64,000 nt of DNA from a beta proteobacterium MWH-UniP1 (GTDB lineage: Bacteria > Pseudomonadota > Gammaproteobacteria > Burkholderiales > Burkholderiaceae_A). The position numbers and the translations under genes are program-made. Below the pieces are notes generated by a model. It worked only from the letters and a program-made list of their open reading frames with translations, was not told where the DNA came from and did not search any database. The stretch lies in assembly GCA_036362785.1 (NCBI GenBank), contig CP143625.1:1613401-1677400 (forward strand), read 5' to 3'. Below, piece by piece: positions 1-64,000 of the stretch. Every line of letters starts with the position of its first letter. The first letter of the stretch is position 1.

Positions 1-208
1 AAAATTCTCTGGCGGCCCGGTTGGTTTAGATAACCTGGCGGCTGCCATTGGCGAAGCAAAAGACACTATTGAAGATGTGCTTGAGCCCTATCTCATTCAA
101 CAAGGCTTTTTACAGCGCACACCACGGGGCCGCATCGCCACAGCTTCGGCCTATCAACACTTTGGCAAGATTGTTCCTGACGACTCATCCAACACAAGGC
201 TCTTTTAA
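1..208 (+). CDS. ruvB: Holliday junction branch migration ATPase RuvB, 3' end only
   Basis: The reading frame is open from the window edge (codons from base 2) to TAA at 206-208 and gives 68 residues. They match the C-terminal winged-helix region of RuvB: a [10 protein letters not shown] segment, then an [20 protein letters not shown] segment, which is the DNA-binding wing typical of the family. RuvB is the hexameric motor that drives branch migration with RuvA. The N-terminal ATPase domain lies outside the window. tolQ starts three bases after the stop, so the two genes are probably co-transcribed. Identification rests on this short but characteristic tail. Confidence 0.9.
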
Positions 209-210
209 GC

Positions 211-888
211 ATGACCGCCACTCCTAATTTATCTGTACTCACGCTGATCCTCGAAGCCAGTCTGCCCGTGCAGCTCGTCATGCTGCTGTTGATTGTTATC
301 TCGATTCTGTCGTGGACCGTGATCTTCAAAAAATGGCAGTCGATTGGCCGTGCCCGACAAGAGACCGAGAGTTTCGAGAAAACATTTTGGGCTGGCGGCG
401 ATTTAATGGGCATTTACAAGCAGGCTGAAAATGGCCAACTGCCCGGCTCACTACCCAAGATTTTCGAAGCTGGCATGCGGGAATTTTTAAAAAGCCGCTC
501 TGGGGCCGTGTCTGATCCCGTTGCCATGATCGACGGTGCGCGCCGCTCCATGCGGGCTGCCTTTCAACGCGAGCTCGATGGCTTAGAGCGCAACCTGCCC
601 TTTCTTGCCTCGACCGGTTCGGTTTCGCCTTACATCGGTTTATTTGGCACCGTCTGGGGAATCATGCACGCGTTTTCAGGCCTAGCCAATGTGCAACAGG
701 CGACCCTTGCAAGCGTGGCCCCTGGCATTGCCGAGGCACTTGTGGCCACCGCGATTGGTCTGTTTGCCGCAATTCCTGCTGTGGTGGCCTATAACCGTTA
801 CGCCACTGACATCGATCGGTTGAGCATTCGCTTCGAGGGCTTTATCGAAGAGTTCTCCAATATCTTGCAGCGCCAGGCTGCCCGTTAA
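211..888 (+). CDS. tolQ: Tol-Pal system inner-membrane protein TolQ
   Basis: The 225-residue protein has the MotA/TolQ/ExbB layout: one N-terminal membrane segment (about 17-39), a cytoplasmic domain, then two more segments (about 130-152 and 165-187). The STGSVSPYIGLFGTVWGIMH stretch is the family signature. TolQ and TolR form the proton-driven motor that energises TolA for outer-membrane constriction at division. ATG 211 follows the ruvB stop directly, and tolR starts 18 bases downstream. Length and motifs are normal. The ybgC gene that often precedes tolQ in other proteobacteria is absent; ruvB takes its place. Confidence 0.96.
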   Translation: MTATPNLSVLTLILEASLPVQLVMLLLIVISILSWTVIFKKWQSIGRARQETESFEKTFWAGGDLMGIYKQAENGQLPGSLPKIFEAGMREFLKSRSGAVSDPVAMIDGARRSMRAAFQRELDGLERNLPFLASTGSVSPYIGLFGTVWGIMHAFSGLANVQQATLASVAPGIAEALVATAIGLFAAIPAVVAYNRYATDIDRLSIRFEGFIEEFSNILQRQAAR

Positions 889-906
889 GGACAGGCGCGA
901 GACGAT

Positions 907-1335
907 ATGGGAAGCTCTGCAAACCCAAGGCAGCATCGCCGGCGGCGCATGATGGCCGAGATTAATGTGGTGCCTTACATCGATGTCACCTTGGTGCTGC
1001 TGATCATCTTCATGGTGACCGCCCCCATGATCGTGACAGGCACGATTGATCTGCCCAAAGTCGGCCAGGCATCTCAGGCCCCGGTAGCGGCTGTTGAAAT
1101 CATGATCCGCCAAGATGGGTCCATCACGCTTAGAAAAAACACCGAGGGCGAATCTGAAAAACCTGTCGCCCGTGATGAGTTAGCAGCTGCTGTAAAAGTA
1201 TTGGCCCCAGCGCTCGACACGCCGGTCATTATTTCGGCAGAAAAAGCGGTGCGCTACGAACACGTGATCGGCGCCATGGATGTGTTGCAACGGGCTGGCC
1301 ACACGCGGGTCGGGCTAAACGTTCGCAAGGAATAA
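907..1335 (+). CDS. tolR: Tol-Pal system proton-channel partner TolR (ExbD family)
   Basis: The 142-residue protein has one N-terminal membrane span (about 20-42) followed by a periplasmic domain. The segment EINVVPYIDVTLVLLIIFMV carries the membrane Asp that takes part in proton translocation in the ExbD/TolR family. The C-terminal part (about 55-142) fits the periplasmic dimerisation domain. The start is ATG 907. An Arg-rich N-terminus (RRRRMM) precedes the span, as the positive-inside rule predicts. tolA begins two bases after the stop codon, so the genes form one transcript. Confidence 0.95.
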   Translation: MGSSANPRQHRRRRMMAEINVVPYIDVTLVLLIIFMVTAPMIVTGTIDLPKVGQASQAPVAAVEIMIRQDGSITLRKNTEGESEKPVARDELAAAVKVLAPALDTPVIISAEKAVRYEHVIGAMDVLQRAGHTRVGLNVRKE

Positions 1336-1337
1336 GC

Positions 1338-2126
1338 ATGCTGGCCATCGAGGCACGCGAGAGTCGCAACGCTGCAGGCGCTGCATTGCTAATGCATGGC
1401 TTGCTAGCCGCTGGCCTGCTGGTCTCGTTGAATTGGACACGCCAGCCCAACACTCCCGTGCAGGCAGAACTCTGGAGTGGCCTGCCGCGCCAAATTCCTG
1501 CCACACCAACACCGGCTGTGACCAAACCCGCACCAACGCCACCCAAGCCAACGCCTGTTGAACCCACCAAGGCGGACATCTCTGTTCAAAAGAAGAAAGC
1601 TGAAGCTGCCAAAGAAGATCTAGAAAAAAAACGCGAGCAGCAAAAAGAAGCGGAGAAAAAAGAGGCTGCAAAAAAAGCCGCCGAGAAAAAACTGGCTGAA
1701 CAGCGGGCAGCAGAAAAACTTGAAGCGCAGCGTAAAGCAGAGCTTGCACGGCTTGGCTTAGATCCCAATGCCAAGGCCAACGCAAAGGGCAAAGACATTG
1801 CCACCAAGGCAGGTGTTGTGGGCGGGGCTGAACTCGGCAGCAAGACCGGAATCGATGCCGATTACGAAGCGCTGATTCAGGCCCGAATCAAAGCCAGAAT
1901 CAATTACCCAGACCGCAGCCCCGGTAACCCAGAGGCCATCGTGGCAGTAGAGCAACTCCCCACCGGCGAGATCACGCGGGTTCGGCTGATCAAACCCAGC
2001 GGCACACCCACCTGGGATGCTGCTGTCCAGCGCGCCGTCTGGGCCGCCAATCCGCTTCCCAAAAAGAAAGATGGCACAGTGGCCAGAGTCTTGGAACTAA
2101 GCTTCCGACCCAAGGAAAACCCCTAA
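1338..2126 (+). CDS. tolA: Tol-Pal system envelope-spanning protein TolA
   Basis: The 262-residue protein has an N-terminal membrane anchor (about 13-33), a Pro-rich linker, a long Lys/Ala/Glu-rich helical domain (about 75-145, with repeats such as KKREQQKEAEKKEAAKK) and a C-terminal TonB/TolA-like domain (about 175-262, YEALIQARIKARINYPDRSP). This architecture is diagnostic of TolA, which links the TolQR motor to TolB and Pal at the outer membrane. The A-rich coding of the Lys-rich stretch creates long spurious open frames on the other strand. The start ATG 1338 is two bases after tolR. Confidence 0.94.
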   Translation: MLAIEARESRNAAGAALLMHGLLAAGLLVSLNWTRQPNTPVQAELWSGLPRQIPATPTPAVTKPAPTPPKPTPVEPTKADISVQKKKAEAAKEDLEKKREQQKEAEKKEAAKKAAEKKLAEQRAAEKLEAQRKAELARLGLDPNAKANAKGKDIATKAGVVGGAELGSKTGIDADYEALIQARIKARINYPDRSPGNPEAIVAVEQLPTGEITRVRLIKPSGTPTWDAAVQRAVWAANPLPKKKDGTVARVLELSFRPKENP

Positions 2127-2180
2127 AACATCGCGCTGCAAGTTCTGGGCCCTCGCCACGTGGTTGTCATGATTGCTGAC

Positions 2181-2186
2181 TATAAT
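2181..2186 (+). promoter_or_regulatory. Consensus TATAAT hexamer just upstream of tolB
   Basis: A perfect TATAAT lies between tolA and the likely tolB start. No good -35 hexamer sits 16-18 bases upstream: TTGTCA at 2164-2169 is only 11 bases away. If the hexamer is a -10 element, transcription would begin near 2193-2194, at the first base of a tolB ATG. This is a weak prediction. Confidence 0.25.
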
Positions 2187-2193
2187 GGGTCGC

Positions 2194-3546
2194 ATGATGC
2201 TGTTGGGCGGCTCGATCATCCGTAATACCTTTCAGGCGATTTTTCGCTGGCGACTCGGCCTGACCGCGTTGCTGCTGTGCGTTTCTGCCGCACAGGCCCA
2301 GACCCCACTTCGCATTGACATCACTGGCGTGGGTACCAAACAGATTCCAATCGCGGTGGCCCCCTTTGATGCCACCGACCCAACGCAGAAACTCACCCGT
2401 ATCGTGACCGATGTCATTCGGGCAGATTTGGCACGCAGTGGTGTGATGTCGATTGTCGATGCCGGCACGCCCGCACCCGCACTCAATGAACGCAGCCCAA
2501 TGGCCCCCTTATTTGCTGAGTGGCGGGGCAAAGGCGCGCAGGCGCTTGTGGTGGGCAGCGCATCCACCACCGCTGATGGCCGAACCGAGACACGTTTCAT
2601 TTTGCTGGATACCGCCCGCAACGAAAGCCTGGGTGGCCTGGCCATTATCCATGCCACCAGCGAATTGGAAGCCCGGCGCACGGGCCACCGCATTGCCGAT
2701 TTTATTTATGAAAAACTCACTGGCGAACCCGGGTTTTTCGCCACGCGCCTGGCCTTTGTCCGCAAAGATGGCGACACCCACAGCCTGGTGATCTCTGACT
2801 CCGATGGCCAAAACTCGCAGATCGCGCTGCGCACTCGACAGCCCATCATTTCACTGGCCTGGTCTCCGGATGGCACCCGGCTGGCCTATGTGTCTTATGA
2901 AGAACGTGACGGCATCACCAAGCCGATCGTTTACGTGCACACGCTCGCTACTGGCAAGCGTCACATCGTGGCCAACGAGCGTGGCAGCAACAGCGCACCG
3001 GCCTGGGCGCCAGATGGCAAGCGGCTTGCAGTGGTGCTCACGCGCGACGGTAATTCCCAGATCTATCTGGCCAATGCCGAGGGTGGCGGTTTAACCCGAG
3101 TCTCGCGTTCAAGCGGTATTGATACCGAGCCCACCTTTACGCCCGACGGAAAAACCATCTACTTCACTTCAGACCGAGGTGGCTCTGCTCAGATTTATCG
3201 GGCACCGGTCAGTGGCGGAACCGCCGAGCGCGTGACCTTTAATGGCCCCTTTAACGCCCGGCCACAGGTAAGCCCCGACGGAAAATATCTGTCCTATATC
3301 ACCCGCCGTGAAAAACTCTTTCGTGTGGCTGTGATGGAGATCGCCACGCAGCAAGAAACCATTGTGAGTAACGGCCCCAAAGACGACTCCCCCAGCTTTG
3401 CGCCCAACAGTAAATGGATCATTTACAGCAGCCGCCAAGGCGAGGGCAATGTCCTGTCGGCGGTCTCGCTCGACGGAAAATTACGATCCCGATTGTCCGC
3501 TGAAGGCAGTGAAATCAAGGGGCCCGCCTGGGGGCGGCTGCCGTAA
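2194..3546 (+). CDS. tolB: Tol-Pal system periplasmic beta-propeller protein TolB
   Basis: About 450 residues: a signal peptide ending near AAQAQ, an N-terminal alpha/beta domain, then a six-bladed propeller of WD40-like PD40 repeats (WSPDGTRLAYVS, WAPDGKRLAVV, FTPDGKTIYFTSDRGG, VSPDGKYLSYI, FAPNSKWIIYSSR). TolB is exported to the periplasm, where it binds Pal and TolA. The start is uncertain: TTG 2173, ATG 2185, ATG 2194 and ATG 2197 are all in frame and none has a clear ribosome-binding site. I chose 2194 because it gives a compact signal peptide. The gene is 67 bases after tolA. Confidence 0.93.
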   Translation: MMLLGGSIIRNTFQAIFRWRLGLTALLLCVSAAQAQTPLRIDITGVGTKQIPIAVAPFDATDPTQKLTRIVTDVIRADLARSGVMSIVDAGTPAPALNERSPMAPLFAEWRGKGAQALVVGSASTTADGRTETRFILLDTARNESLGGLAIIHATSELEARRTGHRIADFIYEKLTGEPGFFATRLAFVRKDGDTHSLVISDSDGQNSQIALRTRQPIISLAWSPDGTRLAYVSYEERDGITKPIVYVHTLATGKRHIVANERGSNSAPAWAPDGKRLAVVLTRDGNSQIYLANAEGGGLTRVSRSSGIDTEPTFTPDGKTIYFTSDRGGSAQIYRAPVSGGTAERVTFNGPFNARPQVSPDGKYLSYITRREKLFRVAVMEIATQQETIVSNGPKDDSPSFAPNSKWIIYSSRQGEGNVLSAVSLDGKLRSRLSAEGSEIKGPAWGRLP

Positions 3547-3637
3547 AAGCAGCTAAAAATGGCTACCAATCCCTTGAGCTAGCGAATCATGCGAAGATTT
3601 ACCCACTAAAATAGCCTGATCTAACCAAGGAGAAACC

Positions 3638-4189
3638 ATGCAACAACTGCTCAACAAGTTTTCACGCCTCCCTCTTGTTTTGTCATCAGTGGCCATCGTT
3701 GCACTTGCTGGCTGTGCATCGCAGGTTCCCTTGGATGACAAACAGTCTTCCGCCCCAGTATCTACCGCAGGTGCATCCGGCAGCAGTGGTTCCTCCGCAG
3801 CCGATGCCGCCATGTCCGCCGCTGAGCGCCAAATCGCAGCAGCAAAGGCCGCGCTGTCACAAGTGAAACCCAGCGTTTACTTTGATTTCGACAAGTATGA
3901 AATCAAGCCTGAGTTTCAAAACACCGTCACAGCTTTTGCCAATTACATGAAAGCCGACGCCAAGGCCCGCCTGGTCATTGAAGGCAATGCGGATGAGCGT
4001 GGCACGACCGAATACAACCTGGCCCTGGGACAAAAACGTGCCGAAGCCGTGAGCAAAGCGCTCGGCGTGATGGGTGTGGGTGCAGGCCGTGTTGAAGCCA
4101 TCAGCAACGGCGAAGAAAAGCCGCGTGCCAAAGGCTCCAACGAAGCCGCCTGGGCAGAAAATCGCCGTGCTGATCTGCTGTTGAAGTAA
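3638..4189 (+). CDS. pal: Peptidoglycan-associated lipoprotein Pal
   Basis: The 183-residue lipoprotein has a type II signal peptide with lipobox LAGC (Cys26), a Ser/Ala-rich linker, and an OmpA-like peptidoglycan-binding domain (about 75-183) with YFDFDKYEI and NADERGTTEYNLALGQKRA motifs. It anchors the outer membrane to peptidoglycan and docks TolB. A strong ribosome-binding site (AAGGAG) lies six bases before ATG 3638. It follows tolB by 91 bases and precedes cpoB by 21, the usual Tol-Pal order. Confidence 0.96.
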   Translation: MQQLLNKFSRLPLVLSSVAIVALAGCASQVPLDDKQSSAPVSTAGASGSSGSSAADAAMSAAERQIAAAKAALSQVKPSVYFDFDKYEIKPEFQNTVTAFANYMKADAKARLVIEGNADERGTTEYNLALGQKRAEAVSKALGVMGVGAGRVEAISNGEEKPRAKGSNEAAWAENRRADLLLK

Positions 4190-4210
4190 ACCAGAACGGT
4201 CGCATTACCC

Positions 4211-5041
4211 ATGTTAGTTTTGCGTCAGATCACGGCCGCATCGTTATCACGTGCGGCCGTTTTTGTTGGCACGCTGGCAATCGCCGCCTCGGCTTCCGCC
4301 ATGTTTTCCGACGACGAGGCACGCCGTGCCATTTTGGATTTGCGCGCACGGGTCGAGGCGGCTAACGCCCGCATTGATGATCTGCAAAAGCAACTGCAAA
4401 GCACGTCACAGGCCCACCTGCAGCTTCTTAATGAAAGCGAACGGCTGCGTGCCGAGCTTGCTACTCTGCGTGGGCAGCTCGAAGAAACGGGGCGAGTGGC
4501 TACCACAGGGAAAAGCCAGCAAAAAGATCTGTATCTCGACCTGGATCAGCGACTCAAACAGATTGAACCCGTCACGGTAGAAACCAACGGCACGACCTAT
4601 CGCGTTAGTCCCGCTGAAAAAGCCCGGTTCGACGAATTGCAAGAAGCCCTGAAAGCGGGTGAATTTAAAAAATCGGTTGGCCTTGCCAATCGTTTCATGC
4701 TGCAGTTCCCAGGGTCTGCACTTGGCCCACGGGTCCTGCTCAATAAAGGCACCGCCCTGTACGCCGACAAAAATTACAAGGCGGCCATTGCCGCCCGAGA
4801 AGACTTTATTGATCGCTACCCTGGCCACCCTGAAGTGCCACTGGCCATGCTCAATATGGCGGCTAGCCAAGCAGAATCGGGCAGCCCCGCAGCAGCGCGC
4901 ACCACTCTGCAATCCCTGATCAAAGAATTCCCCGATTCCCCTGCCACCGCTGAAGCAAAAGAGCGGCTCAAAACGCTAGCGAAACCTGCCAGCACAGCCC
5001 CCGCTAAAGCACCTGCGGCCAAGGCGCCCCTCGCCAAATAA
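4211..5041 (+). CDS. cpoB: Tol-Pal cell-division coordinator CpoB (YbgF)
   Basis: The 276-residue periplasmic protein has an N-terminal signal sequence (to about residue 30), a coiled coil (about 35-100, with heptads rich in Leu and Gln) that trimerises in the family, and C-terminal tetratricopeptide repeats (about 135-250, including FPGSALGPRVLLNKGTALYA). CpoB links outer-membrane constriction by Tol-Pal with septal peptidoglycan synthesis. The last 25 residues are Ala/Pro/Lys-rich. The gene is the usual last member of the operon. Confidence 0.92.
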   Translation: MLVLRQITAASLSRAAVFVGTLAIAASASAMFSDDEARRAILDLRARVEAANARIDDLQKQLQSTSQAHLQLLNESERLRAELATLRGQLEETGRVATTGKSQQKDLYLDLDQRLKQIEPVTVETNGTTYRVSPAEKARFDELQEALKAGEFKKSVGLANRFMLQFPGSALGPRVLLNKGTALYADKNYKAAIAAREDFIDRYPGHPEVPLAMLNMAASQAESGSPAAARTTLQSLIKEFPDSPATAEAKERLKTLAKPASTAPAKAPAAKAPLAK

Positions 5042-5061
5042 AGTTCAGTAAACTTCGGTAG

Positions 5062-6147
5062 ATGATTCCTACCGAAGAGATTGCGGCGCTTGAGCGTTAT
5101 GTTCCCCTGCTGGGCCTAGCCATCGGTCTGGCACTGGGCTGGATCTCTCGATACGCCCGTTTCTGCACCATGGGCGCCATTGCCGATTGGTATGCCAGCG
5201 GCGACACCGCCAGGCTGCGTATGTGGCTTTTGGCCATTGCCACGGCCATCGTTGGCACACAGGCCCTGATCGCCACCAATGCCATTGAGATCAAAGACTC
5301 GTTTTACATTGCGCCACGCCTGCTGTGGCTGTCGAACATTGTGGGTGGGCTGACATTTGGCTTTGGCATGGTCTTGGCATCGGGCTGCGGAAGCCGCACG
5401 CTGGTCAGGATTGGCGGTGGCAGCCTAAAGGCCCTGGTGGTGTTCTTGGTCATGGCAATCATTGCCTTTATGACCATGCGCGGCATTCTTGGAGTCTTGC
5501 GGGTCAATACCATTGAAAAAATCGGCGTGACCCTGAATTCCAAGCAAGACCTGGCCAGCCTGATTGGCCTAGACCCGGTCCTGATTGCATCAATCGCTAC
5601 CGCCAGCCTACTCGTGTTCATTTTCACAAACAAGTCCTTTTTGCGGCAGCCCAGATTGATTGCTGGGGGCCTGGTCATTGGCCTGCTGGTCGTGGCGGGG
5701 TGGTTTACCACCGGCAACATCGGTTTTGTGCTGGAAGATCCCAACACCCTAGAGCCCCGATTCGTTGGGACCAACACCCGCGGCATTGAATCACTCACCT
5801 TTGTGGCCCCCCTGGCCTATGCCCTGGACCTGTTGATGTTTTGGAGCGATCGGGCTCGTGCGGTGACTTTTGGCATTGCTGCCGTGTCGGGGGTGGCACT
5901 TGGGGCCTTTATCCACGCGATTGCCAGCCGAGAATTCCGGCTAGAGGGCTTTCAGAACCGGCAAGACCTGTCACGCCATCTGGTGGGTGCCGCCCTGATG
6001 GGCTTTGGTGGCGTGGTGGCCTTTGGCTGCACCATTGGCCAGGGCATTACCGGCCTGTCGCTTCTGGCCTTGGGCTCTCTTCTCGCCACGCTATCGATCG
6101 TGGCGGGGGCCTGGCTGGGCCTGCGCTGGATAGAGCGCGGAGCCTGA
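5062..6147 (+). CDS. YeeE/YedE-family membrane protein, probable sulfur-compound transporter
   Basis: This is a 361-residue, highly hydrophobic protein with about nine or ten membrane segments. Two internally related motifs, GMVLASGCGSRTLVRIGGG (about 104-122) and GGVVAFGCTIGQGITGLS (about 315-332), each carry the conserved Cys of the YeeE/YedE (DUF395) family, in which TsuA-type members import thiosulfate through paired cysteines. The early FCTMGAI motif is a third typical Cys site. The true substrate cannot be read from the sequence. It starts 20 bases after cpoB and may ride on the same transcript. Confidence 0.82.
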   Translation: MIPTEEIAALERYVPLLGLAIGLALGWISRYARFCTMGAIADWYASGDTARLRMWLLAIATAIVGTQALIATNAIEIKDSFYIAPRLLWLSNIVGGLTFGFGMVLASGCGSRTLVRIGGGSLKALVVFLVMAIIAFMTMRGILGVLRVNTIEKIGVTLNSKQDLASLIGLDPVLIASIATASLLVFIFTNKSFLRQPRLIAGGLVIGLLVVAGWFTTGNIGFVLEDPNTLEPRFVGTNTRGIESLTFVAPLAYALDLLMFWSDRARAVTFGIAAVSGVALGAFIHAIASREFRLEGFQNRQDLSRHLVGAALMGFGGVVAFGCTIGQGITGLSLLALGSLLATLSIVAGAWLGLRWIERGA

Positions 6148-6159
6148 CCGCAACGCTCG

Positions 6160-6184
6160 AACCTTCGCCGTGCAAGGTTTTTTT
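6160..6184 (+). terminator. Possible rho-independent terminator after the YeeE-like gene
   Basis: A six-base stem (AACCTT/AAGGTT) with an eight-base loop is followed by a run of T (6178-6184). The stem is short and AT-rich, so it is only a weak terminator candidate. It lies between the transporter gene and tRNA-Lys. Confidence 0.45.
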
Positions 6185-6277
6185 GAATACGCTAAAATTT
6201 AGGGCTTCGTGAAACAGACCTAAAGAAGTTTTCCAGAGTCCGTCTTTACGATCCATCGCAGCAGGTTTCACCACACT

Positions 6278-6353
6278 GGGTCGGTAGCTCAGTCGGTAGA
6301 GCAGCGGACTTTTAATCCGTTGGTCGCGAGTTCGAGTCTCGCCCGACCCACCA
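6278..6353 (+). tRNA. tRNA-Lys (anticodon TTT)
   Basis: This 76-base cloverleaf has acceptor stem GGGTCGG/CCGACCC, discriminator A and an encoded CCA end (6351-6353). The anticodon loop CTTTTAA places TTT at 6311-6313, and the T arm holds GTTCGAGTC. It reads Lys AAA/AAG codons. The ISL3 fragment lies directly downstream. Confidence 0.98.
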
Positions 6354-6366
6354 TCTTTTAAAGGTA

Positions 6367-6392
6367 GGCTCTTCCCCATGGCTCTTCCCCAT
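6367..6392. repeat. Tandem 13-base repeat at the ISL3-type element end
   Basis: The 13-mer GGCTCTTCCCCAT occurs twice head-to-tail (6367-6379 and 6380-6392). GGCTCTT is typical of ISL3-family inverted-repeat tips. The second copy continues as the element end, so the first may be a remnant of another copy or of imprecise transposition. Confidence 0.6.
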
Positions 6393-7092
6393 TAACGGGG
6401 GATGCGGCATTCATCAACACCCGATTAAACACGATTAATTATTCCATCCCAACCGCAGTGGGCTAATACCCGCAGTCGGTAATTCTCAAAGTTTCTAAAC
6501 CCAAACGCTCGCCGCGACATCATTTCCATTTTGGTGTGGAAGCCTTCCGTTATTCCGTTGGATTTTGAGAACCGCCACATTCGAACAATCGGTTCTAACC
6601 AAGACAGCAGGGTGTTGGCCAGACTCTTGGCGGGGCTATCGGTAAATTGCCGCAGTAACGCCAGAAGTTTGGGTAGCTGTTTCTTGGCGTAGTTGGAATT
6701 GGCGCTTTTAATCAACAGCAGCTCAGCCAATCGTTGCTTGGCGGCATAGAGCGCTTCTAAGACCGGGTAGCGGGAGAGATAGCGGCCAAGGTTTTCTTGC
6801 TGCTCTGCGGTCAATCGCCACTGATGCCTGCGCATCAGACTGAGCAATCCACGATCCTTTCTGCCCACCGGATCTTGCTGCTGCCAGAGCTTTAAGAAGT
6901 GGTGGTTAACGAGCCGGATGACGTGGAACCGATCGGCAACGATCTTCGCATTGGGGAAGTACTGCCTTGCGATCTGACGGTAACCATCCGATAGATCCAT
7001 GACCACCACCCGGACCTTATCTCGCCCTCGCAGGCGGCTTAAATAGGCCCTCAGACTGGGTTCTGAGCGCCCCAGGACCACATCGAAGACCT
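6380..7092 (-). mobile_element. ISL3-family insertion sequence remnant, right part only
   Basis: This is the 3' part of an ISL3-type element. It runs from a GGCTCTT-type tip at 6380 through the C-terminal half of its transposase to 7092, where an IS3-family element begins abruptly. The other end of the element is not found beyond the IS3 copy (8322-8381 shows no transposase coding and no GGCTCTT tip), so about half of it has been deleted. Confidence 0.75.
6425..7092 (-). pseudogene. ISL3-family transposase, 5'-truncated
   Basis: Codons from 7092 down to the stop at 6425 give about 222 residues of an ISL3 (DDE_Tnp_ISL3) transposase. The catalytic landmarks are present: first Asp in VVVMDLSDGY, second in IVADRFHVIRL and Glu in GITEGFH. 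ISL3 transposases are usually near 400 residues with an N-terminal zinc-finger domain, which is missing here because the IS3 copy interrupts the frame. It cannot be a full transposase. A GTG at 7081 is the first possible start but has no recognisable ribosome-binding site. Confidence 0.85.
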
Positions 7093-7121
7093 TGGACTAC
7101 CCCCGATATTCAGACAGGTCC
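7093..7121 (+). repeat. IS3 element left inverted repeat
   Basis: Begins TGGACTACCCCCG. It matches the opposite end in the first six bases, in the CCCC block and in an AGAC(A)GGTCC block with a one-base gap. Confidence 0.85.
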
Positions 7122-7126
7122 AAGCC

Positions 7127-7981
7127 TCAGGCTGAGGCACGTTCAAATGCCTCGGGGCTGACGTCACCGAGGTGGCTGTGACGACGGGTTCGATTGTAAA
7201 ACGCTTCGATGTAATCAAAGATGTCTGCTTTCGCTAATTCTCGGGTTTTGTAGATTCTTTTTCGGATACGTTCCTTTTTCAGGCTGCTAAAAAATGATTC
7301 GGCGACAGCGTTATCCCAACAATTGCCACGCCGGCTCATGCTGGGCTCCAAATTGTTCGCTGCGCAGAACCGTCGCCAATCATCACTGCCGTATTGACTG
7401 CCTTGATCCGAGTGCACCACAACCTTCTGAGTCGGCTTACGACGCCATACAGCCATCAGTAACGCATCCAAAACGAGTTCTTTAGCGATGGTGGATTTCA
7501 TAGACCAGCCGACCACCTTGCGGACATATAGATCCAACACCACCGCCAGATAAAGCCAACCCTGCCAGGTGCGGATATAGGTGATGTCGGTAACCCAGAC
7601 CTTATCTGGTGCGTCAACCGTAAATTCTCGATTCAGAGTGTTAGGCGCCAAGATCGAGGGACGACCGTTAGTGGATCTGTGAACCTTATATCCCCGCTGA
7701 GCCTTGATCTTGTGGTCATGCATGATTCGGGCAACACGGTTTCTACCGCATCGCTCACCAGCTTCGCGCAGGTCTGCAAACACACGCCGTGCCCCATACA
7801 CACGGCCGCTGCCCGCATGAGAGTCGCGGATCAAGGTCAGCAGCCGTTGGTCTTCAATCGCTCGATCCGACAACGGCTTATGAAGCCACGCATAAAAACC
7901 AGCCTTATTTGCACCTAGCACCCGACACATTGTGGCCACGCCATGTTCATGCCGATGATCGTTAATAAACCGGTACTTCAC
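7127..7981 (-). CDS. IS3-family transposase OrfB (DDE integrase domain)
   Basis: The 284-residue OrfB carries an N-terminal HTH_21-like region (about 45-100) and an rve integrase core (about 115-275). The DDE triad is intact: Asp in VWVTDITYIRT, Asp in VVHSDQGSQYGS and Glu in NCWDNAVAESFFSSLKKE. The first codon is a GTG at 7981, but the frame is also open upstream. A -1 shift at the A6G site in orfA would give the OrfAB fusion that is the active transposase in this family. No disruption is seen, so the element may still be mobile. Confidence 0.93.
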   Translation of the reverse strand: MKYRFINDHRHEHGVATMCRVLGANKAGFYAWLHKPLSDRAIEDQRLLTLIRDSHAGSGRVYGARRVFADLREAGERCGRNRVARIMHDHKIKAQRGYKVHRSTNGRPSILAPNTLNREFTVDAPDKVWVTDITYIRTWQGWLYLAVVLDLYVRKVVGWSMKSTIAKELVLDALLMAVWRRKPTQKVVVHSDQGSQYGSDDWRRFCAANNLEPSMSRRGNCWDNAVAESFFSSLKKERIRKRIYKTRELAKADIFDYIEAFYNRTRRHSHLGDVSPEAFERASA

Positions 7982-8262
7982 TCTGGCTCCCGAGCCAAGT
8001 ACCGAGCGGCCTTTTTTAATATGTCGCGCTCCTCCTCAACGCGTCGAAGCTGGGAGCGCAATTTAAGGATCTCGCTTTTAGCAGCAATTAGCTCTGCTGC
8101 CTGCTCTTGGCTTTTGTCTGGTCGGACTGCCTTCACCCACTTATACAAACTATGGGCGGATACACCGAGACGCTCTGACACCTCGGAAACTGGATATCCA
8201 CGCTCAACGATCTGTCGGACTGCTTCTTCTTTAAACTCAGGGGTAAAACGGGGTGTACTCAT
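7978..8262 (-). CDS. IS3-family OrfA (helix-turn-helix protein)
   Basis: The 94-residue protein has an N-terminal HTH (TPEFKEEAVRQIVERGYPVSE...LGVSAHSLYKWVK) and a C-terminal leucine zipper (EILKLRSQLRRVEEERDILKKA). OrfA binds the element ends and, through frameshifting, forms the N-terminal part of the transposase. It overlaps orfB by four bases. A GGAGCA stretch upstream of ATG 8262 could serve as ribosome-binding site. Confidence 0.93.
   Translation of the reverse strand: MSTPRFTPEFKEEAVRQIVERGYPVSEVSERLGVSAHSLYKWVKAVRPDKSQEQAAELIAAKSEILKLRSQLRRVEEERDILKKAARYLAREPE
8011..8017 (-). other. A_AAA_AAG programmed -1 frameshift site
   Basis: Near the end of orfA the minus strand reads TTA AAA AAG (codons Leu-Lys-Lys), giving an A6G heptamer in the slippery phase. 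A -1 shift here joins the orfA frame to the orfB frame without a stop codon, producing the OrfAB fusion typical of IS3 elements. Confidence 0.8.
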
Positions 8263-8292
8263 GGTCTGCTCCTATGAAGAAATCATAGGCCC

Positions 8293-8321
8293 GGACCGTC
8301 TAGCAGACCAGGGGCAGTCCA
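8293..8321 (-). repeat. IS3 element right inverted repeat
   Basis: Read on the minus strand it begins TGGACTGCCCCTG and ends GGTCC, mirroring the repeat at 7093-7121. Transcription of orfAB starts from this side. Confidence 0.85.
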
Positions 8322-8381
8322 GTTTTTCAGTAAACTTAGACACTGGGGGAGCTTTAATGGTAGTTTCCAAACTTTCACCAC

Positions 8382-9050
8382 ATGTCCTCACCAAGTCACT
8401 TGACCGCAATTAACGATCTCATCGAAAAAAACAAGGCATGGGCCCGCGACGTTAGCGCCCAAGACCCCGAGTTTTTTCAAAAACTTGCCAACCAGCAAAG
8501 CCCCGAATACCTGTGGATTGGCTGCGCCGACTCACGTGTGCCCGCCAATGAAATTGTGGGCCTTGCCCCCGGCGAACTCTTTGTCCACCGCAACATTGCC
8601 AACCTGGTGATTCATACCGACTTAAACGCCTTGTCGGTGATTCAATTCGCGATTGATTTATTGCGTGTAAAACACATCATTGTGGTCGGACACTACGGCT
8701 GCTCCGGCGTTCGGGTGGCCCTTGATAAAGGGCGGGTTGGGCTTGCCGACAACTGGATCCGCCATATTCGCGATGTTGACGACAAGCACGGTGCCTATTT
8801 GGGAAAAATCATTAACGCCAATGAACGCCACGACGCCTTGTGCGAACTGAATGTCATTGAGCAGGTGGTCAATGTCTGCCAGACCACCAGCGTGCAAGAT
8901 GCCTGGGACCGGGGCCAGCCCCTGACCGTTCATGGCTGGGTCTATGGCTTAAAAGATGGCCTGGTGCGCGACTTAGATGTCAGCATCGCCAATAACGACG
9001 ACTTGGCATCACGTTATGCGGCAGCAATGACCCAGCGGTCTGCCTCCTAA
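8382..9050 (+). CDS. can: Beta-class carbonic anhydrase
   Basis: The 222-residue enzyme interconverts CO2 and bicarbonate in the cytoplasm. The zinc site and catalytic dyad are clear: Cys48-x-Asp50-x-Arg52 in WIGCADSRVPANE, and His104 and Cys107 in VVGHYGCSGV. Length and motifs match the Can/CynT type. ATG 8382 is the first in-frame start; an ATG at 8358 is in another frame and ends after 19 codons. An IS3 copy ends 60 bases upstream, so the native promoter may have been displaced. The gene stands alone, with no cyanate or SulP partner. Confidence 0.95.
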   Translation: MSSPSHLTAINDLIEKNKAWARDVSAQDPEFFQKLANQQSPEYLWIGCADSRVPANEIVGLAPGELFVHRNIANLVIHTDLNALSVIQFAIDLLRVKHIIVVGHYGCSGVRVALDKGRVGLADNWIRHIRDVDDKHGAYLGKIINANERHDALCELNVIEQVVNVCQTTSVQDAWDRGQPLTVHGWVYGLKDGLVRDLDVSIANNDDLASRYAAAMTQRSAS

Positions 9051-9084
9051 AGCCCTACTACGACTCAGCGGGAGTAACGCCCAT

Positions 9085-9441
9085 ATGGCCCAACACATTC
9101 GATTCTTTTTCCACGCGGCGGCGCTGATCTTCGGGTTGGCGGCGGCCTTGCACCCACAAAGCAGCCAAGCCTTTACCGACGATGACATTCGCGGCATCTT
9201 GAAAAAGAGCAACTGTTTTAAATGCCATTCCGAGCTTGAAAACAAGGCCAAAGATGCCCCGTCGTTTAAAGAGCTAGCCGAAGACGTGCGCAAACGGGCC
9301 AACAAGGAAGAGCGGTTTTACAAACGGGTGACCACCAAGACCAAGGCAGAAGTCAAGGGCAAGGAAGTGGATCACGACCCGCTCAAAACAAAAGATGAGG
9401 CCGAGATTCGGGCCGTCGTGAAGTGGCTGTTGAGCCGATAG
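9085..9441 (+). CDS. Small periplasmic monoheme c-type cytochrome without axial Met
   Basis: The 118-residue precursor has a signal peptide (to about residue 29, SSQA/F) and a single heme site C44-F-K-C47-H48. The fold looks like a class I cytochrome, with an early heme motif and a C-terminal helix ending VVKWLLSR. However, the mature protein has no methionine at all. The only second histidine is H97 in VDHDPL, at the place where the axial Met normally lies, so bis-His ligation is inferred. Partner and function are unknown. GGGAG about 10 bases before ATG 9085 is the likely ribosome-binding site. Confidence 0.85.
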   Translation: MAQHIRFFFHAAALIFGLAAALHPQSSQAFTDDDIRGILKKSNCFKCHSELENKAKDAPSFKELAEDVRKRANKEERFYKRVTTKTKAEVKGKEVDHDPLKTKDEAEIRAVVKWLLSR

Positions 9442-9483
9442 TGGCAGAGGGTTTTCGCTCTGGAGCGAGAACACTCTGGGGCG

Positions 9484-9702
9484 CTAACGTTTTAATGCCC
9501 GCTCTTGATAAGTGGTGTAGCGAAGAGCGGTTCTTTCGCGCTCAATACGATCCCAGACAACCGCCTTCTCTTCGTTGGTCATGATGACCCAGTTGGTTAC
9601 CTCTTCAAATGTGCGGCCGCAGCCCTTGCATATGTCGTCGCCATTGGTCGTGGAACATATTGCAATGCAGGGCGTATCCGGTCGGCTATCGTGTGAAGAC
9701 AT
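9484..9702 (-). CDS. DUF1289 family small Cys-rich protein
   Basis: The 72-residue protein has the DUF1289 pattern: PCIAICSTT near the N-terminus, then DICKGCGRTFEEVTNWVIM with CxxCxR-like spacing, and an EKAVVWDRIERER tail. The four cysteines (two pairs) suggest metal binding, but the family has no assigned biochemical role. It is convergent with the cytochrome gene (43 bases between stops). Confidence 0.88.
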   Translation of the reverse strand: MSSHDSRPDTPCIAICSTTNGDDICKGCGRTFEEVTNWVIMTNEEKAVVWDRIERERTALRYTTYQERALKR

Positions 9703-9804
9703 GTTGGATGTTCTGGGCCATGCGTCTGTCAGAGGTCTCGCGGTATTCTAGCGGCCCAAGACCATCAATGCCCCTATTTCTGTCGCCGGACAAACCCCTG
9801 CTCC

Positions 9805-10179
9805 ATGGCCAATAAACTTACTCCCCACATAACCATTTTGGCGGCAATCATCTGCCTGCTGGTCTTTGGCATCACGACTGATCGGCCAGAAATCGGAACA
9901 GCAATCGGTGCGGCCATTGGGCTGACTCTGCAGCCGATCAGCATCGTGACCGCGATTGTGCTTGGACTGTGGTTTGTGCCCTATCGGTCATTTTTGCTTG
10001 CTGTGGGCGCTGCAGTTGTAGTCTTGCAGCTGTTGGCGAGCCTGACACAGGCCCCACACCCGGCCATTACACAACTCAATCTCACACCGAACGAAGCCAT
10101 GTTCCTGCGGGCAGCGGGCTTTGTCTGTCTTGCCCATCTTTCTAACGCAGCTCGGCTATTTTTTAGCCACAAGGCCTGA
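9805..10179 (+). CDS. Hypothetical small integral membrane protein
   Basis: This 124-residue, hydrophobic protein has about three or four predicted membrane segments (roughly 8-25, 35-60, 60-80 and 100-118). I do not recognise a family. The segment AIGAAIGLTLQPISIVTAIVLG is Gly/Ala/Ile-rich, as in packed helices. It starts at ATG 9805 with no strong ribosome-binding site and is convergent with the dadA-like gene 40 bases away. It is probably real because of its length, typical base use and isolation, but its function is unknown. Confidence 0.55.
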   Translation: MANKLTPHITILAAIICLLVFGITTDRPEIGTAIGAAIGLTLQPISIVTAIVLGLWFVPYRSFLLAVGAAVVVLQLLASLTQAPHPAITQLNLTPNEAMFLRAAGFVCLAHLSNAARLFFSHKA

Positions 10180-10219
10180 TCGCAAAAATAACGCCGCTGA
10201 TCTGTCAGCGCATGAATAA

Positions 10220-11488
10220 TTAACGAAATCGCTGCGGCGAGTAAGGCATTAGATTGATTTCGGGGGGCTGATCTGTCAGCAGCTGGGCCACCACACGGCC
10301 GGTGCGTGCCGAGCCCGCCAACCCCACATGGCCGTGGCCATAGGCATGAATCACATCGGGAGATGCGTGAGCGCGGCCAATACAAGGCAGCCCATCCGGC
10401 GTGCTGGGCCGGCGGCCCATCCAGACCTCAATCTGGTCTGCCGACAAAATCGATGCCAATTCCGGATAGACCCGGGCCAACAAGGTACGCAGAATTTCGG
10501 CACGCTGCCAATTGGGCTTGTCATCCAACGCTGCGATTTCAACCTGGCCAGCGATTCGCAGGCCCGTTGTCATTCTGGTCACGATCACTTTTTGGTCCAT
10601 GAACATGGTTGGGGTCTGGGGGCCAATGCCTTCCACCTGAACCACCGCATGATAGCCACGCTCAGTTTCTAAGCTGACACGGTCTCCCGCCGCAAGCGCC
10701 AGTTCTTTTGCCCGGGCGCCCGCTGCAATCACTGCACGATCACAGGCAATCTCACCGTCGGTGGTCAGAACCGCTTGAAGGCGATCGTCTTGAAACCGAA
10801 AGCTTCTGGCTTGCGTCTGGCGAAGGCTCGCCCCGTGCTGCGTGACGTGTTGTATCAGACCCTGCACATAGGCACCCGGATTGATGCAGTTGCCGGTGTC
10901 AGGCACATAAAGCCCCAGGTGATAACGACGCTCAAGATGCGGCTCATGGGCCCATAAGTGTTGATTCTCTAATTCCTCCCAACGCACCCCCTCGTTTTTG
11001 CGTATCTGCCAGGCCCGTGCATCTTTTGCAAAGTCATCACGGCTTGGGTAGACATGGAGCAGGCCTTTTTTCTGAATCAACTCTGGCACGCCTGCTGCTG
11101 ATGCCATTTCCATGTGGAGATCGGGCGCATCCCGCAGCATGGCCCGCAGGCCTTTGGCGGTTTGTTCAATCTGGCCGTAAGTCCATGCCGCGCCCAGGTA
11201 TTTTGAGAGCCAAGGCAGTGCGCTGGGCAGATGACGCCAGCGCACCGTGAGTGGGCCCAAAGGATCGAGCAGCCATCCGGGTACCTGCTTCCAGACCCCT
11301 GGAGATGCTGGCGGTATCACTGAGTGAGACGACAGCCAGCCAGCATTGCCATAACTTGACGCCTGCGGACTACCGGGCACGCCCGGCTCCAAAATAGTTA
11401 CCCGAAAGCCGGCGCGAAGCGCATGAAAGGCACTTGCAGCCCCAACGATTCCGGCGCCAATAATCACGACATGCGGAGAATTCACCAT
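10220..11488 (-). CDS. dadA: D-amino acid dehydrogenase-like FAD oxidoreductase
   Basis: The 422-residue protein belongs to the DAO superfamily. The N-terminal dinucleotide-binding motif VVIIGAGIVGAASA (GxGxxG at about 11-16) is followed by SYGNAGWLSSHS, typical of the small subunit of D-amino acid dehydrogenase, and a C-terminal MGRRPSTPDGLPCIGR and YGHGHVGLAGSARTGR block that contacts FAD. These enzymes oxidise D-amino acids to 2-oxoacids and pass electrons to the respiratory chain. Substrate specificity is not readable, so related deaminating oxidases remain possible. The gene is not in an operon. Confidence 0.82.
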   Translation of the reverse strand: MVNSPHVVIIGAGIVGAASAFHALRAGFRVTILEPGVPGSPQASSYGNAGWLSSHSVIPPASPGVWKQVPGWLLDPLGPLTVRWRHLPSALPWLSKYLGAAWTYGQIEQTAKGLRAMLRDAPDLHMEMASAAGVPELIQKKGLLHVYPSRDDFAKDARAWQIRKNEGVRWEELENQHLWAHEPHLERRYHLGLYVPDTGNCINPGAYVQGLIQHVTQHGASLRQTQARSFRFQDDRLQAVLTTDGEIACDRAVIAAGARAKELALAAGDRVSLETERGYHAVVQVEGIGPQTPTMFMDQKVIVTRMTTGLRIAGQVEIAALDDKPNWQRAEILRTLLARVYPELASILSADQIEVWMGRRPSTPDGLPCIGRAHASPDVIHAYGHGHVGLAGSARTGRVVAQLLTDQPPEINLMPYSPQRFR

Positions 11489-11579
11489 GTCGTGATTCTA
11501 TGCGGACGGGGCAACACCCAATGCTTGACCGAGCCAGAACAAGTTGCTGCAAAGGCAAAAATACGAGATAGTCATTGGC

Positions 11580-11975
11580 ATGCAACACCTCATTCGCCGC
11601 AGCACCTTCCGCCAGGCTAGTCCGGCCAAGGGCTTTACCCTGATCGAACTGATCATTGTGGTGTTGATTATTGGCATCTTGTCGGCAATCGCCGTGCCCA
11701 ACTTTGTCGACTTAAGCGGCAATGCCCGCAAGGCCGCCTTGAAAGCACTGGCCGCCAACCTTGGCACAGCTGCCAGTCTGAACTATGCCAATTGGGCCTT
11801 AAACCCATCCGTCACAAGGATCACAACCTGCACAGGCTTTAAAACTCAGGTCACACCAACACCGCCCGATAACATTGTGTTCACCGACCCCCCGGTAAAT
11901 AACATCTGCACCATCAGTGACTCAAACCTTTCCGGTGAGACCGCGACCTTCGCAATCCCAGGCCCGGCAATTTAA
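11580..11975 (+). CDS. Type IV pilin-like protein with prepilin leader
   Basis: From ATG 11580 the protein has 131 residues: a 17-residue basic leader, cleavage motif KG/FTLIELIIVVLIIGILSAIA with Glu at +5, a hydrophobic N-terminal helix, and a small globular domain with two cysteines near the C-terminus (TTCTGF and NNICTIS) that could form the usual pilin disulfide. A TTG at 11544 would add 12 residues but is less likely. No other pilus genes are nearby, so it is an orphan pilin or pseudopilin. A strong terminator lies 100 bases downstream. Confidence 0.85.
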   Translation: MQHLIRRSTFRQASPAKGFTLIELIIVVLIIGILSAIAVPNFVDLSGNARKAALKALAANLGTAASLNYANWALNPSVTRITTCTGFKTQVTPTPPDNIVFTDPPVNNICTISDSNLSGETATFAIPGPAI

Positions 11976-12077
11976 CGTTTAGCGACAACGCGGTCGATCA
12001 CAGCGCGTTTTGGTTAGAAACGAATGGATCGGCCAGCCGGGGCATAGCCCCCTGGATTTGAGCCGGCCTAAAAAAGC

Positions 12078-12104
12078 AAAAGCCCCGATAAACGGGGCTT
12101 TTTT
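12078..12104. terminator. Bidirectional rho-independent terminator between the pilin gene and the puc operon
   Basis: A perfect ten-base stem (AAAAGCCCCG / CGGGGCTTTT) with loop ATAAA is followed by TT on the plus strand. On the minus strand the same hairpin is followed by TTTTGCTTTTTT, so it can stop both convergent transcription units. Confidence 0.9.
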
Positions 12105-12116
12105 CCGCCATGACAT

Positions 12117-12138
12117 TTGATTCGGGGGAGCGAATCAA
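12117..12138. repeat. Inverted repeat, eight-base perfect stem
   Basis: TTGATTCG and CGAATCAA are separated by GGGGAG. It lies between the terminator at 12078 and the palindrome at 12174 and has no T tract. It is possibly an RNA-stabilising hairpin or a protein site. Confidence 0.6.
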
Positions 12139-12173
12139 GCGCCGTACAACAACGGAAGTCAAAGCTTATCTTC

Positions 12174-12195
12174 TGCAAACAAAACTTTGTTTGCA
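12174..12195. repeat. 22-base palindrome downstream of the puc operon's last gene
   Basis: Ten-base perfect arms (TGCAAACAAA / TTTGTTTGCA) are separated by AC. It lies 12 bases beyond the stop codon of the small membrane peptide. It could be the 3' end hairpin of the puc transcript or an operator; the sequence cannot decide. Confidence 0.65.
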
Positions 12196-12207
12196 CTAGA
12201 TCAAACT

Positions 12208-12294
12208 TTATTTACCGCCGCGATTAAAGTGGTTGGCCACCAAAATAATTGCCACAACAAACCAAACGACCAAGATTACTTGCCAGGGTGCCAT
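12208..12294 (-). CDS. 28-residue single-span membrane peptide closing the puc operon
   Basis: A short open frame begins 31 bases after the pucC stop on the same strand. It has a Trp near the N-terminus (MAPWQ), one hydrophobic segment of about 17 residues (VILVVWFVVAIILVA) and a polar, positively charged end (NHFNRGGK), the layout of a small membrane subunit. An AAAGG stretch lies about 12 bases upstream of ATG 12294, somewhat far for a ribosome-binding site. I recognise no family. By position it may be an accessory antenna peptide, as the small gamma-type subunits known from some other purple bacteria are. That is inference. Confidence 0.6.
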   Translation of the reverse strand: MAPWQVILVVWFVVAIILVANHFNRGGK

Positions 12295-12325
12295 TGTGAT
12301 ATCCGACCTTTCTTGTTGTAAAAAA

Positions 12326-13738
12326 CTATGCCCGTGCCAAGATGTTTGAGCCATCTCGCCGCACGAGCGGCGCCATAACCACGATGGTAACAATCATCAG
12401 CACAAGTTCAATGAAATAGACCACCACGTAGCCACTTGCCGGGCCCGCAAAGCCCAATCCCAAGAGCTCAGGTGATCCCAGCATCACGACCAAGTCGCGA
12501 ATCATGCCCCCCAGCGCCATGGCCACGCCCGCTGCGGTTGCCTGCACGGCGCCCCAAGCCCCCAGCGCCAGGCCCACCTGATCCTTGGGGGCAAACTGCA
12601 TCGTGGCGGTTAAGGTGCCATGGCCAAACAAGCCGCCACCAAAACCGATTAAAAAAGTGCCAAAACCGAAGACCATGGGGGATTGCATGGGCGCAGCAAT
12701 AATCACCGCCAGAAAGGCCGGTATCCCTACAAGAGTGCCAATGCTGGCCATTCGAAATGGATCGGCGCCCTTGCTCAGTATCTTGGAGGCCAGGGCAAAT
12801 CCGAACAGGCTGCCTGTGGCCAATGTGGCGGTTAGAAAAGTGGTGGAGCTGACGCTGAGATTTAGGATTTCACCGCCGTAAGGCTCGAGCAGCACATCTT
12901 CCATCGTAAAAGCAGCCGTGCCCAGGCCCACGGCGACCAGCCGACGAATGGCCGCACCGCCCTTTGAAAAGCTTGCCCAGGACTCTTGAAATGTCGGGTC
13001 CGGGATTGGGGATCGTTTCCGATTCCGATCACGCGATTCTTGCTTCCACAGGGCAATCACGTTGAGCACCATGGTGGTCAATGCCGCCCCCTGGATGACC
13101 TGGACCAGACGGCCAGGACTGTAGTCTTCGAGCAGGACACCAAAAATAAAGGCACTGGCGATCATGCCCACCAACAGCATGACGTACATCAGACCCACCA
13201 CCTTGGGCTGTGATTCTGGTGGCGCCAGGTCAGTAGCCAAGGCCAGCCCAACGGTCTGCGTGGTGTGCATGCCAGCGCCCACCAGCAAGAAAGCAATCGC
13301 TGCGCCCAATTGGCCAATCCAGGCTGGCGCATCTGCCGCGTGACCCGCCCCCGCCAATACCAATAGCGCAAATGGCATGACGGCAAACCCACCAAACTGC
13401 AGCATGGTGCCCATCCAGATATAGGGAACACGGCGCCAGCCGAGCTCGCACCGATGCACATCTGACTTAAAACCAATCAGGGCGCGAAACGGCGCAAAGA
13501 CAAGCGGCAGGGCCACCATAGCTGCCACGATGGTCGCTGGTACCTTGAGCTCAACGATCATGACGCGGTTCAGTGTGCCAATCAACAAAACCATGGCCAT
13601 GCCAACCGAGACCTGAAAAAGCGAGAGTCGCAACAGCCGAGACAAGGGCAGGTCAGGGCTGGCGGCGTCAGCAAACGGCAAAAACCTGGCCCCATAGGCG
13701 GCCAAGGAGTTGATCAACGTTTTGCTAAAGCGATTCAC
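12326..13738 (-). CDS. pucC: LH2 assembly protein PucC (BCD/MFS family)
   Basis: The 470-residue membrane protein has about 12 segments and belongs to the bacteriochlorophyll delivery (PucC/LhaA) branch of the major facilitator superfamily. Family marks include LSLFQVSVGMAMVLLIGTLN, APFRALIGFKSD, LGWRRVPYIWMGTM, TVGLALATDLAP and LLEPYGGEILNLSV. It helps assemble light-harvesting complex 2. It lies downstream of pucBA, separated from pucA by a terminator-like hairpin, and upstream of the 28-residue peptide. It is a paralogue of the LhaA protein encoded at 55915-57378. Confidence 0.93.
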   Translation of the reverse strand: MNRFSKTLINSLAAYGARFLPFADAASPDLPLSRLLRLSLFQVSVGMAMVLLIGTLNRVMIVELKVPATIVAAMVALPLVFAPFRALIGFKSDVHRCELGWRRVPYIWMGTMLQFGGFAVMPFALLVLAGAGHAADAPAWIGQLGAAIAFLLVGAGMHTTQTVGLALATDLAPPESQPKVVGLMYVMLLVGMIASAFIFGVLLEDYSPGRLVQVIQGAALTTMVLNVIALWKQESRDRNRKRSPIPDPTFQESWASFSKGGAAIRRLVAVGLGTAAFTMEDVLLEPYGGEILNLSVSSTTFLTATLATGSLFGFALASKILSKGADPFRMASIGTLVGIPAFLAVIIAAPMQSPMVFGFGTFLIGFGGGLFGHGTLTATMQFAPKDQVGLALGAWGAVQATAAGVAMALGGMIRDLVVMLGSPELLGLGFAGPASGYVVVYFIELVLMIVTIVVMAPLVRRDGSNILARA

Positions 13739-13812
13739 GGTAGCTGCATTCTAAGAAATGCAATTGGAAACAACACGTCGAATAGCCACAGACGTATTAA
13801 TTCTGAATCTTG

Positions 13813-13852
13813 AAATAAAAAAGGGTCCCAAAGCCGAATGACTTCGGAACCC
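13813..13852 (-). terminator. Hairpin plus T-tract between pucA and pucC
   Basis: On the minus strand GGGTTCC...GGGACCC forms the outer stem and CCGAA/TTCGG an inner one, followed by TTTTTTATTTC. It sits 18 bases after the pucA stop. Such a partial terminator or stabilising hairpin would give more pucBA than pucC transcript, as known for antenna operons. Confidence 0.8.
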
Positions 13853-13869
13853 ACTTGAACAACACCTAA

Positions 13870-14067
13870 TTACTTCTTCGCGGGTGCTGCTGCAGCTGCT
13901 GCTGGCGCTGCGACTTTGCCAGCTGCGCCCTGGTGATAGTCCTTGATCCAGGTGGTGTTCATCACTAATGCAACGTGAACAGCAAATGAAGCAATGGCTA
14001 CGGCACTCAGGAAGAGAGGAATACCAACCGAAGGTTTTACTACGCACCACAATTTTCCGTAAATCAT
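13870..14067 (-). CDS. pucA: Light-harvesting 2 alpha polypeptide PucA
   Basis: The 65-residue antenna peptide has the alpha layout: N-terminal MIYGKLWCVVKPSVGIPLFL, one membrane helix, and the bacteriochlorophyll-binding His in FAVHVALVMNTTW. Counting from that His, positions +13 and +14 are Tyr and His; classical B850 peptides have Tyr-Trp or Tyr-Tyr there. The C-terminal tail is Ala/Pro/Lys-rich (GKVAAPAAAAAAPAKK), recalling the long tail of betaproteobacterial LH2 alpha. Ribosome-binding site AAAAGGAG precedes ATG 14067. It follows pucB by 12 bases. LH1 genes (pufBA) are not in the window. Confidence 0.93.
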   Translation of the reverse strand: MIYGKLWCVVKPSVGIPLFLSAVAIASFAVHVALVMNTTWIKDYHQGAAGKVAAPAAAAAAPAKK

Positions 14068-14079
14068 GATTGGCTCCTT

Positions 14080-14232
14080 TTACTTCAACCAGGGTGAGTA
14101 GATGTAGGCCAACAAATGCGCCAGGACAGCAATCATCCCGAAGATTTGTGTGCCTTGAATCAGATTGCGGTGAATCTCTTCTGATTCGGCTTCGGTAAGG
14201 CCTGTGGGCCATACTTTATTTGGGTCTGCCAT
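14080..14232 (-). CDS. pucB: Light-harvesting 2 beta polypeptide PucB
   Basis: The 50-residue peptide has the beta signature: a polar N-terminus with GLTEAESEEIHRNLIQGT, one hydrophobic helix, and the conserved His in VLAHLLAYIYSPWLK. The first His (EEIH) fits the residue near the B800 pigment in LH2 beta chains, and the second binds B850. With pucA it forms the alpha-beta pair of the peripheral antenna ring in the inner membrane. AAAGGAG lies six to eight bases before ATG 14232. The promoter with two PpsR-type sites is about 100 bases upstream. Confidence 0.93.
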   Translation of the reverse strand: MADPNKVWPTGLTEAESEEIHRNLIQGTQIFGMIAVLAHLLAYIYSPWLK

Positions 14233-14329
14233 AGTTGTTCTCCTTTGAAAGACCGCCTTTCGTGCTCAACCCGCACGAGGGTTATTGGTGGCAACTGCAG
14301 CCACAAATGATTTCCGTACTGCCTGTGGG

Positions 14330-14347
14330 TGTAATTCTACGCTTACA
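14330..14347. promoter_or_regulatory. PpsR/CrtJ-type operator 1 (TGT-N12-ACA)
   Basis: TGT at 14330-14332 and ACA at 14345-14347 with exactly 12 bases between, matching the TGT-N12-ACA consensus of the redox/light repressor PpsR (CrtJ). The site covers the -10 hexamer of the puc promoter. Confidence 0.75.
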
Positions 14348-14361
14348 CATTTATATGTCAA
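14334..14361 (-). promoter_or_regulatory. Sigma70-type promoter of the puc operon
   Basis: On the minus strand a perfect TTGACA (14361-14356) and TAGAAT (14339-14334) are separated by 16 bases. Transcription would start near 14327 and leave a leader of about 95 bases before pucB. Confidence 0.75.
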
Positions 14362-14373
14362 AAAAAAGTGACA
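14356..14373. promoter_or_regulatory. PpsR/CrtJ-type operator 2 (TGT-N12-ACA)
   Basis: TGTCA at 14356 and TGACA ending 14373 form TGT-N12-ACA with extended symmetric arms. It overlaps the -35 hexamer and lies eight bases from operator 1, the close spacing that allows cooperative binding of two PpsR tetramers in other species. Confidence 0.78.
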
Positions 14374-14488
14374 TGTTGACGTAGACAGTGTGGCGCCAAT
14401 GCACGTAATTGGCCCAAATTCGGCGGCAAGCCTTGTTTTGTCTAGGGTTCGGTGCTCTGCCGATTCTTTTTTGAATCTTCTTTCAAAA

Positions 14489-14517
14489 TTGCAAACGAAA
14501 ATCATTCGTATTAAGAT
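14489..14517 (+). promoter_or_regulatory. Promoter with Fur-like box for the iron-binding protein gene
   Basis: TTGCAA (14489-14494) and TAAGAT (14512-14517) have a 17-base spacer. The spacer holds inverted repeat ACGAA-N5-TTCGT (14495-14509). Aligned at 14491-14509, 12 of 19 positions match the Fur consensus GATAATGATAATCATTATC. Repression by iron-loaded Fur is inferred. Confidence 0.65.
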
Positions 14518-14588
14518 TTGGGCATTGGAGAAGTTCACTTAACAAAAATAGCGGCCGCCCCCAGGGTTTCCCAATAGGACCACCAACC

Positions 14589-15662
14589 ATGACGACATCA
14601 ACCCCCAAACGCAACGCACGGTTTCGCCGACTCATCGGCGTTGGCATGCTCTCAACGCTGGCAGCCCCCTTTTTCTTTTTTGGCCAGGCGTCCAATGGCC
14701 ACGCCCAAAACAAAGAGTTGAATCTCTATTCGGCGCGCCACTACTCAAGCGACAACGAGCTCTATGCCGCCTTCACGAAAAAAACCGGCATCAAAATTAA
14801 CCAGATCCAAGCAGGCGACGAGGCGATTCTTGAGCGCTTGAAAAGCGAAGGAAAGGCATCGCCTGCCGACGTCATCCTGCTGGCAGATGCGGCAAGACTG
14901 TGGAAGGCGCAGTCCGAGGGGCTGTTCCAGAAAGTTCAATCACAGATTCTTCGAAATGCGCTGCCAAAAGAAATGCAGGCCGATGACATGTGGTTTGGAT
15001 TTACAACACGCGCACGGATCATGGTGTACGACAAAGCAAAACTAAAACCCGAACAAATCCGCAACTATGAAGACCTTGCCAAGCCAGAACTCAAAGGCAT
15101 GGTCTGCAGCCGCTCGGGCACACACCCGTATATGTTGTCGCTCTTGTCGTCACGCATTGCGCATGAAGGCGAAGCCAAGGCCCAAGCATGGGCAAAAGCC
15201 GTTGTTGAAAATCTGGCACGCACGCCACGTGGCGGCGACACCGATCAAATCAAGGGCGTGATCAGCGGAGAGTGCGCCGTTGCGCTGACCAACTCTTATT
15301 ACTTTGTGCGCATGCTGAAATCCACAAAAGCGGACGAGAGAGATAGCGCTGCAAAGCTCGGCGTGGTCTGGCCGAACCAGAGTACAACGGGCACACACGT
15401 CAACGTCAGTGGTGGTGGCGTGGCGCGATACGCACCAAACCCCGAGGCCGCACGACAGTTCTTGGAATTTCTCGCCTCTGATGAGGCCCAGGCACAGCTG
15501 GCCAATGCCAACAACGAGTGGCCCGCCGTTCCCAAAGTCAGAATCAACAACCCCGAGCTTGCCAAGCTCGGCAAATTTAAATCTGACCGCCTGGCCATTA
15601 CTGAGATTGGAAAAAACCAGCCAGTGGCGGCCCGTTTAATGGACAAGGCGGGGTGGAAATAA
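14589..15662 (+). CDS. Periplasmic Fe(III)-binding protein of an ABC transporter (FutA/FbpA type)
   Basis: The 357-residue protein has a signal peptide (Arg-rich start, hydrophobic core, cut near GHAQ/NKEL) and an extracellular solute-binding fold. The start ELNLYSARHY, the DVILLADAARLW segment and the TNSYYFVRML Tyr pair match Fe(III)-binding FutA/AfuA-type proteins, where tyrosines hold ferric iron. No permease or ATPase gene follows, so it must work with a transporter encoded elsewhere. A Fur-like box in its promoter supports iron control. It is divergent from the puc operon. Confidence 0.88.
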   Translation: MTTSTPKRNARFRRLIGVGMLSTLAAPFFFFGQASNGHAQNKELNLYSARHYSSDNELYAAFTKKTGIKINQIQAGDEAILERLKSEGKASPADVILLADAARLWKAQSEGLFQKVQSQILRNALPKEMQADDMWFGFTTRARIMVYDKAKLKPEQIRNYEDLAKPELKGMVCSRSGTHPYMLSLLSSRIAHEGEAKAQAWAKAVVENLARTPRGGDTDQIKGVISGECAVALTNSYYFVRMLKSTKADERDSAAKLGVVWPNQSTTGTHVNVSGGGVARYAPNPEAARQFLEFLASDEAQAQLANANNEWPAVPKVRINNPELAKLGKFKSDRLAITEIGKNQPVAARLMDKAGWK

Positions 15663-15815
15663 TCAGGATTTTTTAAACCGAAAGCATTCATTTGATCCTG
15701 ACACTTACTTGCCCGGATTAGATTTAAACCGCTAAAAATAAGCCCAAAATCGTTTCGCTAGCGCACGCTTTCAGGTAAGGTATGGCTTCGTTCTATTCAC
15801 GCCAAAGCTGCGCAT

Positions 15816-16745
15816 ATGACCGCTGTTCAACCAACACCCGAACAAGCCAAATCCATCGGCGATCTGCTGAAAACGACCCGCGAGAATCAAGGCAAAAACA
15901 TTTCCGATGTCGCCTATCAAATTGCGCTGTCACCAGCACAACTTCGAGCGATCGAATCGGCTGACTTAAAACCTTTTTACAGCCCAAACTTTTTTTATCA
16001 GGCCGCAGAGCGTTACGCGCACTTCTTAAACGTGTCACTTCCAAAGTTCGCTCCGGCGGCAAAGCCCGAGCCAGAAGACACCGAGGCTGCAACCACCCAA
16101 GCCCCACAGGAAGAAGCCCCGGTAATCAAAGCACCGGCCCTGCCAGCAGCGGAAAAAACCGCAACCACGATTCAACCACCACCAAACCAAGTCGATTCAC
16201 CTCGTCGCTCACGGTGGAAGCCAATCGGATTAGCTGCCGCGGTTGCGGTCATTGCCATAACGCTGTTCGTTGATCAAGAGTCGTCTGTCAACACCACACC
16301 TGCCGACAACACCGCCAACGCATCATCGAACACCACTGCAGCAAGTGAAGCGGCCTCAACAACGTCAGCCAACACACCCGCTTCTACCGCTGCGCTAGCG
16401 GTTGTTGCTTCTGGCCAAACAGCGAGCGCGCCGGCCAATCCGCCCGCCGCCGTAACTACAAAACCTGCAGCGAGCCCGCCCAGCGCGCCAGAACAAAACG
16501 ACAGTCGACTGGAATCGGCAACCACCGCCTGGGTGCAAATCGTGCAAAAAAACGGGGAAAAAACCAATCTCAAAATCGAACCCGGACAAAAAATCGAGTT
16601 CACTGCTGCCAACACCGCTGCGATTGTTTTTGGGCAGCCCGACAAGGCCAAGCTCTTGGTGAAGGGCAAGGCGGTCGATATCAATCGATTTGTCACCGCC
16701 GACAACCCCTCTCGGGCCCTGGTCATCCTGAATCAACTCCCCTAG
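15816..16745 (+). CDS. rodZ: RodZ-like cell-shape protein (HTH, membrane span, DUF4115)
   Basis: The 309-residue protein has a cytoplasmic helix-turn-helix domain (about 12-75; IGDLLKTTRENQGKNISDVA and FYQAAERYAHFL), a Pro/Ala-rich linker, one membrane span (about 137-153, PIGLAAAVAVIAITLF), a Ser/Thr/Ala-rich periplasmic linker and a C-terminal DUF4115 domain (about 230-309). This is the RodZ architecture, which links MreB to the elongasome. In many proteobacteria it lies beside ispG and hisS; here the neighbours differ, so the assignment rests on domain order. Confidence 0.8.
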   Translation: MTAVQPTPEQAKSIGDLLKTTRENQGKNISDVAYQIALSPAQLRAIESADLKPFYSPNFFYQAAERYAHFLNVSLPKFAPAAKPEPEDTEAATTQAPQEEAPVIKAPALPAAEKTATTIQPPPNQVDSPRRSRWKPIGLAAAVAVIAITLFVDQESSVNTTPADNTANASSNTTAASEAASTTSANTPASTAALAVVASGQTASAPANPPAAVTTKPAASPPSAPEQNDSRLESATTAWVQIVQKNGEKTNLKIEPGQKIEFTAANTAAIVFGQPDKAKLLVKGKAVDINRFVTADNPSRALVILNQLP

Positions 16746-16769
16746 CCGGGGGCGCTTGGCGCCCGGCTA
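16743..16769 (+). terminator. Strong GC-rich hairpin at the rodZ stop codon
   Basis: TAGCCGGGGGCGC and GCGCCCGGCTA pair around loop TTG, with only a two-G bulge. It begins at the stop codon and is followed by CCCAGGG rather than T residues, so it may be an RNA-stabilising hairpin or a terminator lacking a T tract. Confidence 0.5.
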
Positions 16770-16807
16770 CCCAGGGAGTTGAGCTATTCGGGATTTAGAT
16801 CTAATGT

Positions 16808-17260
16808 ATGGTCATGCGCGCAAAAATTTCTTCGCTCGTCGTCGTTCTCGGCATCACGGGCATGTCGGTGGGCATGAGCCATGCCCAGTCAACCCGTGGC
16901 CAGTCCAACACTAACGCCCACCAGACCACCCAGTTCTGCCAAGAAGAGCGCCGTTTCGCAGAGCCATGGATCCAGTGGGCCGCGGAAAGTCGACTGGCCT
17001 GCATCCAGCAGACAAAATCAGAGCCCGAACGGCAGGCCTGTTTTGGAACGGTTTTAGCCCAGCTTGATGCCCTTCAACAAGAGCATGCCGAGGTCTACCG
17101 GTCTCAGATGAAGACCCTGAAATCCGACCACCCAGTGATGCTCAGCATCATGCAAAGGCTGCAATCGAATCGTGAGTTCGCCAAGATGGCCCTGGAAACG
17201 GGCAATGACCCCGCCCAGCTGGCCATGCACCGCGAGCAGACCTGTCTGGCGCGCCGGTAA
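16808..17260 (+). CDS. Hypothetical secreted Cys-containing protein
   Basis: The 150-residue protein has a signal peptide (to about residue 26, GMSHAQ). The mature part is mostly helical and charged, with four cysteines (QFCQEE, RLACIQQ, RQACFG, QTCLAR) that could form two disulfides, resembling small periplasmic LprI-like or DUF1311-like proteins, though I cannot assign a family. It is followed ten bases later by a lipoprotein gene and probably shares its transcript. Confidence 0.6.
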   Translation: MVMRAKISSLVVVLGITGMSVGMSHAQSTRGQSNTNAHQTTQFCQEERRFAEPWIQWAAESRLACIQQTKSEPERQACFGTVLAQLDALQQEHAEVYRSQMKTLKSDHPVMLSIMQRLQSNREFAKMALETGNDPAQLAMHREQTCLARR

Positions 17261-17270
17261 AGTAACGCCC

Positions 17271-17705
17271 ATGACCCGAACCACCTATCGCTACGCTCTG
17301 GTTGCTGCGCTTCTCGCTATTGGCCTGACTGGCTGCCAGACACCCACCAGCCTGCAAGACCCCAATGTACAGGCCGCAGAAGGCAGCCAAGATTTCGACA
17401 AGATTGTCTACCTGCAAGACTTCCCTATCCCGCGCGGCACCAAATGGGATAACAGTCGCACACTCATTCTTGGAAGCGGCAAGGGCTGGACCGGAAGGCT
17501 GGCCTTTACTTCCCCCATTTCCGAGGCAGAAGCCTTTCAGTTCTTTCAGGAACACATGACCAAACTCGGCTGGCAGCCGATCTCACTCGTCAGAAGTAAA
17601 ACGTCAATTTTGGCCTTTGCACGAAGTGATCGGGCGGCGCTCGTGGAATTTACAGGCCAGCCCTTTGGTGGGATTTCGGCAAGTATCACGGTCACCCCGC
17701 GTTAA
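17271..17705 (+). CDS. Hypothetical lipoprotein
   Basis: From ATG 17271 there are 144 residues with a type II signal peptide and lipobox LTGC (Cys22). The mature part has a short acidic linker and a small alpha/beta domain (AFTSPISEAEAFQFFQEHM and IKSKTSILAFARSD-like strands) seen in small outer-membrane lipoproteins of Burkholderiales (DUF4810/YbjP-like folds are possible, but this is not certain). The longer open frame from 17172 would overlap the upstream gene and lose the signal peptide, so I reject that start. Confidence 0.65.
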   Translation: MTRTTYRYALVAALLAIGLTGCQTPTSLQDPNVQAAEGSQDFDKIVYLQDFPIPRGTKWDNSRTLILGSGKGWTGRLAFTSPISEAEAFQFFQEHMTKLGWQPISLVRSKTSILAFARSDRAALVEFTGQPFGGISASITVTPR

Positions 17706-17749
17706 CCCGCTGTCACAGGGCATTCATGCCCGCCCCTTACAATCGCCCA

Positions 17750-19309
17750 ATGCCTGATTCAAACGCCTGGCTGTTTGGCCCCCAAGTGGCACTTCACCGT
17801 GCCCGTCAATCCTTGGGAAGTGCTGAGCATGACCAAATCCTTCAGACACTCGACGTCAGCCAGCCCTCTGGCCAGCGCATTCTCACGCTACGAGACCAGG
17901 TGTTTTCAGGCCAAAAGATCAACACCAGTGAAAACCGCGCCGTTGGCCACTGGGCCTTACGACTGGTGGTGGCCGGCCGTCACGCTGGCGTCTCCACAGA
18001 GGGCTTGGCCCAGCATTTCGCGCCCGATCAAGAAGACTTGCTCCCCCGATTCTCTGCGCAAGACCAGCGCGTTGCTGCATTCGTAGAAGACCTGCGCTCA
18101 GGGAAAGTGCGCTCAGCCAAGGGGCTCGGCTACACGACTATCGTTCATCTTGGCATTGGCGGCTCAGATCTCGGCCCCCACTTATTGATTGATGCACTTG
18201 CCGGCAACCGGCAGAACCACCCAATTCAAGCCAAGTTTCTATCCAATCTCGATTACCACGCGGTACAGCATTGTTTGGCAGAGCTAGACCCCAACACCAC
18301 CTTGGTCGCCATGGTCAGCAAGTCGTTTACAACGCAAGAAACGCTGCACAACAGCCAACACCTGTACCAATGGATGAAAGACGCCGGAATCGCCAATCCA
18401 CTAGAGCAATTTGTGGCGATTACGAATCGGACCGATCTTGCCTTGCGCTGGGGCATTACGGAAGACCAGACGTTTTGGTTTGATCAGAGTATTGGCGGGC
18501 GCTACTCGCTATGGGGGCCCGTGTCGCTCACTGCACGAGCCGTCCTTGGCAATGCGGTTGTTGATGAAGTGTTAGCAGGTGGTTTGGAAATGGATCAGCA
18601 TTTTCTAAATACGCCCCTGCTGAAAAATTTACCTGCCGTGCTGGCCGCAACTGATTTTTACAATCTGCGCCACCGGAAAATTCCAACGCTCATGGTGTCC
18701 GCTTACGACAGCCGGCTGTCGCTGCTTGTGCCCTATCTCAAACAGCTCTGGATGGAGTCGCTGGGCAAGCATACCGACCAGCAAGGCCGACCTATCCAGG
18801 GGCCGGCCTGCCCAATTCTCTGGGGGGATATTGGCACCAATGCCCAGCATGCTTTTTTTCAACTCTTGCACCAGGGTGGGCAGGGTGTCGCGGTGGATCT
18901 GATCGGCACGGTTCATCCAGAGCATGACGCTGTCGAGAGTCACCAGGCCCTGCTGGCCAATTTAATTGCACAGGCGCAGGCGCTCTCTCTGGGCTACGAA
19001 TCTTCAGACCCAAATAAATCCTGCTGGGGCGGCCATCCGGTGCACTTATTTATGCTGGATCGGCTCAACGCCAGAAGTCTCGGTGCTTTTCTCTGCATGT
19101 GGGAACACCGCGTGATCTGCCTGGCAGCGCTGACCGGCGTGAATCCATTTGACCAATGGGGGGTGGAGCTGGGCAAGGCCATTGCGGGCTCCGCGATTGC
19201 AGCCATGCGAGAGGACTCAACCAAACACTTGACCCCAAACGGCCAACCGATTGCACATCAAATTGATGCAGTAAGCCAGTCCATCATTGACTGGATTAAG
19301 CAGCGATAA
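17750..19309 (+). CDS. pgi: Glucose-6-phosphate isomerase
   Basis: From ATG 17750 (519 residues; an in-frame ATG at 17726 would add eight) the protein matches the phosphoglucose isomerase family. It has IHLGIGGSDLGPHLL for sugar-phosphate binding, SKSFTTQET, the signature FDQSIGGRYSLWGPVS (about 245-260), and a C-terminal MWEHRVICLAALTGVNPFDQWGVELGK block with the catalytic Lys region. It converts glucose 6-phosphate to fructose 6-phosphate. It starts 44 bases after the lipoprotein gene. Confidence 0.95.
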   Translation: MPDSNAWLFGPQVALHRARQSLGSAEHDQILQTLDVSQPSGQRILTLRDQVFSGQKINTSENRAVGHWALRLVVAGRHAGVSTEGLAQHFAPDQEDLLPRFSAQDQRVAAFVEDLRSGKVRSAKGLGYTTIVHLGIGGSDLGPHLLIDALAGNRQNHPIQAKFLSNLDYHAVQHCLAELDPNTTLVAMVSKSFTTQETLHNSQHLYQWMKDAGIANPLEQFVAITNRTDLALRWGITEDQTFWFDQSIGGRYSLWGPVSLTARAVLGNAVVDEVLAGGLEMDQHFLNTPLLKNLPAVLAATDFYNLRHRKIPTLMVSAYDSRLSLLVPYLKQLWMESLGKHTDQQGRPIQGPACPILWGDIGTNAQHAFFQLLHQGGQGVAVDLIGTVHPEHDAVESHQALLANLIAQAQALSLGYESSDPNKSCWGGHPVHLFMLDRLNARSLGAFLCMWEHRVICLAALTGVNPFDQWGVELGKAIAGSAIAAMREDSTKHLTPNGQPIAHQIDAVSQSIIDWIKQR

Positions 19310-19350
19310 CCCGAAAAGCGTTAACAACCTGTGGCGCTAGAAAAAGAACG

Positions 19351-19929
19351 CTATCGGCCGATGGCAGTGTGAAACCCCAATTTCTTGGCTGCGCGAAGCA
19401 CCAGTCGCAACACGGAAAACATCACGATCACGCCCATGAAATCCCCGATCATCATCAGGGCGAGATCCCGCATGGTGATGGTGGATGCAAGGCCGAGCAG
19501 CTCCCACGCCAAACCATGAAGCAGTGCATTAAAGGCGCAGTACAGAGTGGCCAGCACCATTAACACCGGCAAAGAAAAGGCCAGCGCCTTGCCGTTATAG
19601 GCATAGCGCAACACCAGATACGACAGTGCAATACCGATAGAAGAAGCGATCGACACCCAGACCGCCGTGACCAATGGTTCCTGGTAGACCACTAAGCTAA
19701 TCCATAACGAGCCGATCACGACGCCAGCAAGGCCAGCGAGTCCTGCAATCAAAATGGCCGCAACCCGAATAAACGCCGGCAAAAACAACAGCGACACCCG
19801 ACCGGGAACGACATCAAAAAAGGGAGCGATCAGAAGATTGAGGTGATAAAGGCCAACGTAGAGTGCCGCGAACGCTGCCGTCCAACGCAGGGGCTGCGTT
19901 GGCAGCCAGTCGTCGAGCGTTTTACCCAA
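19351..19929 (-). CDS. Hypothetical integral membrane protein, MASE1-like topology
   Basis: The 192-residue protein has about five or six membrane segments, with LLFLPAFIRVAAILIAGLAG and LALMMIGDFMGVIVMFSVLRL stretches. The arrangement of a hydrophobic block with PxxxRV and GD-F motifs resembles the MASE1-type sensor domain without an attached output domain, but I am not certain. A MarR-type regulator gene lies upstream on the same strand, separated by a strong hairpin. Confidence 0.55.
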   Translation of the reverse strand: MGKTLDDWLPTQPLRWTAAFAALYVGLYHLNLLIAPFFDVVPGRVSLLFLPAFIRVAAILIAGLAGLAGVVIGSLWISLVVYQEPLVTAVWVSIASSIGIALSYLVLRYAYNGKALAFSLPVLMVLATLYCAFNALLHGLAWELLGLASTITMRDLALMMIGDFMGVIVMFSVLRLVLRAAKKLGFHTAIGR

Positions 19930-19956
19930 AGTCGGTCGAAAGGAAGATGATGCACG

Positions 19957-19985
19957 GCCTTTGGTCGACTGGCCCGACCAAAGGC
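19957..19985. repeat. Perfect 11-base inverted repeat between two minus-strand genes
   Basis: GCCTTTGGTCG and CGACCAAAGGC flank a seven-base loop. It lies after the MarR-type gene and 28 bases before the membrane-protein start. There is no T tract on either strand. It could be a transcript-end hairpin, an attenuator or an operator. Confidence 0.6.
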
Positions 19986-20012
19986 ATTAGGTTTATTGCA
20001 AACAGGACGTCA

Positions 20013-20378
20013 TCAGGTCGTTAACTCATCAGCCCAGGCTTTCACCTTTTGGGAGAGTTTGGCCATAAGCTTGCGGGCCCGGTCAGTGGGGCTCACGATA
20101 CGCCGACGGGTGTCCTCTGGGTCCACCACCACAGAGATCAGGCCCTCGCGCTCCAGAATGGCCAGGCCCTTGTGAATCGTCGCCGGCGAGGCAACTTCAG
20201 ACTTCATCACAATGGTTTGGACAAACATTGGGCGCTCTGAGGAATAATGGGCGACAATCCATTCCAGAAGCCGCTGGGTTCGGTCATCAATGGACTTGAA
20301 GTCGGTGTCGGTGTTCACGACATCAAGCAGTTCACGCAGGTTTAACCAGGCATTCATCGGGGGCATGTTTGATTTCAC
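20013..20378 (-). CDS. MarR-type winged-helix transcriptional regulator
   Basis: The 121-residue protein has a winged-helix DNA-binding domain (about 30-110): SEVASPATIHKGLAILEREGLISVVVDPEDTRRR is the recognition helix plus wing typical of MarR (SPATIHKGL is the helix, DPEDTRRR the wing). The N-terminal helices are short. Target genes are unknown; the adjacent membrane protein gene and its own promoter are candidates. ATG 20378 is chosen; an internal ATG five codons later is also possible. Confidence 0.8.
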   Translation of the reverse strand: MKSNMPPMNAWLNLRELLDVVNTDTDFKSIDDRTQRLLEWIVAHYSSERPMFVQTIVMKSEVASPATIHKGLAILEREGLISVVVDPEDTRRRIVSPTDRARKLMAKLSQKVKAWADELTT

Positions 20379-20485
20379 TTTATCAGTCGGTATACGGATG
20401 ATTGTTAGTGGTGAAATCCTATCAAAAGTTTCATTTAAATACGTGTTCTATACAGGTTAGAAACTAGAATCAGTCAACGCATCAC

Positions 20486-20559
20486 GCGGGTGTAGTTCAA
20501 TGGCAGAACGAAAGCTTCCCAAGCTTTAGACGAGGGTTCGATCCCCTTCACCCGCTCCA
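20486..20559 (+). tRNA. tRNA-Gly (anticodon CCC)
   Basis: This 74-base cloverleaf has acceptor stem GCGGGTG/CACCCGC, discriminator T and encoded CCA (20557-20559). The loop TTCCCAA gives anticodon CCC at 20518-20520, and the T arm GGGTTCGATCCCC is standard. It lies 19 bases before nadA and might be on the same transcript. Confidence 0.97.
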
Positions 20560-20578
20560 ATTCATACTTGTTTGAAAT

Positions 20579-21685
20579 ATGTCGACCACAAAACCTTTTG
20601 ATTTCACGCTACAAAACGCCAGCGGGTCCACTTGTATCTCACAAGCTTGGGCAAAGGTTGAGTCGCCATTGGGGGCCAAAGAAAAGTTTGCGCTGCAACA
20701 ACAGATCAAAGAAGAACTCGCCCGACAGAATGCGGTGTTGATCGCCCACTATTACGTGGACGGGGACATTCAAGACATCGCGATTGAGTCGGGTGGTTTT
20801 GTCGCCGACTCACTCGAGATGGCCCGATTCGGGCGCCGGCATCCCGCCAAAACGATTGTGGTTGCGGGTGTGCGCTTTATGGGTGAAACAGCCAAGATTC
20901 TCAGCCCCGATAAGACGGTGCTCATGCCAGATTTAGATGCCACATGTTCACTCGACTTGGGCTGCCCGGCAGACGCATTTAACGCCTTTTGTGATGCCCA
21001 TCCAGATCGCACGGTGGTGGTCTACGCCAACACCAGCGCAGCGGTCAAAGCCAGGGCCGACTGGATGGTGACCAGCTCTTGCGCCTTATCAATTGTGGGT
21101 CACTTGAAGTCGCAAGGGAAAAAAATTCTCTGGGCACCGGATCGTCATCTTGGCCGCTACATCCAAGAGCAAACGGGTGCCGACATGCTGCTGTGGAATG
21201 GCGATTGCATTGTTCACAACGAATTCAAAGGCGAAGAACTCGCCATGCTCAAACGTGAACGGCCACATGCCAAGATTCTGGTTCACCCAGAATCGCCAGC
21301 AAGTGTTGTGGCCCAGGCCGACGTGGTGGGGTCCACATCTGCCCTACTCAACGCAGTGGTTCATAGCGATGCCAAAGAATTTATCGTCGCCACGGACAAG
21401 GGGCTTTTTCATCGCATGCAACAACTCGCGCCACAAAAAGTCTTGATCGAGGCACCCACCGCCGGCGACAGCGCAACCTGCAAAAGCTGTGCGCATTGCC
21501 CCTGGATGGCCATGAATGGATTGCGCGGCCTGCTGCACTGCCTGCAACAGCGCACCGGTGAGATTCAGGTCGACCCAGCAATTCAACAAAAAGCCTTGCT
21601 CTGTATTGAACGCATGCTGGACTTCACTCAGCATCAGGCCCAGCCGGTTGGCTCGGGCATCGTTCCCAACATTGGCGCGGCATAA
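20579..21685 (+). CDS. nadA: Quinolinate synthase A
   Basis: The 368-residue enzyme condenses iminoaspartate with dihydroxyacetone phosphate to quinolinate, the second step of de novo NAD synthesis. Family motifs include [34 protein letters not shown] and [10 protein letters not shown]. Cys123, Cys210 and Cys307 (in [10 protein letters not shown]) fit the three ligands of the 4Fe-4S cluster. ATG 20579 follows the tRNA; nadC starts six bases after the stop. The nad genes are clustered here, with nadB convergent. Confidence 0.96.
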
Positions 21686-21691
21686 CACGTC

Positions 21692-22576
21692 ATGTTTGAC
21701 ACCAACGAAACCCTAGCGCAGGCCCGCTCGCGCAATATCCAAGATGCCCTGCGTGAAGACCTAGGGTCCCGTGATTGGACGGCGCTACTGATTCATCCAG
21801 ACACTGTGGCGAGTGCTGCGCTTCGTGTTCGTGAATCTGCAATTCTTTGTGGTACCGAGTGGTTTGATGGCTGCGTTGCCGCGCTTGATCCGCAAGCCCA
21901 GATTCACTGGCAGGCCAAAGATGGTGATCGGCTTACAGCCGACACCATCATCTGCACCATCGAGGCCAATGCACGCGCCCTACTCACGGCGGAACGCTCA
22001 GCCATGAATTTTTTGCAGTTGCTCTCGGCCACTGCCACGCAGACCAGTCGGTATGTGGATGCCATCGCAGGGATAAGCCCTAACCCGAAAGGGTGCGTGG
22101 TGCTCGACACCCGCAAGACAATCCCAGGCCTAAGACAGGCCCAGAAATACGCAGTCACAGTGGGCGGTGGCTCCAATCAGCGCATGGCGCTCTGGGATGG
22201 CGTCCTGATCAAAGAAAACCACATCATGGCCGCAGGTGGCATTACCGCTGCATTGCGGGCGGCCCAGAACCTGCATGCGGGCGTGTCAATTCAAATCGAG
22301 GTGGAGTCGATCGACGAGCTCAAAGAGGCATTGGCCGCCGGGGCCAGCAGCATCCTGATCGATAATTTTTCAACCGAACAAATGCGTCAGGCCGTTGCTG
22401 TGAATGCCGGCCAAGCCCTTCTCGAAGCATCGGGTGGCATCACCCTGGAGTCGATCCGCCAGATTGCCGCGACCGGTGTTGACCGAATTTCAATTGGCCA
22501 AATCACCAAAGACATTCGGGCGATTGATTACTCGCTGCGGGTGACGGCACGCAGCGGTGACAAAATAGTCGGCTGA
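21692..22576 (+). CDS. nadC: Nicotinate-nucleotide pyrophosphorylase (quinolinate phosphoribosyltransferase)
   Basis: The 294-residue enzyme converts quinolinate and PRPP to nicotinate mononucleotide. Characteristic segments are ALREDLGSRDWT at the N-terminus, TAERSAMNFLQLLSATAT, DTRKTIPGLRQAQKYAVTVGGG (basic quinolinate site) and the barrel end EASGGITLESIRQIAATGVDRIS. It forms an operon with nadA. Its last 49 bases overlap the end of nadB on the other strand. Confidence 0.96.
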   Translation: MFDTNETLAQARSRNIQDALREDLGSRDWTALLIHPDTVASAALRVRESAILCGTEWFDGCVAALDPQAQIHWQAKDGDRLTADTIICTIEANARALLTAERSAMNFLQLLSATATQTSRYVDAIAGISPNPKGCVVLDTRKTIPGLRQAQKYAVTVGGGSNQRMALWDGVLIKENHIMAAGGITAALRAAQNLHAGVSIQIEVESIDELKEALAAGASSILIDNFSTEQMRQAVAVNAGQALLEASGGITLESIRQIAATGVDRISIGQITKDIRAIDYSLRVTARSGDKIVG

Positions 22577-24135
22577 GACACTGGCCAGGTATCGGGATAG
22601 TCGCGGCTGTAGTGCAGGCCACGGCTCTCTTTACGATCGAGTGCGGAGCGCACAATCAGCTCAGCACAGACCAGCAAGTTACGTAGCTCTAACAAATCAC
22701 TGGTGACCTTAAAGTTGGAGTAATACTCCTGCACCTCGGATTGAAGTAATTCAATTCGGTGCAAGGCACGTTCAAGCCGCTTGGTGGTGCGCACAATGCC
22801 CACATAGTTCCACATGAGCAAACGCAGCTCGTCCCAGTTGTGGGCAATCACCACCTGCTCATCGGCATTGTCGACCTGACTCTCGTCCCATGGCGGAATT
22901 GACACCGCCGGCTCAGGAGCAGACGCCAAGATGTCTTGCGCAGCGCCACTGCCCACCACCACACACTCCAACAGAGAATTACTGGCGAGTCGATTGGCGC
23001 CATGCAGGCCCGTGTAGGCGGTTTCACCAACCGCATATAAACCGCTCAGATCGGTACGCCCCAGCAAATCGGTGACCACGCCACCACAGGTGTAGTGGGC
23101 TGCTGGCACCACAGGGATGGGCTGCCGGGCAATATCAATGCCCAAGGCCAGACAACGGGAATGAACCGTTGGGAAGTGCGATTTCAAAAAGTCTTCGCCC
23201 AAATGAGTGGCGTCGAGATGCACATAGTCGATACCGTGCTTTTTCATCTCAAAGTCGATAGCGCGGGCCACGATGTCACGCGGGGCCAGCTCGCCGCGCG
23301 GATCGTGCCGAAACATGAAGCGGGCCTGATCGGCGGGGAGCCCCGGTATTTTCAACTGACCGCCCTCACCGCGAAGGGCCTCGGTAATAAGAAACGTCCG
23401 ATCTTCAGGGTGGTAAAGACAGGTGGGGTGAAACTGTATGAATTCCATATTGCCCACACGGCAGCCTGCCCGCCAGGCCATGGCAATGCCGTCGCCCGTG
23501 GATGTGTCGGGGTTACTGGTGTAACGATAGACCTTGCCAACCCCACCACAGGCCAACACCACAGCTGAGGCGGCAAGCGATTCGACCCGCTGGTGGTCGA
23601 TATCCAACACATAAACGCCATGACAGCGATCACGGCCACCCGTTTTGCAATGACGATTGGTCACCAAGTCCAGGGCGATCCAATGTTCATGAATGGCGAT
23701 GTTCGGGTGAGATTTACATTTTTCAAGCAAGGTGTCGTGGATGGCCTTGCCGGTGGCGTCTGCCGCGTGGGCGATTCGACGCACTGAATGGCCTCCCTCG
23801 CGGGTCAAATGCAGGCCCAGCGGGCCTGTTGGATCTTGCGTGAAGGGAACGCCCTCTTGGACCAGCCATTCAATGGCCTGGGGGCTTTTCTCGGCGATCC
23901 ATCGGGCAGTCGATTCCACCACCAGCCCCGCGCCCGCTTCCATGGTGTCGTGCACATGCGACTCGATGCTGTCTGCCCTGTCCAGCACGCCCACAATTCC
24001 CCCCTGGGCCCAGGCCGTGGCGGACTCGTTGCGGCTTCTCTTGGCAAGCACCACCACCTGACGGTTCTCGGCCAAGTGCAATGCAACAGTAAGACCCGCT
24101 AATCCTGCACCGATGATTACAACTGGAAGCGCCAT
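22528..24135 (-). CDS. nadB: L-aspartate oxidase
   Basis: The 535-residue flavoprotein oxidises L-aspartate to iminoaspartate, the substrate of NadA. FAD motifs: VVIIGAGLAGLTVALHL at the N-terminus, SATAWAQGGIVGVL, and the C-terminal YAVGETAYTGLHGANRLASNSLLE typical of the succinate dehydrogenase/fumarate reductase flavoprotein group. Active-site region HDPRGELAPRDIVARAID is present. The gene converges on nadC with a 49-base overlap, so transcripts of the two steps are antisense at their ends. Confidence 0.96.
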   Translation of the reverse strand: MALPVVIIGAGLAGLTVALHLAENRQVVVLAKRSRNESATAWAQGGIVGVLDRADSIESHVHDTMEAGAGLVVESTARWIAEKSPQAIEWLVQEGVPFTQDPTGPLGLHLTREGGHSVRRIAHAADATGKAIHDTLLEKCKSHPNIAIHEHWIALDLVTNRHCKTGGRDRCHGVYVLDIDHQRVESLAASAVVLACGGVGKVYRYTSNPDTSTGDGIAMAWRAGCRVGNMEFIQFHPTCLYHPEDRTFLITEALRGEGGQLKIPGLPADQARFMFRHDPRGELAPRDIVARAIDFEMKKHGIDYVHLDATHLGEDFLKSHFPTVHSRCLALGIDIARQPIPVVPAAHYTCGGVVTDLLGRTDLSGLYAVGETAYTGLHGANRLASNSLLECVVVGSGAAQDILASAPEPAVSIPPWDESQVDNADEQVVIAHNWDELRLLMWNYVGIVRTTKRLERALHRIELLQSEVQEYYSNFKVTSDLLELRNLLVCAELIVRSALDRKESRGLHYSRDYPDTWPVSQPTILSPLRAVTRSE

Positions 24136-24174
24136 GGGGACAGATCTCGATAAGAAGGCTTTAAAAATCCAGGA

Positions 24175-24203
24175 ATAAAAAAGCCCAGGATAACCTGGGC
24201 TTT
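24175..24203 (-). terminator. Rho-independent terminator of hupB
   Basis: On the minus strand AAGCCCAGG and CCTGGGCTT form a nine-base stem with a four-base loop, followed by TTTTTATTCC. It lies 20 bases after the hupB stop. Confidence 0.92.
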
Positions 24204-24222
24204 CAAACGCATTAAAACAAAA

Positions 24223-24504
24223 TTACTTCTTCTTGTTAACTGCGTCTTTGAATGCTTTTCCTGCAGTGAACTTAACGGTTCTGGCTGCAGCAATTTTAAT
24301 GGCTTCACCTGTACGGGGGTTACGGCCAGTACGTGCCGCACGCTTTCCCGAGCCAAATGTACCGAAACCAACGAGCTGAACAGTGTCGCCCTTTGTGACT
24401 GCTTTAATGACCGCTGCAATGGTCGCGTTCAACATTTCATCAACAGATGCTTTGGATGAGTCGGTGGCACTTGCGACGGCTTCAACGAGTTCTGCTTTAT
24501 TCAT
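24223..24504 (-). CDS. hupB: DNA-binding protein HU-beta
   Basis: The 93-residue histone-like protein has the family N-terminus [19 protein letters not shown], the signature [21 protein letters not shown] (beta arm with RNPRTG for minor-groove insertion), and a Lys-rich C-terminus (FKDAVNKKK). It is a nucleoid protein that bends DNA as a dimer. It is a monocistronic gene with a clear terminator. Confidence 0.97.
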
Positions 24505-24660
24505 GATGGTTGGATACTCACTAAAATTAATGGAACGATTCGCTAGTTTAGCAGGTGTCTCGATTCGGAAAGCAAGCGATACTTAATCTTTTTTCAGGGT
24601 CACCTGCCTAGGGAATTCCCGCCTGCGCCCTAGACAAAACCGCAAGGCATCAGATTAAAA

Positions 24661-25341
24661 ATGCTCAATAAATTCCCCGAACACATTCGTAGTTTTGTCA
24701 TGCGAAGTGGACACATCACAGATGCGCAACGCAATACGCGGGAGCGTTTACTGCCTGTTTGGGGTATCCCCTATCAGGCCGAACCAATTGATTTAAAAGA
24801 ATTTTTTGGCCGTACCGCCAAAAATGTATTGGAGATTGGCTTTGGCATGGGCGAGACCACCGCACAGATTGCCCAGGCCCACCCGGACTGGAATATCTTG
24901 GGGGCCGAAGTCTATAAGCCCGGGGTTGGTGCACTCTTGGGTCGAATTGATCGGCTTGGCCTTACCAATATCCGCATCATTGAGCATGATGCCGTGGAAA
25001 TTCTGACCCACATGCTCGCCAATGAGAGCCTGGATGCGGTGCACATCTATTTCCCGGACCCCTGGCCCAAAAAACGTCACCACAAACGGCGACTGATTCA
25101 ACCCTGGTTTGTGGCCCTGTTGTGCAAAAAACTAAAACCTGGTGCTGTGTTGCATATGGCCACAGATTGGCCTGACTATGCCCAGCAGATGCTAGAAGTG
25201 TGCCAAGCGTCTGCCGAATTGGAAAACACAGTATCGCAAGGCTATGCGCCAAGACCCGACTGGCGACCACTTACCAAATTTGAGTCACGTGGCCTGCGCC
25301 TTGGTAACCCTGTTGCGGATCTTTTGTTTCAGAAAAAATAA
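24661..25341 (+). CDS. trmB: tRNA (guanine-N7-)-methyltransferase
   Basis: The 226-residue enzyme methylates G46 of tRNA. It shows the S-adenosylmethionine motif [13 protein letters not shown], the catalytic/acceptor region [20 protein letters not shown] ([14 protein letters not shown] is diagnostic) and a C-terminal [12 protein letters not shown] motif. ATG 24661 is the chosen start. Its last 13 bases overlap uppP on the opposite strand. Confidence 0.96.
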
Positions 25342-26225
25342 GCCAACGCCAACACCAGGCAGCCAAACACAATCCGATAAATGGCAAAGCCATTAAAGCT
25401 GTGATGGCTCACCCAGCCGATTAGCCAACGAATCACAATCAATGCGCTGATATAGGCCGACACCAGTCCCAGCGCAAACATGGGCATATCCTCAAGCCGC
25501 AGGAGTTCACGGTTTTTCAATAGATCGTAGGCGCCCGCTGCAACCAGGGTTGGTACCGCCAAGAAAAACGAAAACTCGGTTGCCGCTTTGCGGGACAGAC
25601 CAAACACCATGCCGCCAATAATCGTGGCACCGGATCGGCTGGTACCAGGAATCAAGGCAAACGCCTGGGCCACCCCCAGCTTGAAGGCATCCCAGTTGGT
25701 CATCTCATCCACCTGCTGGATGCGGGTTCGGGATGGTCTGGCCGCAGTCCAATGCTCGACCCACAAAATCACAAACCCACCCAGGATCAAGACAATCGCC
25801 ACCGGTACCGGTGAAAACAGATAAAACTTGATCCACCCGCCGAATAAAAGACCCAACACTGCGGCAGGCAAAAATGCAATCAATAGGTGTCGAACGAATT
25901 GCCACGATTTGTCGTTGAGCAAATGACGACGGGCTGCTTGCCCAGCAAACAAATCGGAAAGGCGGCCAACAAAGCCCCAGGCCTGCGGGTGCACCAGGCC
26001 AAGAAAACGCGACCGATAATGCCAGACCACTGCCACCATGGCGCCTGTCTGAATTGCAATATCAAAGACTTTGGCACGGGCATCATCAAAGCCAATGAAT
26101 GCGCCAAACAGAATCAGATGGCCCGTTGAAGAGATTGGCAAAAACTCGGTCAAGCCCTCGACAATACCCATGAGTAACGCCTTTAGCATCACAGGCATGT
26201 CGCGAAGTAACTCAAGGATTTCCAT
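25329..26225 (-). CDS. uppP: Undecaprenyl-diphosphatase
   Basis: The 298-residue membrane enzyme (BacA family) recycles undecaprenyl pyrophosphate. It has the two signature blocks: [20 protein letters not shown] (about 21-40) and [17 protein letters not shown] (about 190-207) with the catalytic Glu and Arg. It is longer than the usual 265-275 residues because of an eleven-residue N-terminal extension (an internal Met could start the protein) and a variable loop. It is divergent from a TetR gene and convergent with trmB. Confidence 0.94.
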
Positions 26226-26285
26226 TATGAATTGGGGGGCAAAATAGGCACTGCGGCATTATGCACTCTGATTAAAATATCTGCG

Positions 26286-26969
26286 ATGCAACCCACTGAT
26301 CCGCACGAATCAAACGTCAATCACACGGCGCCGAAAAATATTCGTCAGGGGCCGCGTTGGAAACGCCGCAAAGATGCCCGCCCGCAAGAAGTCATTGATG
26401 CGGCCTTGGCACTGTTTGCTGAATTTGGTTACGCACAAACCCGGCTCGACGATGTGGCCGCTAAAGCGGGCATTTCAAAAGGCACGGTCTATCTCTACTT
26501 CGCCAGTAAACAGGATTTGTTCGAGGCCGTGGTGCAAGATCGTGTGACGCCATGGCTTGAGGCCATTGCCAGCCAAACAATCAATGATGAGGAACCCACC
26601 GAACAGGTCTTGAGAAATTTTCTCAATTGGGGGTGGAATCAATTTTTGGAATCCAAGCTCTACCTGATTGCCAGGGTAGTGCTTGCAGAATCTAACAACT
26701 TCCCCAATCTGGCCCAGGCCTATCTCCGGGAGGTCATGGGTCCCATTCACACCCATTTAGAAGCCCTGCTGCAGCGTGGCGTGGAACGGGGCGAAGTCCA
26801 GGGGCCGGTCTCACGCGAACGGGCCAAGGCAATGCTTGCGCCACTGGCCTGGCTGTCCATCTGGCGGCAGGCGCTCCTGGCCCATGTCGAGCCCCCATTT
26901 AACGAAGAGCTCTTTGTCCAAGAGGCCATCGACATGATTGTCCGGGGAACCCGCCCCAGCCCGGCTTAA
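26286..26969 (+). CDS. TetR/AcrR-family transcriptional regulator
   Basis: From ATG 26286 there are 227 residues. The N-terminal TetR domain (about 30-76) reads EVIDAALALFAEFGYAQTRLDDVAAKAGISKGTVYLYFASKQDLFEAVV, quoted here only by its landmarks (FAEFGY, AGISKGTVYLYF, KQDLF). The C-terminal domain resembles TetR_C for TolC-linked efflux regulators. tolC lies 0.7 kb downstream with a methyltransferase gene in between, so control of that operon is plausible. An upstream TTG (26232) is less likely. Confidence 0.88.
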   Translation: MQPTDPHESNVNHTAPKNIRQGPRWKRRKDARPQEVIDAALALFAEFGYAQTRLDDVAAKAGISKGTVYLYFASKQDLFEAVVQDRVTPWLEAIASQTINDEEPTEQVLRNFLNWGWNQFLESKLYLIARVVLAESNNFPNLAQAYLREVMGPIHTHLEALLQRGVERGEVQGPVSRERAKAMLAPLAWLSIWRQALLAHVEPPFNEELFVQEAIDMIVRGTRPSPA

Positions 26970-27011
26970 AGCCCGTCAATGCTAGACTCAGGGTCTCGCT
27001 GGAGTCTTGCA

Positions 27012-27704
27012 ATGAGCCCTGAATTTTCATCTATTGAAAACGCCCGATCCAAGATGATCGAGCAACAAATACGGCCCTGGAACGTCCTGGACCCCAATGT
27101 CCTGGAGTTACTCGCCGAGATCCACCGTGAAGATTTTGTCCCCAAGACACATCGGCATCTTGCCTTTGTCGACATGGAGGTGCCTCTGCCGGAGCACCAG
27201 GTCATGCTGGCCCCCAAGGTCGAGGCCCGATTGCTTCAGGAACTGAATCTCAGCCCCGACGACCAGGTGCTAGAGATTGGCACCGGCTCGGGATTCATGG
27301 CCGCCCTGCTGGCCCGCCAGTCGGGCAAGGTCCTGACGATCGAAAAATACGAACAGCTTGCCGCTATGGCGCAGGAAAACCTGAACCAGGCCGGTATTTC
27401 GAATGTCGAAGTGGTGCAGGCCAACGGTCTGGAGGAAAACCCCCGCTGGGCCCATGTCGGGTTCGATGCGGTGGTGATTTCTGGGGCCGTGGAACAGATC
27501 CCAAACCATTTGCTGGCAAGGCTCAATCCAGGTGGCCGGCTGGTGGCGATCGTGGGCCAGGCACCAGTGATGCAGGCCGTCCTGATTGAACGGGTCGGCA
27601 GTGGTCTTGCATCGTCTACCAATGGTCTGCGGTCCACAGTACTTTTTGAAACACTGACCAAGCTACTCGAAGATGCCCCAAAAATTTCGCATTTCAAGTT
27701 CTAA
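27012..27704 (+). CDS. Protein-L-isoaspartate O-methyltransferase-like protein
   Basis: From ATG 27012 there are 230 residues with a Rossmann methyltransferase fold (VLEIGTGSGFMAALLARQSG) and the PCMT-family N-terminus (MIEQQIRPWNVLDPNVLELL). The usual Pcm substrate loop (GDGxxG) is replaced by ANGLEENPRW, so isoaspartate repair is doubtful. Members of this subgroup beside tolC are common in Betaproteobacteria. It overlaps the tolC start by 32 bases, which points to translational coupling. Confidence 0.8.
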   Translation: MSPEFSSIENARSKMIEQQIRPWNVLDPNVLELLAEIHREDFVPKTHRHLAFVDMEVPLPEHQVMLAPKVEARLLQELNLSPDDQVLEIGTGSGFMAALLARQSGKVLTIEKYEQLAAMAQENLNQAGISNVEVVQANGLEENPRWAHVGFDAVVISGAVEQIPNHLLARLNPGGRLVAIVGQAPVMQAVLIERVGSGLASSTNGLRSTVLFETLTKLLEDAPKISHFKF

Positions 27705-29043
27705 CTCACTGATCGCCATTGCCGTTGTTGCTGGCTTTTCAGGCCTGCCGGTCATGTCGTTTGGCATGGACCTGTCCACGGCCGCACGCGAAGCCTTGCA
27801 GTTTGATGCCACCTTTTTGGCGGCCCGTAAAAAAGCCGAAGCGGATGCCACCCGGTTTGGGCAGGGCCTTGGTCTGCTGTTGCCTTCTGCGTCACTTGGG
27901 GCGAATCGCACGCGGACCGATTTCAATGCGTCTTCTGATGCCAATAACGCAAGCCCAGCGATCAAGGACTACTCGGGTCGTTACGGCAACACCTACAGCC
28001 TGACGCTCACACAGCCGCTTTTCCGTTTAGACCGCATTGCAAGCTTTAATCAAAAGCGGGAAGAATCTAAAGCGGGCGAGGCCAACTTCGCCCAGGCCCG
28101 CATTGATGCCCTGCTGCGTGTCACACAGGCTTACTTTGATGTGCTGGTGGCCCAAGACACACTGACCAGCGCCCAATCAGAACTCAAGGCGATTGGGGAA
28201 CAATTAGAGTCTGCCAAACGCAATTTCGAAGTGGGCACCGCCACCATCACCGACCAGCAAGAGGCCCAGGCCCGCTTTGATTTGGCCACCGCCAAACTGA
28301 GCGTTGCCCAGAATGACCTTAACGTCAAACGCAACTCGCTAGAACAGCTAGTGGGCAAGCCCCTGCCCAAGTCTTTGTCGGGCCTGCGGGATGAAGTCAC
28401 CATCAAAATGCCAGAGCCCCTGAATATAGACCGCTGGGTTGAGCAGGCCCGCTCTGCCAATCTGAAGGTTCAGGCGGCCCAGTCCACTGCGGAAATTGCG
28501 CGACAAGAAGTCACCCGCACGATCTCGGCCGACAATCTGCCGTCCATCGATTTGGTCGCCAAACGGGTCCGTGTGGATCCTTACAGATCCGGAAGCACGC
28601 CCTACGACAGGGCGGATACCGATACGATCGCCGTCGAAATGACCCTGCCATTGTTCAACGGCGGCATTGCCTACAACAAAGCCAAAGAGGTCATTGCCCT
28701 GCGGGACAAATCCAGTTTTGATTTGGAAAATGAACGCCGCACTGCTGAGCAGAGTGCCCGCACATCGTTTCTCAATGTGTTGGCCGGCTTGGCGCAGGTG
28801 AAAGCGTTTGAAGCAGCGGAAAAATCTAGCCGTCTTGCGTTGGAGTCCAATCTTTTGGGTTACGAAGTGGGTGTGCGTATCAATATCGATGTGCTCAATG
28901 CGCAACAACAGCTCTATACAACCCAAAAAGACCTGTCAAAGGCCCGCTACGACACGCTGATCAACAGCTTAAAACTTAAGGCTGCGGTTGGCGCACTGGG
29001 CGAAGCCGATATCGATGACATCAACGGCCTGCTTGCAAAATAG
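27673..29043 (+). CDS. tolC: Outer-membrane efflux channel protein TolC
   Basis: The 456-residue protein has a signal peptide (about 1-31) and two outer membrane efflux protein repeats (about 35-225 and 240-445). Family marks are long helices with regular Ala/Gln patterns, YSLTLTQPLFRLDRIA, VTQAYFDVLVAQDTL, and ALESNLLGYEVGVRINIDVLNAQQQLYTTQKDLSKARYD (part of this near residues 395-433). It forms the trimeric exit duct of tripartite pumps and type I secretion. No pump genes are adjacent. Its end overlaps waaA by 23 bases. Confidence 0.93.
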   Translation: MPQKFRISSSNSLIAIAVVAGFSGLPVMSFGMDLSTAAREALQFDATFLAARKKAEADATRFGQGLGLLLPSASLGANRTRTDFNASSDANNASPAIKDYSGRYGNTYSLTLTQPLFRLDRIASFNQKREESKAGEANFAQARIDALLRVTQAYFDVLVAQDTLTSAQSELKAIGEQLESAKRNFEVGTATITDQQEAQARFDLATAKLSVAQNDLNVKRNSLEQLVGKPLPKSLSGLRDEVTIKMPEPLNIDRWVEQARSANLKVQAAQSTAEIARQEVTRTISADNLPSIDLVAKRVRVDPYRSGSTPYDRADTDTIAVEMTLPLFNGGIAYNKAKEVIALRDKSSFDLENERRTAEQSARTSFLNVLAGLAQVKAFEAAEKSSRLALESNLLGYEVGVRINIDVLNAQQQLYTTQKDLSKARYDTLINSLKLKAAVGALGEADIDDINGLLAK

Positions 29044-30442
29044 TTTCTAAAAACTTGGCGGTCCGAAGGGTGGCACCCCGGTGGGCCTGGGCAAAGTCCT
29101 GGGCCGCCTGGCGGGCCGCCGCATAAGCAGCTGCATCGTTCAGTAACTGACAGCCCTGATCAATCCACTCATCAGTGGATCGGACCTCTTTACCGGCACC
29201 GCAGGCCCGTAATGCCCGTGCAATCTGATGAAAATTAAACATGTTGGGGCCAAAAAATACTGGCCGGCCAACAGCACAGGCCTCTACGGGGTTTTGCCCG
29301 CCAAGCGCTGGCAGGCTGCCCCCCATGAAGACCAGGTCTGACATTTGCAGATAGGCAAACATCTCCCCAAGCGAATCCCCCACCAGGACATCGCAGGCCT
29401 GATGTGGATTCCAACTGGAGCGGCGTTGCACAGTCAGCCCCGCAGACTCCAGCAGACGCACGACACGATTAAATCGCTGCGGGTGCCGAGGCACAACCAC
29501 CAGAAGATGCTCTGCACTTAAGCGGCCATCACCGCGGGCCTTCTGCCAAGACTGCGCAATCTGGGTTTCTTCATCATCTCGGGTGCTGGCCGCTAGCCAA
29601 ATGAACCGGCGCCCCGACATCCCACGCCACTGGTTTCCAAGGTCACGCATCGGCTGGGGCACATCGATATCGAATTTCATGTTGCCAACGACTTCCATGC
29701 GCACCATTGGTGCAACGCCTGCAGTGTTCTTCAATCCTGCACTGCTGCAGGCAGCCAGAAAGCCTTGGGCGTCGGCCTGTGTCTGCGCCGCAATGCCTGT
29801 TAGATGCGCAATCGCAGGCCGTGAAAGCCAACGAAATTGTTGCAATCGTTTTGCTGATCGTGGCGATAACCGTGCATTGATCAAGACCACGGGAATACTG
29901 CGGCGTCTGGCCTGGGCCAACAAGTTTGGCCAGAGTTCGGTTTCCATCAACACGCCAAGCGTGGGCTGCGCCCATGCCAAAAACATGGCGTTGGCCCAGA
30001 TCAGGTCATAAGGCAAATAACGCTGCACCACACGGGGCGTATCCATGGTCAGCCACCTGGTAAACAAGTTCTGCCCTGTCTCACGGCCTGTGGGCGTGGT
30101 GTGGGTTAAGACCACACGATGGGCATCCCCCTTGGCGAGCCACTGTTCAATCAATGGCGCAGCAGCCCGCGTCTCCCCCACCGAGACGGCATGAATCCAC
30201 ATGACCGAAAGCCCGGCATTGGTGGGAAATGCGGTTGATGTCTGTGGACCACGGGGACTGCGTTGCACCGACATGCCAAAAAACCGTTCGGCCCAGTACT
30301 GCAGGTAATCGGGCTGCTTGATGCCACGCCACAGCAGATGTGCCACCAACAGCGGCAACAGACTGATTCCAAAAATGCTGTAGAGCGCCCTTGCTGCCTT
30401 TTCAATCAGGGTTTCAGAATCTTGGATGATGTGATCTGCCAT
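29021..30442 (-). CDS. waaA: 3-deoxy-D-manno-octulosonic acid transferase
   Basis: The 473-residue glycosyltransferase (GT30) attaches KDO to lipid A. An N-terminal membrane anchor (about 15-40) precedes the glycosyltransferase-N domain, with WIHAVSVGETRAAAPL (catalytic Glu) and VLTHTTPTGRETG. The C-terminal domain holds VVVPRHPQRF and FMGGSLPALGGQNPVEACAVGRPVFFGPNMFNF-type nucleotide-sugar contacts. The protein is longer than E. coli WaaA (425), through an insert near 60-75. It lies downstream of waaC on the same strand. Confidence 0.94.
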   Translation of the reverse strand: MADHIIQDSETLIEKAARALYSIFGISLLPLLVAHLLWRGIKQPDYLQYWAERFFGMSVQRSPRGPQTSTAFPTNAGLSVMWIHAVSVGETRAAAPLIEQWLAKGDAHRVVLTHTTPTGRETGQNLFTRWLTMDTPRVVQRYLPYDLIWANAMFLAWAQPTLGVLMETELWPNLLAQARRRSIPVVLINARLSPRSAKRLQQFRWLSRPAIAHLTGIAAQTQADAQGFLAACSSAGLKNTAGVAPMVRMEVVGNMKFDIDVPQPMRDLGNQWRGMSGRRFIWLAASTRDDEETQIAQSWQKARGDGRLSAEHLLVVVPRHPQRFNRVVRLLESAGLTVQRRSSWNPHQACDVLVGDSLGEMFAYLQMSDLVFMGGSLPALGGQNPVEACAVGRPVFFGPNMFNFHQIARALRACGAGKEVRSTDEWIDQGCQLLNDAAAYAAARQAAQDFAQAHRGATLRTAKFLETILQAGR

Positions 30443-30480
30443 AAGTGTATTGGTAAGCTTGGGCGCTGGCCTTTGGAATC

Positions 30481-31491
30481 TTAGCGCTTTACCAATTCAT
30501 GCCAAGCCAAGAGCACTTCCTTGGGCCCGATGGGCTGGTCGCCAGATGCCCGCTCCACCACCTGTGCATGTTGCGCCCAAAACGGTGCGAAGCGCGCTGC
30601 TGAAAATTTCGGCAGATGTGCTGCCGACATGATCGCCACCGTGGGCCGGCCAAGCGCCACACTTAAATGCATCAGGCCACTGTCCACGCCAAAAGAACCA
30701 TACGTTTTGCACAAGGCCTGGGCCAACTGGCCAGTCGACATCTGCGGCAGTACCTGGGCCGCATCGCCAATCGTATTAGCGATTTGCTCGGCCTGATGGC
30801 GCTCTTGTTCACTGCCCCATGGCAGTTGAATGCGATACCCATCACTGGCAAGTTGACGGCCAAGCGCCACCCAAGAATCAAGTGGCCACGCCTTCTCGGG
30901 GCGGGATGTGCCGTGCAGAAAAAAAATAGTCTTCTCAGTCGGGGCTGCGGCGGCCTGGGGTTGCGCCAGCACGGCCACCGATCCCGTTGGTGCATAGCCA
31001 AGCGCTGCCCCAAACAATGCGCGAAGCCGATCAATCGCATGCCAATGGGCTGGCGCATGGACTTTGTGATCCAGCACCAATGATGCCAACGGTTCGCGAA
31101 TCGTGGACCAATCGAGGCCCCAACGCTGCTGGCCAGTGCAACGCGCAGCCCGCGTGATCCAGGCACTCTTAATCAAACCCTGCGCATCAATCACCAAATC
31201 GTAGTGGGTCTTTCGCAGCCGGGAAAGAAAGTGGCGGACTTCGGCACGTGTTTTGGCTGACCACCAGTGTTTTCGCCAACGCCGAATGGCCACAGGAATC
31301 ACCTGATCGACCGCCGCCGAGAGCAAAGGAATATCTTTAAAAGACTCTTCGCAGACCCAGTCCACGACAAGGCCCGGACAATGCTGTCGCGCCTCTTCCA
31401 AGGCCGATAAGGTATGCACCAGATCCCCCATGGAGCTGGTCTTGACCAGCAACACACGCCGGGGGGCAACAGGAGATGCGGCCTGAATCAC
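30481..31491 (-). CDS. waaC: Lipopolysaccharide heptosyltransferase I
   Basis: The 336-residue GT9 enzyme adds the first heptose to KDO of the inner core. Marks: VLLVKTSSMGDLVHTLSAL at the N-terminus (acceptor site with Asp), VIDAQGLIKSAWITRAARC, and FLHGTSRPEKAWPLDSWVALG with the donor-binding region GVDSGLMHLSVALGRPTVAI. It shares one base with the phosphomannomutase stop upstream, and waaA follows 38 bases downstream, forming an inner-core operon. Confidence 0.93.
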   Translation of the reverse strand: MIQAASPVAPRRVLLVKTSSMGDLVHTLSALEEARQHCPGLVVDWVCEESFKDIPLLSAAVDQVIPVAIRRWRKHWWSAKTRAEVRHFLSRLRKTHYDLVIDAQGLIKSAWITRAARCTGQQRWGLDWSTIREPLASLVLDHKVHAPAHWHAIDRLRALFGAALGYAPTGSVAVLAQPQAAAAPTEKTIFFLHGTSRPEKAWPLDSWVALGRQLASDGYRIQLPWGSEQERHQAEQIANTIGDAAQVLPQMSTGQLAQALCKTYGSFGVDSGLMHLSVALGRPTVAIMSAAHLPKFSAARFAPFWAQHAQVVERASGDQPIGPKEVLLAWHELVKR

Positions 31492-32891
31492 TAAAACGGC
31501 AGCTCCACGCCTGGCACAAGACGCGCAAGCGCCGAGCGAAACTCTGACTGTATGCGGGCCAACGCGGCTGGATTGTCTGCCTCGAAACGTAGCACCACCA
31601 CGGGCGTGGTGTTCGATGGCCGTGCCAGGCCAAAGCCGTCGGCGTATTCCACACGAATCCCATCAATCGTGATGCGTTCAACCGCAGTGGGGAACTCGCC
31701 CTCGTCGCGCAGACGATTCACCAATGAAAAGTTTTCACCCTCTTTGGTGGCCAACTGCAACTCTGGTGTGGATGCGGAATCGGGCAATGATTCTAATAAC
31801 GCTGATGGATTCTCAACACGCGACAAAATCTCAAGCAGGCGGGCTGCGGTGTAGATCGCATCATCAAAACCAAACCACCGATCGTTGAAAAAGATATGGC
31901 CGCTCATTTCACCAGCCAATGGGGCGCCCGTCTCTTTCAGCTTGGCTTTGATCAGCGAATGACCGGTCTTCCACATAAGTGGCTTGCCACCATGCTGCCG
32001 CACCCAAGACGCGACATGGCGCGTGCATTTCACATCGAAAATAATGGCCTCGCCGGGCCGTGCAGCCAGCACATCTGCTGCATAGAGCATGAGCTGACGA
32101 TCGGGCCAGATAATGGCGCCTGATTTTGTGACCACACCAAGCCGATCCCCATCGCCATCAAAAGCTAGGCCCACCTCTGCATCACTGGATCGCACGCAGG
32201 CAATCAGATCTTGCAGATTTTCAACATGGGCAGGATCGGGGTGATGATTGGGGAAGTTTCCATCAACATCACAAAAGAGCGCCTGGACTTTGCAGCCCAG
32301 CTGCGACAGCAGTTGTGGGGCCAGACCGCCTGCCACACCATTTCCAGCATCAATGGCAATCGACATGGGCCGGCTGAGTTTTACGTCTGACAAGACAGCA
32401 GACTGATAGTCGTGGATGAGCTCGGGGCAGGCGATTCGTTTTCCGCGTTGGGATGCTGTGAGTTTTGATGCGGCCTCTTGGGCGTGGCCCGACACGATGG
32501 TCTGCCGCAGTAACTGAATTGCATCGCCCCAGAGTGTTGCACCAGCCACCATCATCTTCAGGCCGTTGTATTGCGGGGGGTTGTGACTTCCAGTGACCGC
32601 CACACCCGAACCACAGCCCGTCTTTACCGTTGCAAAGTACACCACCGGCGTTGGAACCTGGCCAACATCCAACACATCCACACCCACCGACATTAAACCT
32701 TCGGCCAAGGCATCCACAAGACGCGGGCCAGACAGCCGGCCGTCGCGGCCCACCACACAGGCCTGCTTGCCGGCCTGAAGGATCTGCAGACCAAGGGCCG
32801 CGCCCACGGCCTGTACGACCGGCTCAGTCAGGGTGTCATCCACAACACCGCGAATGTCATACGCTTTAAAAATGGAAGCACTTGCCTGCAA
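31491..32891 (-). CDS. Phosphomannomutase/phosphoglucomutase (AlgC type)
   Basis: The 466-residue enzyme belongs to the alpha-D-phosphohexomutase family, with four domains. The active-site Ser loop is VAVTGSHNPPQYNGLK (about 103-118), the metal loop is DGDGDRLG, the sugar-binding loop is GEMSGHIFFND and the phosphate-binding loop is RIEYADG-like (GIRVEYADGFGLARPSNTTP). It interconverts 1- and 6-phosphates of mannose or glucose for polysaccharide and LPS precursors. It is the first gene of the waaC-waaA operon. Confidence 0.92.
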   Translation of the reverse strand: MQASASIFKAYDIRGVVDDTLTEPVVQAVGAALGLQILQAGKQACVVGRDGRLSGPRLVDALAEGLMSVGVDVLDVGQVPTPVVYFATVKTGCGSGVAVTGSHNPPQYNGLKMMVAGATLWGDAIQLLRQTIVSGHAQEAASKLTASQRGKRIACPELIHDYQSAVLSDVKLSRPMSIAIDAGNGVAGGLAPQLLSQLGCKVQALFCDVDGNFPNHHPDPAHVENLQDLIACVRSSDAEVGLAFDGDGDRLGVVTKSGAIIWPDRQLMLYAADVLAARPGEAIIFDVKCTRHVASWVRQHGGKPLMWKTGHSLIKAKLKETGAPLAGEMSGHIFFNDRWFGFDDAIYTAARLLEILSRVENPSALLESLPDSASTPELQLATKEGENFSLVNRLRDEGEFPTAVERITIDGIRVEYADGFGLARPSNTTPVVVLRFEADNPAALARIQSEFRSALARLVPGVELPF

Positions 32892-32971
32892 GGGCCTTCT
32901 CCTGAAAACCGCACAAATGGTGCGAGAATGATGGGCCTATTTTAAGGATTTAAATCCCCCAAAACAGCGTC

Positions 32972-33796
32972 ATGGCAACTTATGTGATTGGTGATGTGCA
33001 GGGCTGCTGTGACAGCCTAGAAGCCCTGGTAGCGCAACTGCCCTTTTCTGCCCGGCGGGATCGGCTATGGTTTGTGGGCGACCTAGTCAATCGGGGGCCA
33101 AAATCTCTCAAAACCCTTCGCCGAATTATCTCGGCAGAGCGCCGTGCCATTAGTGTGCTGGGCAACCATGATTTACATCTGCTGGCATTGGCGGCAGGCG
33201 CGCGCCGTGCCCAGCCAATGGATACGATTTCTGGAATTCTGCGGGCGCCCGATGCAAAAGACTTGATCGACTGGCTGCGCAAACGGCCACTGGCACACGC
33301 CGAAGACAGCACCCTGATGGTTCACGCCGGTGTGATGCCCAACTGGAACTTGCGCCAAACCATGACCTATGCGAAAGAGGTGTCCGCTCGGCTACGCAGC
33401 CAACACTGGGCAGATTTTCTGCATGAGATGGTGAACCAGACCAAGCCCCACTGGGCTGATGGCATTCGCGGCCAAAGACGCATGCGGGCCATCTTAAATG
33501 CCTTCACACGCTTGCGCTACATCACCGCCGATGGACAGGCGGAATTCAAAAGCAAGCTTGCACCCAATCAAACACCGAACCTGACACCTTGGTTTGATGT
33601 GCCTGGCCGTAAGACCATAAAAAACCGAATCGTCTTTGGCCATTGGTCCACACTTGGATTGGTGGTTCGGCCCAACTTAATCTGTCTGGACACGGGCTGC
33701 GTCTGGGGACGGCAGATGGCGGCGATTCGGCTAGAAGACCAAAAACTATTTATTCAAAATAGTCTTGAGGGCGCAGCCAAAGGCGTAACGGACTGA
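32972..33796 (+). CDS. apaH: Bis(5'-nucleosyl)-tetraphosphatase, symmetrical
   Basis: The 274-residue metallophosphatase cleaves Ap4A into two ADP. Motifs: YVIGDVQGCCDSLEAL, LWFVGDLVNRGPKSL, VLGNHDLHLLALAAG and VHAGVMPNWNL, the binuclear metal site of the PPP family in ApaH spacing. The C-terminal FGHWSTLGLVV block is also diagnostic. ATG 32972 is 80 bases from the divergent phosphomannomutase gene. It overlaps plsC by 43 bases at the 3' end. Confidence 0.95.
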   Translation: MATYVIGDVQGCCDSLEALVAQLPFSARRDRLWFVGDLVNRGPKSLKTLRRIISAERRAISVLGNHDLHLLALAAGARRAQPMDTISGILRAPDAKDLIDWLRKRPLAHAEDSTLMVHAGVMPNWNLRQTMTYAKEVSARLRSQHWADFLHEMVNQTKPHWADGIRGQRRMRAILNAFTRLRYITADGQAEFKSKLAPNQTPNLTPWFDVPGRKTIKNRIVFGHWSTLGLVVRPNLICLDTGCVWGRQMAAIRLEDQKLFIQNSLEGAAKGVTD

Positions 33797-34581
33797 CGAA
33801 TCTCTTGCTCGACCGCCGCCGCAAGCGCGTGACGGGTCATGGTGGGCGGCACACGCTCAATCACTGGCAAATACTTTAGCTCCACCTGCAGTCCGCGATG
33901 GCTCAGAATTTTGACAATTGACCCCACCAAAGTGTCGTTGCCAATATAGGCCGGAATATCGCTTGGCATGTCGTTTTGTAAGTACCGAATCCTCATTGGC
34001 ATCACGGGAACAGGTGCTATCGCGGATTCACTAGATGCAGCGCGGTCTTGCTGCTCTGTCCCACCCTGCGCGACTTGGGCACTGTGAAGCGCCGCTGCAA
34101 AGAGACTCGTGTGAAATGGCAATACGTTTTGCCCGTTAGATGTCGTGCCTTCTGGAAAAAACCCAACATGTTCGCCGCGTGCCAGCCGATGACGGATTTG
34201 ATGATTCACATGGCGCACCGCATGACGGCTACCCCGTTCAATGAAGATCGTACCGGTGCCTGACACCAGCCAACCCAGCAGGGGCCAGCGTCGAATTTCG
34301 GACTTGGCCACAAAGGTCACTGGCATGGCCGCGTTTAACGCAAAGATATCGAGCCAAGACACATGATTCATGACCACCAGCCCTGGCAGTGTATTGGCGG
34401 CGATGGGCTGGCCTTTGACTTGAAGTGCCACGCCACATACCCACAGCAGGCGCTGTGACCAATACCGCCGAATCTGAGATTGTCGGCGCAACGACACGAA
34501 GCGATAGGCCGTAAACAAAACGGCCAGACCTGCAAGCAATAGCAGCACCAGCCCCACCACCCGCCACAGCAGGCGAATCAT
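33754..34581 (-). CDS. plsC: 1-acyl-sn-glycerol-3-phosphate acyltransferase
   Basis: The 275-residue membrane enzyme makes phosphatidic acid. An N-terminal span (about 8-28) precedes the acyltransferase motifs NHVSWLDIFAL (HX4D, about 73-83), GTGTIFIERGSR (block II), and FPEGTTSNG (block III). The C-terminal part is variable. It overlaps pyrC' by four bases (ATGA), so it belongs to the yqgE-ruvX-pyrB-pyrC'-plsC transcript. A 43-base convergent overlap with apaH is seen. Confidence 0.92.
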   Translation of the reverse strand: MIRLLWRVVGLVLLLLAGLAVLFTAYRFVSLRRQSQIRRYWSQRLLWVCGVALQVKGQPIAANTLPGLVVMNHVSWLDIFALNAAMPVTFVAKSEIRRWPLLGWLVSGTGTIFIERGSRHAVRHVNHQIRHRLARGEHVGFFPEGTTSNGQNVLPFHTSLFAAALHSAQVAQGGTEQQDRAASSESAIAPVPVMPMRIRYLQNDMPSDIPAYIGNDTLVGSIVKILSHRGLQVELKYLPVIERVPPTMTRHALAAAVEQEIRQSVTPLAAPSRLF

Positions 34582-35942
34582 GAGGCGTGCTTCGATCCCA
34601 GATAAAAACCGCCCCGGGAGCGATCAAAGACACAGCGACCGTCCACCAAGACCGCATTGACTTGGCCCTGCAGGTCCATGCCCACATAAGGCGTGTTGGC
34701 CCCCTGAGAAAAGAGGTTCTTGGGGTTCACCTGCCACTGGGCGTTGGGATTAAAAATGCAGATGTCGGCCTGAGCACCAATGGCCAGTTGACCAGCATCA
34801 CGGCCCAAGACCGCCGCTGGCGCCACCGTGAGTAACCGAAGCGCCTGATCCACCGGAACCTTGGCCTCTTGGGCCCACTTCAGGGTTAGCGGCAACAGCA
34901 ACTCCAACGCTGTCACACCTGGCTCGGCCTCGCCAAAGGGCAACTGCTTGGCGTCTTCATCAATGGGGGCGTGATCGGAACAAATGACATCAATCGTGCC
35001 GTCAAGCAGCCCTGCGCGAAGCGCCTCGCGGTCTCGCTGAGAGCGAAACGGCGGCACCACACGATAGTTCGGATCAAAATCAGCGATGTCGATATCAATC
35101 AGGTGCAGATGATGGACCCCCACATCTGCAGTGATGCGCAGGCCCTCTTCTTTGGCCTGACGGATGAGTTCAACGCCCGCAGCAGACGAGATACGGCAGA
35201 TGTGGACTCGGGCGCCAGTGGAACGCATTAATTCGAAAATCGTCTGCAGAGCGATGGTCTCATTGGCCACCGGGATTCCTGGCAGACCAAGACGCCCAGA
35301 GACCACGCCTGAGTGGGCAATCCCATTGCGACCAATCCAGGGGTCGCTTGGATAGAGCCAGACCGAATAGTCAAACGTGCGGGCGTATTGCATGGCCCGC
35401 AACAAGACCTGGGTGTTCACGATTGGAATGGGGCCCTGCGAGAAGCCCACACAGCCAGCCTCCGACAACTCGGCCATCTCGGTAATGTGCTCGCCCTTGA
35501 GCCCCGCCGTTAAGGCCCCCAGTGGGTGAACGTGGGCCTGGGTGAGGTTGCGTGCGCGATGCTTGAGCATTTCCACCAGGCCGGGTTCATCCAGCGGTGG
35601 ATCGGTATCGGGCGGACAGACCAGCCGCGTGACACCGCCCGCAATTGCGGCACGCATTTCTGACTCTAGTGTGGCCTTGTATTCAAAGCCGGGTTCGCGA
35701 AGCCGTGCCGACAAATCAATCAGTCCCGGACAAATCAGATTGCCCGTGGCGTCAATGACCTCGTCGGGCTCAAACCCCGCCAAGGCCTGCCCCGACGGCG
35801 TAATCGCGATGAGGCTGCCATCCGCAATCCAGAGATCTGATATCTGATTACGCTGATTGGCGGGATCTAATAAATGGCCGCCACGAATCAATAAACGCGG
35901 CAAAATCGCGGGGACCGACATCATGCGGGTAGGTGCCATCAT
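34578..35942 (-). CDS. pyrX: Dihydroorotase-like protein PyrC' (catalytic histidines lost)
   Basis: The 454-residue protein has the amidohydrolase fold of type I dihydroorotase, but the metal-binding H-x-H after the Asp is replaced: [13 protein letters not shown] has Ser-Ala-Arg where active enzymes read H-x-H-x-R. The later HCED-type site is also changed ([10 protein letters not shown]), while CSDHAP with its Asp is kept. This pattern fits the inactive PyrC' (PyrX) that structurally supports aspartate transcarbamoylase in pseudomonads and Betaproteobacteria. It overlaps pyrB by four bases. An active pyrC should lie elsewhere. Confidence 0.88.
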
Positions 35943-36907
35943 GGTTTTACCTCGGCCAACATACTCATCACCGCCATGCGGACCGCAATACCAAAGGTGA
36001 CCTGAGACAGAATCACCGACTGCACTCCATCGGCCACTGCCGAATCAATCTCGACACCACGATTCATCGGGCCTGGGTGCATCACGATCGCATCGGGTTT
36101 GGCAACGGCAAGCTTCTCAGTTGTTAAGCCGTAATGTTTAAAGTATTCCTGGGTGGAAGGCAGCATGGCGCCACGCATCCGTTCGTTTTGTAAGCGCAGC
36201 ATGATGATGACATCCACATCACGCAGGCCCTCGACCAAATCTGTGTAGACCTGCAGCCCCATTTCTTTTAGGCCCGAGGGCAACAGGGTCAGTGGTGCGA
36301 TGGCACGAATCTCTGGCACACCCAGCGTGGTGAGTGCATGAATATTCGAGCGCGCCACACGTGAATGCAGAATGTCGCCCACAATGGCCACCCGCAGGTT
36401 GTGAAAGTCGCCCTTGAAATGTCGAATCGTGTAGGCATCGAGCAAGGCCTGGGTGGGGTGCGCATGCCGGCCATCGCCGGCGTTCATCACGCGAATATGG
36501 GGTGCCACCGCATTCACGTGCTTGGCGATCAAATAGGGGGCGCCACTCTGGCCATGGCGAACCACAAACATATCGGCTTTCATTGCCGCTAAGTTGTCAA
36601 TCGTGTCGAGCAGTGACTCCCCTTTTGCTGTGCTAGACGCCTGAACATTTAAGTTGACCACATCGGCCGACAGCCGCTTGGCAGCAATCTCAAACGTGGT
36701 GCGGGTTCGGGTGGAGTTTTCAAAGAACAAATTAAACACACTCTTGCCGGAGAGCAAGGAAGAGTTCAACACTTCTTTGGGGTCGTTGGGGTTGAGAAAT
36801 GTCTTGGCGCGATCCAGGATTTTTAGAATCATGGACTTCGGCAGACCCTCGGTGCTGAGCAGGTGTGTCAGCTCGCCGTTGGCGTTAATTTGAATGGACC
36901 TGGGCAT
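35939..36907 (-). CDS. pyrB: Aspartate carbamoyltransferase catalytic chain
   Basis: The 322-residue enzyme condenses carbamoyl phosphate with aspartate in pyrimidine synthesis. Marks: [21 protein letters not shown] (carbamoyl-phosphate site, S-T-R-T), [32 protein letters not shown] and [13 protein letters not shown] (aspartate-binding loop). There is no pyrI regulatory chain, and the inactive dihydroorotase follows directly, as in class A ATCase complexes. Its 5' end overlaps ruvX by 23 bases. Confidence 0.95.
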
Positions 36908-37307
36908 GAGTTGAAAGTGTATCTAAAACCGCTTGCAAAAGTATGGCGGCCGCCTCGGCGTCAATGGCGTCGATCCCCGGTGCCAATGCCGATGTCCAAC
37001 GCTCGTCGGCCATCTGAACCGGAAGGCCAAAACGGCCATGGAGTTGGTTGGCAAACCGCTGGCAGCGGGCCGCAAAGGGGTGAGGGCTTCCGTCCGGGTG
37101 GATGGGCAGCCCCACCACGAGTGAATCCGGGGCCCATTCTGCAAGCAGCGACGCAATGCGGGCAAAACGTTCTTCGCGCCGTTCGCTGTCGATTACCGTG
37201 AGTGGCCGCGCGCCACCAGTGATGGTGTTGCCAATGGCCACCCCAATACGACGCTCACCGAAATCAAAGGCCATGAGGGTCTGCCCCCCAAGGGCCTGAT
37301 CAGGCAT
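36885..37307 (-). CDS. ruvX: Putative Holliday junction resolvase RuvX (YqgF)
   Basis: The 140-residue RNase H-like protein has [17 protein letters not shown] with the first catalytic Asp, [14 protein letters not shown] and the C-terminal DERWTSALA and [12 protein letters not shown] segments. YqgF members act in 16S rRNA 5' maturation or Holliday junction processing. It sits between yqgE (overlap of eight bases) and pyrB (overlap 23 bases), a common proteobacterial arrangement. A 14-residue N-terminal extension may be untranslated if an internal Met is used. Confidence 0.92.
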
Positions 37308-37887
37308 GCCCTGCGGCCCCCGAGAAGTGAATGGGGTCTACCCCGAGAATGCGAAAGGCGTAAGCAAATCGCTCTTCCGAAGGCACATCAAACATAAGCG
37401 ATGTATCCGAGGCGGGAACAGTCAGCCAGGCATTGGCCGCCAACTCCTGATCTAACTGACCGGGGTCCCAGCCCGCGTAGCCGAGAGAGACGAACATGCG
37501 CCCAGGTCCACGGCCGGTGGCCGTGGCCTCCAGGATGTCGCGTGAAGATGTCAGGCCAAGCATGTCATTGATCACCAGCGTGGAGCTCCATTTGCCGACC
37601 GGCTCATGCAACACAAAGCCCCGGTCCGTCTGAACAGGCCCACCCAGATAGACGGGCGAATCCGCCAAACGCTTTTGCGCGGTGTCAGACACCGAGATTT
37701 CACCGCCAGGGCCAGAGGGCGCGGCCACATCAATGCGCTCCAGCAAGGCCCCCAGGGTCATGTCGGACTGGCGGTTGACCACCAGGCCCATGGCCCCTTT
37801 TGGGGTGTGTTCTGCAAGATAGATGACGGTGCCGCCGAACTGGGGATCCGACAGTAGGGGCATGGCCACGAGATAATGCTGAGCCAT
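37300..37887 (-). CDS. yqgE: UPF0301 protein YqgE (AlgH family)
   Basis: From ATG 37887 there are 195 residues, the family's usual length; the open frame to 37929 adds 14 unlike residues. Marks: HYLVAMPLLSDPQFGGTVIYLAEH, GAMGLVVNRQSD, VYLGGPVQTDRGFVLH and GYAGWDPGQLDQELAANAWL. The biochemical role is unsettled; AlgH was named for alginate regulation in Pseudomonas. The coding sequence contains a GGTGTCAGACACC palindrome (37681-37693), identical to one at 48123. It is the first gene of the ruvX-pyrB-pyrC'-plsC transcript. Confidence 0.92.
   Translation of the reverse strand: MAQHYLVAMPLLSDPQFGGTVIYLAEHTPKGAMGLVVNRQSDMTLGALLERIDVAAPSGPGGEISVSDTAQKRLADSPVYLGGPVQTDRGFVLHEPVGKWSSTLVINDMLGLTSSRDILEATATGRGPGRMFVSLGYAGWDPGQLDQELAANAWLTVPASDTSLMFDVPSEERFAYAFRILGVDPIHFSGAAGHA
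37681..37693. repeat. GGTGTCAGACACC palindrome inside yqgE
   Basis: A perfect 13-base odd-centred palindrome in coding sequence, identical to the core of the repeat cluster at 48120-48155. It encodes part of an SVSDT segment. Confidence 0.5.
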
Positions 37888-37920
37888 GCTTTGGAAACTC
37901 GCTGGAGAACCAGGATCAAG

Positions 37921-39486
37921 ATGACGCATTCCCGAATTCTAACGTCAGACCGCCCAGAAACACAGCCCTGCTCGCTGGTCTGGATTCGACGAGATTTACG
38001 GCTGGAAGACCATGCAGCACTCGCCAAGGCCCTGAGCTATCCGGAACCAATCCAGCTGGTCTTTGTGTTCGATCAGACAATTCTGCGCGCCATTCCAGGA
38101 GCAGACGACGCCAACCAACCCTGTGAAGATCGGCGGGTTGGTTTTATCCATGCAGCAATTGAAGAAATTTCTGGCCGACTCTCAGCATCGGGCGCTCATC
38201 TGATCACCCGCTATGGTGACCCGCGCAGTTGCATTCCGGATATTGTTAAGGCGACTGGCGCATGCCGCCTGATTTTCGCCCACGATGATGAGCCAGCCGC
38301 ACTGGCCCGCGACCATGCAGTCACCGATCAGTTGCGATCACAATCCATACAAGTTGAATCGGTCAAGGATCAATGCATTTTCGAGCGCAGTGAAGTACTC
38401 ACTGGATCAGCCACACCGTTTTCAGTATTTACGCCTTATAAAAACGCCTGGCTAAAACGCTTTACCCCCCACGATGCCGCAGCACGCGCCACAGGCGCAG
38501 GCCAACCAAAGCCCGGAAAACCAGTGGGCGCAGCGCTGGCACAACGTTTATTGCCCGCATCACGACTTGGTGCTCTGGCAAGCCCAGTGCCCACCATGGC
38601 ATCCATGGGGTTTCGTGCGGGCAATCTGGCCGATCTAAAAATCCCCCTGGGTGAATCCGGCGCCGGAACTTTACTGGAAGAATTCAAGCCACGAATTGGC
38701 CAATACAAAAACAGTCGCGATTTCCCGGGCATCAAGGGGCCATCTTATTTATCGGTGCATCTACGGTTTGGCACGGTATCCATTCGGGAATTGGTCCGCT
38801 ATGCCATGCAGGTGCAATCCAGCAGCCCGAGTGATGCCGAAGGTGCCGCTACCTGGCTTTCAGAGCTGATCTGGCGGGACTTTTACATGCAGATCTTGCA
38901 CCATCACCCCAGGGTTGTGGGTCGCAGTTTTAAGCCTGAATACGATGCAATCGTTTGGGCAGAAGGCGACGAGGCTGATGCGCTATTTAACGCATGGTGC
39001 CAAGGCAACACCGGCTACCCCCTGGTCGATGCTGGTATGCGCCAGCTCAACGCCACCGGCTATATGCACAACCGCCTGCGCATGGTGGTGGCCTCTTTTC
39101 TGACCAAAGATCTGGGCATCGATTGGCGGCGTGGCGAGGCCTACTTCGCCTGGAAACTCAACGACTTTGATTTGTCCGCCAATAACGGTGGCTGGCAGTG
39201 GGCGGCATCCACCGGCTGCGATGCCCAGCCCTATTTCCGAATCTTTAACCCGATCAATCAAAGCGAAAAATTTGATGGCCGTGGCAGTTTTATTCGCCGC
39301 TATGTGCCGGAAATTGCTGCCTTGCCCGACAAACACATCCACGCCCCGTGGCTGACGCCACCCCTTGTCTTAAAAGAGGCCGGCATCACAATGGGCAGCA
39401 CCTATCCCCACCCGATTGTGGATCACGATCAGGCGCGGCAAAAAACCCTAATGCGCTTTTCGGTCGTAAAAAAAGCGAAGGCATAA
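37921..39486 (+). CDS. phr: Deoxyribodipyrimidine photolyase
   Basis: From ATG 37921 there are 521 residues. The photolyase N-domain starts SLVWIRRDLRLEDHAALAKAL (antenna cofactor domain). The FAD domain (about 300-480) shows SELIWRDFYMQILHHHP, NTGYPLVDAGMRQLNATGYMHNRLRM and WQWAASTGCDAQPYFRIFNP, the class I CPD photolyase pattern with the Trp electron chain. It repairs UV-induced pyrimidine dimers using blue light, fitting a sunlit habitat. It is divergent from yqgE (33 bases between starts). An earlier in-frame ATG (37876) would overlap yqgE. Confidence 0.94.
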   Translation: MTHSRILTSDRPETQPCSLVWIRRDLRLEDHAALAKALSYPEPIQLVFVFDQTILRAIPGADDANQPCEDRRVGFIHAAIEEISGRLSASGAHLITRYGDPRSCIPDIVKATGACRLIFAHDDEPAALARDHAVTDQLRSQSIQVESVKDQCIFERSEVLTGSATPFSVFTPYKNAWLKRFTPHDAAARATGAGQPKPGKPVGAALAQRLLPASRLGALASPVPTMASMGFRAGNLADLKIPLGESGAGTLLEEFKPRIGQYKNSRDFPGIKGPSYLSVHLRFGTVSIRELVRYAMQVQSSSPSDAEGAATWLSELIWRDFYMQILHHHPRVVGRSFKPEYDAIVWAEGDEADALFNAWCQGNTGYPLVDAGMRQLNATGYMHNRLRMVVASFLTKDLGIDWRRGEAYFAWKLNDFDLSANNGGWQWAASTGCDAQPYFRIFNPINQSEKFDGRGSFIRRYVPEIAALPDKHIHAPWLTPPLVLKEAGITMGSTYPHPIVDHDQARQKTLMRFSVVKKAKA

Positions 39487-39496
39487 CCCTTCGCTT
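39473..39496. terminator. Bidirectional hairpin between phr and the rubredoxin gene
   Basis: AAGCGAAGG and CCTTCGCTT pair with a six-base loop, spanning the phr stop codon. On the minus strand it is followed by TTTTTTTAC, a good terminator for the rubredoxin gene; on the plus strand only TTGTTG follows. Confidence 0.75.
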
Positions 39497-39529
39497 GTTG
39501 CCAGAGATCTGAGCTATTTTTGAACTAGA

Positions 39530-39694
39530 TCAAACCTCGACCATTTCAAAATCAGATTTCTGGGCGCCGCACTCTGGACAGGCCCAGGTGATTGGCACAT
39601 CCTCCCACTTGGTGCCCGGCGCGATCCCATCTTCTGGCCAGCCGGCTGCCTCGTCGTAGATCCAGCCACAAATCAGACACATATAGGTTTTCAT
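39530..39694 (-). CDS. Rubredoxin
   Basis: The 54-residue electron carrier has two Cys pairs: [18 protein letters not shown] (first CxxC) and [18 protein letters not shown] (second CxxC), which hold one iron. PGTKWEDVP lies between, as in all rubredoxins. The frame is too short for the usual ORF cut-off. ATG 39694 is the start. It is divergent from hemL (69 bases), a frequent arrangement in Betaproteobacteria; it may serve oxidative defence or an oxygenase. Confidence 0.95.
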
Positions 39695-39763
39695 GAATTA
39701 CTGCTCTCTTCGTTAAACTGTCGATAGTAGAAGTTTATCCTCAAGACCGATAGAAAGCCCGTT

Positions 39764-41062
39764 ATGCCCCAGCAAAACACCGCCAAAAGTGAAGCCCTTT
39801 TCGCACAAGCACAGCAGACCATTCCCGGGGGTGTGAATTCGCCCGTCCGCGCCTTTCGGTCGGTCGGCGGAACACCGCGTTTCTTTGCCAAGGCCCAGGG
39901 TGCCTATGGCTGGGATGCCGATGGCAATCGCTATGTCGACTATATCTGTTCATGGGGGCCAGCGATCGTGGGCCATGCCCACCCAGATGTGATTCGCGCA
40001 GTTCAAGAAGCCGCTGCAAAAGGCCTGTCATTTGGTGCGCCAACTGCCGCTGAAGTTGAGATTGCAGAATGGATCCGCAGTCACCTGCCATCCATGGAAA
40101 TGATGCGGCTCACTTCTTCGGGCACCGAGGCCACCATGTCGGCAATTCGTGTGGCACGTGGCTACACTGGCCGCAACAAAATTATCAAGTTCGAGGGTTG
40201 TTATCACGGCCACGTGGATAGTCTGCTGGTGAAAGCAGGCTCTGGCCTCCTCACCTTTGGTAACCCAACCTCGGCTGGCGTGCCAGAGAGTTTCGCTGCC
40301 GAAACCATCGTGCTGGACTACAACGATATTGAAGCAGTGAAGAAGTGCTTCTCGGAAATTGGCCGTGAGATCGCCGGCATTATCGTTGAGCCTGTGGCGG
40401 GCAATATGAATCTAGTGAAGCCTGTGCCGGGCTTTTTGGAAACCCTGCGACAGCAGTGCGACCAATACGGTGCCGTTTTGATTTTCGACGAAGTCATGAC
40501 CGGTTTTCGCGTTGGGCCACAGGGCGTACAGGGCCTAACCGGCATTCGGCCAGACCTGACCACACTGGGCAAGGTCATTGGCGGAGGTATGCCCATGGGA
40601 GCGTTTGGTGGCCGCAAAGACATCATGCAATGTGTGGCACCACTTGGCCCCGTGTATCACGGCGGCACACTGTCAGGAAACCCAGTGGCCGTGGCTGCGG
40701 GATTGGCCACACTTAAAATTGTCAGCGCCCCCAGCTTTTATGAAAAATTAACCGCCATGACAACATCGCTCATGCAGAGCCTGACGCAGATTGCGCGCGA
40801 TGCTGGCGAAAAGAATTTCTCCGCAGATAGCGTTGGTGGCATGTTTGGCATTTACTTCAGCCCGGCCACGCCCACATCATTTGAGGATGTGAATCGTTCA
40901 GACCGGGAAAAATTCAACCGCTTCTTTCATGCCATGCTGTCACGCGGCGTGTACCTTGCCCCGTCTGCATTCGAGGCAGGATTTCTATCCATTGCCCACG
41001 AAGGCGAGCCGATTGCACAGACCCTGGTCGCTGCCAAAGAAAGCTTCCAGGAAATTGCCTAA
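39764..41062 (+). CDS. hemL: Glutamate-1-semialdehyde 2,1-aminomutase
   Basis: The 432-residue PLP enzyme makes 5-aminolevulinate by the C5 pathway, the precursor of heme and bacteriochlorophyll. Marks: [71 protein letters not shown] and the PLP Lys in [17 protein letters not shown] (Lys270). Use of the C5 route instead of ALA synthase fits a betaproteobacterium. gluQ follows 22 bases later. Confidence 0.96.
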
Positions 41063-41084
41063 TCGGGTGTAACTTAATGTTCCC

Positions 41085-41978
41085 GTGATTCAACGCGGCC
41101 GCTTCGCTCCTTCTCCCACCGGACCCCTGCATATGGGGTCGCTCACCACGGCGCTGGCCAGCTGGTTAGATGCCCGTGCCAGCGGGGGCAAGTGGTTCGT
41201 GCGCATTGAAGACATTGATCAGCCCAGAGAAACGCCGGGCGCAACACAGGAAATTCTCAAGCAACTCCGGGCCCACGGGCTGCACTGGGACGCCTGGCCA
41301 GACGATGGTGCCGCCCAAGATGGTGTGCTGTTTCAACATCAACGTCTGGGGGCTTATCAAGACGCACTCGAGCGACTTATCGCCCTTGGCCTAGCCTACC
41401 CCTGCACCTGTTCACGCAAGAAACTCCAACACGCCATTGAGGTGGGCAAGACACAGTACAACCCCGATGGCGAAATTCTCTACCCCGGCTTTTGTACCCC
41501 CGCCACGCCAGAGACAAGATCAATCGACGAGACGGCCCAATGGTTTCATGAGCATGATGGCGAAGGCATTGCTTGGCGTTTTCGCAATCACAATGGAGAT
41601 GACTTTGTACTAAAACGTGCTGATGGTTTTTGGGCCTATCAGCTCGCGGTCGTGGTCGATGACGCCTATCAAGGCATCACGAAAATTATTCGGGGTGACG
41701 ATTTATTTCATGCCGCCCCAAGGCAGAGCGCCCTGCGCTATGCGCTTGGTTATCACGAGCCAGATGTCTTTCACGTGCCCGTGGTGAAAAACGAGCAGGG
41801 AGAAAAACTATCCAAACAAACCAAGGCCATGCCCCTGCGAACCGATGATGAAAAAATTATTTCACTGCAGTTGGAATGCGCCTGGTCTCACTTAGAACTC
41901 CATATGTCAGTGCGCTGGGTGGCGCGTGTGCGGCCCATTTATCTGCGGCTTGCCATGCAGCCCAAGCAAATGGCTTAG
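41085..41978 (+). CDS. gluQ: Glutamyl-Q tRNA(Asp) synthetase
   Basis: The 297-residue protein resembles the catalytic half of glutamyl-tRNA synthetase, with no anticodon domain. RFAPSPTGPLHMGSLTTAL carries the HIGH-like motif, RIEDIDQPRE follows, zinc-binding cysteines lie in YPCTCSRKK and YPGFC, and GEKLSKQTKA is the KMSKS-like loop. It glutamylates queuosine in tRNA-Asp. The last 40 residues are poorly conserved in the family. The stop codon shares bases with that of rhlE on the other strand. The start is the annotated GTG/ATG region at 41085, close to hemL. Confidence 0.9.
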   Translation: MIQRGRFAPSPTGPLHMGSLTTALASWLDARASGGKWFVRIEDIDQPRETPGATQEILKQLRAHGLHWDAWPDDGAAQDGVLFQHQRLGAYQDALERLIALGLAYPCTCSRKKLQHAIEVGKTQYNPDGEILYPGFCTPATPETRSIDETAQWFHEHDGEGIAWRFRNHNGDDFVLKRADGFWAYQLAVVVDDAYQGITKIIRGDDLFHAAPRQSALRYALGYHEPDVFHVPVVKNEQGEKLSKQTKAMPLRTDDEKIISLQLECAWSHLELHMSVRWVARVRPIYLRLAMQPKQMA

Positions 41979-43444
41979 CTTGATGATTTGGGCTTGCCAC
42001 CCAACAAGGCTGAGACTGGCTTAGGGGCCCGCTTGATGCCAGAAATTCCCGGGCGAGCTGCGGGCGCAGTCGGTGCCGCGGCAGCCTGCGCAGCCGCCTG
42101 CGCGACTGACACTGGCTTGGGCTCATAGGGCTGAGAAAAAATTGGATCAGCAGGCGCTGCGGTTTTTGCGGCAAAACGCGGCGTGGGCCGAACCGGTGCA
42201 CGCGAGGCGTGTTCATCGGAATCGAATCGTTCTCGACGGCTTCGGCCAGCGGGGCGCTCACGAGATGCATCACGGGAAGCGTCACGGGCGGACAGCTCGG
42301 CGTGATCAAAAACGAGTTTTTCTTTGGTGATCGTTTTTTTGACCAGCTTTTCAATGTCAGAAAGCAGTCGTTGATCTTCGGCCAACATTAGGGACATGGC
42401 CTTGCCGCTGGCCCCTGCGCGGCCCGTGCGGCCAATGCGGTGAACATAGTCTTCAGGCGAATACGGCAAGTCGTAATTAATGACCGCTGGCAACTCTGCA
42501 ATGTCTAAGCCCCGGGCCGCCACATCGGTGGCCACCATGACTTCCACTTCACCCTTTTTAAATTTTTCGAGTGTGGCGAGGCGCTCTGACTGAGATTTGT
42601 CACCGTGAATGGCGTCGGCAGGAATGCCCTCTTTCTGAAGCTCGCGGGCAAGACGGCTGGCACCGATTTTGGTGTTGGTAAACACAATCACCTGGCGCAG
42701 CCCCATGGACTTCACCAAGTGCGCCACGGCGGCCCGCTTCAAATCCGAACGATCGACCGTGTAGACCACCTGCGACACATTTTCTGCAGTGGCATTGCGG
42801 GCGGCGACTTCAATCACCACGGGCGAATCATTTAAAAATGTCTTCGCCAGCTTTCGAATCTCGGGCGAGAAGGTTGCAGAAAACAGCAGGCTCTGCCGGG
42901 CCTTGGGCAGCAGATTCACAATGCGCTGCAAATCGGGCAGAAAACCCATATCCAACATGCGATCGGCTTCATCAAGAACCAACACCGAGACCGATGCCAA
43001 GGAGACTGTTTTTTGCTGGACGTGATCAAGTAGTCGGCCTGGTGTGGCAATCAGAATTTCAATGCCGCTGCGTAATGCTGCCGTCTGTGGGGCCATGTCA
43101 ATACCGCCAAACACCACAGCGCTGCGCAGTGGCACATACTTTGCGTACTGGGTAACGTTTTGCGCGATCTGGTCGGCAAGCTCACGGGTGGGAGCAAGCA
43201 TCAGGGCGCGCACCGGGTGGCGGGCGGGCGAGGCGCTGGTGTTGGCATTGGCCATCAGCCGCTGCAAGATCGGCAGGGTAAAGGCAGCCGTTTTACCGGT
43301 ACCGGTCTGGGCAGCCCCCATCACGTCCTTGCCCTCGATCACGACGGGAATGGCTTGTGCTTGAATGGGGGTGGGCGTTGTGTAGCCGGCTTCGGCAATT
43401 GCCCGCATCAAATCTGGATGCAGACCAAAAGAATCAAAACTCAT
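41975..43444 (-). CDS. rhlE: DEAD-box ATP-dependent RNA helicase RhlE
   Basis: The 489-residue helicase has the Q motif YTTPTPIQAQAIPVV, motif I AQTGTGKTAAFTLP, motif II VLDEADRMLDMGF, SAT motif LLFSATFSPEI, and motif VI HRIGRTGRAG, in RhlE spacing (FDSFGLHPDLMRAIAEAGY start). The C-terminal 110 residues are Arg/Ala/Pro-rich and disordered. RhlE acts in ribosome assembly and RNA turnover. It is convergent with gluQ, overlapping by four bases. Confidence 0.92.
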   Translation of the reverse strand: MSFDSFGLHPDLMRAIAEAGYTTPTPIQAQAIPVVIEGKDVMGAAQTGTGKTAAFTLPILQRLMANANTSASPARHPVRALMLAPTRELADQIAQNVTQYAKYVPLRSAVVFGGIDMAPQTAALRSGIEILIATPGRLLDHVQQKTVSLASVSVLVLDEADRMLDMGFLPDLQRIVNLLPKARQSLLFSATFSPEIRKLAKTFLNDSPVVIEVAARNATAENVSQVVYTVDRSDLKRAAVAHLVKSMGLRQVIVFTNTKIGASRLARELQKEGIPADAIHGDKSQSERLATLEKFKKGEVEVMVATDVAARGLDIAELPAVINYDLPYSPEDYVHRIGRTGRAGASGKAMSLMLAEDQRLLSDIEKLVKKTITKEKLVFDHAELSARDASRDASRERPAGRSRRERFDSDEHASRAPVRPTPRFAAKTAAPADPIFSQPYEPKPVSVAQAAAQAAAAPTAPAARPGISGIKRAPKPVSALLGGKPKSSS

Positions 43445-43479
43445 TCAGGCATTATCCACGATGTTGCGCTAAAAACACC

Positions 43480-44343
43480 ATGCAAACCGCCCTAAAACGC
43501 CTGATTCCTACCACTTTTGTGCTGATTTGGAGCTCTGGCTTCATCATCGCCCGCTACGGCATGCCCCATGCTGAACCGATGACCTTCACCTTTTTGCGAT
43601 TTGCTGGGGTGCTGGTGCTGATGGTGCCGGCCGTGCTGCTGCTTCGGCCGGTCTGGCCAAGCGGGCGGCAGATTGCCCATATCGGCGTGGCAGGCCTGAT
43701 GCTGCAGGCTGTCTATCTGGGCGGGGTCTGGGCCGCGGTCCGCAATGGCATGTCGGCGGGCCTGGTCGCCTTAATTGTGGGCCTACAGCCCATTCTTACC
43801 GCCTGGTTCTCGGCCTTTGTTGCCGAGAAAATCACCGCCAAACAATGGATTGGGCTGCTTCTGGGGCTCTCAGGGGTGGCATTGGTGGTGGTGGCCAAAC
43901 TCTCGCTTACCGGCCTTTCCGGGGCCAGCCTGGGGCTTGCGGGCCTGGGATTGGCGGGCATCACGGTCGGCACGCTCTATCAAAAACGCTTTTGTCCAAG
44001 CTTTGACCTGCGGGCCGGGTCAGTCATTCAGTTCACCGTCTCGGCGCTGGCCTGCCTGCCTTTTATGTTTTTGCTGGAGACCCGGGAAATTGATTGGCAC
44101 CCGGAGATGATTGGTGCCCTGGTCTGGGCCGTGCTTGGCCTATCGATTGGGGCAATTTCATTGCTCTTTGTCATGATCCGAAATGGTGCCGCGACCCAAG
44201 TGACCAGCCTGCTTTACCTCACGCCGCCCACCACAGCCGTCATGGCGTGGATTCTCTTCGATGAACCCATTACACTTTTGACGGTCTTAGGAACTTTACT
44301 CACCGTGTGGGGTGTTTGGTGGGTAATGTCCAATAAAAAATAA
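43480..44343 (+). CDS. EamA/DMT-family transporter
   Basis: From ATG 43480 there are 287 residues with ten membrane segments in two EamA repeats (about 1-135 and 145-285). FVLIWSSGFIIARYGMPHAEP and YLTPPTTAVMAWILFDEPIT are typical family ends. DMT permeases export amino acids or other metabolites; the substrate cannot be told. The start is set to the ATG 35 bases after the rhlE start; the longer open frame to 43357 overlaps rhlE. Confidence 0.85.
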   Translation: MQTALKRLIPTTFVLIWSSGFIIARYGMPHAEPMTFTFLRFAGVLVLMVPAVLLLRPVWPSGRQIAHIGVAGLMLQAVYLGGVWAAVRNGMSAGLVALIVGLQPILTAWFSAFVAEKITAKQWIGLLLGLSGVALVVVAKLSLTGLSGASLGLAGLGLAGITVGTLYQKRFCPSFDLRAGSVIQFTVSALACLPFMFLLETREIDWHPEMIGALVWAVLGLSIGAISLLFVMIRNGAATQVTSLLYLTPPTTAVMAWILFDEPITLLTVLGTLLTVWGVWWVMSNKK

Positions 44344-44374
44344 CACCCCGTACCTCAGAAGGAATCCTCCCCCT

Positions 44375-44830
44375 ATGAAACTTCAAACCACGCTTCGTCT
44401 TGGTGCTGCAGCACTTTTTGTTGCCGCACTGCCTTTTTCAGCATCCGCTCAGTTCGCCAAAAAAGAAGATGCCATCAAATACCGTCAGAGTGCCTTTGCT
44501 TTGATGGGTACCCATATGGGCCGTATTGGCGCGGTCACCAAGGGTGAAACCCCCTTTAACGCCGCTGAAGTTCAGAAAAGCGCTGCCCTGATCGCCACCC
44601 TGTCCAGCCTGCCCTGGGAAGCTTTTGGTCCCGGCACCGAAGGCGGCAAAGCCAAGCCCGCTATCTGGAAAGAAAACGACAAAGTGAAAGCAGGCGCTGA
44701 CAAGTTCATGAAAGCGGCAGCCGACTTAAACGCTGCTGCCAAATCAGGCAATCTAGACCAGATCAAGAAAGCCTTTGGCGCAACAAGCCAGACCTGCAAG
44801 TCCTGCCACGACAGCTACAAAGACAAGTAA
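44375..44830 (+). CDS. cycP: Cytochrome c' (class II c-type cytochrome)
   Basis: The 151-residue precursor has a signal peptide (to about residue 26, SASAQ) and a four-helix-bundle sequence ending with the heme motif C141-K-S-C144-H145. The C-terminal CxxCH and an early KYRQSAFALMGTHMGRIG segment are typical of cytochrome c', where heme iron is five-coordinate and binds NO or CO. The gene for a cytochrome b561-type protein is convergent and overlaps by 16 bases. GAAGGAATCC before ATG 44375 is a good ribosome-binding site. Confidence 0.94.
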   Translation: MKLQTTLRLGAAALFVAALPFSASAQFAKKEDAIKYRQSAFALMGTHMGRIGAVTKGETPFNAAEVQKSAALIATLSSLPWEAFGPGTEGGKAKPAIWKENDKVKAGADKFMKAAADLNAAAKSGNLDQIKKAFGATSQTCKSCHDSYKDK

Positions 44831-45468
44831 GCCATCAGCAGACCCGCAAGAGCAATCACCACGATGGCTCTTGCGCGAATTGCGAAGTCGTCCCGCGATG
44901 GGACGACTTTCACATCATCCCCAACCAACTGATCACCAGTGAACATGGGTGTGACCAGATCGTGCCGATGGACCAATCGGTGCACGATCACGGCACCAAT
45001 GTGCAGCACCACCAGCCCAATCAAGACCCACTCAGTCAGTTGATGCCATTCAGAAGCCAACGCGACCATATCGGAACTGACGTGCTTGACCAATGGGCCA
45101 TCAAACGCGATTTCGTCAGTGGTAAACAACCCCAGTGTGGATTGAATCGTAAAAAGCCCGATCAGGGCCAAGACCGACAGCGCCCCCAGTGGGGCATGGC
45201 CCACCACTGCGGGGAATTTCCCCCGGATTTGCGCGAACACTGCGGAAGGCCCCCGCACAAAACTGCGAAAGCGCGCATGCTCGGGGCCGATAAAGCCCCA
45301 GACCAAACGAAAGAGCAACAAGGCGAGCACCGCCATGCCGAATCGGCTGTGCCAGATCATGGCATTGCCACCAATCTTGACGGATGTAAAAGCGCCAAAA
45401 ACGCTAAATGCCAATGCCCAATGAAAAATTCTTGTGGGCAGATCCCACACACGCACACGACGCATCAC
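44815..45468 (-). CDS. Cytochrome b561-type diheme membrane protein
   Basis: The 217-residue protein has four membrane segments and the pattern VRVWDLPTRIFHWALAFSVF...WHSRFGMAVLALLLFRLVWGF, with His in helices 1, 2, 3 and 4 (IFHW, IWHSR, EWHQL, VLHIGAVIVHRLV) for two b-type hemes. This fits the cytochrome b561/Ni-Fe hydrogenase b-subunit group that often pairs with small c-type cytochromes. It is convergent with, and overlaps, the cytochrome c' gene. A quinol-to-c' electron path is inferred only from position. Confidence 0.87.
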   Translation of the reverse strand: MMRRVRVWDLPTRIFHWALAFSVFGAFTSVKIGGNAMIWHSRFGMAVLALLLFRLVWGFIGPEHARFRSFVRGPSAVFAQIRGKFPAVVGHAPLGALSVLALIGLFTIQSTLGLFTTDEIAFDGPLVKHVSSDMVALASEWHQLTEWVLIGLVVLHIGAVIVHRLVHRHDLVTPMFTGDQLVGDDVKVVPSRDDFAIRARAIVVIALAGLLMAYLSL

Positions 45469-45487
45469 TTTTACCTATTCGCTTGAG

Positions 45488-46066
45488 TTACCAGCTTTTG
45501 ACCGCGATCACTGCGGCCACAATCACCACTGTGGCCCACCCTAGTTGATCGACATAACGCTCAAGTAAACGTTCCATTTTTTGACCGCCCCACTTCATCA
45601 GACCGGCCACCAGATAAAAACGGCCGCCGCGGCCAGCAATCGACGCCAGGGTAAAAGGAATCAATGGCATTCCCATGACACCCGCTGCAATGGTGAAGAC
45701 CTTGTATGGAATCGGAGAAAAACCAGCAATCAGCACCGCCCAAAAGCCCCACTCCGTAAACCAGCTCTTGGCCGTTTGAAACGCCGGCCAATAATCGGAC
45801 TGAGATAACCAAGGCTCAATCGCATGAAAAAATGTGGCGCCAATCCAGTAGCCGAAAAGCCCGCCCAACACCGATGTGGCCGTAGTGATCGTGGCATACC
45901 ACCAGGCCCGATGGGGCTGTGCCAGGCTCATGGGCGCAAGCATCACATCCGGCGGGATCGGAAAAAATGAGGACTCGATAAAACTCAGGCCCCCTAGAAT
46001 CCAGGGGGCCTTTGGATGACGAGACCAAGACATGACCTGTCGGTACAAGGCAGAAAAAAGACGCAT
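45488..46066 (-). CDS. DedA/YqaA-family inner-membrane protein
   Basis: The 192-residue membrane protein has a SNARE-associated (VTT/DedA) domain: FIESSFFPIPPDVMLAPMSLA near the N-terminus and the conserved FSPIPYKVFTIAAGVMGMPL with the essential Arg/Gly-Pro region, then GRGGRFYLVAGLM. YqaA members have unclear roles in membrane homeostasis or lipid flipping. It starts close to the divergent azlC gene. Confidence 0.87.
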   Translation of the reverse strand: MRLFSALYRQVMSWSRHPKAPWILGGLSFIESSFFPIPPDVMLAPMSLAQPHRAWWYATITTATSVLGGLFGYWIGATFFHAIEPWLSQSDYWPAFQTAKSWFTEWGFWAVLIAGFSPIPYKVFTIAAGVMGMPLIPFTLASIAGRGGRFYLVAGLMKWGGQKMERLLERYVDQLGWATVVIVAAVIAVKSW

Positions 46067-46111
46067 GGCCGGATTATCGGTTATTTTCTCGGCCTGCCTA
46101 CAATCTCACCA

Positions 46112-46831
46112 ATGACACTCACGCCCTCCCACACCCGACGACAGGCTTTCTTCGCTGGCTGCAGAGATGCGTTAGGTGTGCCCGCTGCGGTGCTACTGGC
46201 CGGCATGATCGGGTTTGGTGCGCTGGGGCATGCCAACGGGCTCTCGCTCGGTGTGACCACCGCCAGCAGCATTTTCATGTACGCACTGCCGGGGCAAATC
46301 GTGTTTGTGGAAATGCTGGCCCTTGGCGCATCAGGACTCGCCATTGCGATTGCTGCCACGGTGACAGCAGCACGTTTTCTGCCCATGACACTGACCATGG
46401 TGCCGCAGTTTCACCCTAGCGATCGGAAACCGTCGCTCTATGGCACTGCGCATTTCATTTCGATGACCAGCTGGGCGGTGATGATGCGTGAGTTCCCCAA
46501 AACACCAGTGGAACTGCGGGCGACTTATTTCACGGGCTTTGGCTTTGTCTGCTGGGCAAGCGGGATTCCGGGAACAGCGATTGGCTATCTCATTGCAGGC
46601 CATGTGCCTACGCCGATCACCATTGGCCTGGTCATGCTCAATCCACTTTTCTTTTTGCTGAGCTTTGCAGAGGTACGTGCGCAGGCCTATCGGCTTGCGC
46701 TACTGATTGGTGGTATTAGTGGGCCGATCATTTACACCTGGTCTCCAAGCTGGAGCATTTTGATCTGTGGTGTTGTGGGGGGCACGATCGCCTTTGTTAT
46801 TGATGCCAGCCTGCGAAACAGAAAGCGCTGA
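46112..46831 (+). CDS. azlC: Branched-chain amino acid exporter subunit AzlC
   Basis: From ATG 46112 there are 239 residues with about six membrane segments. RRQAFFAGCRDALGVPAAVLL and FMYALPGQIVFVEMLALGAS, with ARFLPMTLTMVP, are AzlC landmarks. It forms a branched-chain amino acid efflux pump with the small AzlD partner. An earlier ATG (46016) would overlap the divergent DedA gene and gives an unlike N-terminus. azlD begins one base after the stop. Confidence 0.9.
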   Translation: MTLTPSHTRRQAFFAGCRDALGVPAAVLLAGMIGFGALGHANGLSLGVTTASSIFMYALPGQIVFVEMLALGASGLAIAIAATVTAARFLPMTLTMVPQFHPSDRKPSLYGTAHFISMTSWAVMMREFPKTPVELRATYFTGFGFVCWASGIPGTAIGYLIAGHVPTPITIGLVMLNPLFFLLSFAEVRAQAYRLALLIGGISGPIIYTWSPSWSILICGVVGGTIAFVIDASLRNRKR

Positions 46832-46832
46832 T

Positions 46833-47186
46833 ATGGAAACCTTGCTCGACATTCCAAAATATTCTGCGCTCTGGGCCTGGGCCGTGCTGATGCTGGCGTC
46901 GATTGGCACCTATACTTGGCGCGGTCTTGGGGTGATGTTGTCAGGAAAACTTTCGCAAGACAGCCCAATGTTTCGCTGGGTGACTTGCGTGGCTTATGCC
47001 ATGGTGGCATCGCTGGTGATTCGAATCATCGTGCTGCCCGTTGGCGTGCTGACCCAAGTGCCCATGAGCTATCGACTGATTGCAGCCGGTGTGGCCTTGA
47101 GCATTATGTTGTTGCGGAAAAACGCACTCCTGCCCGCCATTAGTACAGGTACGCTACTGATTATCTTGCTCGCCTGGCTGGGCTAA
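46833..47186 (+). CDS. azlD: Branched-chain amino acid exporter subunit AzlD
   Basis: From ATG 46833 there are 117 residues with four hydrophobic segments. The AzlD layout is clear: WAVLMLASIGTYTWRGLGVML, then FRWVTCVAYAMVASLVIRIIV, and a final hydrophobic helix pair. It follows azlC directly, as in other bacteria, and is convergent with mscS. Confidence 0.86.
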   Translation: METLLDIPKYSALWAWAVLMLASIGTYTWRGLGVMLSGKLSQDSPMFRWVTCVAYAMVASLVIRIIVLPVGVLTQVPMSYRLIAAGVALSIMLLRKNALLPAISTGTLLIILLAWLG

Positions 47187-47212
47187 AAGGCCTGCACAAA
47201 AAAGCGCAGCGC

Positions 47213-48082
47213 TTATTCGTTACGGGTGTAAACCGTGCGGCTGGGGAATGGAATTTCAATGCCCTGGTCATCAAATGTGTTTTTCAAGCGACGCAAAAAC
47301 TCTCGCCGAACCGGGCCTTGTTCGAGCGGCATGACTTTAAAGCGGCAACGCAAGACCACAGCCGAATCGGCCCATTGTTCCACCCCCATAAACTCCACAG
47401 GTTCAAGCAGTTTTGAACCAAACGCTAGATCAGCCTGCATGTCGGCACCCACGCCGGTAATGATGGCCTGGATTTTCTCGATACGCTCCCGATATCCCAC
47501 ACTGACGTCAATCACCGCATAAGCAAACTCGCGGCTTCGATTGGTGACCGTTGCAATCACCCCGTTGGGCACATAGTGGACAGCACCTTCAAGATCGCGC
47601 AGGCGGACATAGCGAAGGGTGACTTCTTCGACAAGGCCAGTCTTTCCCCCCACCTCAACAGAATCACCAACCCGAATCTGGTTTTCCAGAATCATGACAA
47701 AGCCGGTGAAGTAATCTTTGACCAGACTCTGAGCACCGAAACCAACCGCCAGGCCGGCCACACCAGCAGTCGCCAGAATTGGCGCAATGGATATGCCAAC
47801 TTCCGAGAGCACCAGCATGATGGTGATGGCACCAATCACCACCGTGGCGATATACCGAAACACCCGGATGAGTGTGTCGATGCGCTTGCGTTCTTCGAGA
47901 TCTGGATTCCTGGCGGTCATGCGCGCGTTCAGGGTACGCAGCACACGGCCCGAGCCACTCATCAGGGCCCAGGAGATCAGCAAAATCAAAAAGACATTGG
48001 TCATCGATACGACGACCTTGGCCCAGCCGGGAAGCTCTGCGCCGAACTGAGTAACGAGAAACCGCTCCAGAATATCTTTCAT
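47213..48082 (-). CDS. mscS: Small-conductance mechanosensitive channel MscS
   Basis: From ATG 48082 there are 289 residues. Three membrane segments are followed by the pore helix region ILATAGVAGLAVGFGAQSLVKDYFTGF (landmarks GVAGLAVGFGAQ and LVKD), then the MscS beta domain QIRVGDSVEVGGKTGLVEEVTLRYVRLRDLEG and the alpha/beta vestibule domain. It opens under hypo-osmotic stress. The open frame to 48223 runs through the palindromic repeats and is rejected. Confidence 0.92.
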   Translation of the reverse strand: MKDILERFLVTQFGAELPGWAKVVVSMTNVFLILLISWALMSGSGRVLRTLNARMTARNPDLEERKRIDTLIRVFRYIATVVIGAITIMLVLSEVGISIAPILATAGVAGLAVGFGAQSLVKDYFTGFVMILENQIRVGDSVEVGGKTGLVEEVTLRYVRLRDLEGAVHYVPNGVIATVTNRSREFAYAVIDVSVGYRERIEKIQAIITGVGADMQADLAFGSKLLEPVEFMGVEQWADSAVVLRCRFKVMPLEQGPVRREFLRRLKNTFDDQGIEIPFPSRTVYTRNE

Positions 48083-48119
48083 CGTAGAATTCCCATGGGC
48101 TGCCCCAGGCAAACACTGA

Positions 48120-48170
48120 CACGGTGTCAGACACCGTGTCTTGGTGTCTGACACCGAGCCTGACACCCAG
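48120..48170. repeat. Palindromic GGTGTCNGACACC repeat cluster (REP-like)
   Basis: A 19-base perfect palindrome with core GGTGTCAGACACC (48120-48138) is followed by a second palindrome GGTGTCTGACACC (48143-48155) and a half copy TGACACCC (48161-48168). It lies in the intergenic space between mscS and the MaoC-like gene, on the leader of both. The RNA would form strong hairpins on either strand. The same 13-mer recurs at 37681. Confidence 0.75.
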
Positions 48171-48204
48171 TAATATAACGTCAATAAATTCCAAGGGAGT
48201 CGTA

Positions 48205-48639
48205 ATGACTGGCATTCGCCCAATGTTTTACACCGACGAGCTTTTTGTCGGCCAGACAGCGCAGCAATCCAAGACCATCACTGAGACCGACATTATTTTG
48301 TTCTCAGCCGTCTCGATGGACACCAACGCCATCCATCTTGATGAAGACTATGCCAAGACCACCCGGTTTGGCACACGCATTGTGCACGGCATGCTCACTG
48401 GCAGCCTGATTTCATCAGTGTTGGCCAATCGCCTTCCGGGGCCAGGCACCATCTTCTTAAGCCAGAGCATGAAATTTTTAGCGCCCGTTCACCCAGGTGA
48501 GACGATCACCGCCAAGGTCACGGTTACCGAGATCATGAAAGAAAAAAATCGTGTGAAGCTAGAAACCATCTGCACGGTCAACGGTAAAGAAGTCTTAAAG
48601 GGTGAAGCCGTGGTGATGTCGGTGGCCCGCGAGCAATAA
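48205..48639 (+). CDS. MaoC-like (R)-specific enoyl-CoA hydratase
   Basis: From ATG 48205 there are 144 residues in a hot-dog fold. FSAVSMDTNAIHLDEDYAKTTRFGTRIVHGMLTGSLIS carries the D-x-N-x-x-H hydratase motif (landmarks DTNAIH, FGTRIVHGML). Such enzymes hydrate trans-2-enoyl-CoA to (R)-3-hydroxyacyl-CoA, feeding polyhydroxyalkanoate or fatty acid routes. AAGGGAG lies six bases upstream. Its stop overlaps the next start (TAATG). Confidence 0.87.
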   Translation: MTGIRPMFYTDELFVGQTAQQSKTITETDIILFSAVSMDTNAIHLDEDYAKTTRFGTRIVHGMLTGSLISSVLANRLPGPGTIFLSQSMKFLAPVHPGETITAKVTVTEIMKEKNRVKLETICTVNGKEVLKGEAVVMSVAREQ

Positions 48640-50066
48640 TGCATATTCGATTCGAAGGCGCCGCCGGAGAAGTTACCGGCTCTCGCTATCACGTTCACAC
48701 CAAAATCAAGGGGGCTTCCCATGATTTTTTAGTGGACTGCGGCATGTTTCAAGGCGGCCGAGATGCCGACGAAAAAAACATCCTGCCGTTTGGCTTTTCG
48801 CCAAAGAAAATCGAATTTGTTGTACTGACCCATGCCCATATCGACCACAGTGGGCTATTGCCAAGGCTCTGTGCCCAGGGGTTCTCGGGGCCAATTTTCT
48901 GCACACCGGCCACACTCGATCTGCTGCAAGTCTTACTCACCGACAGCGCCCATATTCAGCTGGGCGAGCGGCAACGCGCCGAGAAGAAAAAGGCCGCCGG
49001 TAAATGGCGTGGCGATTTGCCCGAGCCGCTCTACTCACTCAACGATGTTGATCGCTGTATTTCCCAATGCCGGCCCGTGGCTTACGACACACGAAAAAAA
49101 ATATCGAACAGTGTGACACTCGAGTTTGTCGACGCCGGCCATATTCTGGGCGCGGCATCGGCCATACTGGACATCACTGAAGACGATGAGACAGGCGGCC
49201 AGCAGACCAAGCGCCTGGTCTGTTCTGGCGATATCGGCACGCGAAACCGCCCGATCATGAATGACCCGCAACGCATCAAGCAGGCGGATATTCTGATTGT
49301 CGAGTCCACCTATGGCAATCGACTGCATCGCACGCTAAAAGACACCGAAGACGAATTGGTGGAAGTCGTGACCAAAACGCTCGCCCAGGGCGGCAATGTG
49401 GTGATGCCGGCTTTCGCGGTGGGCCGCACCCAAGAAGTGATCGCAATCTTGGTGGATCTGGTTCGCAAAAAACGCCTGCCGTTTTTGTCCATCTTTGTCG
49501 ACTCCCCCATGGCAGCACAGGCGTCCCGTATCACGCGCGAACACATGAGCAGCCTGGATGCCGACAGCCAAAACCTCTACCAGTGGGCCATGGCCAACCC
49601 CAAGGCCGTACACCTGCGATTCCTCACCGAGGTGGCCGACTCCATCGCATTAAATCAGGTCAAAGGTGGCGCCATTATTTTGTCGGCCAGCGGCATGTGC
49701 GAGGCCGGGCGTATCGTGCATCACCTGTATTGGAACCTGCCACGGCCCCAGTCCGCTGTGGTGATTACAGGCTTTCAGGCCGCTGGTACTCGGGGACGAC
49801 AACTCGTTGACGGGGCCAAGACCATTAAGGTGCTTGGCAAAGAGGTGCCCGTAAAAGCGTCGGTCCACACCCTGGGCGGGCTATCGGCCCACGGAGACCA
49901 GGCAGATCTCTTGTGGTGGTGTCGGGGTTTTGAATCTCAGCCCAAAAAAATCTTCGTGACACACGGTGAAGATCTGGCCAGCGAAAACTTCGCGCAGGCG
50001 CTACACACAGAACTCGGCTGGGATCATGTGATTCGGCCCAAAAAAGACGATCTCTACCCCTGCTGA
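48639..50066 (+). CDS. MBL-fold beta-CASP metallohydrolase, putative ribonuclease
   Basis: The 475-residue protein has a metallo-beta-lactamase core with the metal motif LTHAHIDHSGLLPRL (about 66-80), a beta-CASP domain (FAVGRTQEVIAILVDL and FVDSPMAAQASRIT), and a C-terminal RMMBL zinc-hydrolase domain with IILSASGMCEAGRIVHHL and LGGLSAHGDQADLL. This is the CPSF73/Ysh1-like RNA-cleaving family. Bacterial targets are not known. It is translationally coupled to the MaoC-like gene. The 3' end overlaps fadD by 13 bases. Confidence 0.9.
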   Translation: MHIRFEGAAGEVTGSRYHVHTKIKGASHDFLVDCGMFQGGRDADEKNILPFGFSPKKIEFVVLTHAHIDHSGLLPRLCAQGFSGPIFCTPATLDLLQVLLTDSAHIQLGERQRAEKKKAAGKWRGDLPEPLYSLNDVDRCISQCRPVAYDTRKKISNSVTLEFVDAGHILGAASAILDITEDDETGGQQTKRLVCSGDIGTRNRPIMNDPQRIKQADILIVESTYGNRLHRTLKDTEDELVEVVTKTLAQGGNVVMPAFAVGRTQEVIAILVDLVRKKRLPFLSIFVDSPMAAQASRITREHMSSLDADSQNLYQWAMANPKAVHLRFLTEVADSIALNQVKGGAIILSASGMCEAGRIVHHLYWNLPRPQSAVVITGFQAAGTRGRQLVDGAKTIKVLGKEVPVKASVHTLGGLSAHGDQADLLWWCRGFESQPKKIFVTHGEDLASENFAQALHTELGWDHVIRPKKDDLYPC

Positions 50067-51736
50067 TCCCGCAACTCGCGGCGCAGAATCTTCCCCACGG
50101 TAGACTTTGGCATGGCCTCACGAAGTTCGATGTCGCGTGGCCGTTTGTAGTTGGTGAGATTGGCCGCACAACACGCACGCAGCCCATTGAGATCAAGGCC
50201 TGTCGGGCTCGGTACCACATAAAGCCTAACGGCTTCCCCGGTAAATGGATCTGCAACACCCACCGCAGCACATTCCACCACACCAGGAAAGCTGCTGACC
50301 ACTTGCTCAATTTCACTGGGATAGACATTAAAACCGCTCACCAAAATCATGTCTTTCTTGCGGTCAAGAATGTGCAGATAGCCCTGCTGATCAAAGGCCC
50401 CAATATCACCCGTCCGGAAAAAACCGTCAGGCGTAAACACCTGCTCTCGGTCTTCGTCTGAATTCCAATACCCCAACATAACCTGCGGCCCGCGAACGCC
50501 AATCTCACCGGTCTGCCCTGGTGCTGGGGCCTCAATCACCTGGCCCTGACCATCAAAGAGCCGTATCTCTGTACCCGGCATGGGCAGGCCCACCGAGCCA
50601 GTAAATTCAGACAGGCCCCTGGGAGTTGCCGCCACCACAGGGCTAGTTTCCGATAAACCATAGCCCTCGAGCATGGCAACGCCCGTTTTCTCTTTCCAAC
50701 GCTTGGCCACACTTTCTGTGACCGACATGCCGCCCCCCACCGCGATTTTGAGCTGAGAAAAATCCATTCGATGAAAATCGGGGTGATTCAACAAGGCATT
50801 AAAAAGCGTGTTGACCCCCGGAAATAAATGCGGCGGGTCCATGGCCAGCGATTGAATCACCGATTTCAAATCCCGGGGATTGGGCAGCAGCAGGTTTTTT
50901 AAGCCCACCCGAAAGCCCAACATCATGCAGGCCGTAAACGAGAAGATGTGATAAAGCGGCAAGGCACAGACCATGGTCAGGCCGCGAAAATTTGCGTGCT
51001 TGGCCTTGATCTCTTGCTCTAACTCGTGCGGCACCAGCCATGAAACGCACTGGTCCAGATTGGCCAATAAATTACCGTGCGTGAGCATCGCCCCCTTGGC
51101 CACACCTGTGGTGCCCCCCGTGTATTGCAGCAAGGCCAGATCACTGGGGGATCGCCGAATTGGCGTGCCATTGGTGTTGATCAGTGGCAAGGCCGGATCT
51201 TGATCAGATGGTTTGCTCAGAATCGTGGTCCAACGAACAATCCGCCAACGGGCGGGAAACTTCCAAGCCGGAATCATGCGTTTTACATAACGGACAACCC
51301 AGTTCACGAAACGGCCCCGCAGGCCCATGGCATCACCCAGCTCCGTTAACACCACCGTCTGTAGTTTTGGGAGTCCGAATTCTTGATCGGCCTTGTCAAT
51401 CGTGTGGGCGAAATTTTCCAGAGCAATCAGCACCGACACCTTGGCATCGTTCAGCTGCAAGGCAAGTTCTCGGGGCGTGTAGAGCGGGTTGACATTGACC
51501 ACCACCATGCCCGCACGCAGTATGGCGGCGACGGCCACTGGGTTTTGAAAAATATTGGGCAGCATGACCGCCACCTTGGTGCCGGCAGGCAGGCCCTGCT
51601 GAATTAGCCAATATCCAAGGGTCTGCGTCTGCTTGCCAAACTCATGAAAAGAAAGTTCTTGGCCCATGCAGGCATAGGCTGGCCGATCCCGGTATTGGCG
51701 TATGGCGTTTTCGATCAACGAGATCAGGGACTGCAT
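50054..51736 (-). CDS. fadD: Long-chain fatty acid-CoA ligase
   Basis: The 560-residue adenylating enzyme activates fatty acids for beta-oxidation. AMP-binding motifs: LLQYTGGTTGVAKGAMLTH (P-loop, about 205-223), EGYGLSETSPVV (A5), FFRTGDIGAFDQQGYLHILDRKKDMILVSG-type hinge (landmarks TGDIG, DRKKDMI) and YPSEIEQVV, with the catalytic Lys in PKSTVGKILRREL. It follows puhE by 33 bases on the same strand, so read-through from the photosynthesis operon is possible. Confidence 0.93.
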   Translation of the reverse strand: MQSLISLIENAIRQYRDRPAYACMGQELSFHEFGKQTQTLGYWLIQQGLPAGTKVAVMLPNIFQNPVAVAAILRAGMVVVNVNPLYTPRELALQLNDAKVSVLIALENFAHTIDKADQEFGLPKLQTVVLTELGDAMGLRGRFVNWVVRYVKRMIPAWKFPARWRIVRWTTILSKPSDQDPALPLINTNGTPIRRSPSDLALLQYTGGTTGVAKGAMLTHGNLLANLDQCVSWLVPHELEQEIKAKHANFRGLTMVCALPLYHIFSFTACMMLGFRVGLKNLLLPNPRDLKSVIQSLAMDPPHLFPGVNTLFNALLNHPDFHRMDFSQLKIAVGGGMSVTESVAKRWKEKTGVAMLEGYGLSETSPVVAATPRGLSEFTGSVGLPMPGTEIRLFDGQGQVIEAPAPGQTGEIGVRGPQVMLGYWNSDEDREQVFTPDGFFRTGDIGAFDQQGYLHILDRKKDMILVSGFNVYPSEIEQVVSSFPGVVECAAVGVADPFTGEAVRLYVVPSPTGLDLNGLRACCAANLTNYKRPRDIELREAMPKSTVGKILRRELRDQQG

Positions 51737-51769
51737 CGTTCGGACCCCTTCGATACCAGACCACTACAA

Positions 51770-52540
51770 CTATTGGGCAACCCGCGAACGCAATCCCCAC
51801 TTCCACAGGGCCTCAAAGGGCAGTGGAATCACCAAAAAGAAATGTTCCAAAATGGCCAGCGAGAAGAGCGTGGCCACCAATGTTAGTCCAGCCGCCTCGA
51901 AACTTCCAAGGGTGGCGGCCCCAACTGCCTGCCACATGGGCACGGCCACCAGCAGGGCTGCCGCCACCGAGATCGGAAGAAACAGATTCATCGGCTTGCG
52001 GGTGAAATACGTCTGCAAATACTTCAAGTGCTGGGGCAGGAAATCCTCGTTCAGATTTCTGACCCCAAGATAGACGTTGAGCTTGGCGCTCTGACGCATG
52101 ACCCAAAGCACCAAGTAGGTCCAAAATCCGATTTGATTGGGGCCGTCTTTGGTCATCCACCATACCGCCGCACCCAGTCCGACCAGGGCCAACTCATGAT
52201 GCAGAACAGCTTCGGCGGCAAACCCAAACTTTTTCCAACCACGCGCGTCTGCAGGGCAGTCGGTTTTCCGAGTGCCTGTGACATAGCCCAGCAAAAACCC
52301 AATCTCTTGCCAGGCCCAGACCAAGACGGCGCAGGTAAAGGCACAGTAGGCCGCCCAGACCTCGGTCACCTGACTGGTGAACTGCAGGGCGTAAAGCGCT
52401 GCAGCCAAGACCACCGTTGCGCCGCCCATGGTCCACTTAAACGTGTGACGCGGCAGCCCATTCAGATAAAGAATGACGCCGGTGCTAAACCACCATACAA
52501 AAACCGTATAGAGCGCTGCGGTGATCACTGCCACTACCAT
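51770..52540 (-). CDS. puhE: Photosynthetic complex assembly protein PuhE
   Basis: The 256-residue protein is strongly hydrophobic with about seven membrane segments. The pattern [41 protein letters not shown] and [22 protein letters not shown] matches PuhE (DUF3623), found only in purple phototrophs and needed for normal reaction-centre/bacteriochlorophyll levels in Rhodobacter. It overlaps acsF by seven bases and ends the superoperon here. Confidence 0.92.
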
Positions 52541-53613
52541 GTCGGGGCGAGACGGACTTCTTTGGGAAGCGCTTGATAGTTCGCAGGAAGAATGTACAAA
52601 CGGCCAAATACCAAGGCCGCGTTTAGGCCGAGAGCCACCCGCTTCAATGCCCCCATCACACCGCCCTGCTCGCGGGCCTGGGCCACACGCTCGGCGATAT
52701 CACAGAGCTTTTGAAAACCTGCCAGCAGGCGCGGATCATCAAGATTCAACGTGACCGGAAAGACCTGCTTGGAGATCTCGGTGGTGGTGCGGAAAACTTT
52801 GAAATCGTAATCGGTTGGATGGATGCCCACGGCCCGATGAAACTCTGGCCGGGCATGGTCACGAACAAACATGGTGGCGTAGACCGCGAGCTGGAAGAAA
52901 CGAATCCACAAAAGATTTACCCCTTTTAAAAGCTTGGGGTCGGAGCGCATCAAAATGGCAAAGGCCTCGCCGTGGCGAAACTCGTCATTGCACCATTCTT
53001 TGAACCAGCCAAAGATGGGGTGGAACTTGAGCTCGGGGTGCTGCTCAAGCTGACGATAGATGGTGATGTATCGCGCGTAGCCAATCTTTTCAGATAAATA
53101 GGTGGCGTAATAAATAAATTTTGGCCGAAAGTAAGTGTACTTCTTGGCCTTGGCCAGAAAGCCCAGATCCACACCAATGCCAAAGTCTTTTAACCACTGA
53201 TTGATAAAGCCGGCGTGGCGGCTCTCATCGCGGGCCATGTAGCCAAACAGATCACGCATGTCTTCATTTTTAATACGCCGTTTAATCTCGGCATACAACA
53301 CGCAGCCCGAAAATTCAGAGGTGACCGAGCTGATCAGAAAATCGACAAACTCCTGATACAGGCCATCCGGCAGGTGAGAGTAATCCTGGTTCATGGTCTC
53401 TGCCGGCCGCTGGAAGTGATCGCGGTTTTTATCGGAAGCAAATTCCGCCATGAGCGCATCCCACTGCGGGCGAATATGTTCCACGCTGATGCGATCAATC
53501 GCATCAAAATCCGTGGTGTAAAAACGCGGGTTGAGCATCGTGCTCTCAAGCGCACGTTCGGTCGCCTCGTTGGTATCAATGCCACGTGGCATGTCTTGTG
53601 CAATGGTGTTCAT
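52534..53613 (-). CDS. acsF: Aerobic Mg-protoporphyrin IX monomethyl ester cyclase AcsF
   Basis: The 359-residue diiron enzyme makes the fifth ring of bacteriochlorophyll with O2. Iron-binding ExxH motifs occur in [15 protein letters not shown] and [15 protein letters not shown], with the first Glu in [19 protein letters not shown]. It is the oxygen-dependent alternative to BchE, which is not in the window. Its start overlaps the small gene upstream by four bases (ATGA). Presence of acsF supports pigment synthesis under air. Confidence 0.95.
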
Positions 53614-53951
53614 GATGCTCCCCCTGATTGACCGGCAGCATTGCCGGGATGTTTCGGCCGCGGATAGCGCCGCGACTTTGAAAATCTTGTGGTTGAAAAA
53701 CTCACTTCGTAGAGTGTGGTGAGTTCAAAACGTGCGATAAATTTTGTCCAGAACCGTGAAAACCAGCTGGCTTTGGAGATTGTGGCCTGACGGTCCACCT
53801 TGATGTGCTGCCCATAGTCGATGGACGTGGGTGCGTCGTGAACCAAGACCTGATCGCCGGGCCCAATGTCGTTGTCTTGAAGCTCGACATGGGCATAAAA
53901 ATCGTAAGAGGTGTGGGCGATCTCGACTGTGCACGGTGTTTTAGTTTGCAT
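53610..53951 (-). CDS. Small conserved-position photosynthesis-cluster protein of unknown function
   Basis: From ATG 53951 there are 113 residues. There is no membrane segment. The middle part ([20 protein letters not shown]) looks like a beta-rich domain, followed by [20 protein letters not shown] and a basic, Ser/Pro-rich tail. A gene of this size lies between puhC and acsF in several purple bacteria, but I cannot name a family. It overlaps puhC by 11 bases and acsF by four, so it is translated within the operon. Confidence 0.75.
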
Positions 53952-54408
53952 GACGGCCCCCCGTTTCAGCACTGCCTGGCCGAAGCATGCGTGCAAAGAT
54001 TGCGGCATTGGTTGGGCCAAAAGATTCCAGGTCGACAATTCGCCCTGTCTCTGGGTCGAACAATGTCAGCCGGCCATCGGCACGGCCCATCAATTGCAGT
54101 GGTGCCTCTGGCCCAATGCCGCGTGCCCGACGGTCTCGTGCAAAGCCACGCAGCGTGCCCCGGGCAAAGCCGGCCTCGCCTGTGATGGCATCAATTTTTT
54201 GGCCGGTTTTGGCGTCTTTCACCGCAACACTGCCGTCGGGCTGATCTTGAAAGACCAATTCCCGCATCACCAGTGTCTGTGCATCGGGCACCCGAATGGA
54301 CTCCCCCGAAAAACGCGTTGTTGCGGCAAAACCAATGATGGCCAGCAACACCACGCCCACCGCCAAGATAGGCCAGCGGTTTGAGGAAGCGGCCACCAGT
54401 TGACTCAT
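53941..54408 (-). CDS. puhC: Photosynthetic complex assembly protein PuhC
   Basis: The 155-residue protein has one N-terminal membrane span (WPILAVGVVLLAIIGFAATT) and a periplasmic domain with DQPDGSVAVKDAKTGQKIDAI and TLFDPETGRIVDLESFGPTNA, matching PuhC, which helps reorganise the reaction-centre/LH1 core. Its gene overlaps puhB by four bases. Confidence 0.9.
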   Translation of the reverse strand: MSQLVAASSNRWPILAVGVVLLAIIGFAATTRFSGESIRVPDAQTLVMRELVFQDQPDGSVAVKDAKTGQKIDAITGEAGFARGTLRGFARDRRARGIGPEAPLQLMGRADGRLTLFDPETGRIVDLESFGPTNAAIFARMLRPGSAETGGRHAN

Positions 54409-55130
54409 GCGGCACTCATGCGGCCCGATGCCGTGGTTTTGTGGGCATCGCGATCGGCAGAGTGAGCAGCCAAGCGCTGGGGCTCTGCTGGTGCCGATGT
54501 TGCCGAAGTGGTCGCAGCTCCCATGTGCTCAGACCATGCCTGCGTGAGAATCTTGGCAACCTGCTGGGCATTGGGCACACAGCGCAGCATGGGCTCTGGC
54601 TTGGCATAACGCCATGGGCGCACATGTGGCCAGAGCTGTACATAGCCAATCTTGTCGTTGCCCATGAGTTCCACTGGAATGTCTCCCGTGCCCCGGGACA
54701 GTGGCCGAAAGTTGGCTGCCGTGATTCGCTTAAATGGCAGATTAAACGTGACCGTTAATACAATGCCGACCCGCATGATCAGACGACGATTGGTGATCGT
54801 ATAGACGGTGGTCTTGGCTGAAAAATACGCGATCATGGCCAGAACGCCCATGGCGGAAGACGCCAAAATGGTCAGCCACAGGGCAGACACCAAGGCCGTC
54901 TGCAGGCCCAGCCCGTCAGTCAGCACCACAAACACACGAATCGCGATGATCACCGCAAAATAGACCACCAGCTTTCGAAGATGAAGGGCATGGCGGGCCA
55001 TAGCCTTCCAATCTGGTGCCCCCTGCCAAAGAATCCGCTCGGTTGGCGGAAGCTCCTCTGGCAGTCCGTATTGCGGCTCGATCTCATGCTCGTGATCGTG
55101 GCCGTGGGTGTGACTGACAGCGGGTTTCAT
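54405..55130 (-). CDS. puhB: Photosynthetic complex assembly protein PuhB
   Basis: The 241-residue protein begins with a His/Glu-rich cytoplasmic tail and PEELPPTERILWQGAPDWKA, has three membrane segments (about 50-70, 75-120), and a PH-like (DUF1111/bPH_2 type) domain with TVYTITNRRLIMRVGIVLTV. PuhB assists reaction-centre assembly. It overlaps puhA by four bases and puhC by four. The C-terminal 50 residues are Ala/Ser-rich. Confidence 0.9.
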   Translation of the reverse strand: MKPAVSHTHGHDHEHEIEPQYGLPEELPPTERILWQGAPDWKAMARHALHLRKLVVYFAVIIAIRVFVVLTDGLGLQTALVSALWLTILASSAMGVLAMIAYFSAKTTVYTITNRRLIMRVGIVLTVTFNLPFKRITAANFRPLSRGTGDIPVELMGNDKIGYVQLWPHVRPWRYAKPEPMLRCVPNAQQVAKILTQAWSEHMGAATTSATSAPAEPQRLAAHSADRDAHKTTASGRMSAA

Positions 55131-55891
55131 ATCAGCGGTTCCTGGCGATCAGGCGTGGCATACAAACGACCGCCACCGTAATAGCCGGCGATCTTGTCTT
55201 CCTCTAGAAGCGTGACCTGATCGGGATGCTTGGTCGTGGGCACATCCGCAAACTGCCGGCCAGTGATGGCTGGCACACGTACGCCGTAGCGATACACACG
55301 GGCAAATGGCACCGGCAACAGAACGCGCTTGCCGCCCGGCACTTCGACCTCAAAGTAACGGAAGAGCATTTCAGACTGGTCAACCCAGAGATCGACAATC
55401 TTGCCGCCCACTTCGTTATCGGCGCCCAACACATCTAGGCCGCGCGGATCAATGTCATTGACCGAAACGCTGTGATCCGGCGAATTCCGCAGCGGCAGAA
55501 TACGCAGGCCGCCGTCGTGGGTGTGATCGGGATGATCCGCACGGGCAGTCCACGCGCCGGGGCCTATGCCATCGAGCATAGGGTTGCCGGTTGGTTCGAT
55601 CGGCGAGCCGGGGTAGTTACCGAAACGACGTGCTGCCAATGGCGGCGCGTCTTTATCGCGACTGTGTGGCGCGACCATCTCGGTGCCGTCGGCAAGCTTA
55701 TAGGTCTTGGGACGGGGGATCGGAGGCCAGCCCTGGATGTCTTTGTAATCTTTGCGATCACTCTCCAGTGGATAGCCCTCGCGCTTGCCTTCTTGCACTA
55801 GGTAATACACCAGACCAAAAAAGAAAATCCAGAATACGTAGAGCACCAGCTGCGCTGCGTCTACATATCCGGTAATTGCACCTGTTCCCAT
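55127..55891 (-). CDS. puhA: Reaction-centre H subunit PuhA
   Basis: The 254-residue protein has the single N-terminal span (LVLYVFWIFFFGLVYYLVQE) followed by the cytoplasmic PRC-barrel domain. Landmarks: REGYPLESD, PKTYKLADGTEMVAPHSRD and VNDIDPRGLDVLGADNEVGGKIVDLWVDQSE-type core (quoted in part). The H subunit caps the L/M subunits and shapes the QB site. ACTCTCC/GGAGAGT precedes ATG 55891 on the minus strand. lhaA ends 23 bases upstream. Confidence 0.94.
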   Translation of the reverse strand: MGTGAITGYVDAAQLVLYVFWIFFFGLVYYLVQEGKREGYPLESDRKDYKDIQGWPPIPRPKTYKLADGTEMVAPHSRDKDAPPLAARRFGNYPGSPIEPTGNPMLDGIGPGAWTARADHPDHTHDGGLRILPLRNSPDHSVSVNDIDPRGLDVLGADNEVGGKIVDLWVDQSEMLFRYFEVEVPGGKRVLLPVPFARVYRYGVRVPAITGRQFADVPTTKHPDQVTLLEEDKIAGYYGGGRLYATPDRQEPLI

Positions 55892-55914
55892 GGTTACTCT
55901 CCTTAAATGATTGG

Positions 55915-57378
55915 TTAGCCGGGGAATTCAGCTAAACCAAACTTCGAAACCGGTTTTGTTGAATCTTTTGATGCGCGTCTTGAAATGCGCACCAGTGGAC
56001 CAATCGCCACCAGGGTTGCCAACAACATATAAATCTCAAGGTGATACACAAAGCTGTAGCCGGTGGCCGGGTTGGCCAACGTGCTGCCGATCTCGCCATG
56101 GACTGCGAGTGTGGAGACCAGATCTCGAATCGCACCACCCAAGGCCATGGAGACACCCACCGCCGTGGCATTCACCGCGCCCCAGGCCCCAAGAATTAAT
56201 CCGCTGGTGCCAAAGTGATCGTCTGCATCATGGGCGGCAATCTCCATTGCCGCAGTCAGCGTGCCCACTGAAAAAAGCCCGCTACCAAAACCAATCAGGG
56301 TCGCACCGAATCGGAATAAATTCGGCTCGCCCAGTGGCTCAGAAAAAATCACGCACGAAAATGCGACCAGACCCACCACCGCCCCAAGGGCAGAGATGCG
56401 ATAGGGATCGGCACCACGACTTAACCAACGGGCCGACAGGCTAAACGCCAACAAGGCGCCTGCAGCCATCATGGCCGTGAGCATGGTGGTGGCCGATACC
56501 GACAGGCCAAGAATCTCACCGCCATAGGGCTCAAGAATGATGTCCTGCATGCCAAACGCTGCTGTCCCCAGGCCCAGCGCCACCAAGAACCGCATGGTGT
56601 TGGGCTGCTTGGAAAAGGCGCGCCAGGTCTCGCCAAATGTTGGCCGTGCAATCTTTGCGGATGTGCGATGGGGGTTGCGGGCCTCTTGTTTCCAAAGCGC
56701 CACGACATTTAACACAGCACTCATTCCGGCCGCGCCCTGAATGACTTTAATCAGCTTGAGTTGGGTGAATTCCTCAAGCAGCCAGCCAAAGACCAGGCCG
56801 CTGACCACCATGCCCACCAACAGCATGGCGTACATCATGGCCACCACGCGGGGGCGAGAGTCTGCGGGTGCAATGTCTGTAGCGAGCGCCAGGCCCGCTG
56901 TCTGAGTGGTCTGCAGGCCAATGCCCACCAGTAAAAATGCCAAGGCCGTGGCCACATGGGCTACCCAGGCCGGCCAATTGCTATCGCCAGAGAGCAAGAT
57001 CAAGGCAAACGGCATGATCGATAGGCCGCTGAACTGAAACAGTGTGCCCAGCCAGATATAGGGCACACGGCGCCAACCCAAAACAGAACGATGGGTGTCG
57101 GATTTAAATCCGACCAAAGCACGAAACGGCGCAAACAATAAAGGCAGTGCCACCATCAAAGACACCAGCCAGGCACCCACGCCAAGCTCGACAATCATGA
57201 CGCGATTCAGTGTGCCAATCAGCAACGCAGTGGCCATGCCGACCGACACCTGAAAGAGCGACAACTGAAACAGGCGCCGCAGCGGCAGCTCTTTGGTGGC
57301 GACATCGGCAAAGGGCAAGAGCTTTGGACTCACACGAGTCCACTTGCGCCAGGAACGAAGTTGTTTGGCCTTGCTCAT
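55915..57378 (-). CDS. lhaA: LH1 assembly protein LhaA (PucC/BCD family)
   Basis: The 487-residue membrane protein has about 12 segments and shares with the PucC at 12326 the LSLFQVSVGMA, APFRALVGFKSD, LGWRRVPYIW and LALATDIAP blocks. In the bchM-lhaA-puhA position it is LhaA (Orf477 type), which promotes LH1 antenna assembly. It overlaps bchM by four bases and precedes puhA by 23. The two paralogues in the window therefore serve the core and the peripheral antenna. Confidence 0.93.
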   Translation of the reverse strand: MSKAKQLRSWRKWTRVSPKLLPFADVATKELPLRRLFQLSLFQVSVGMATALLIGTLNRVMIVELGVGAWLVSLMVALPLLFAPFRALVGFKSDTHRSVLGWRRVPYIWLGTLFQFSGLSIMPFALILLSGDSNWPAWVAHVATALAFLLVGIGLQTTQTAGLALATDIAPADSRPRVVAMMYAMLLVGMVVSGLVFGWLLEEFTQLKLIKVIQGAAGMSAVLNVVALWKQEARNPHRTSAKIARPTFGETWRAFSKQPNTMRFLVALGLGTAAFGMQDIILEPYGGEILGLSVSATTMLTAMMAAGALLAFSLSARWLSRGADPYRISALGAVVGLVAFSCVIFSEPLGEPNLFRFGATLIGFGSGLFSVGTLTAAMEIAAHDADDHFGTSGLILGAWGAVNATAVGVSMALGGAIRDLVSTLAVHGEIGSTLANPATGYSFVYHLEIYMLLATLVAIGPLVRISRRASKDSTKPVSKFGLAEFPG

Positions 57379-58088
57379 GCTGACCTCACCAGTTCCATTG
57401 CCTGAGAGGTATAAAAGCCGCTTGAGATCTTCTCAGTTCGGCCCACCTGAAATTCGCGCAAGGCCGACTCTGATTCAACCAATCGACGTAACTTCGTGTA
57501 GGCCACCGGCTGAATAAACGGCGCCCGGTCTTTGCGCGGAAATAATTTGCCCACCGTGATCATGGTCGCCAGGGCCATGTTTTTGGGCGGAAAGGTAAAG
57601 ATCACGGCTCGGCGCGTGCGGGCTGCAAAACCCGACAGCACCCGCACGACATCTTTCGGGTGATAGTGAATCAGCGAATCCATGCCCACCACGTAATCGA
57701 ACTCGCCGAGCGCTGGGTCAAACATATCGCCCGACAAAAATTCAATGGCGCCTTCGCCAAGATCTGCAGGGGCCCGCTCACGGGCCAAGTTCACCAGCGT
57801 GGGCGACAAATCGATCGCCACCACATGGGCCCCACGGCGGGCGGCCTCGACCGACAAGGCACCCGTGCCGCAGCCCGCATCCAATACACGCAGCCCCCTT
57901 AGATCTTGGGGCATCCATGACAAGAGCGTGGCCCGCATACGATCACGGCCAGCACGCACGGTGGCCCGCACGCCACTCACCGGGGCGGTCGATGTGAGAC
58001 GGGCCCAGGTCTCAGCAGCAGTGCGATCGAAGTAATGCTCGATTCGCTCGCGCTGCTTGATGTAAGTGCCTGAATGCGTCTGGTTCAT
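57375..58088 (-). CDS. bchM: Mg-protoporphyrin IX O-methyltransferase
   Basis: From ATG 58088 there are 237 residues; the frame continues to a TTG at 58118 and a GTG at 58109, which are also possible. The S-adenosylmethionine site is LRGLRVLDAGCGTGALSVEAA, with VVAIDLSPTLV and FDYVVGMDSLIHYHP, typical of BchM. It methylates Mg-protoporphyrin IX, the substrate for AcsF. It lies between bchL and lhaA. Confidence 0.93.
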   Translation of the reverse strand: MNQTHSGTYIKQRERIEHYFDRTAAETWARLTSTAPVSGVRATVRAGRDRMRATLLSWMPQDLRGLRVLDAGCGTGALSVEAARRGAHVVAIDLSPTLVNLARERAPADLGEGAIEFLSGDMFDPALGEFDYVVGMDSLIHYHPKDVVRVLSGFAARTRRAVIFTFPPKNMALATMITVGKLFPRKDRAPFIQPVAYTKLRRLVESESALREFQVGRTEKISSGFYTSQAMELVRSA

Positions 58089-58127
58089 GGTCTGGTTCGG
58101 TTTACTCACTCTGATCAATGCGCTTAA

Positions 58128-62896
<4,769 letters not shown>

Positions 62897-64000
62897 CAGT
62901 GATCAAATGAACGCCACGCTCTTGGGCATAGCGCTCGGTGTTACGGCGGGCTTTGCCCCGCACAAAAAATGGAATTTTGTTGAGTTCTTTTTGCGCATCT
63001 GGTGCCCAGTTGGGCACCACGATCGCTTCGGCGGCATCACTCCCCGCCGCAAGGGCGGTGGCGGTGCCTTGCTCGGCTGCAAGAACCGTGGCCCCTGCCG
63101 CCACCGCAGGTTGTTTTGCAGCATCTGCCGAGAGCGGGGCTGCGGCACCATGGCCCAGATGCGACGGCGCAGCACCATCATGAAACTCAAAATCTTCCCG
63201 AAACATGTGAATCAGGTGCTCTTCCAAGCCCATCATCAGGGGATGAATCCAGGTGTCAAACAACACGTTGGCGCCTTCAAAGCCCATCTGCGGTGAGTAA
63301 CGGGCAGGAAAATCCTGCACGTGAACCGGAGCGGAAATCACCGCACAAGGAACCGACAAGCGCTTGGCAATATGGCGTTCCATCTGGGTTCCCAGCACAA
63401 GTTCCGGATGAAGCGCAGCCACCTGCTCTTCCACTTCCAAATAATCGTCGGTGATCAAGGGCTCAACGCCATAGATCTTGGCGGCTTCACGAATTTCACG
63501 GGCAAACTCACGGCTGTAGGTGCCAAGGCCCACCACGGTGAACCCCATTTCCTGGGCAGCCACACGAGCGGCGGCAACCGCATGGGTGGCGTCGCCAAAA
63601 ATAAAGACCCGCTTGCCGGTGAGATAAGTCGAGTCCACCGAGCGGGAATACCAGCCGGCCCGTGCCGAAGCATTCGCCAGACTTGTGGCATCAATGCCCG
63701 CTAAGCCAGCGACTTCCTGAATGAATTCACGGGTAGCACGATTGCCAATTGGAATTGTTTTGGTGAACGGCAGACCAAACTGCCGCTCCAGCCACGATGC
63801 CACCTGCTGGCCTGTTTCCGGATAGAGCAGCACGTTGAAGTCAGCATGAATCAGCTCGGTTAAATCAGAAGGGCTGGCATGCAGGGGTGCTACGACCGCG
63901 ACATCAATACCAATCTGATCAAGCAGCTTGGTGATCTCGGTCACATCATCACGGTGTCGAAACCCAAGCGCGGTTGGCCCCAAAAGATTACATCGCGGCC

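Follow-up and report, generated by a model that had tools for sequence, protein, structure and literature searches.

A conserved gene for a 28-residue single-span microprotein, last in a betaproteobacterial puc operon, and its possible role in LH2

The window, the whole stretch of 64,000 nucleotides that was analysed, corresponds to positions 1613401–1677400 of the single-contig 2.05-Mb genome (G000) of the betaproteobacterium MWH-UniP1. It contains a puc operon on the minus strand, beginning with pucB (14080–14232), which encodes the LH2 beta polypeptide and is matched by PF00556 (E 9.5e-9) and by NF040862 (68.8 bits), a model that bears an LH1 beta name. Downstream lie pucA (13870–14067; PF00556, E 8.7e-9), encoding an LH2 alpha polypeptide of the MIYGKLW type, and pucC (12326–13738), encoding an LH2 assembly factor of the PUCC family (PF03209, 516 bits, E 7.6e-155) that scores well above a second, LhaA-like copy in the same genome. 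The fourth gene of this pucB-pucA-pucC-x operon is a microprotein ORF at 12208–12294, also on the minus strand, comprised of 28 codons and a stop and encoding the peptide MAPWQVILVVWFVVAIILVANHFNRGGK. Its ATG at 12294 follows the last base of pucC at 12326 after a gap of 31 bases, and the frame, strand and spacing given in the original prediction were all exact on re-check. The peptide also shows the predicted layout of one hydrophobic span, with W4/Q5 at the N-terminal edge, and a basic tail. Between pucA and pucC there is a terminator-like hairpin with a T-run (13812–13855, minus strand), a possible attenuator, and an intrinsic-terminator-like hairpin after the peptide gene (12078–12102, minus strand) is the probable end of the transcription unit. 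The 22-base palindrome described after the peptide gene is present at 12174–12195, with two perfect 10-base arms around a 2-base centre. It occurs once in the 2.05-Mb genome even when up to 3 mismatches are tolerated, and nothing comparable lies in the 100 nt that follow the peptide gene at the other five same-genus loci; the palindrome was therefore rejected as a conserved element. Upstream of pucB, two TGT-N12-ACA boxes (14330–14347 and 14356–14373) match a PpsR-like motif and are possible PpsR sites; the motif occurs 10 times in the 64 kb. Convergent with the puc operon, a plus-strand gene at 11544–11975 encodes a pilin-like protein that carries the N-terminal methylation motif PF07963.

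Judged from sequence, the microprotein ORF is almost certainly a real conserved gene. A protein search found orthologues in five of six same-genus genomes at 70–79% identity; the sixth genome (G006, 79% complete) shows no true pucC. The six same-genus microprotein sequences are of equal length with zero indels, and their differences at codon positions 1, 2 and 3 number 83, 62 and 218. The substitutions are biased toward synonymous changes, as had been expected of a conserved gene, with pN/pS values of 0.213 for the six same-genus sequences and 0.366 for 15 Comamonadaceae-type sequences (0/300 column shuffles as low in either set), ratios that probably understate the constraint because pS is high (0.70–0.74). 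Across the genus the ORF is 71% identical without gaps, compared with 54% for the upstream spacer and 47% for the next 100 nt, and both flanks contain about 24% gaps. The frame in the window is open back to a TTG, from which the product would be 61 residues, but in relatives the homologue starts at an ATG or GTG that in most cases closely follows a Shine-Dalgarno sequence. The ORF is very short and has no family model, as might be expected of a chance ORF or a conserved non-coding element. Such an origin is nevertheless highly improbable, and a chance ORF was excluded by the low pN/pS, the frame tests with no indels in the genus, the Shine-Dalgarno sequences and the position-blind recovery of the family by profile in many genera. 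Where the original prediction had allowed for lack of conservation, a broken frame or a missing translation signal, the opposite was found in each case.

A search with PucC gave 80 named pucC loci, the best 80 of 584, and many betaproteobacterial pucC loci have a one-span ORF of about 28–42 residues directly 3' of the gene. A profile match after pucC was found in 26 of the 80 named loci, with carriers among these best 80 of 584 assigned to Limnohabitans, Rhodoferax, Polynucleobacter, Comamonadaceae and Oxalobacteraceae. The consensus of a 34-row alignment (A2) is MxxxxILLIxWxVVxxFxLANxFNRPxKxx. When the A2 profile was run without regard to position against 399 genomes of the order, matches were obtained in 27 at E<=0.01, and the peptide lies directly after pucC in 22 of the 28 true-pucC genomes, a true pucC being read from its score (at least 680 bits); the single-copy G140 (684 bits) was excluded as LhaA-like, and counting it makes 29. 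E values are below 1e-4 for 19 of these 22 matches and 0.002–0.008 for the other three (G075, G282 and G372), for which the call leans on position too. The remaining five of the 27 matches (E 0.005–0.01) come from genomes in which PucC itself has no match, and they appear fortuitous. Among 25,787 ORFs from 112 pucC loci, all matches at E<0.01 lie at the 3' end of pucC (52 loci, 49 distinct), and the next-best match has an E value of 7.8. As the sequences in A2 match their own profile by construction, subgroup profiles served as a control: those built from 5 same-genus, 13 Comamonadaceae-type and 7 g15-type sequences recovered the peptide after pucC at 17, 17 and 12 other loci, respectively, counts that omit L014, L045, L024 and L160 as copies and retain near-copies such as L119 beside L110 and G037 beside G318. 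None of the subgroup profiles matched away from the pucC 3' end at E<=0.05. A phylum-wide search of 299 genomes gave six matches, including G000 and G282, the latter adjoining pucC, and the remaining four were weak (E 0.004–0.008).

A quickly built PucC tree covers 106 loci, 49 with the peptide and 57 without it, numbers that are not a frequency because 15 of 20 regions in one batch were picked for having it; 26 of 80 named loci and 22 of 28 genomes are the fairer figures. Presence and absence require six changes on this tree, compared with a mean of 35 for shuffled labels. The 112 loci had been reduced to 106 by dropping the duplicates L045, L160, L156 and L014, together with L044, whose contig ends 32 nt after pucC, and L113, which is partial and of odd origin; L046 is cut by a contig end. 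The peptide is found at none of the 43 loci named as alpha- or gammaproteobacterial, although in 36 of them pucBA precedes pucC in the same orientation. Two loci in the tree are named just "proteobacterium", one with the peptide (L095) and one without (L070). Thirteen peptide-less loci were counted as betaproteobacterial, a placement taken from names and the tree, with MAG names being those of the depositors: seven are convergent, one has no nearby pucBA and five are co-directional, the last comprising three Polynucleobacter-like loci, Azohydromonas and G272. In nine loci (L022, L060, L075, L083, L102, L103, L154, L155 and L157), two of them from Sphingomonadales, pucC converges on pucBA. The peptide-less Polynucleobacter-type loci L056, L047 and L051 carry a 78-residue two-span ORF 0–46 nt after the pucC stop, which in L056 has no significant Pfam match. 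A further membrane ORF of 59–66 residues with a GF(G/A)Y motif follows pucC or the peptide gene in L016, L023 and L025, which belong to the same-family genomes G009, G021 and G017, and it has no significant Pfam match in the two tested (G009 and G021). The spacing between pucC and the peptide gene varies, with a 4-base overlap at one extreme and a gap of 146 nt at the other, and in L163 (G017) the peptide ORF overlaps the called end of pucC by 71 nt. A plasmid collection gave 10 records, none of which reaches 60% identity or has a betaproteobacterial name.

Presence of the peptide follows the type of LH2 alpha. All 46 peptide-bearing operons with a readable alpha encode the MIY[GS][KR] type, the peptide occurs in none of the 45 operons with another alpha type, and 6 of the 52 MIY[GS][KR]-alpha operons are without it, indicating that it is dispensable somewhere. 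The rule is strong, but common descent could also yield the association, and a joint-change test on the PucC tree gave one independent pair on starred branches, which is too few for a sign test. Residues 44/45 of LH2 alpha are Phe-Leu in 41 of 46 peptide-bearing operons and in 19 of 50 others, with one locus unparsed. The window departs from the usual Phe-Leu, with Tyr44-His45 in its LH2 alpha as assigned by counting +13/+14 from His31. An exclusive link of the peptide to the blue-shifted type was rejected, given Phe-Leu in 19 of the 50 other operons and Tyr-His in the window.

The translation signals of the peptide gene were compared with those of its neighbours. The mean anti-Shine-Dalgarno energy is −7.28 kcal/mol for the peptide (48 loci, 44 at −5 or below), −8.62 for pucB (44 loci) and −8.06 for pucA (45 loci), whereas pucC averages −2.83 (41 loci, 8 at −5 or below) and only −2.97 when its best nearby start is used; shuffled sequence averages −2.33, with 17% reaching −5. 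In the window the values are −4.7 for the peptide, −8.0 for pucB, −7.2 for pucA and −0.1 for pucC, and in the five same-genus relatives they are −6.4 to −10.1 for the peptide and −1.5 to +1.4 for pucC. By these energies, initiation of the peptide usually resembles that of an antenna polypeptide more closely than that of PucC. The terminator-like hairpin between pucA and pucC is found in 21 of 46 peptide-bearing operons. Of 49 loci, 19 have a comparable hairpin in the 200 nt that follow the peptide gene and 2 have one between pucC and the peptide gene; these hairpin counts come from spans of different length and carry no shuffle control.

The C-terminal tail of the peptide has a mean charge of +2.9 and the N-terminus a mean charge of 0, with the C-terminus exceeding the N-terminus in 44 of 47 members. 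This bias predicts an N-out, C-in topology, with the N-terminus periplasmic and the C-terminus cytoplasmic, and the peptide is thereby predicted to run opposite to LH2 alpha and beta. AlphaFold models a Rhodoferax member as one helix spanning residues 3–23 with a mean pLDDT of 86.9. Beyond M1, conservation is highest at W11, L7, N21 and F23. Conservation on one face of the helix is not significant (10349 of 20000 shuffles as high), and no His is conserved for BChl ligation, with any His at all present in just 25 of 48 members.

The window peptide matches no Pfam or NCBIfam model and is "unannotated" in this sense of family models. The original proposal of an unannotated single-span membrane peptide encoded at the end of the puc operon was borne out, in that the gene is conserved and lies outside these models. 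Scanning the 34 A2 members gave matches to 12 Pfam and 13 NCBIfam families at E<=1, the best being DUF2784 for Pfam (E 0.0024, 5 of 34 members) and a single-member match for NCBIfam (E 0.0048); being weak and mutually inconsistent, they were judged generic hydrophobic matches and set aside. PF00556 is absent from the matches of all 34 members at E<=1, and membership in the antenna alpha/beta family was rejected for lack of a model match and of a conserved BChl-ligating His. A search of 177635 distinct PDB sequences with the A2 profile gave 13 matches at E<=10, the best (0.82) to a mechanosensitive channel, and no antenna chain is among the 13, in a set whose inclusion of gamma chains is unconfirmed. 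Among the matches listed from the open-licence PMC literature, no paper on such a peptide was found.

Several small antenna-associated polypeptides invite comparison. LH1 gamma is a single helix of up to about 36 residues. A previously unannotated LH1 gamma-like polypeptide of Rhodopila is described as having 22 residues, a periplasmic N-terminus and a position between beta helices (PMC9640540). At 28 residues the peptide falls within this size range of single helices (~22–36 residues), and it shares with the Blastochloris and Rhodopila polypeptides a tiny single helix and an antenna context; its predicted N-periplasmic orientation would match theirs. The known examples bind LH1 and are described as having genes that lie apart from those of the antenna (PMC10212510, PMC9640540), whereas the peptide gene is the last of an LH2 operon, and no sequence similarity was detected. 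The comparison with LH1 gamma made in the original prediction is apt for size and predicted orientation but gained no sequence support from the PDB profile search; the peptide resembles LH1 gamma in kind and would at most be a putative member. LH2-gamma of Rhodopseudomonas palustris would offer a precedent for an extra LH2 polypeptide, as is proposed here. It is described as a polypeptide of ~10 kDa that runs as an extended ribbon along the membrane plane and contains six serine-bearing, BChl-binding repeats, and in that account is reported only from Rhodopseudomonas (PMC9618040). The peptide, in contrast, has 28 residues, one hydrophobic span and no repeats, with a Rhodoferax member predicted to be helical, and LH2-gamma was rejected as a parallel. 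PufX is given as about 80 residues, with its gene directly after pufM (PMC9640540), and identity with it was likewise rejected for a peptide of 28 residues encoded after pucC.

PucD and PucE of Rhodobacter, an alphaproteobacterium, are likewise encoded beyond pucC in an LH2 operon, the pucBACDE cluster being named in PMC9231093. The peptide resembles these two in gene position; PucE is about 14 kDa. MetS, KdpF and CydX are also small proteins of one short span whose genes adjoin that of a large membrane protein, a likeness of layout only, as the partners are unrelated.

As the peptide was found only with pucC and one LH2 alpha type, it should act in LH2, and a function in LH2 biogenesis or structure is very probable on these sequence-based grounds. 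Interruption of pucC greatly lowers LH2 in several purple bacteria (PMC4949548). By analogy with the small antenna subunits we tentatively favour an LH2-bound accessory subunit over a partner of PucC, at just short of an even chance. Synthesised from an antenna-like ribosome-binding site, the peptide would insert as one helix with its N-terminus periplasmic and its C-terminus cytoplasmic and pack beside the LH2 alpha/beta helices, where it may stabilise or tune the MIY-type LH2 ring as LH1 gamma does in LH1; in some operons the pucA-pucC hairpin would lower the amount of transcript reaching it. Such a helix is in keeping with the size of the peptide, its predicted orientation and its antenna-like start of translation. 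Against it count the lack of an antenna chain among the PDB matches, the lack of a conserved His or helix face and, in the window, a Shine-Dalgarno sequence weaker than those of pucB and pucA. The location of the gene after pucC rather than pucBA and, in about half of the operons, behind a terminator-like hairpin argues against one copy per alpha/beta pair.

The same gene order would suit a subunit seated on the 12-helix PucC that helps in pigment hand-over or insertion of the LH2 polypeptides and is absent from the finished antenna. The peptide lies directly 3' of pucC in every carrier locus, with 4-base overlaps in some, and behind the pucA-pucC hairpin where this is present, so that its transcript level is likely reduced; one A2 member each approaches the transporter-subunit models PF16951 (E 0.063) and NF033494 (E 0.31), neither significantly. 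However, the ribosome-binding site of the peptide gene far exceeds that of pucC in strength, which implies an excess of the peptide over PucC, and in the betaproteobacterial part of the tree PucC of the G053/G301 and G092/G209 types occurs without the peptide, as do the co-directional MIY-alpha operons of Azohydromonas and G272. On balance a PucC partner, also argued by analogy, is the close rival, somewhat less probable than the LH2-bound subunit. Small membrane proteins can also act away from their operon partners, and the puc operon might be used only for light/oxygen control of a peptide working elsewhere, for example with LH1-RC, a translocase or lipid. LH1 gamma and proteins W, Y and Z are described as having genes apart from those of their partners (PMC10212510), which would lend this some precedent. 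It is nonetheless unlikely, as the peptide was found only with pucC and an MIY-type LH2 alpha in the loci examined and is absent from same-order genomes with other LH2 alpha types.

LH2 is generally presented as an antenna of two polypeptides, alpha and beta (PMC9618040). If an LH2-bound subunit or a PucC partner is the correct reading, the LH2 of many betaproteobacteria (Limnohabitans, Rhodoferax, a Polynucleobacter and kin) or its assembly has a component missing from current models, and as no Pfam or NCBIfam model exists, the peptide may be present yet unnamed in many genomes. That a helical third subunit of the single-span gamma type is standard in betaproteobacterial MIY-type LH2 is quite possible, though we hold this with slightly less assurance than the binding to LH2 itself. 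A 2025 review raises the question of a normal versus a concentric ring for the Limnohabitans antenna (PMC12654162), and the microprotein gene provides a concrete protein to look for in that antenna. Were the peptide a third subunit, it may contribute to the atypical 799/813-nm antenna of Limnohabitans. In the window, the Tyr44-His45 pair of LH2 alpha may itself affect absorption.
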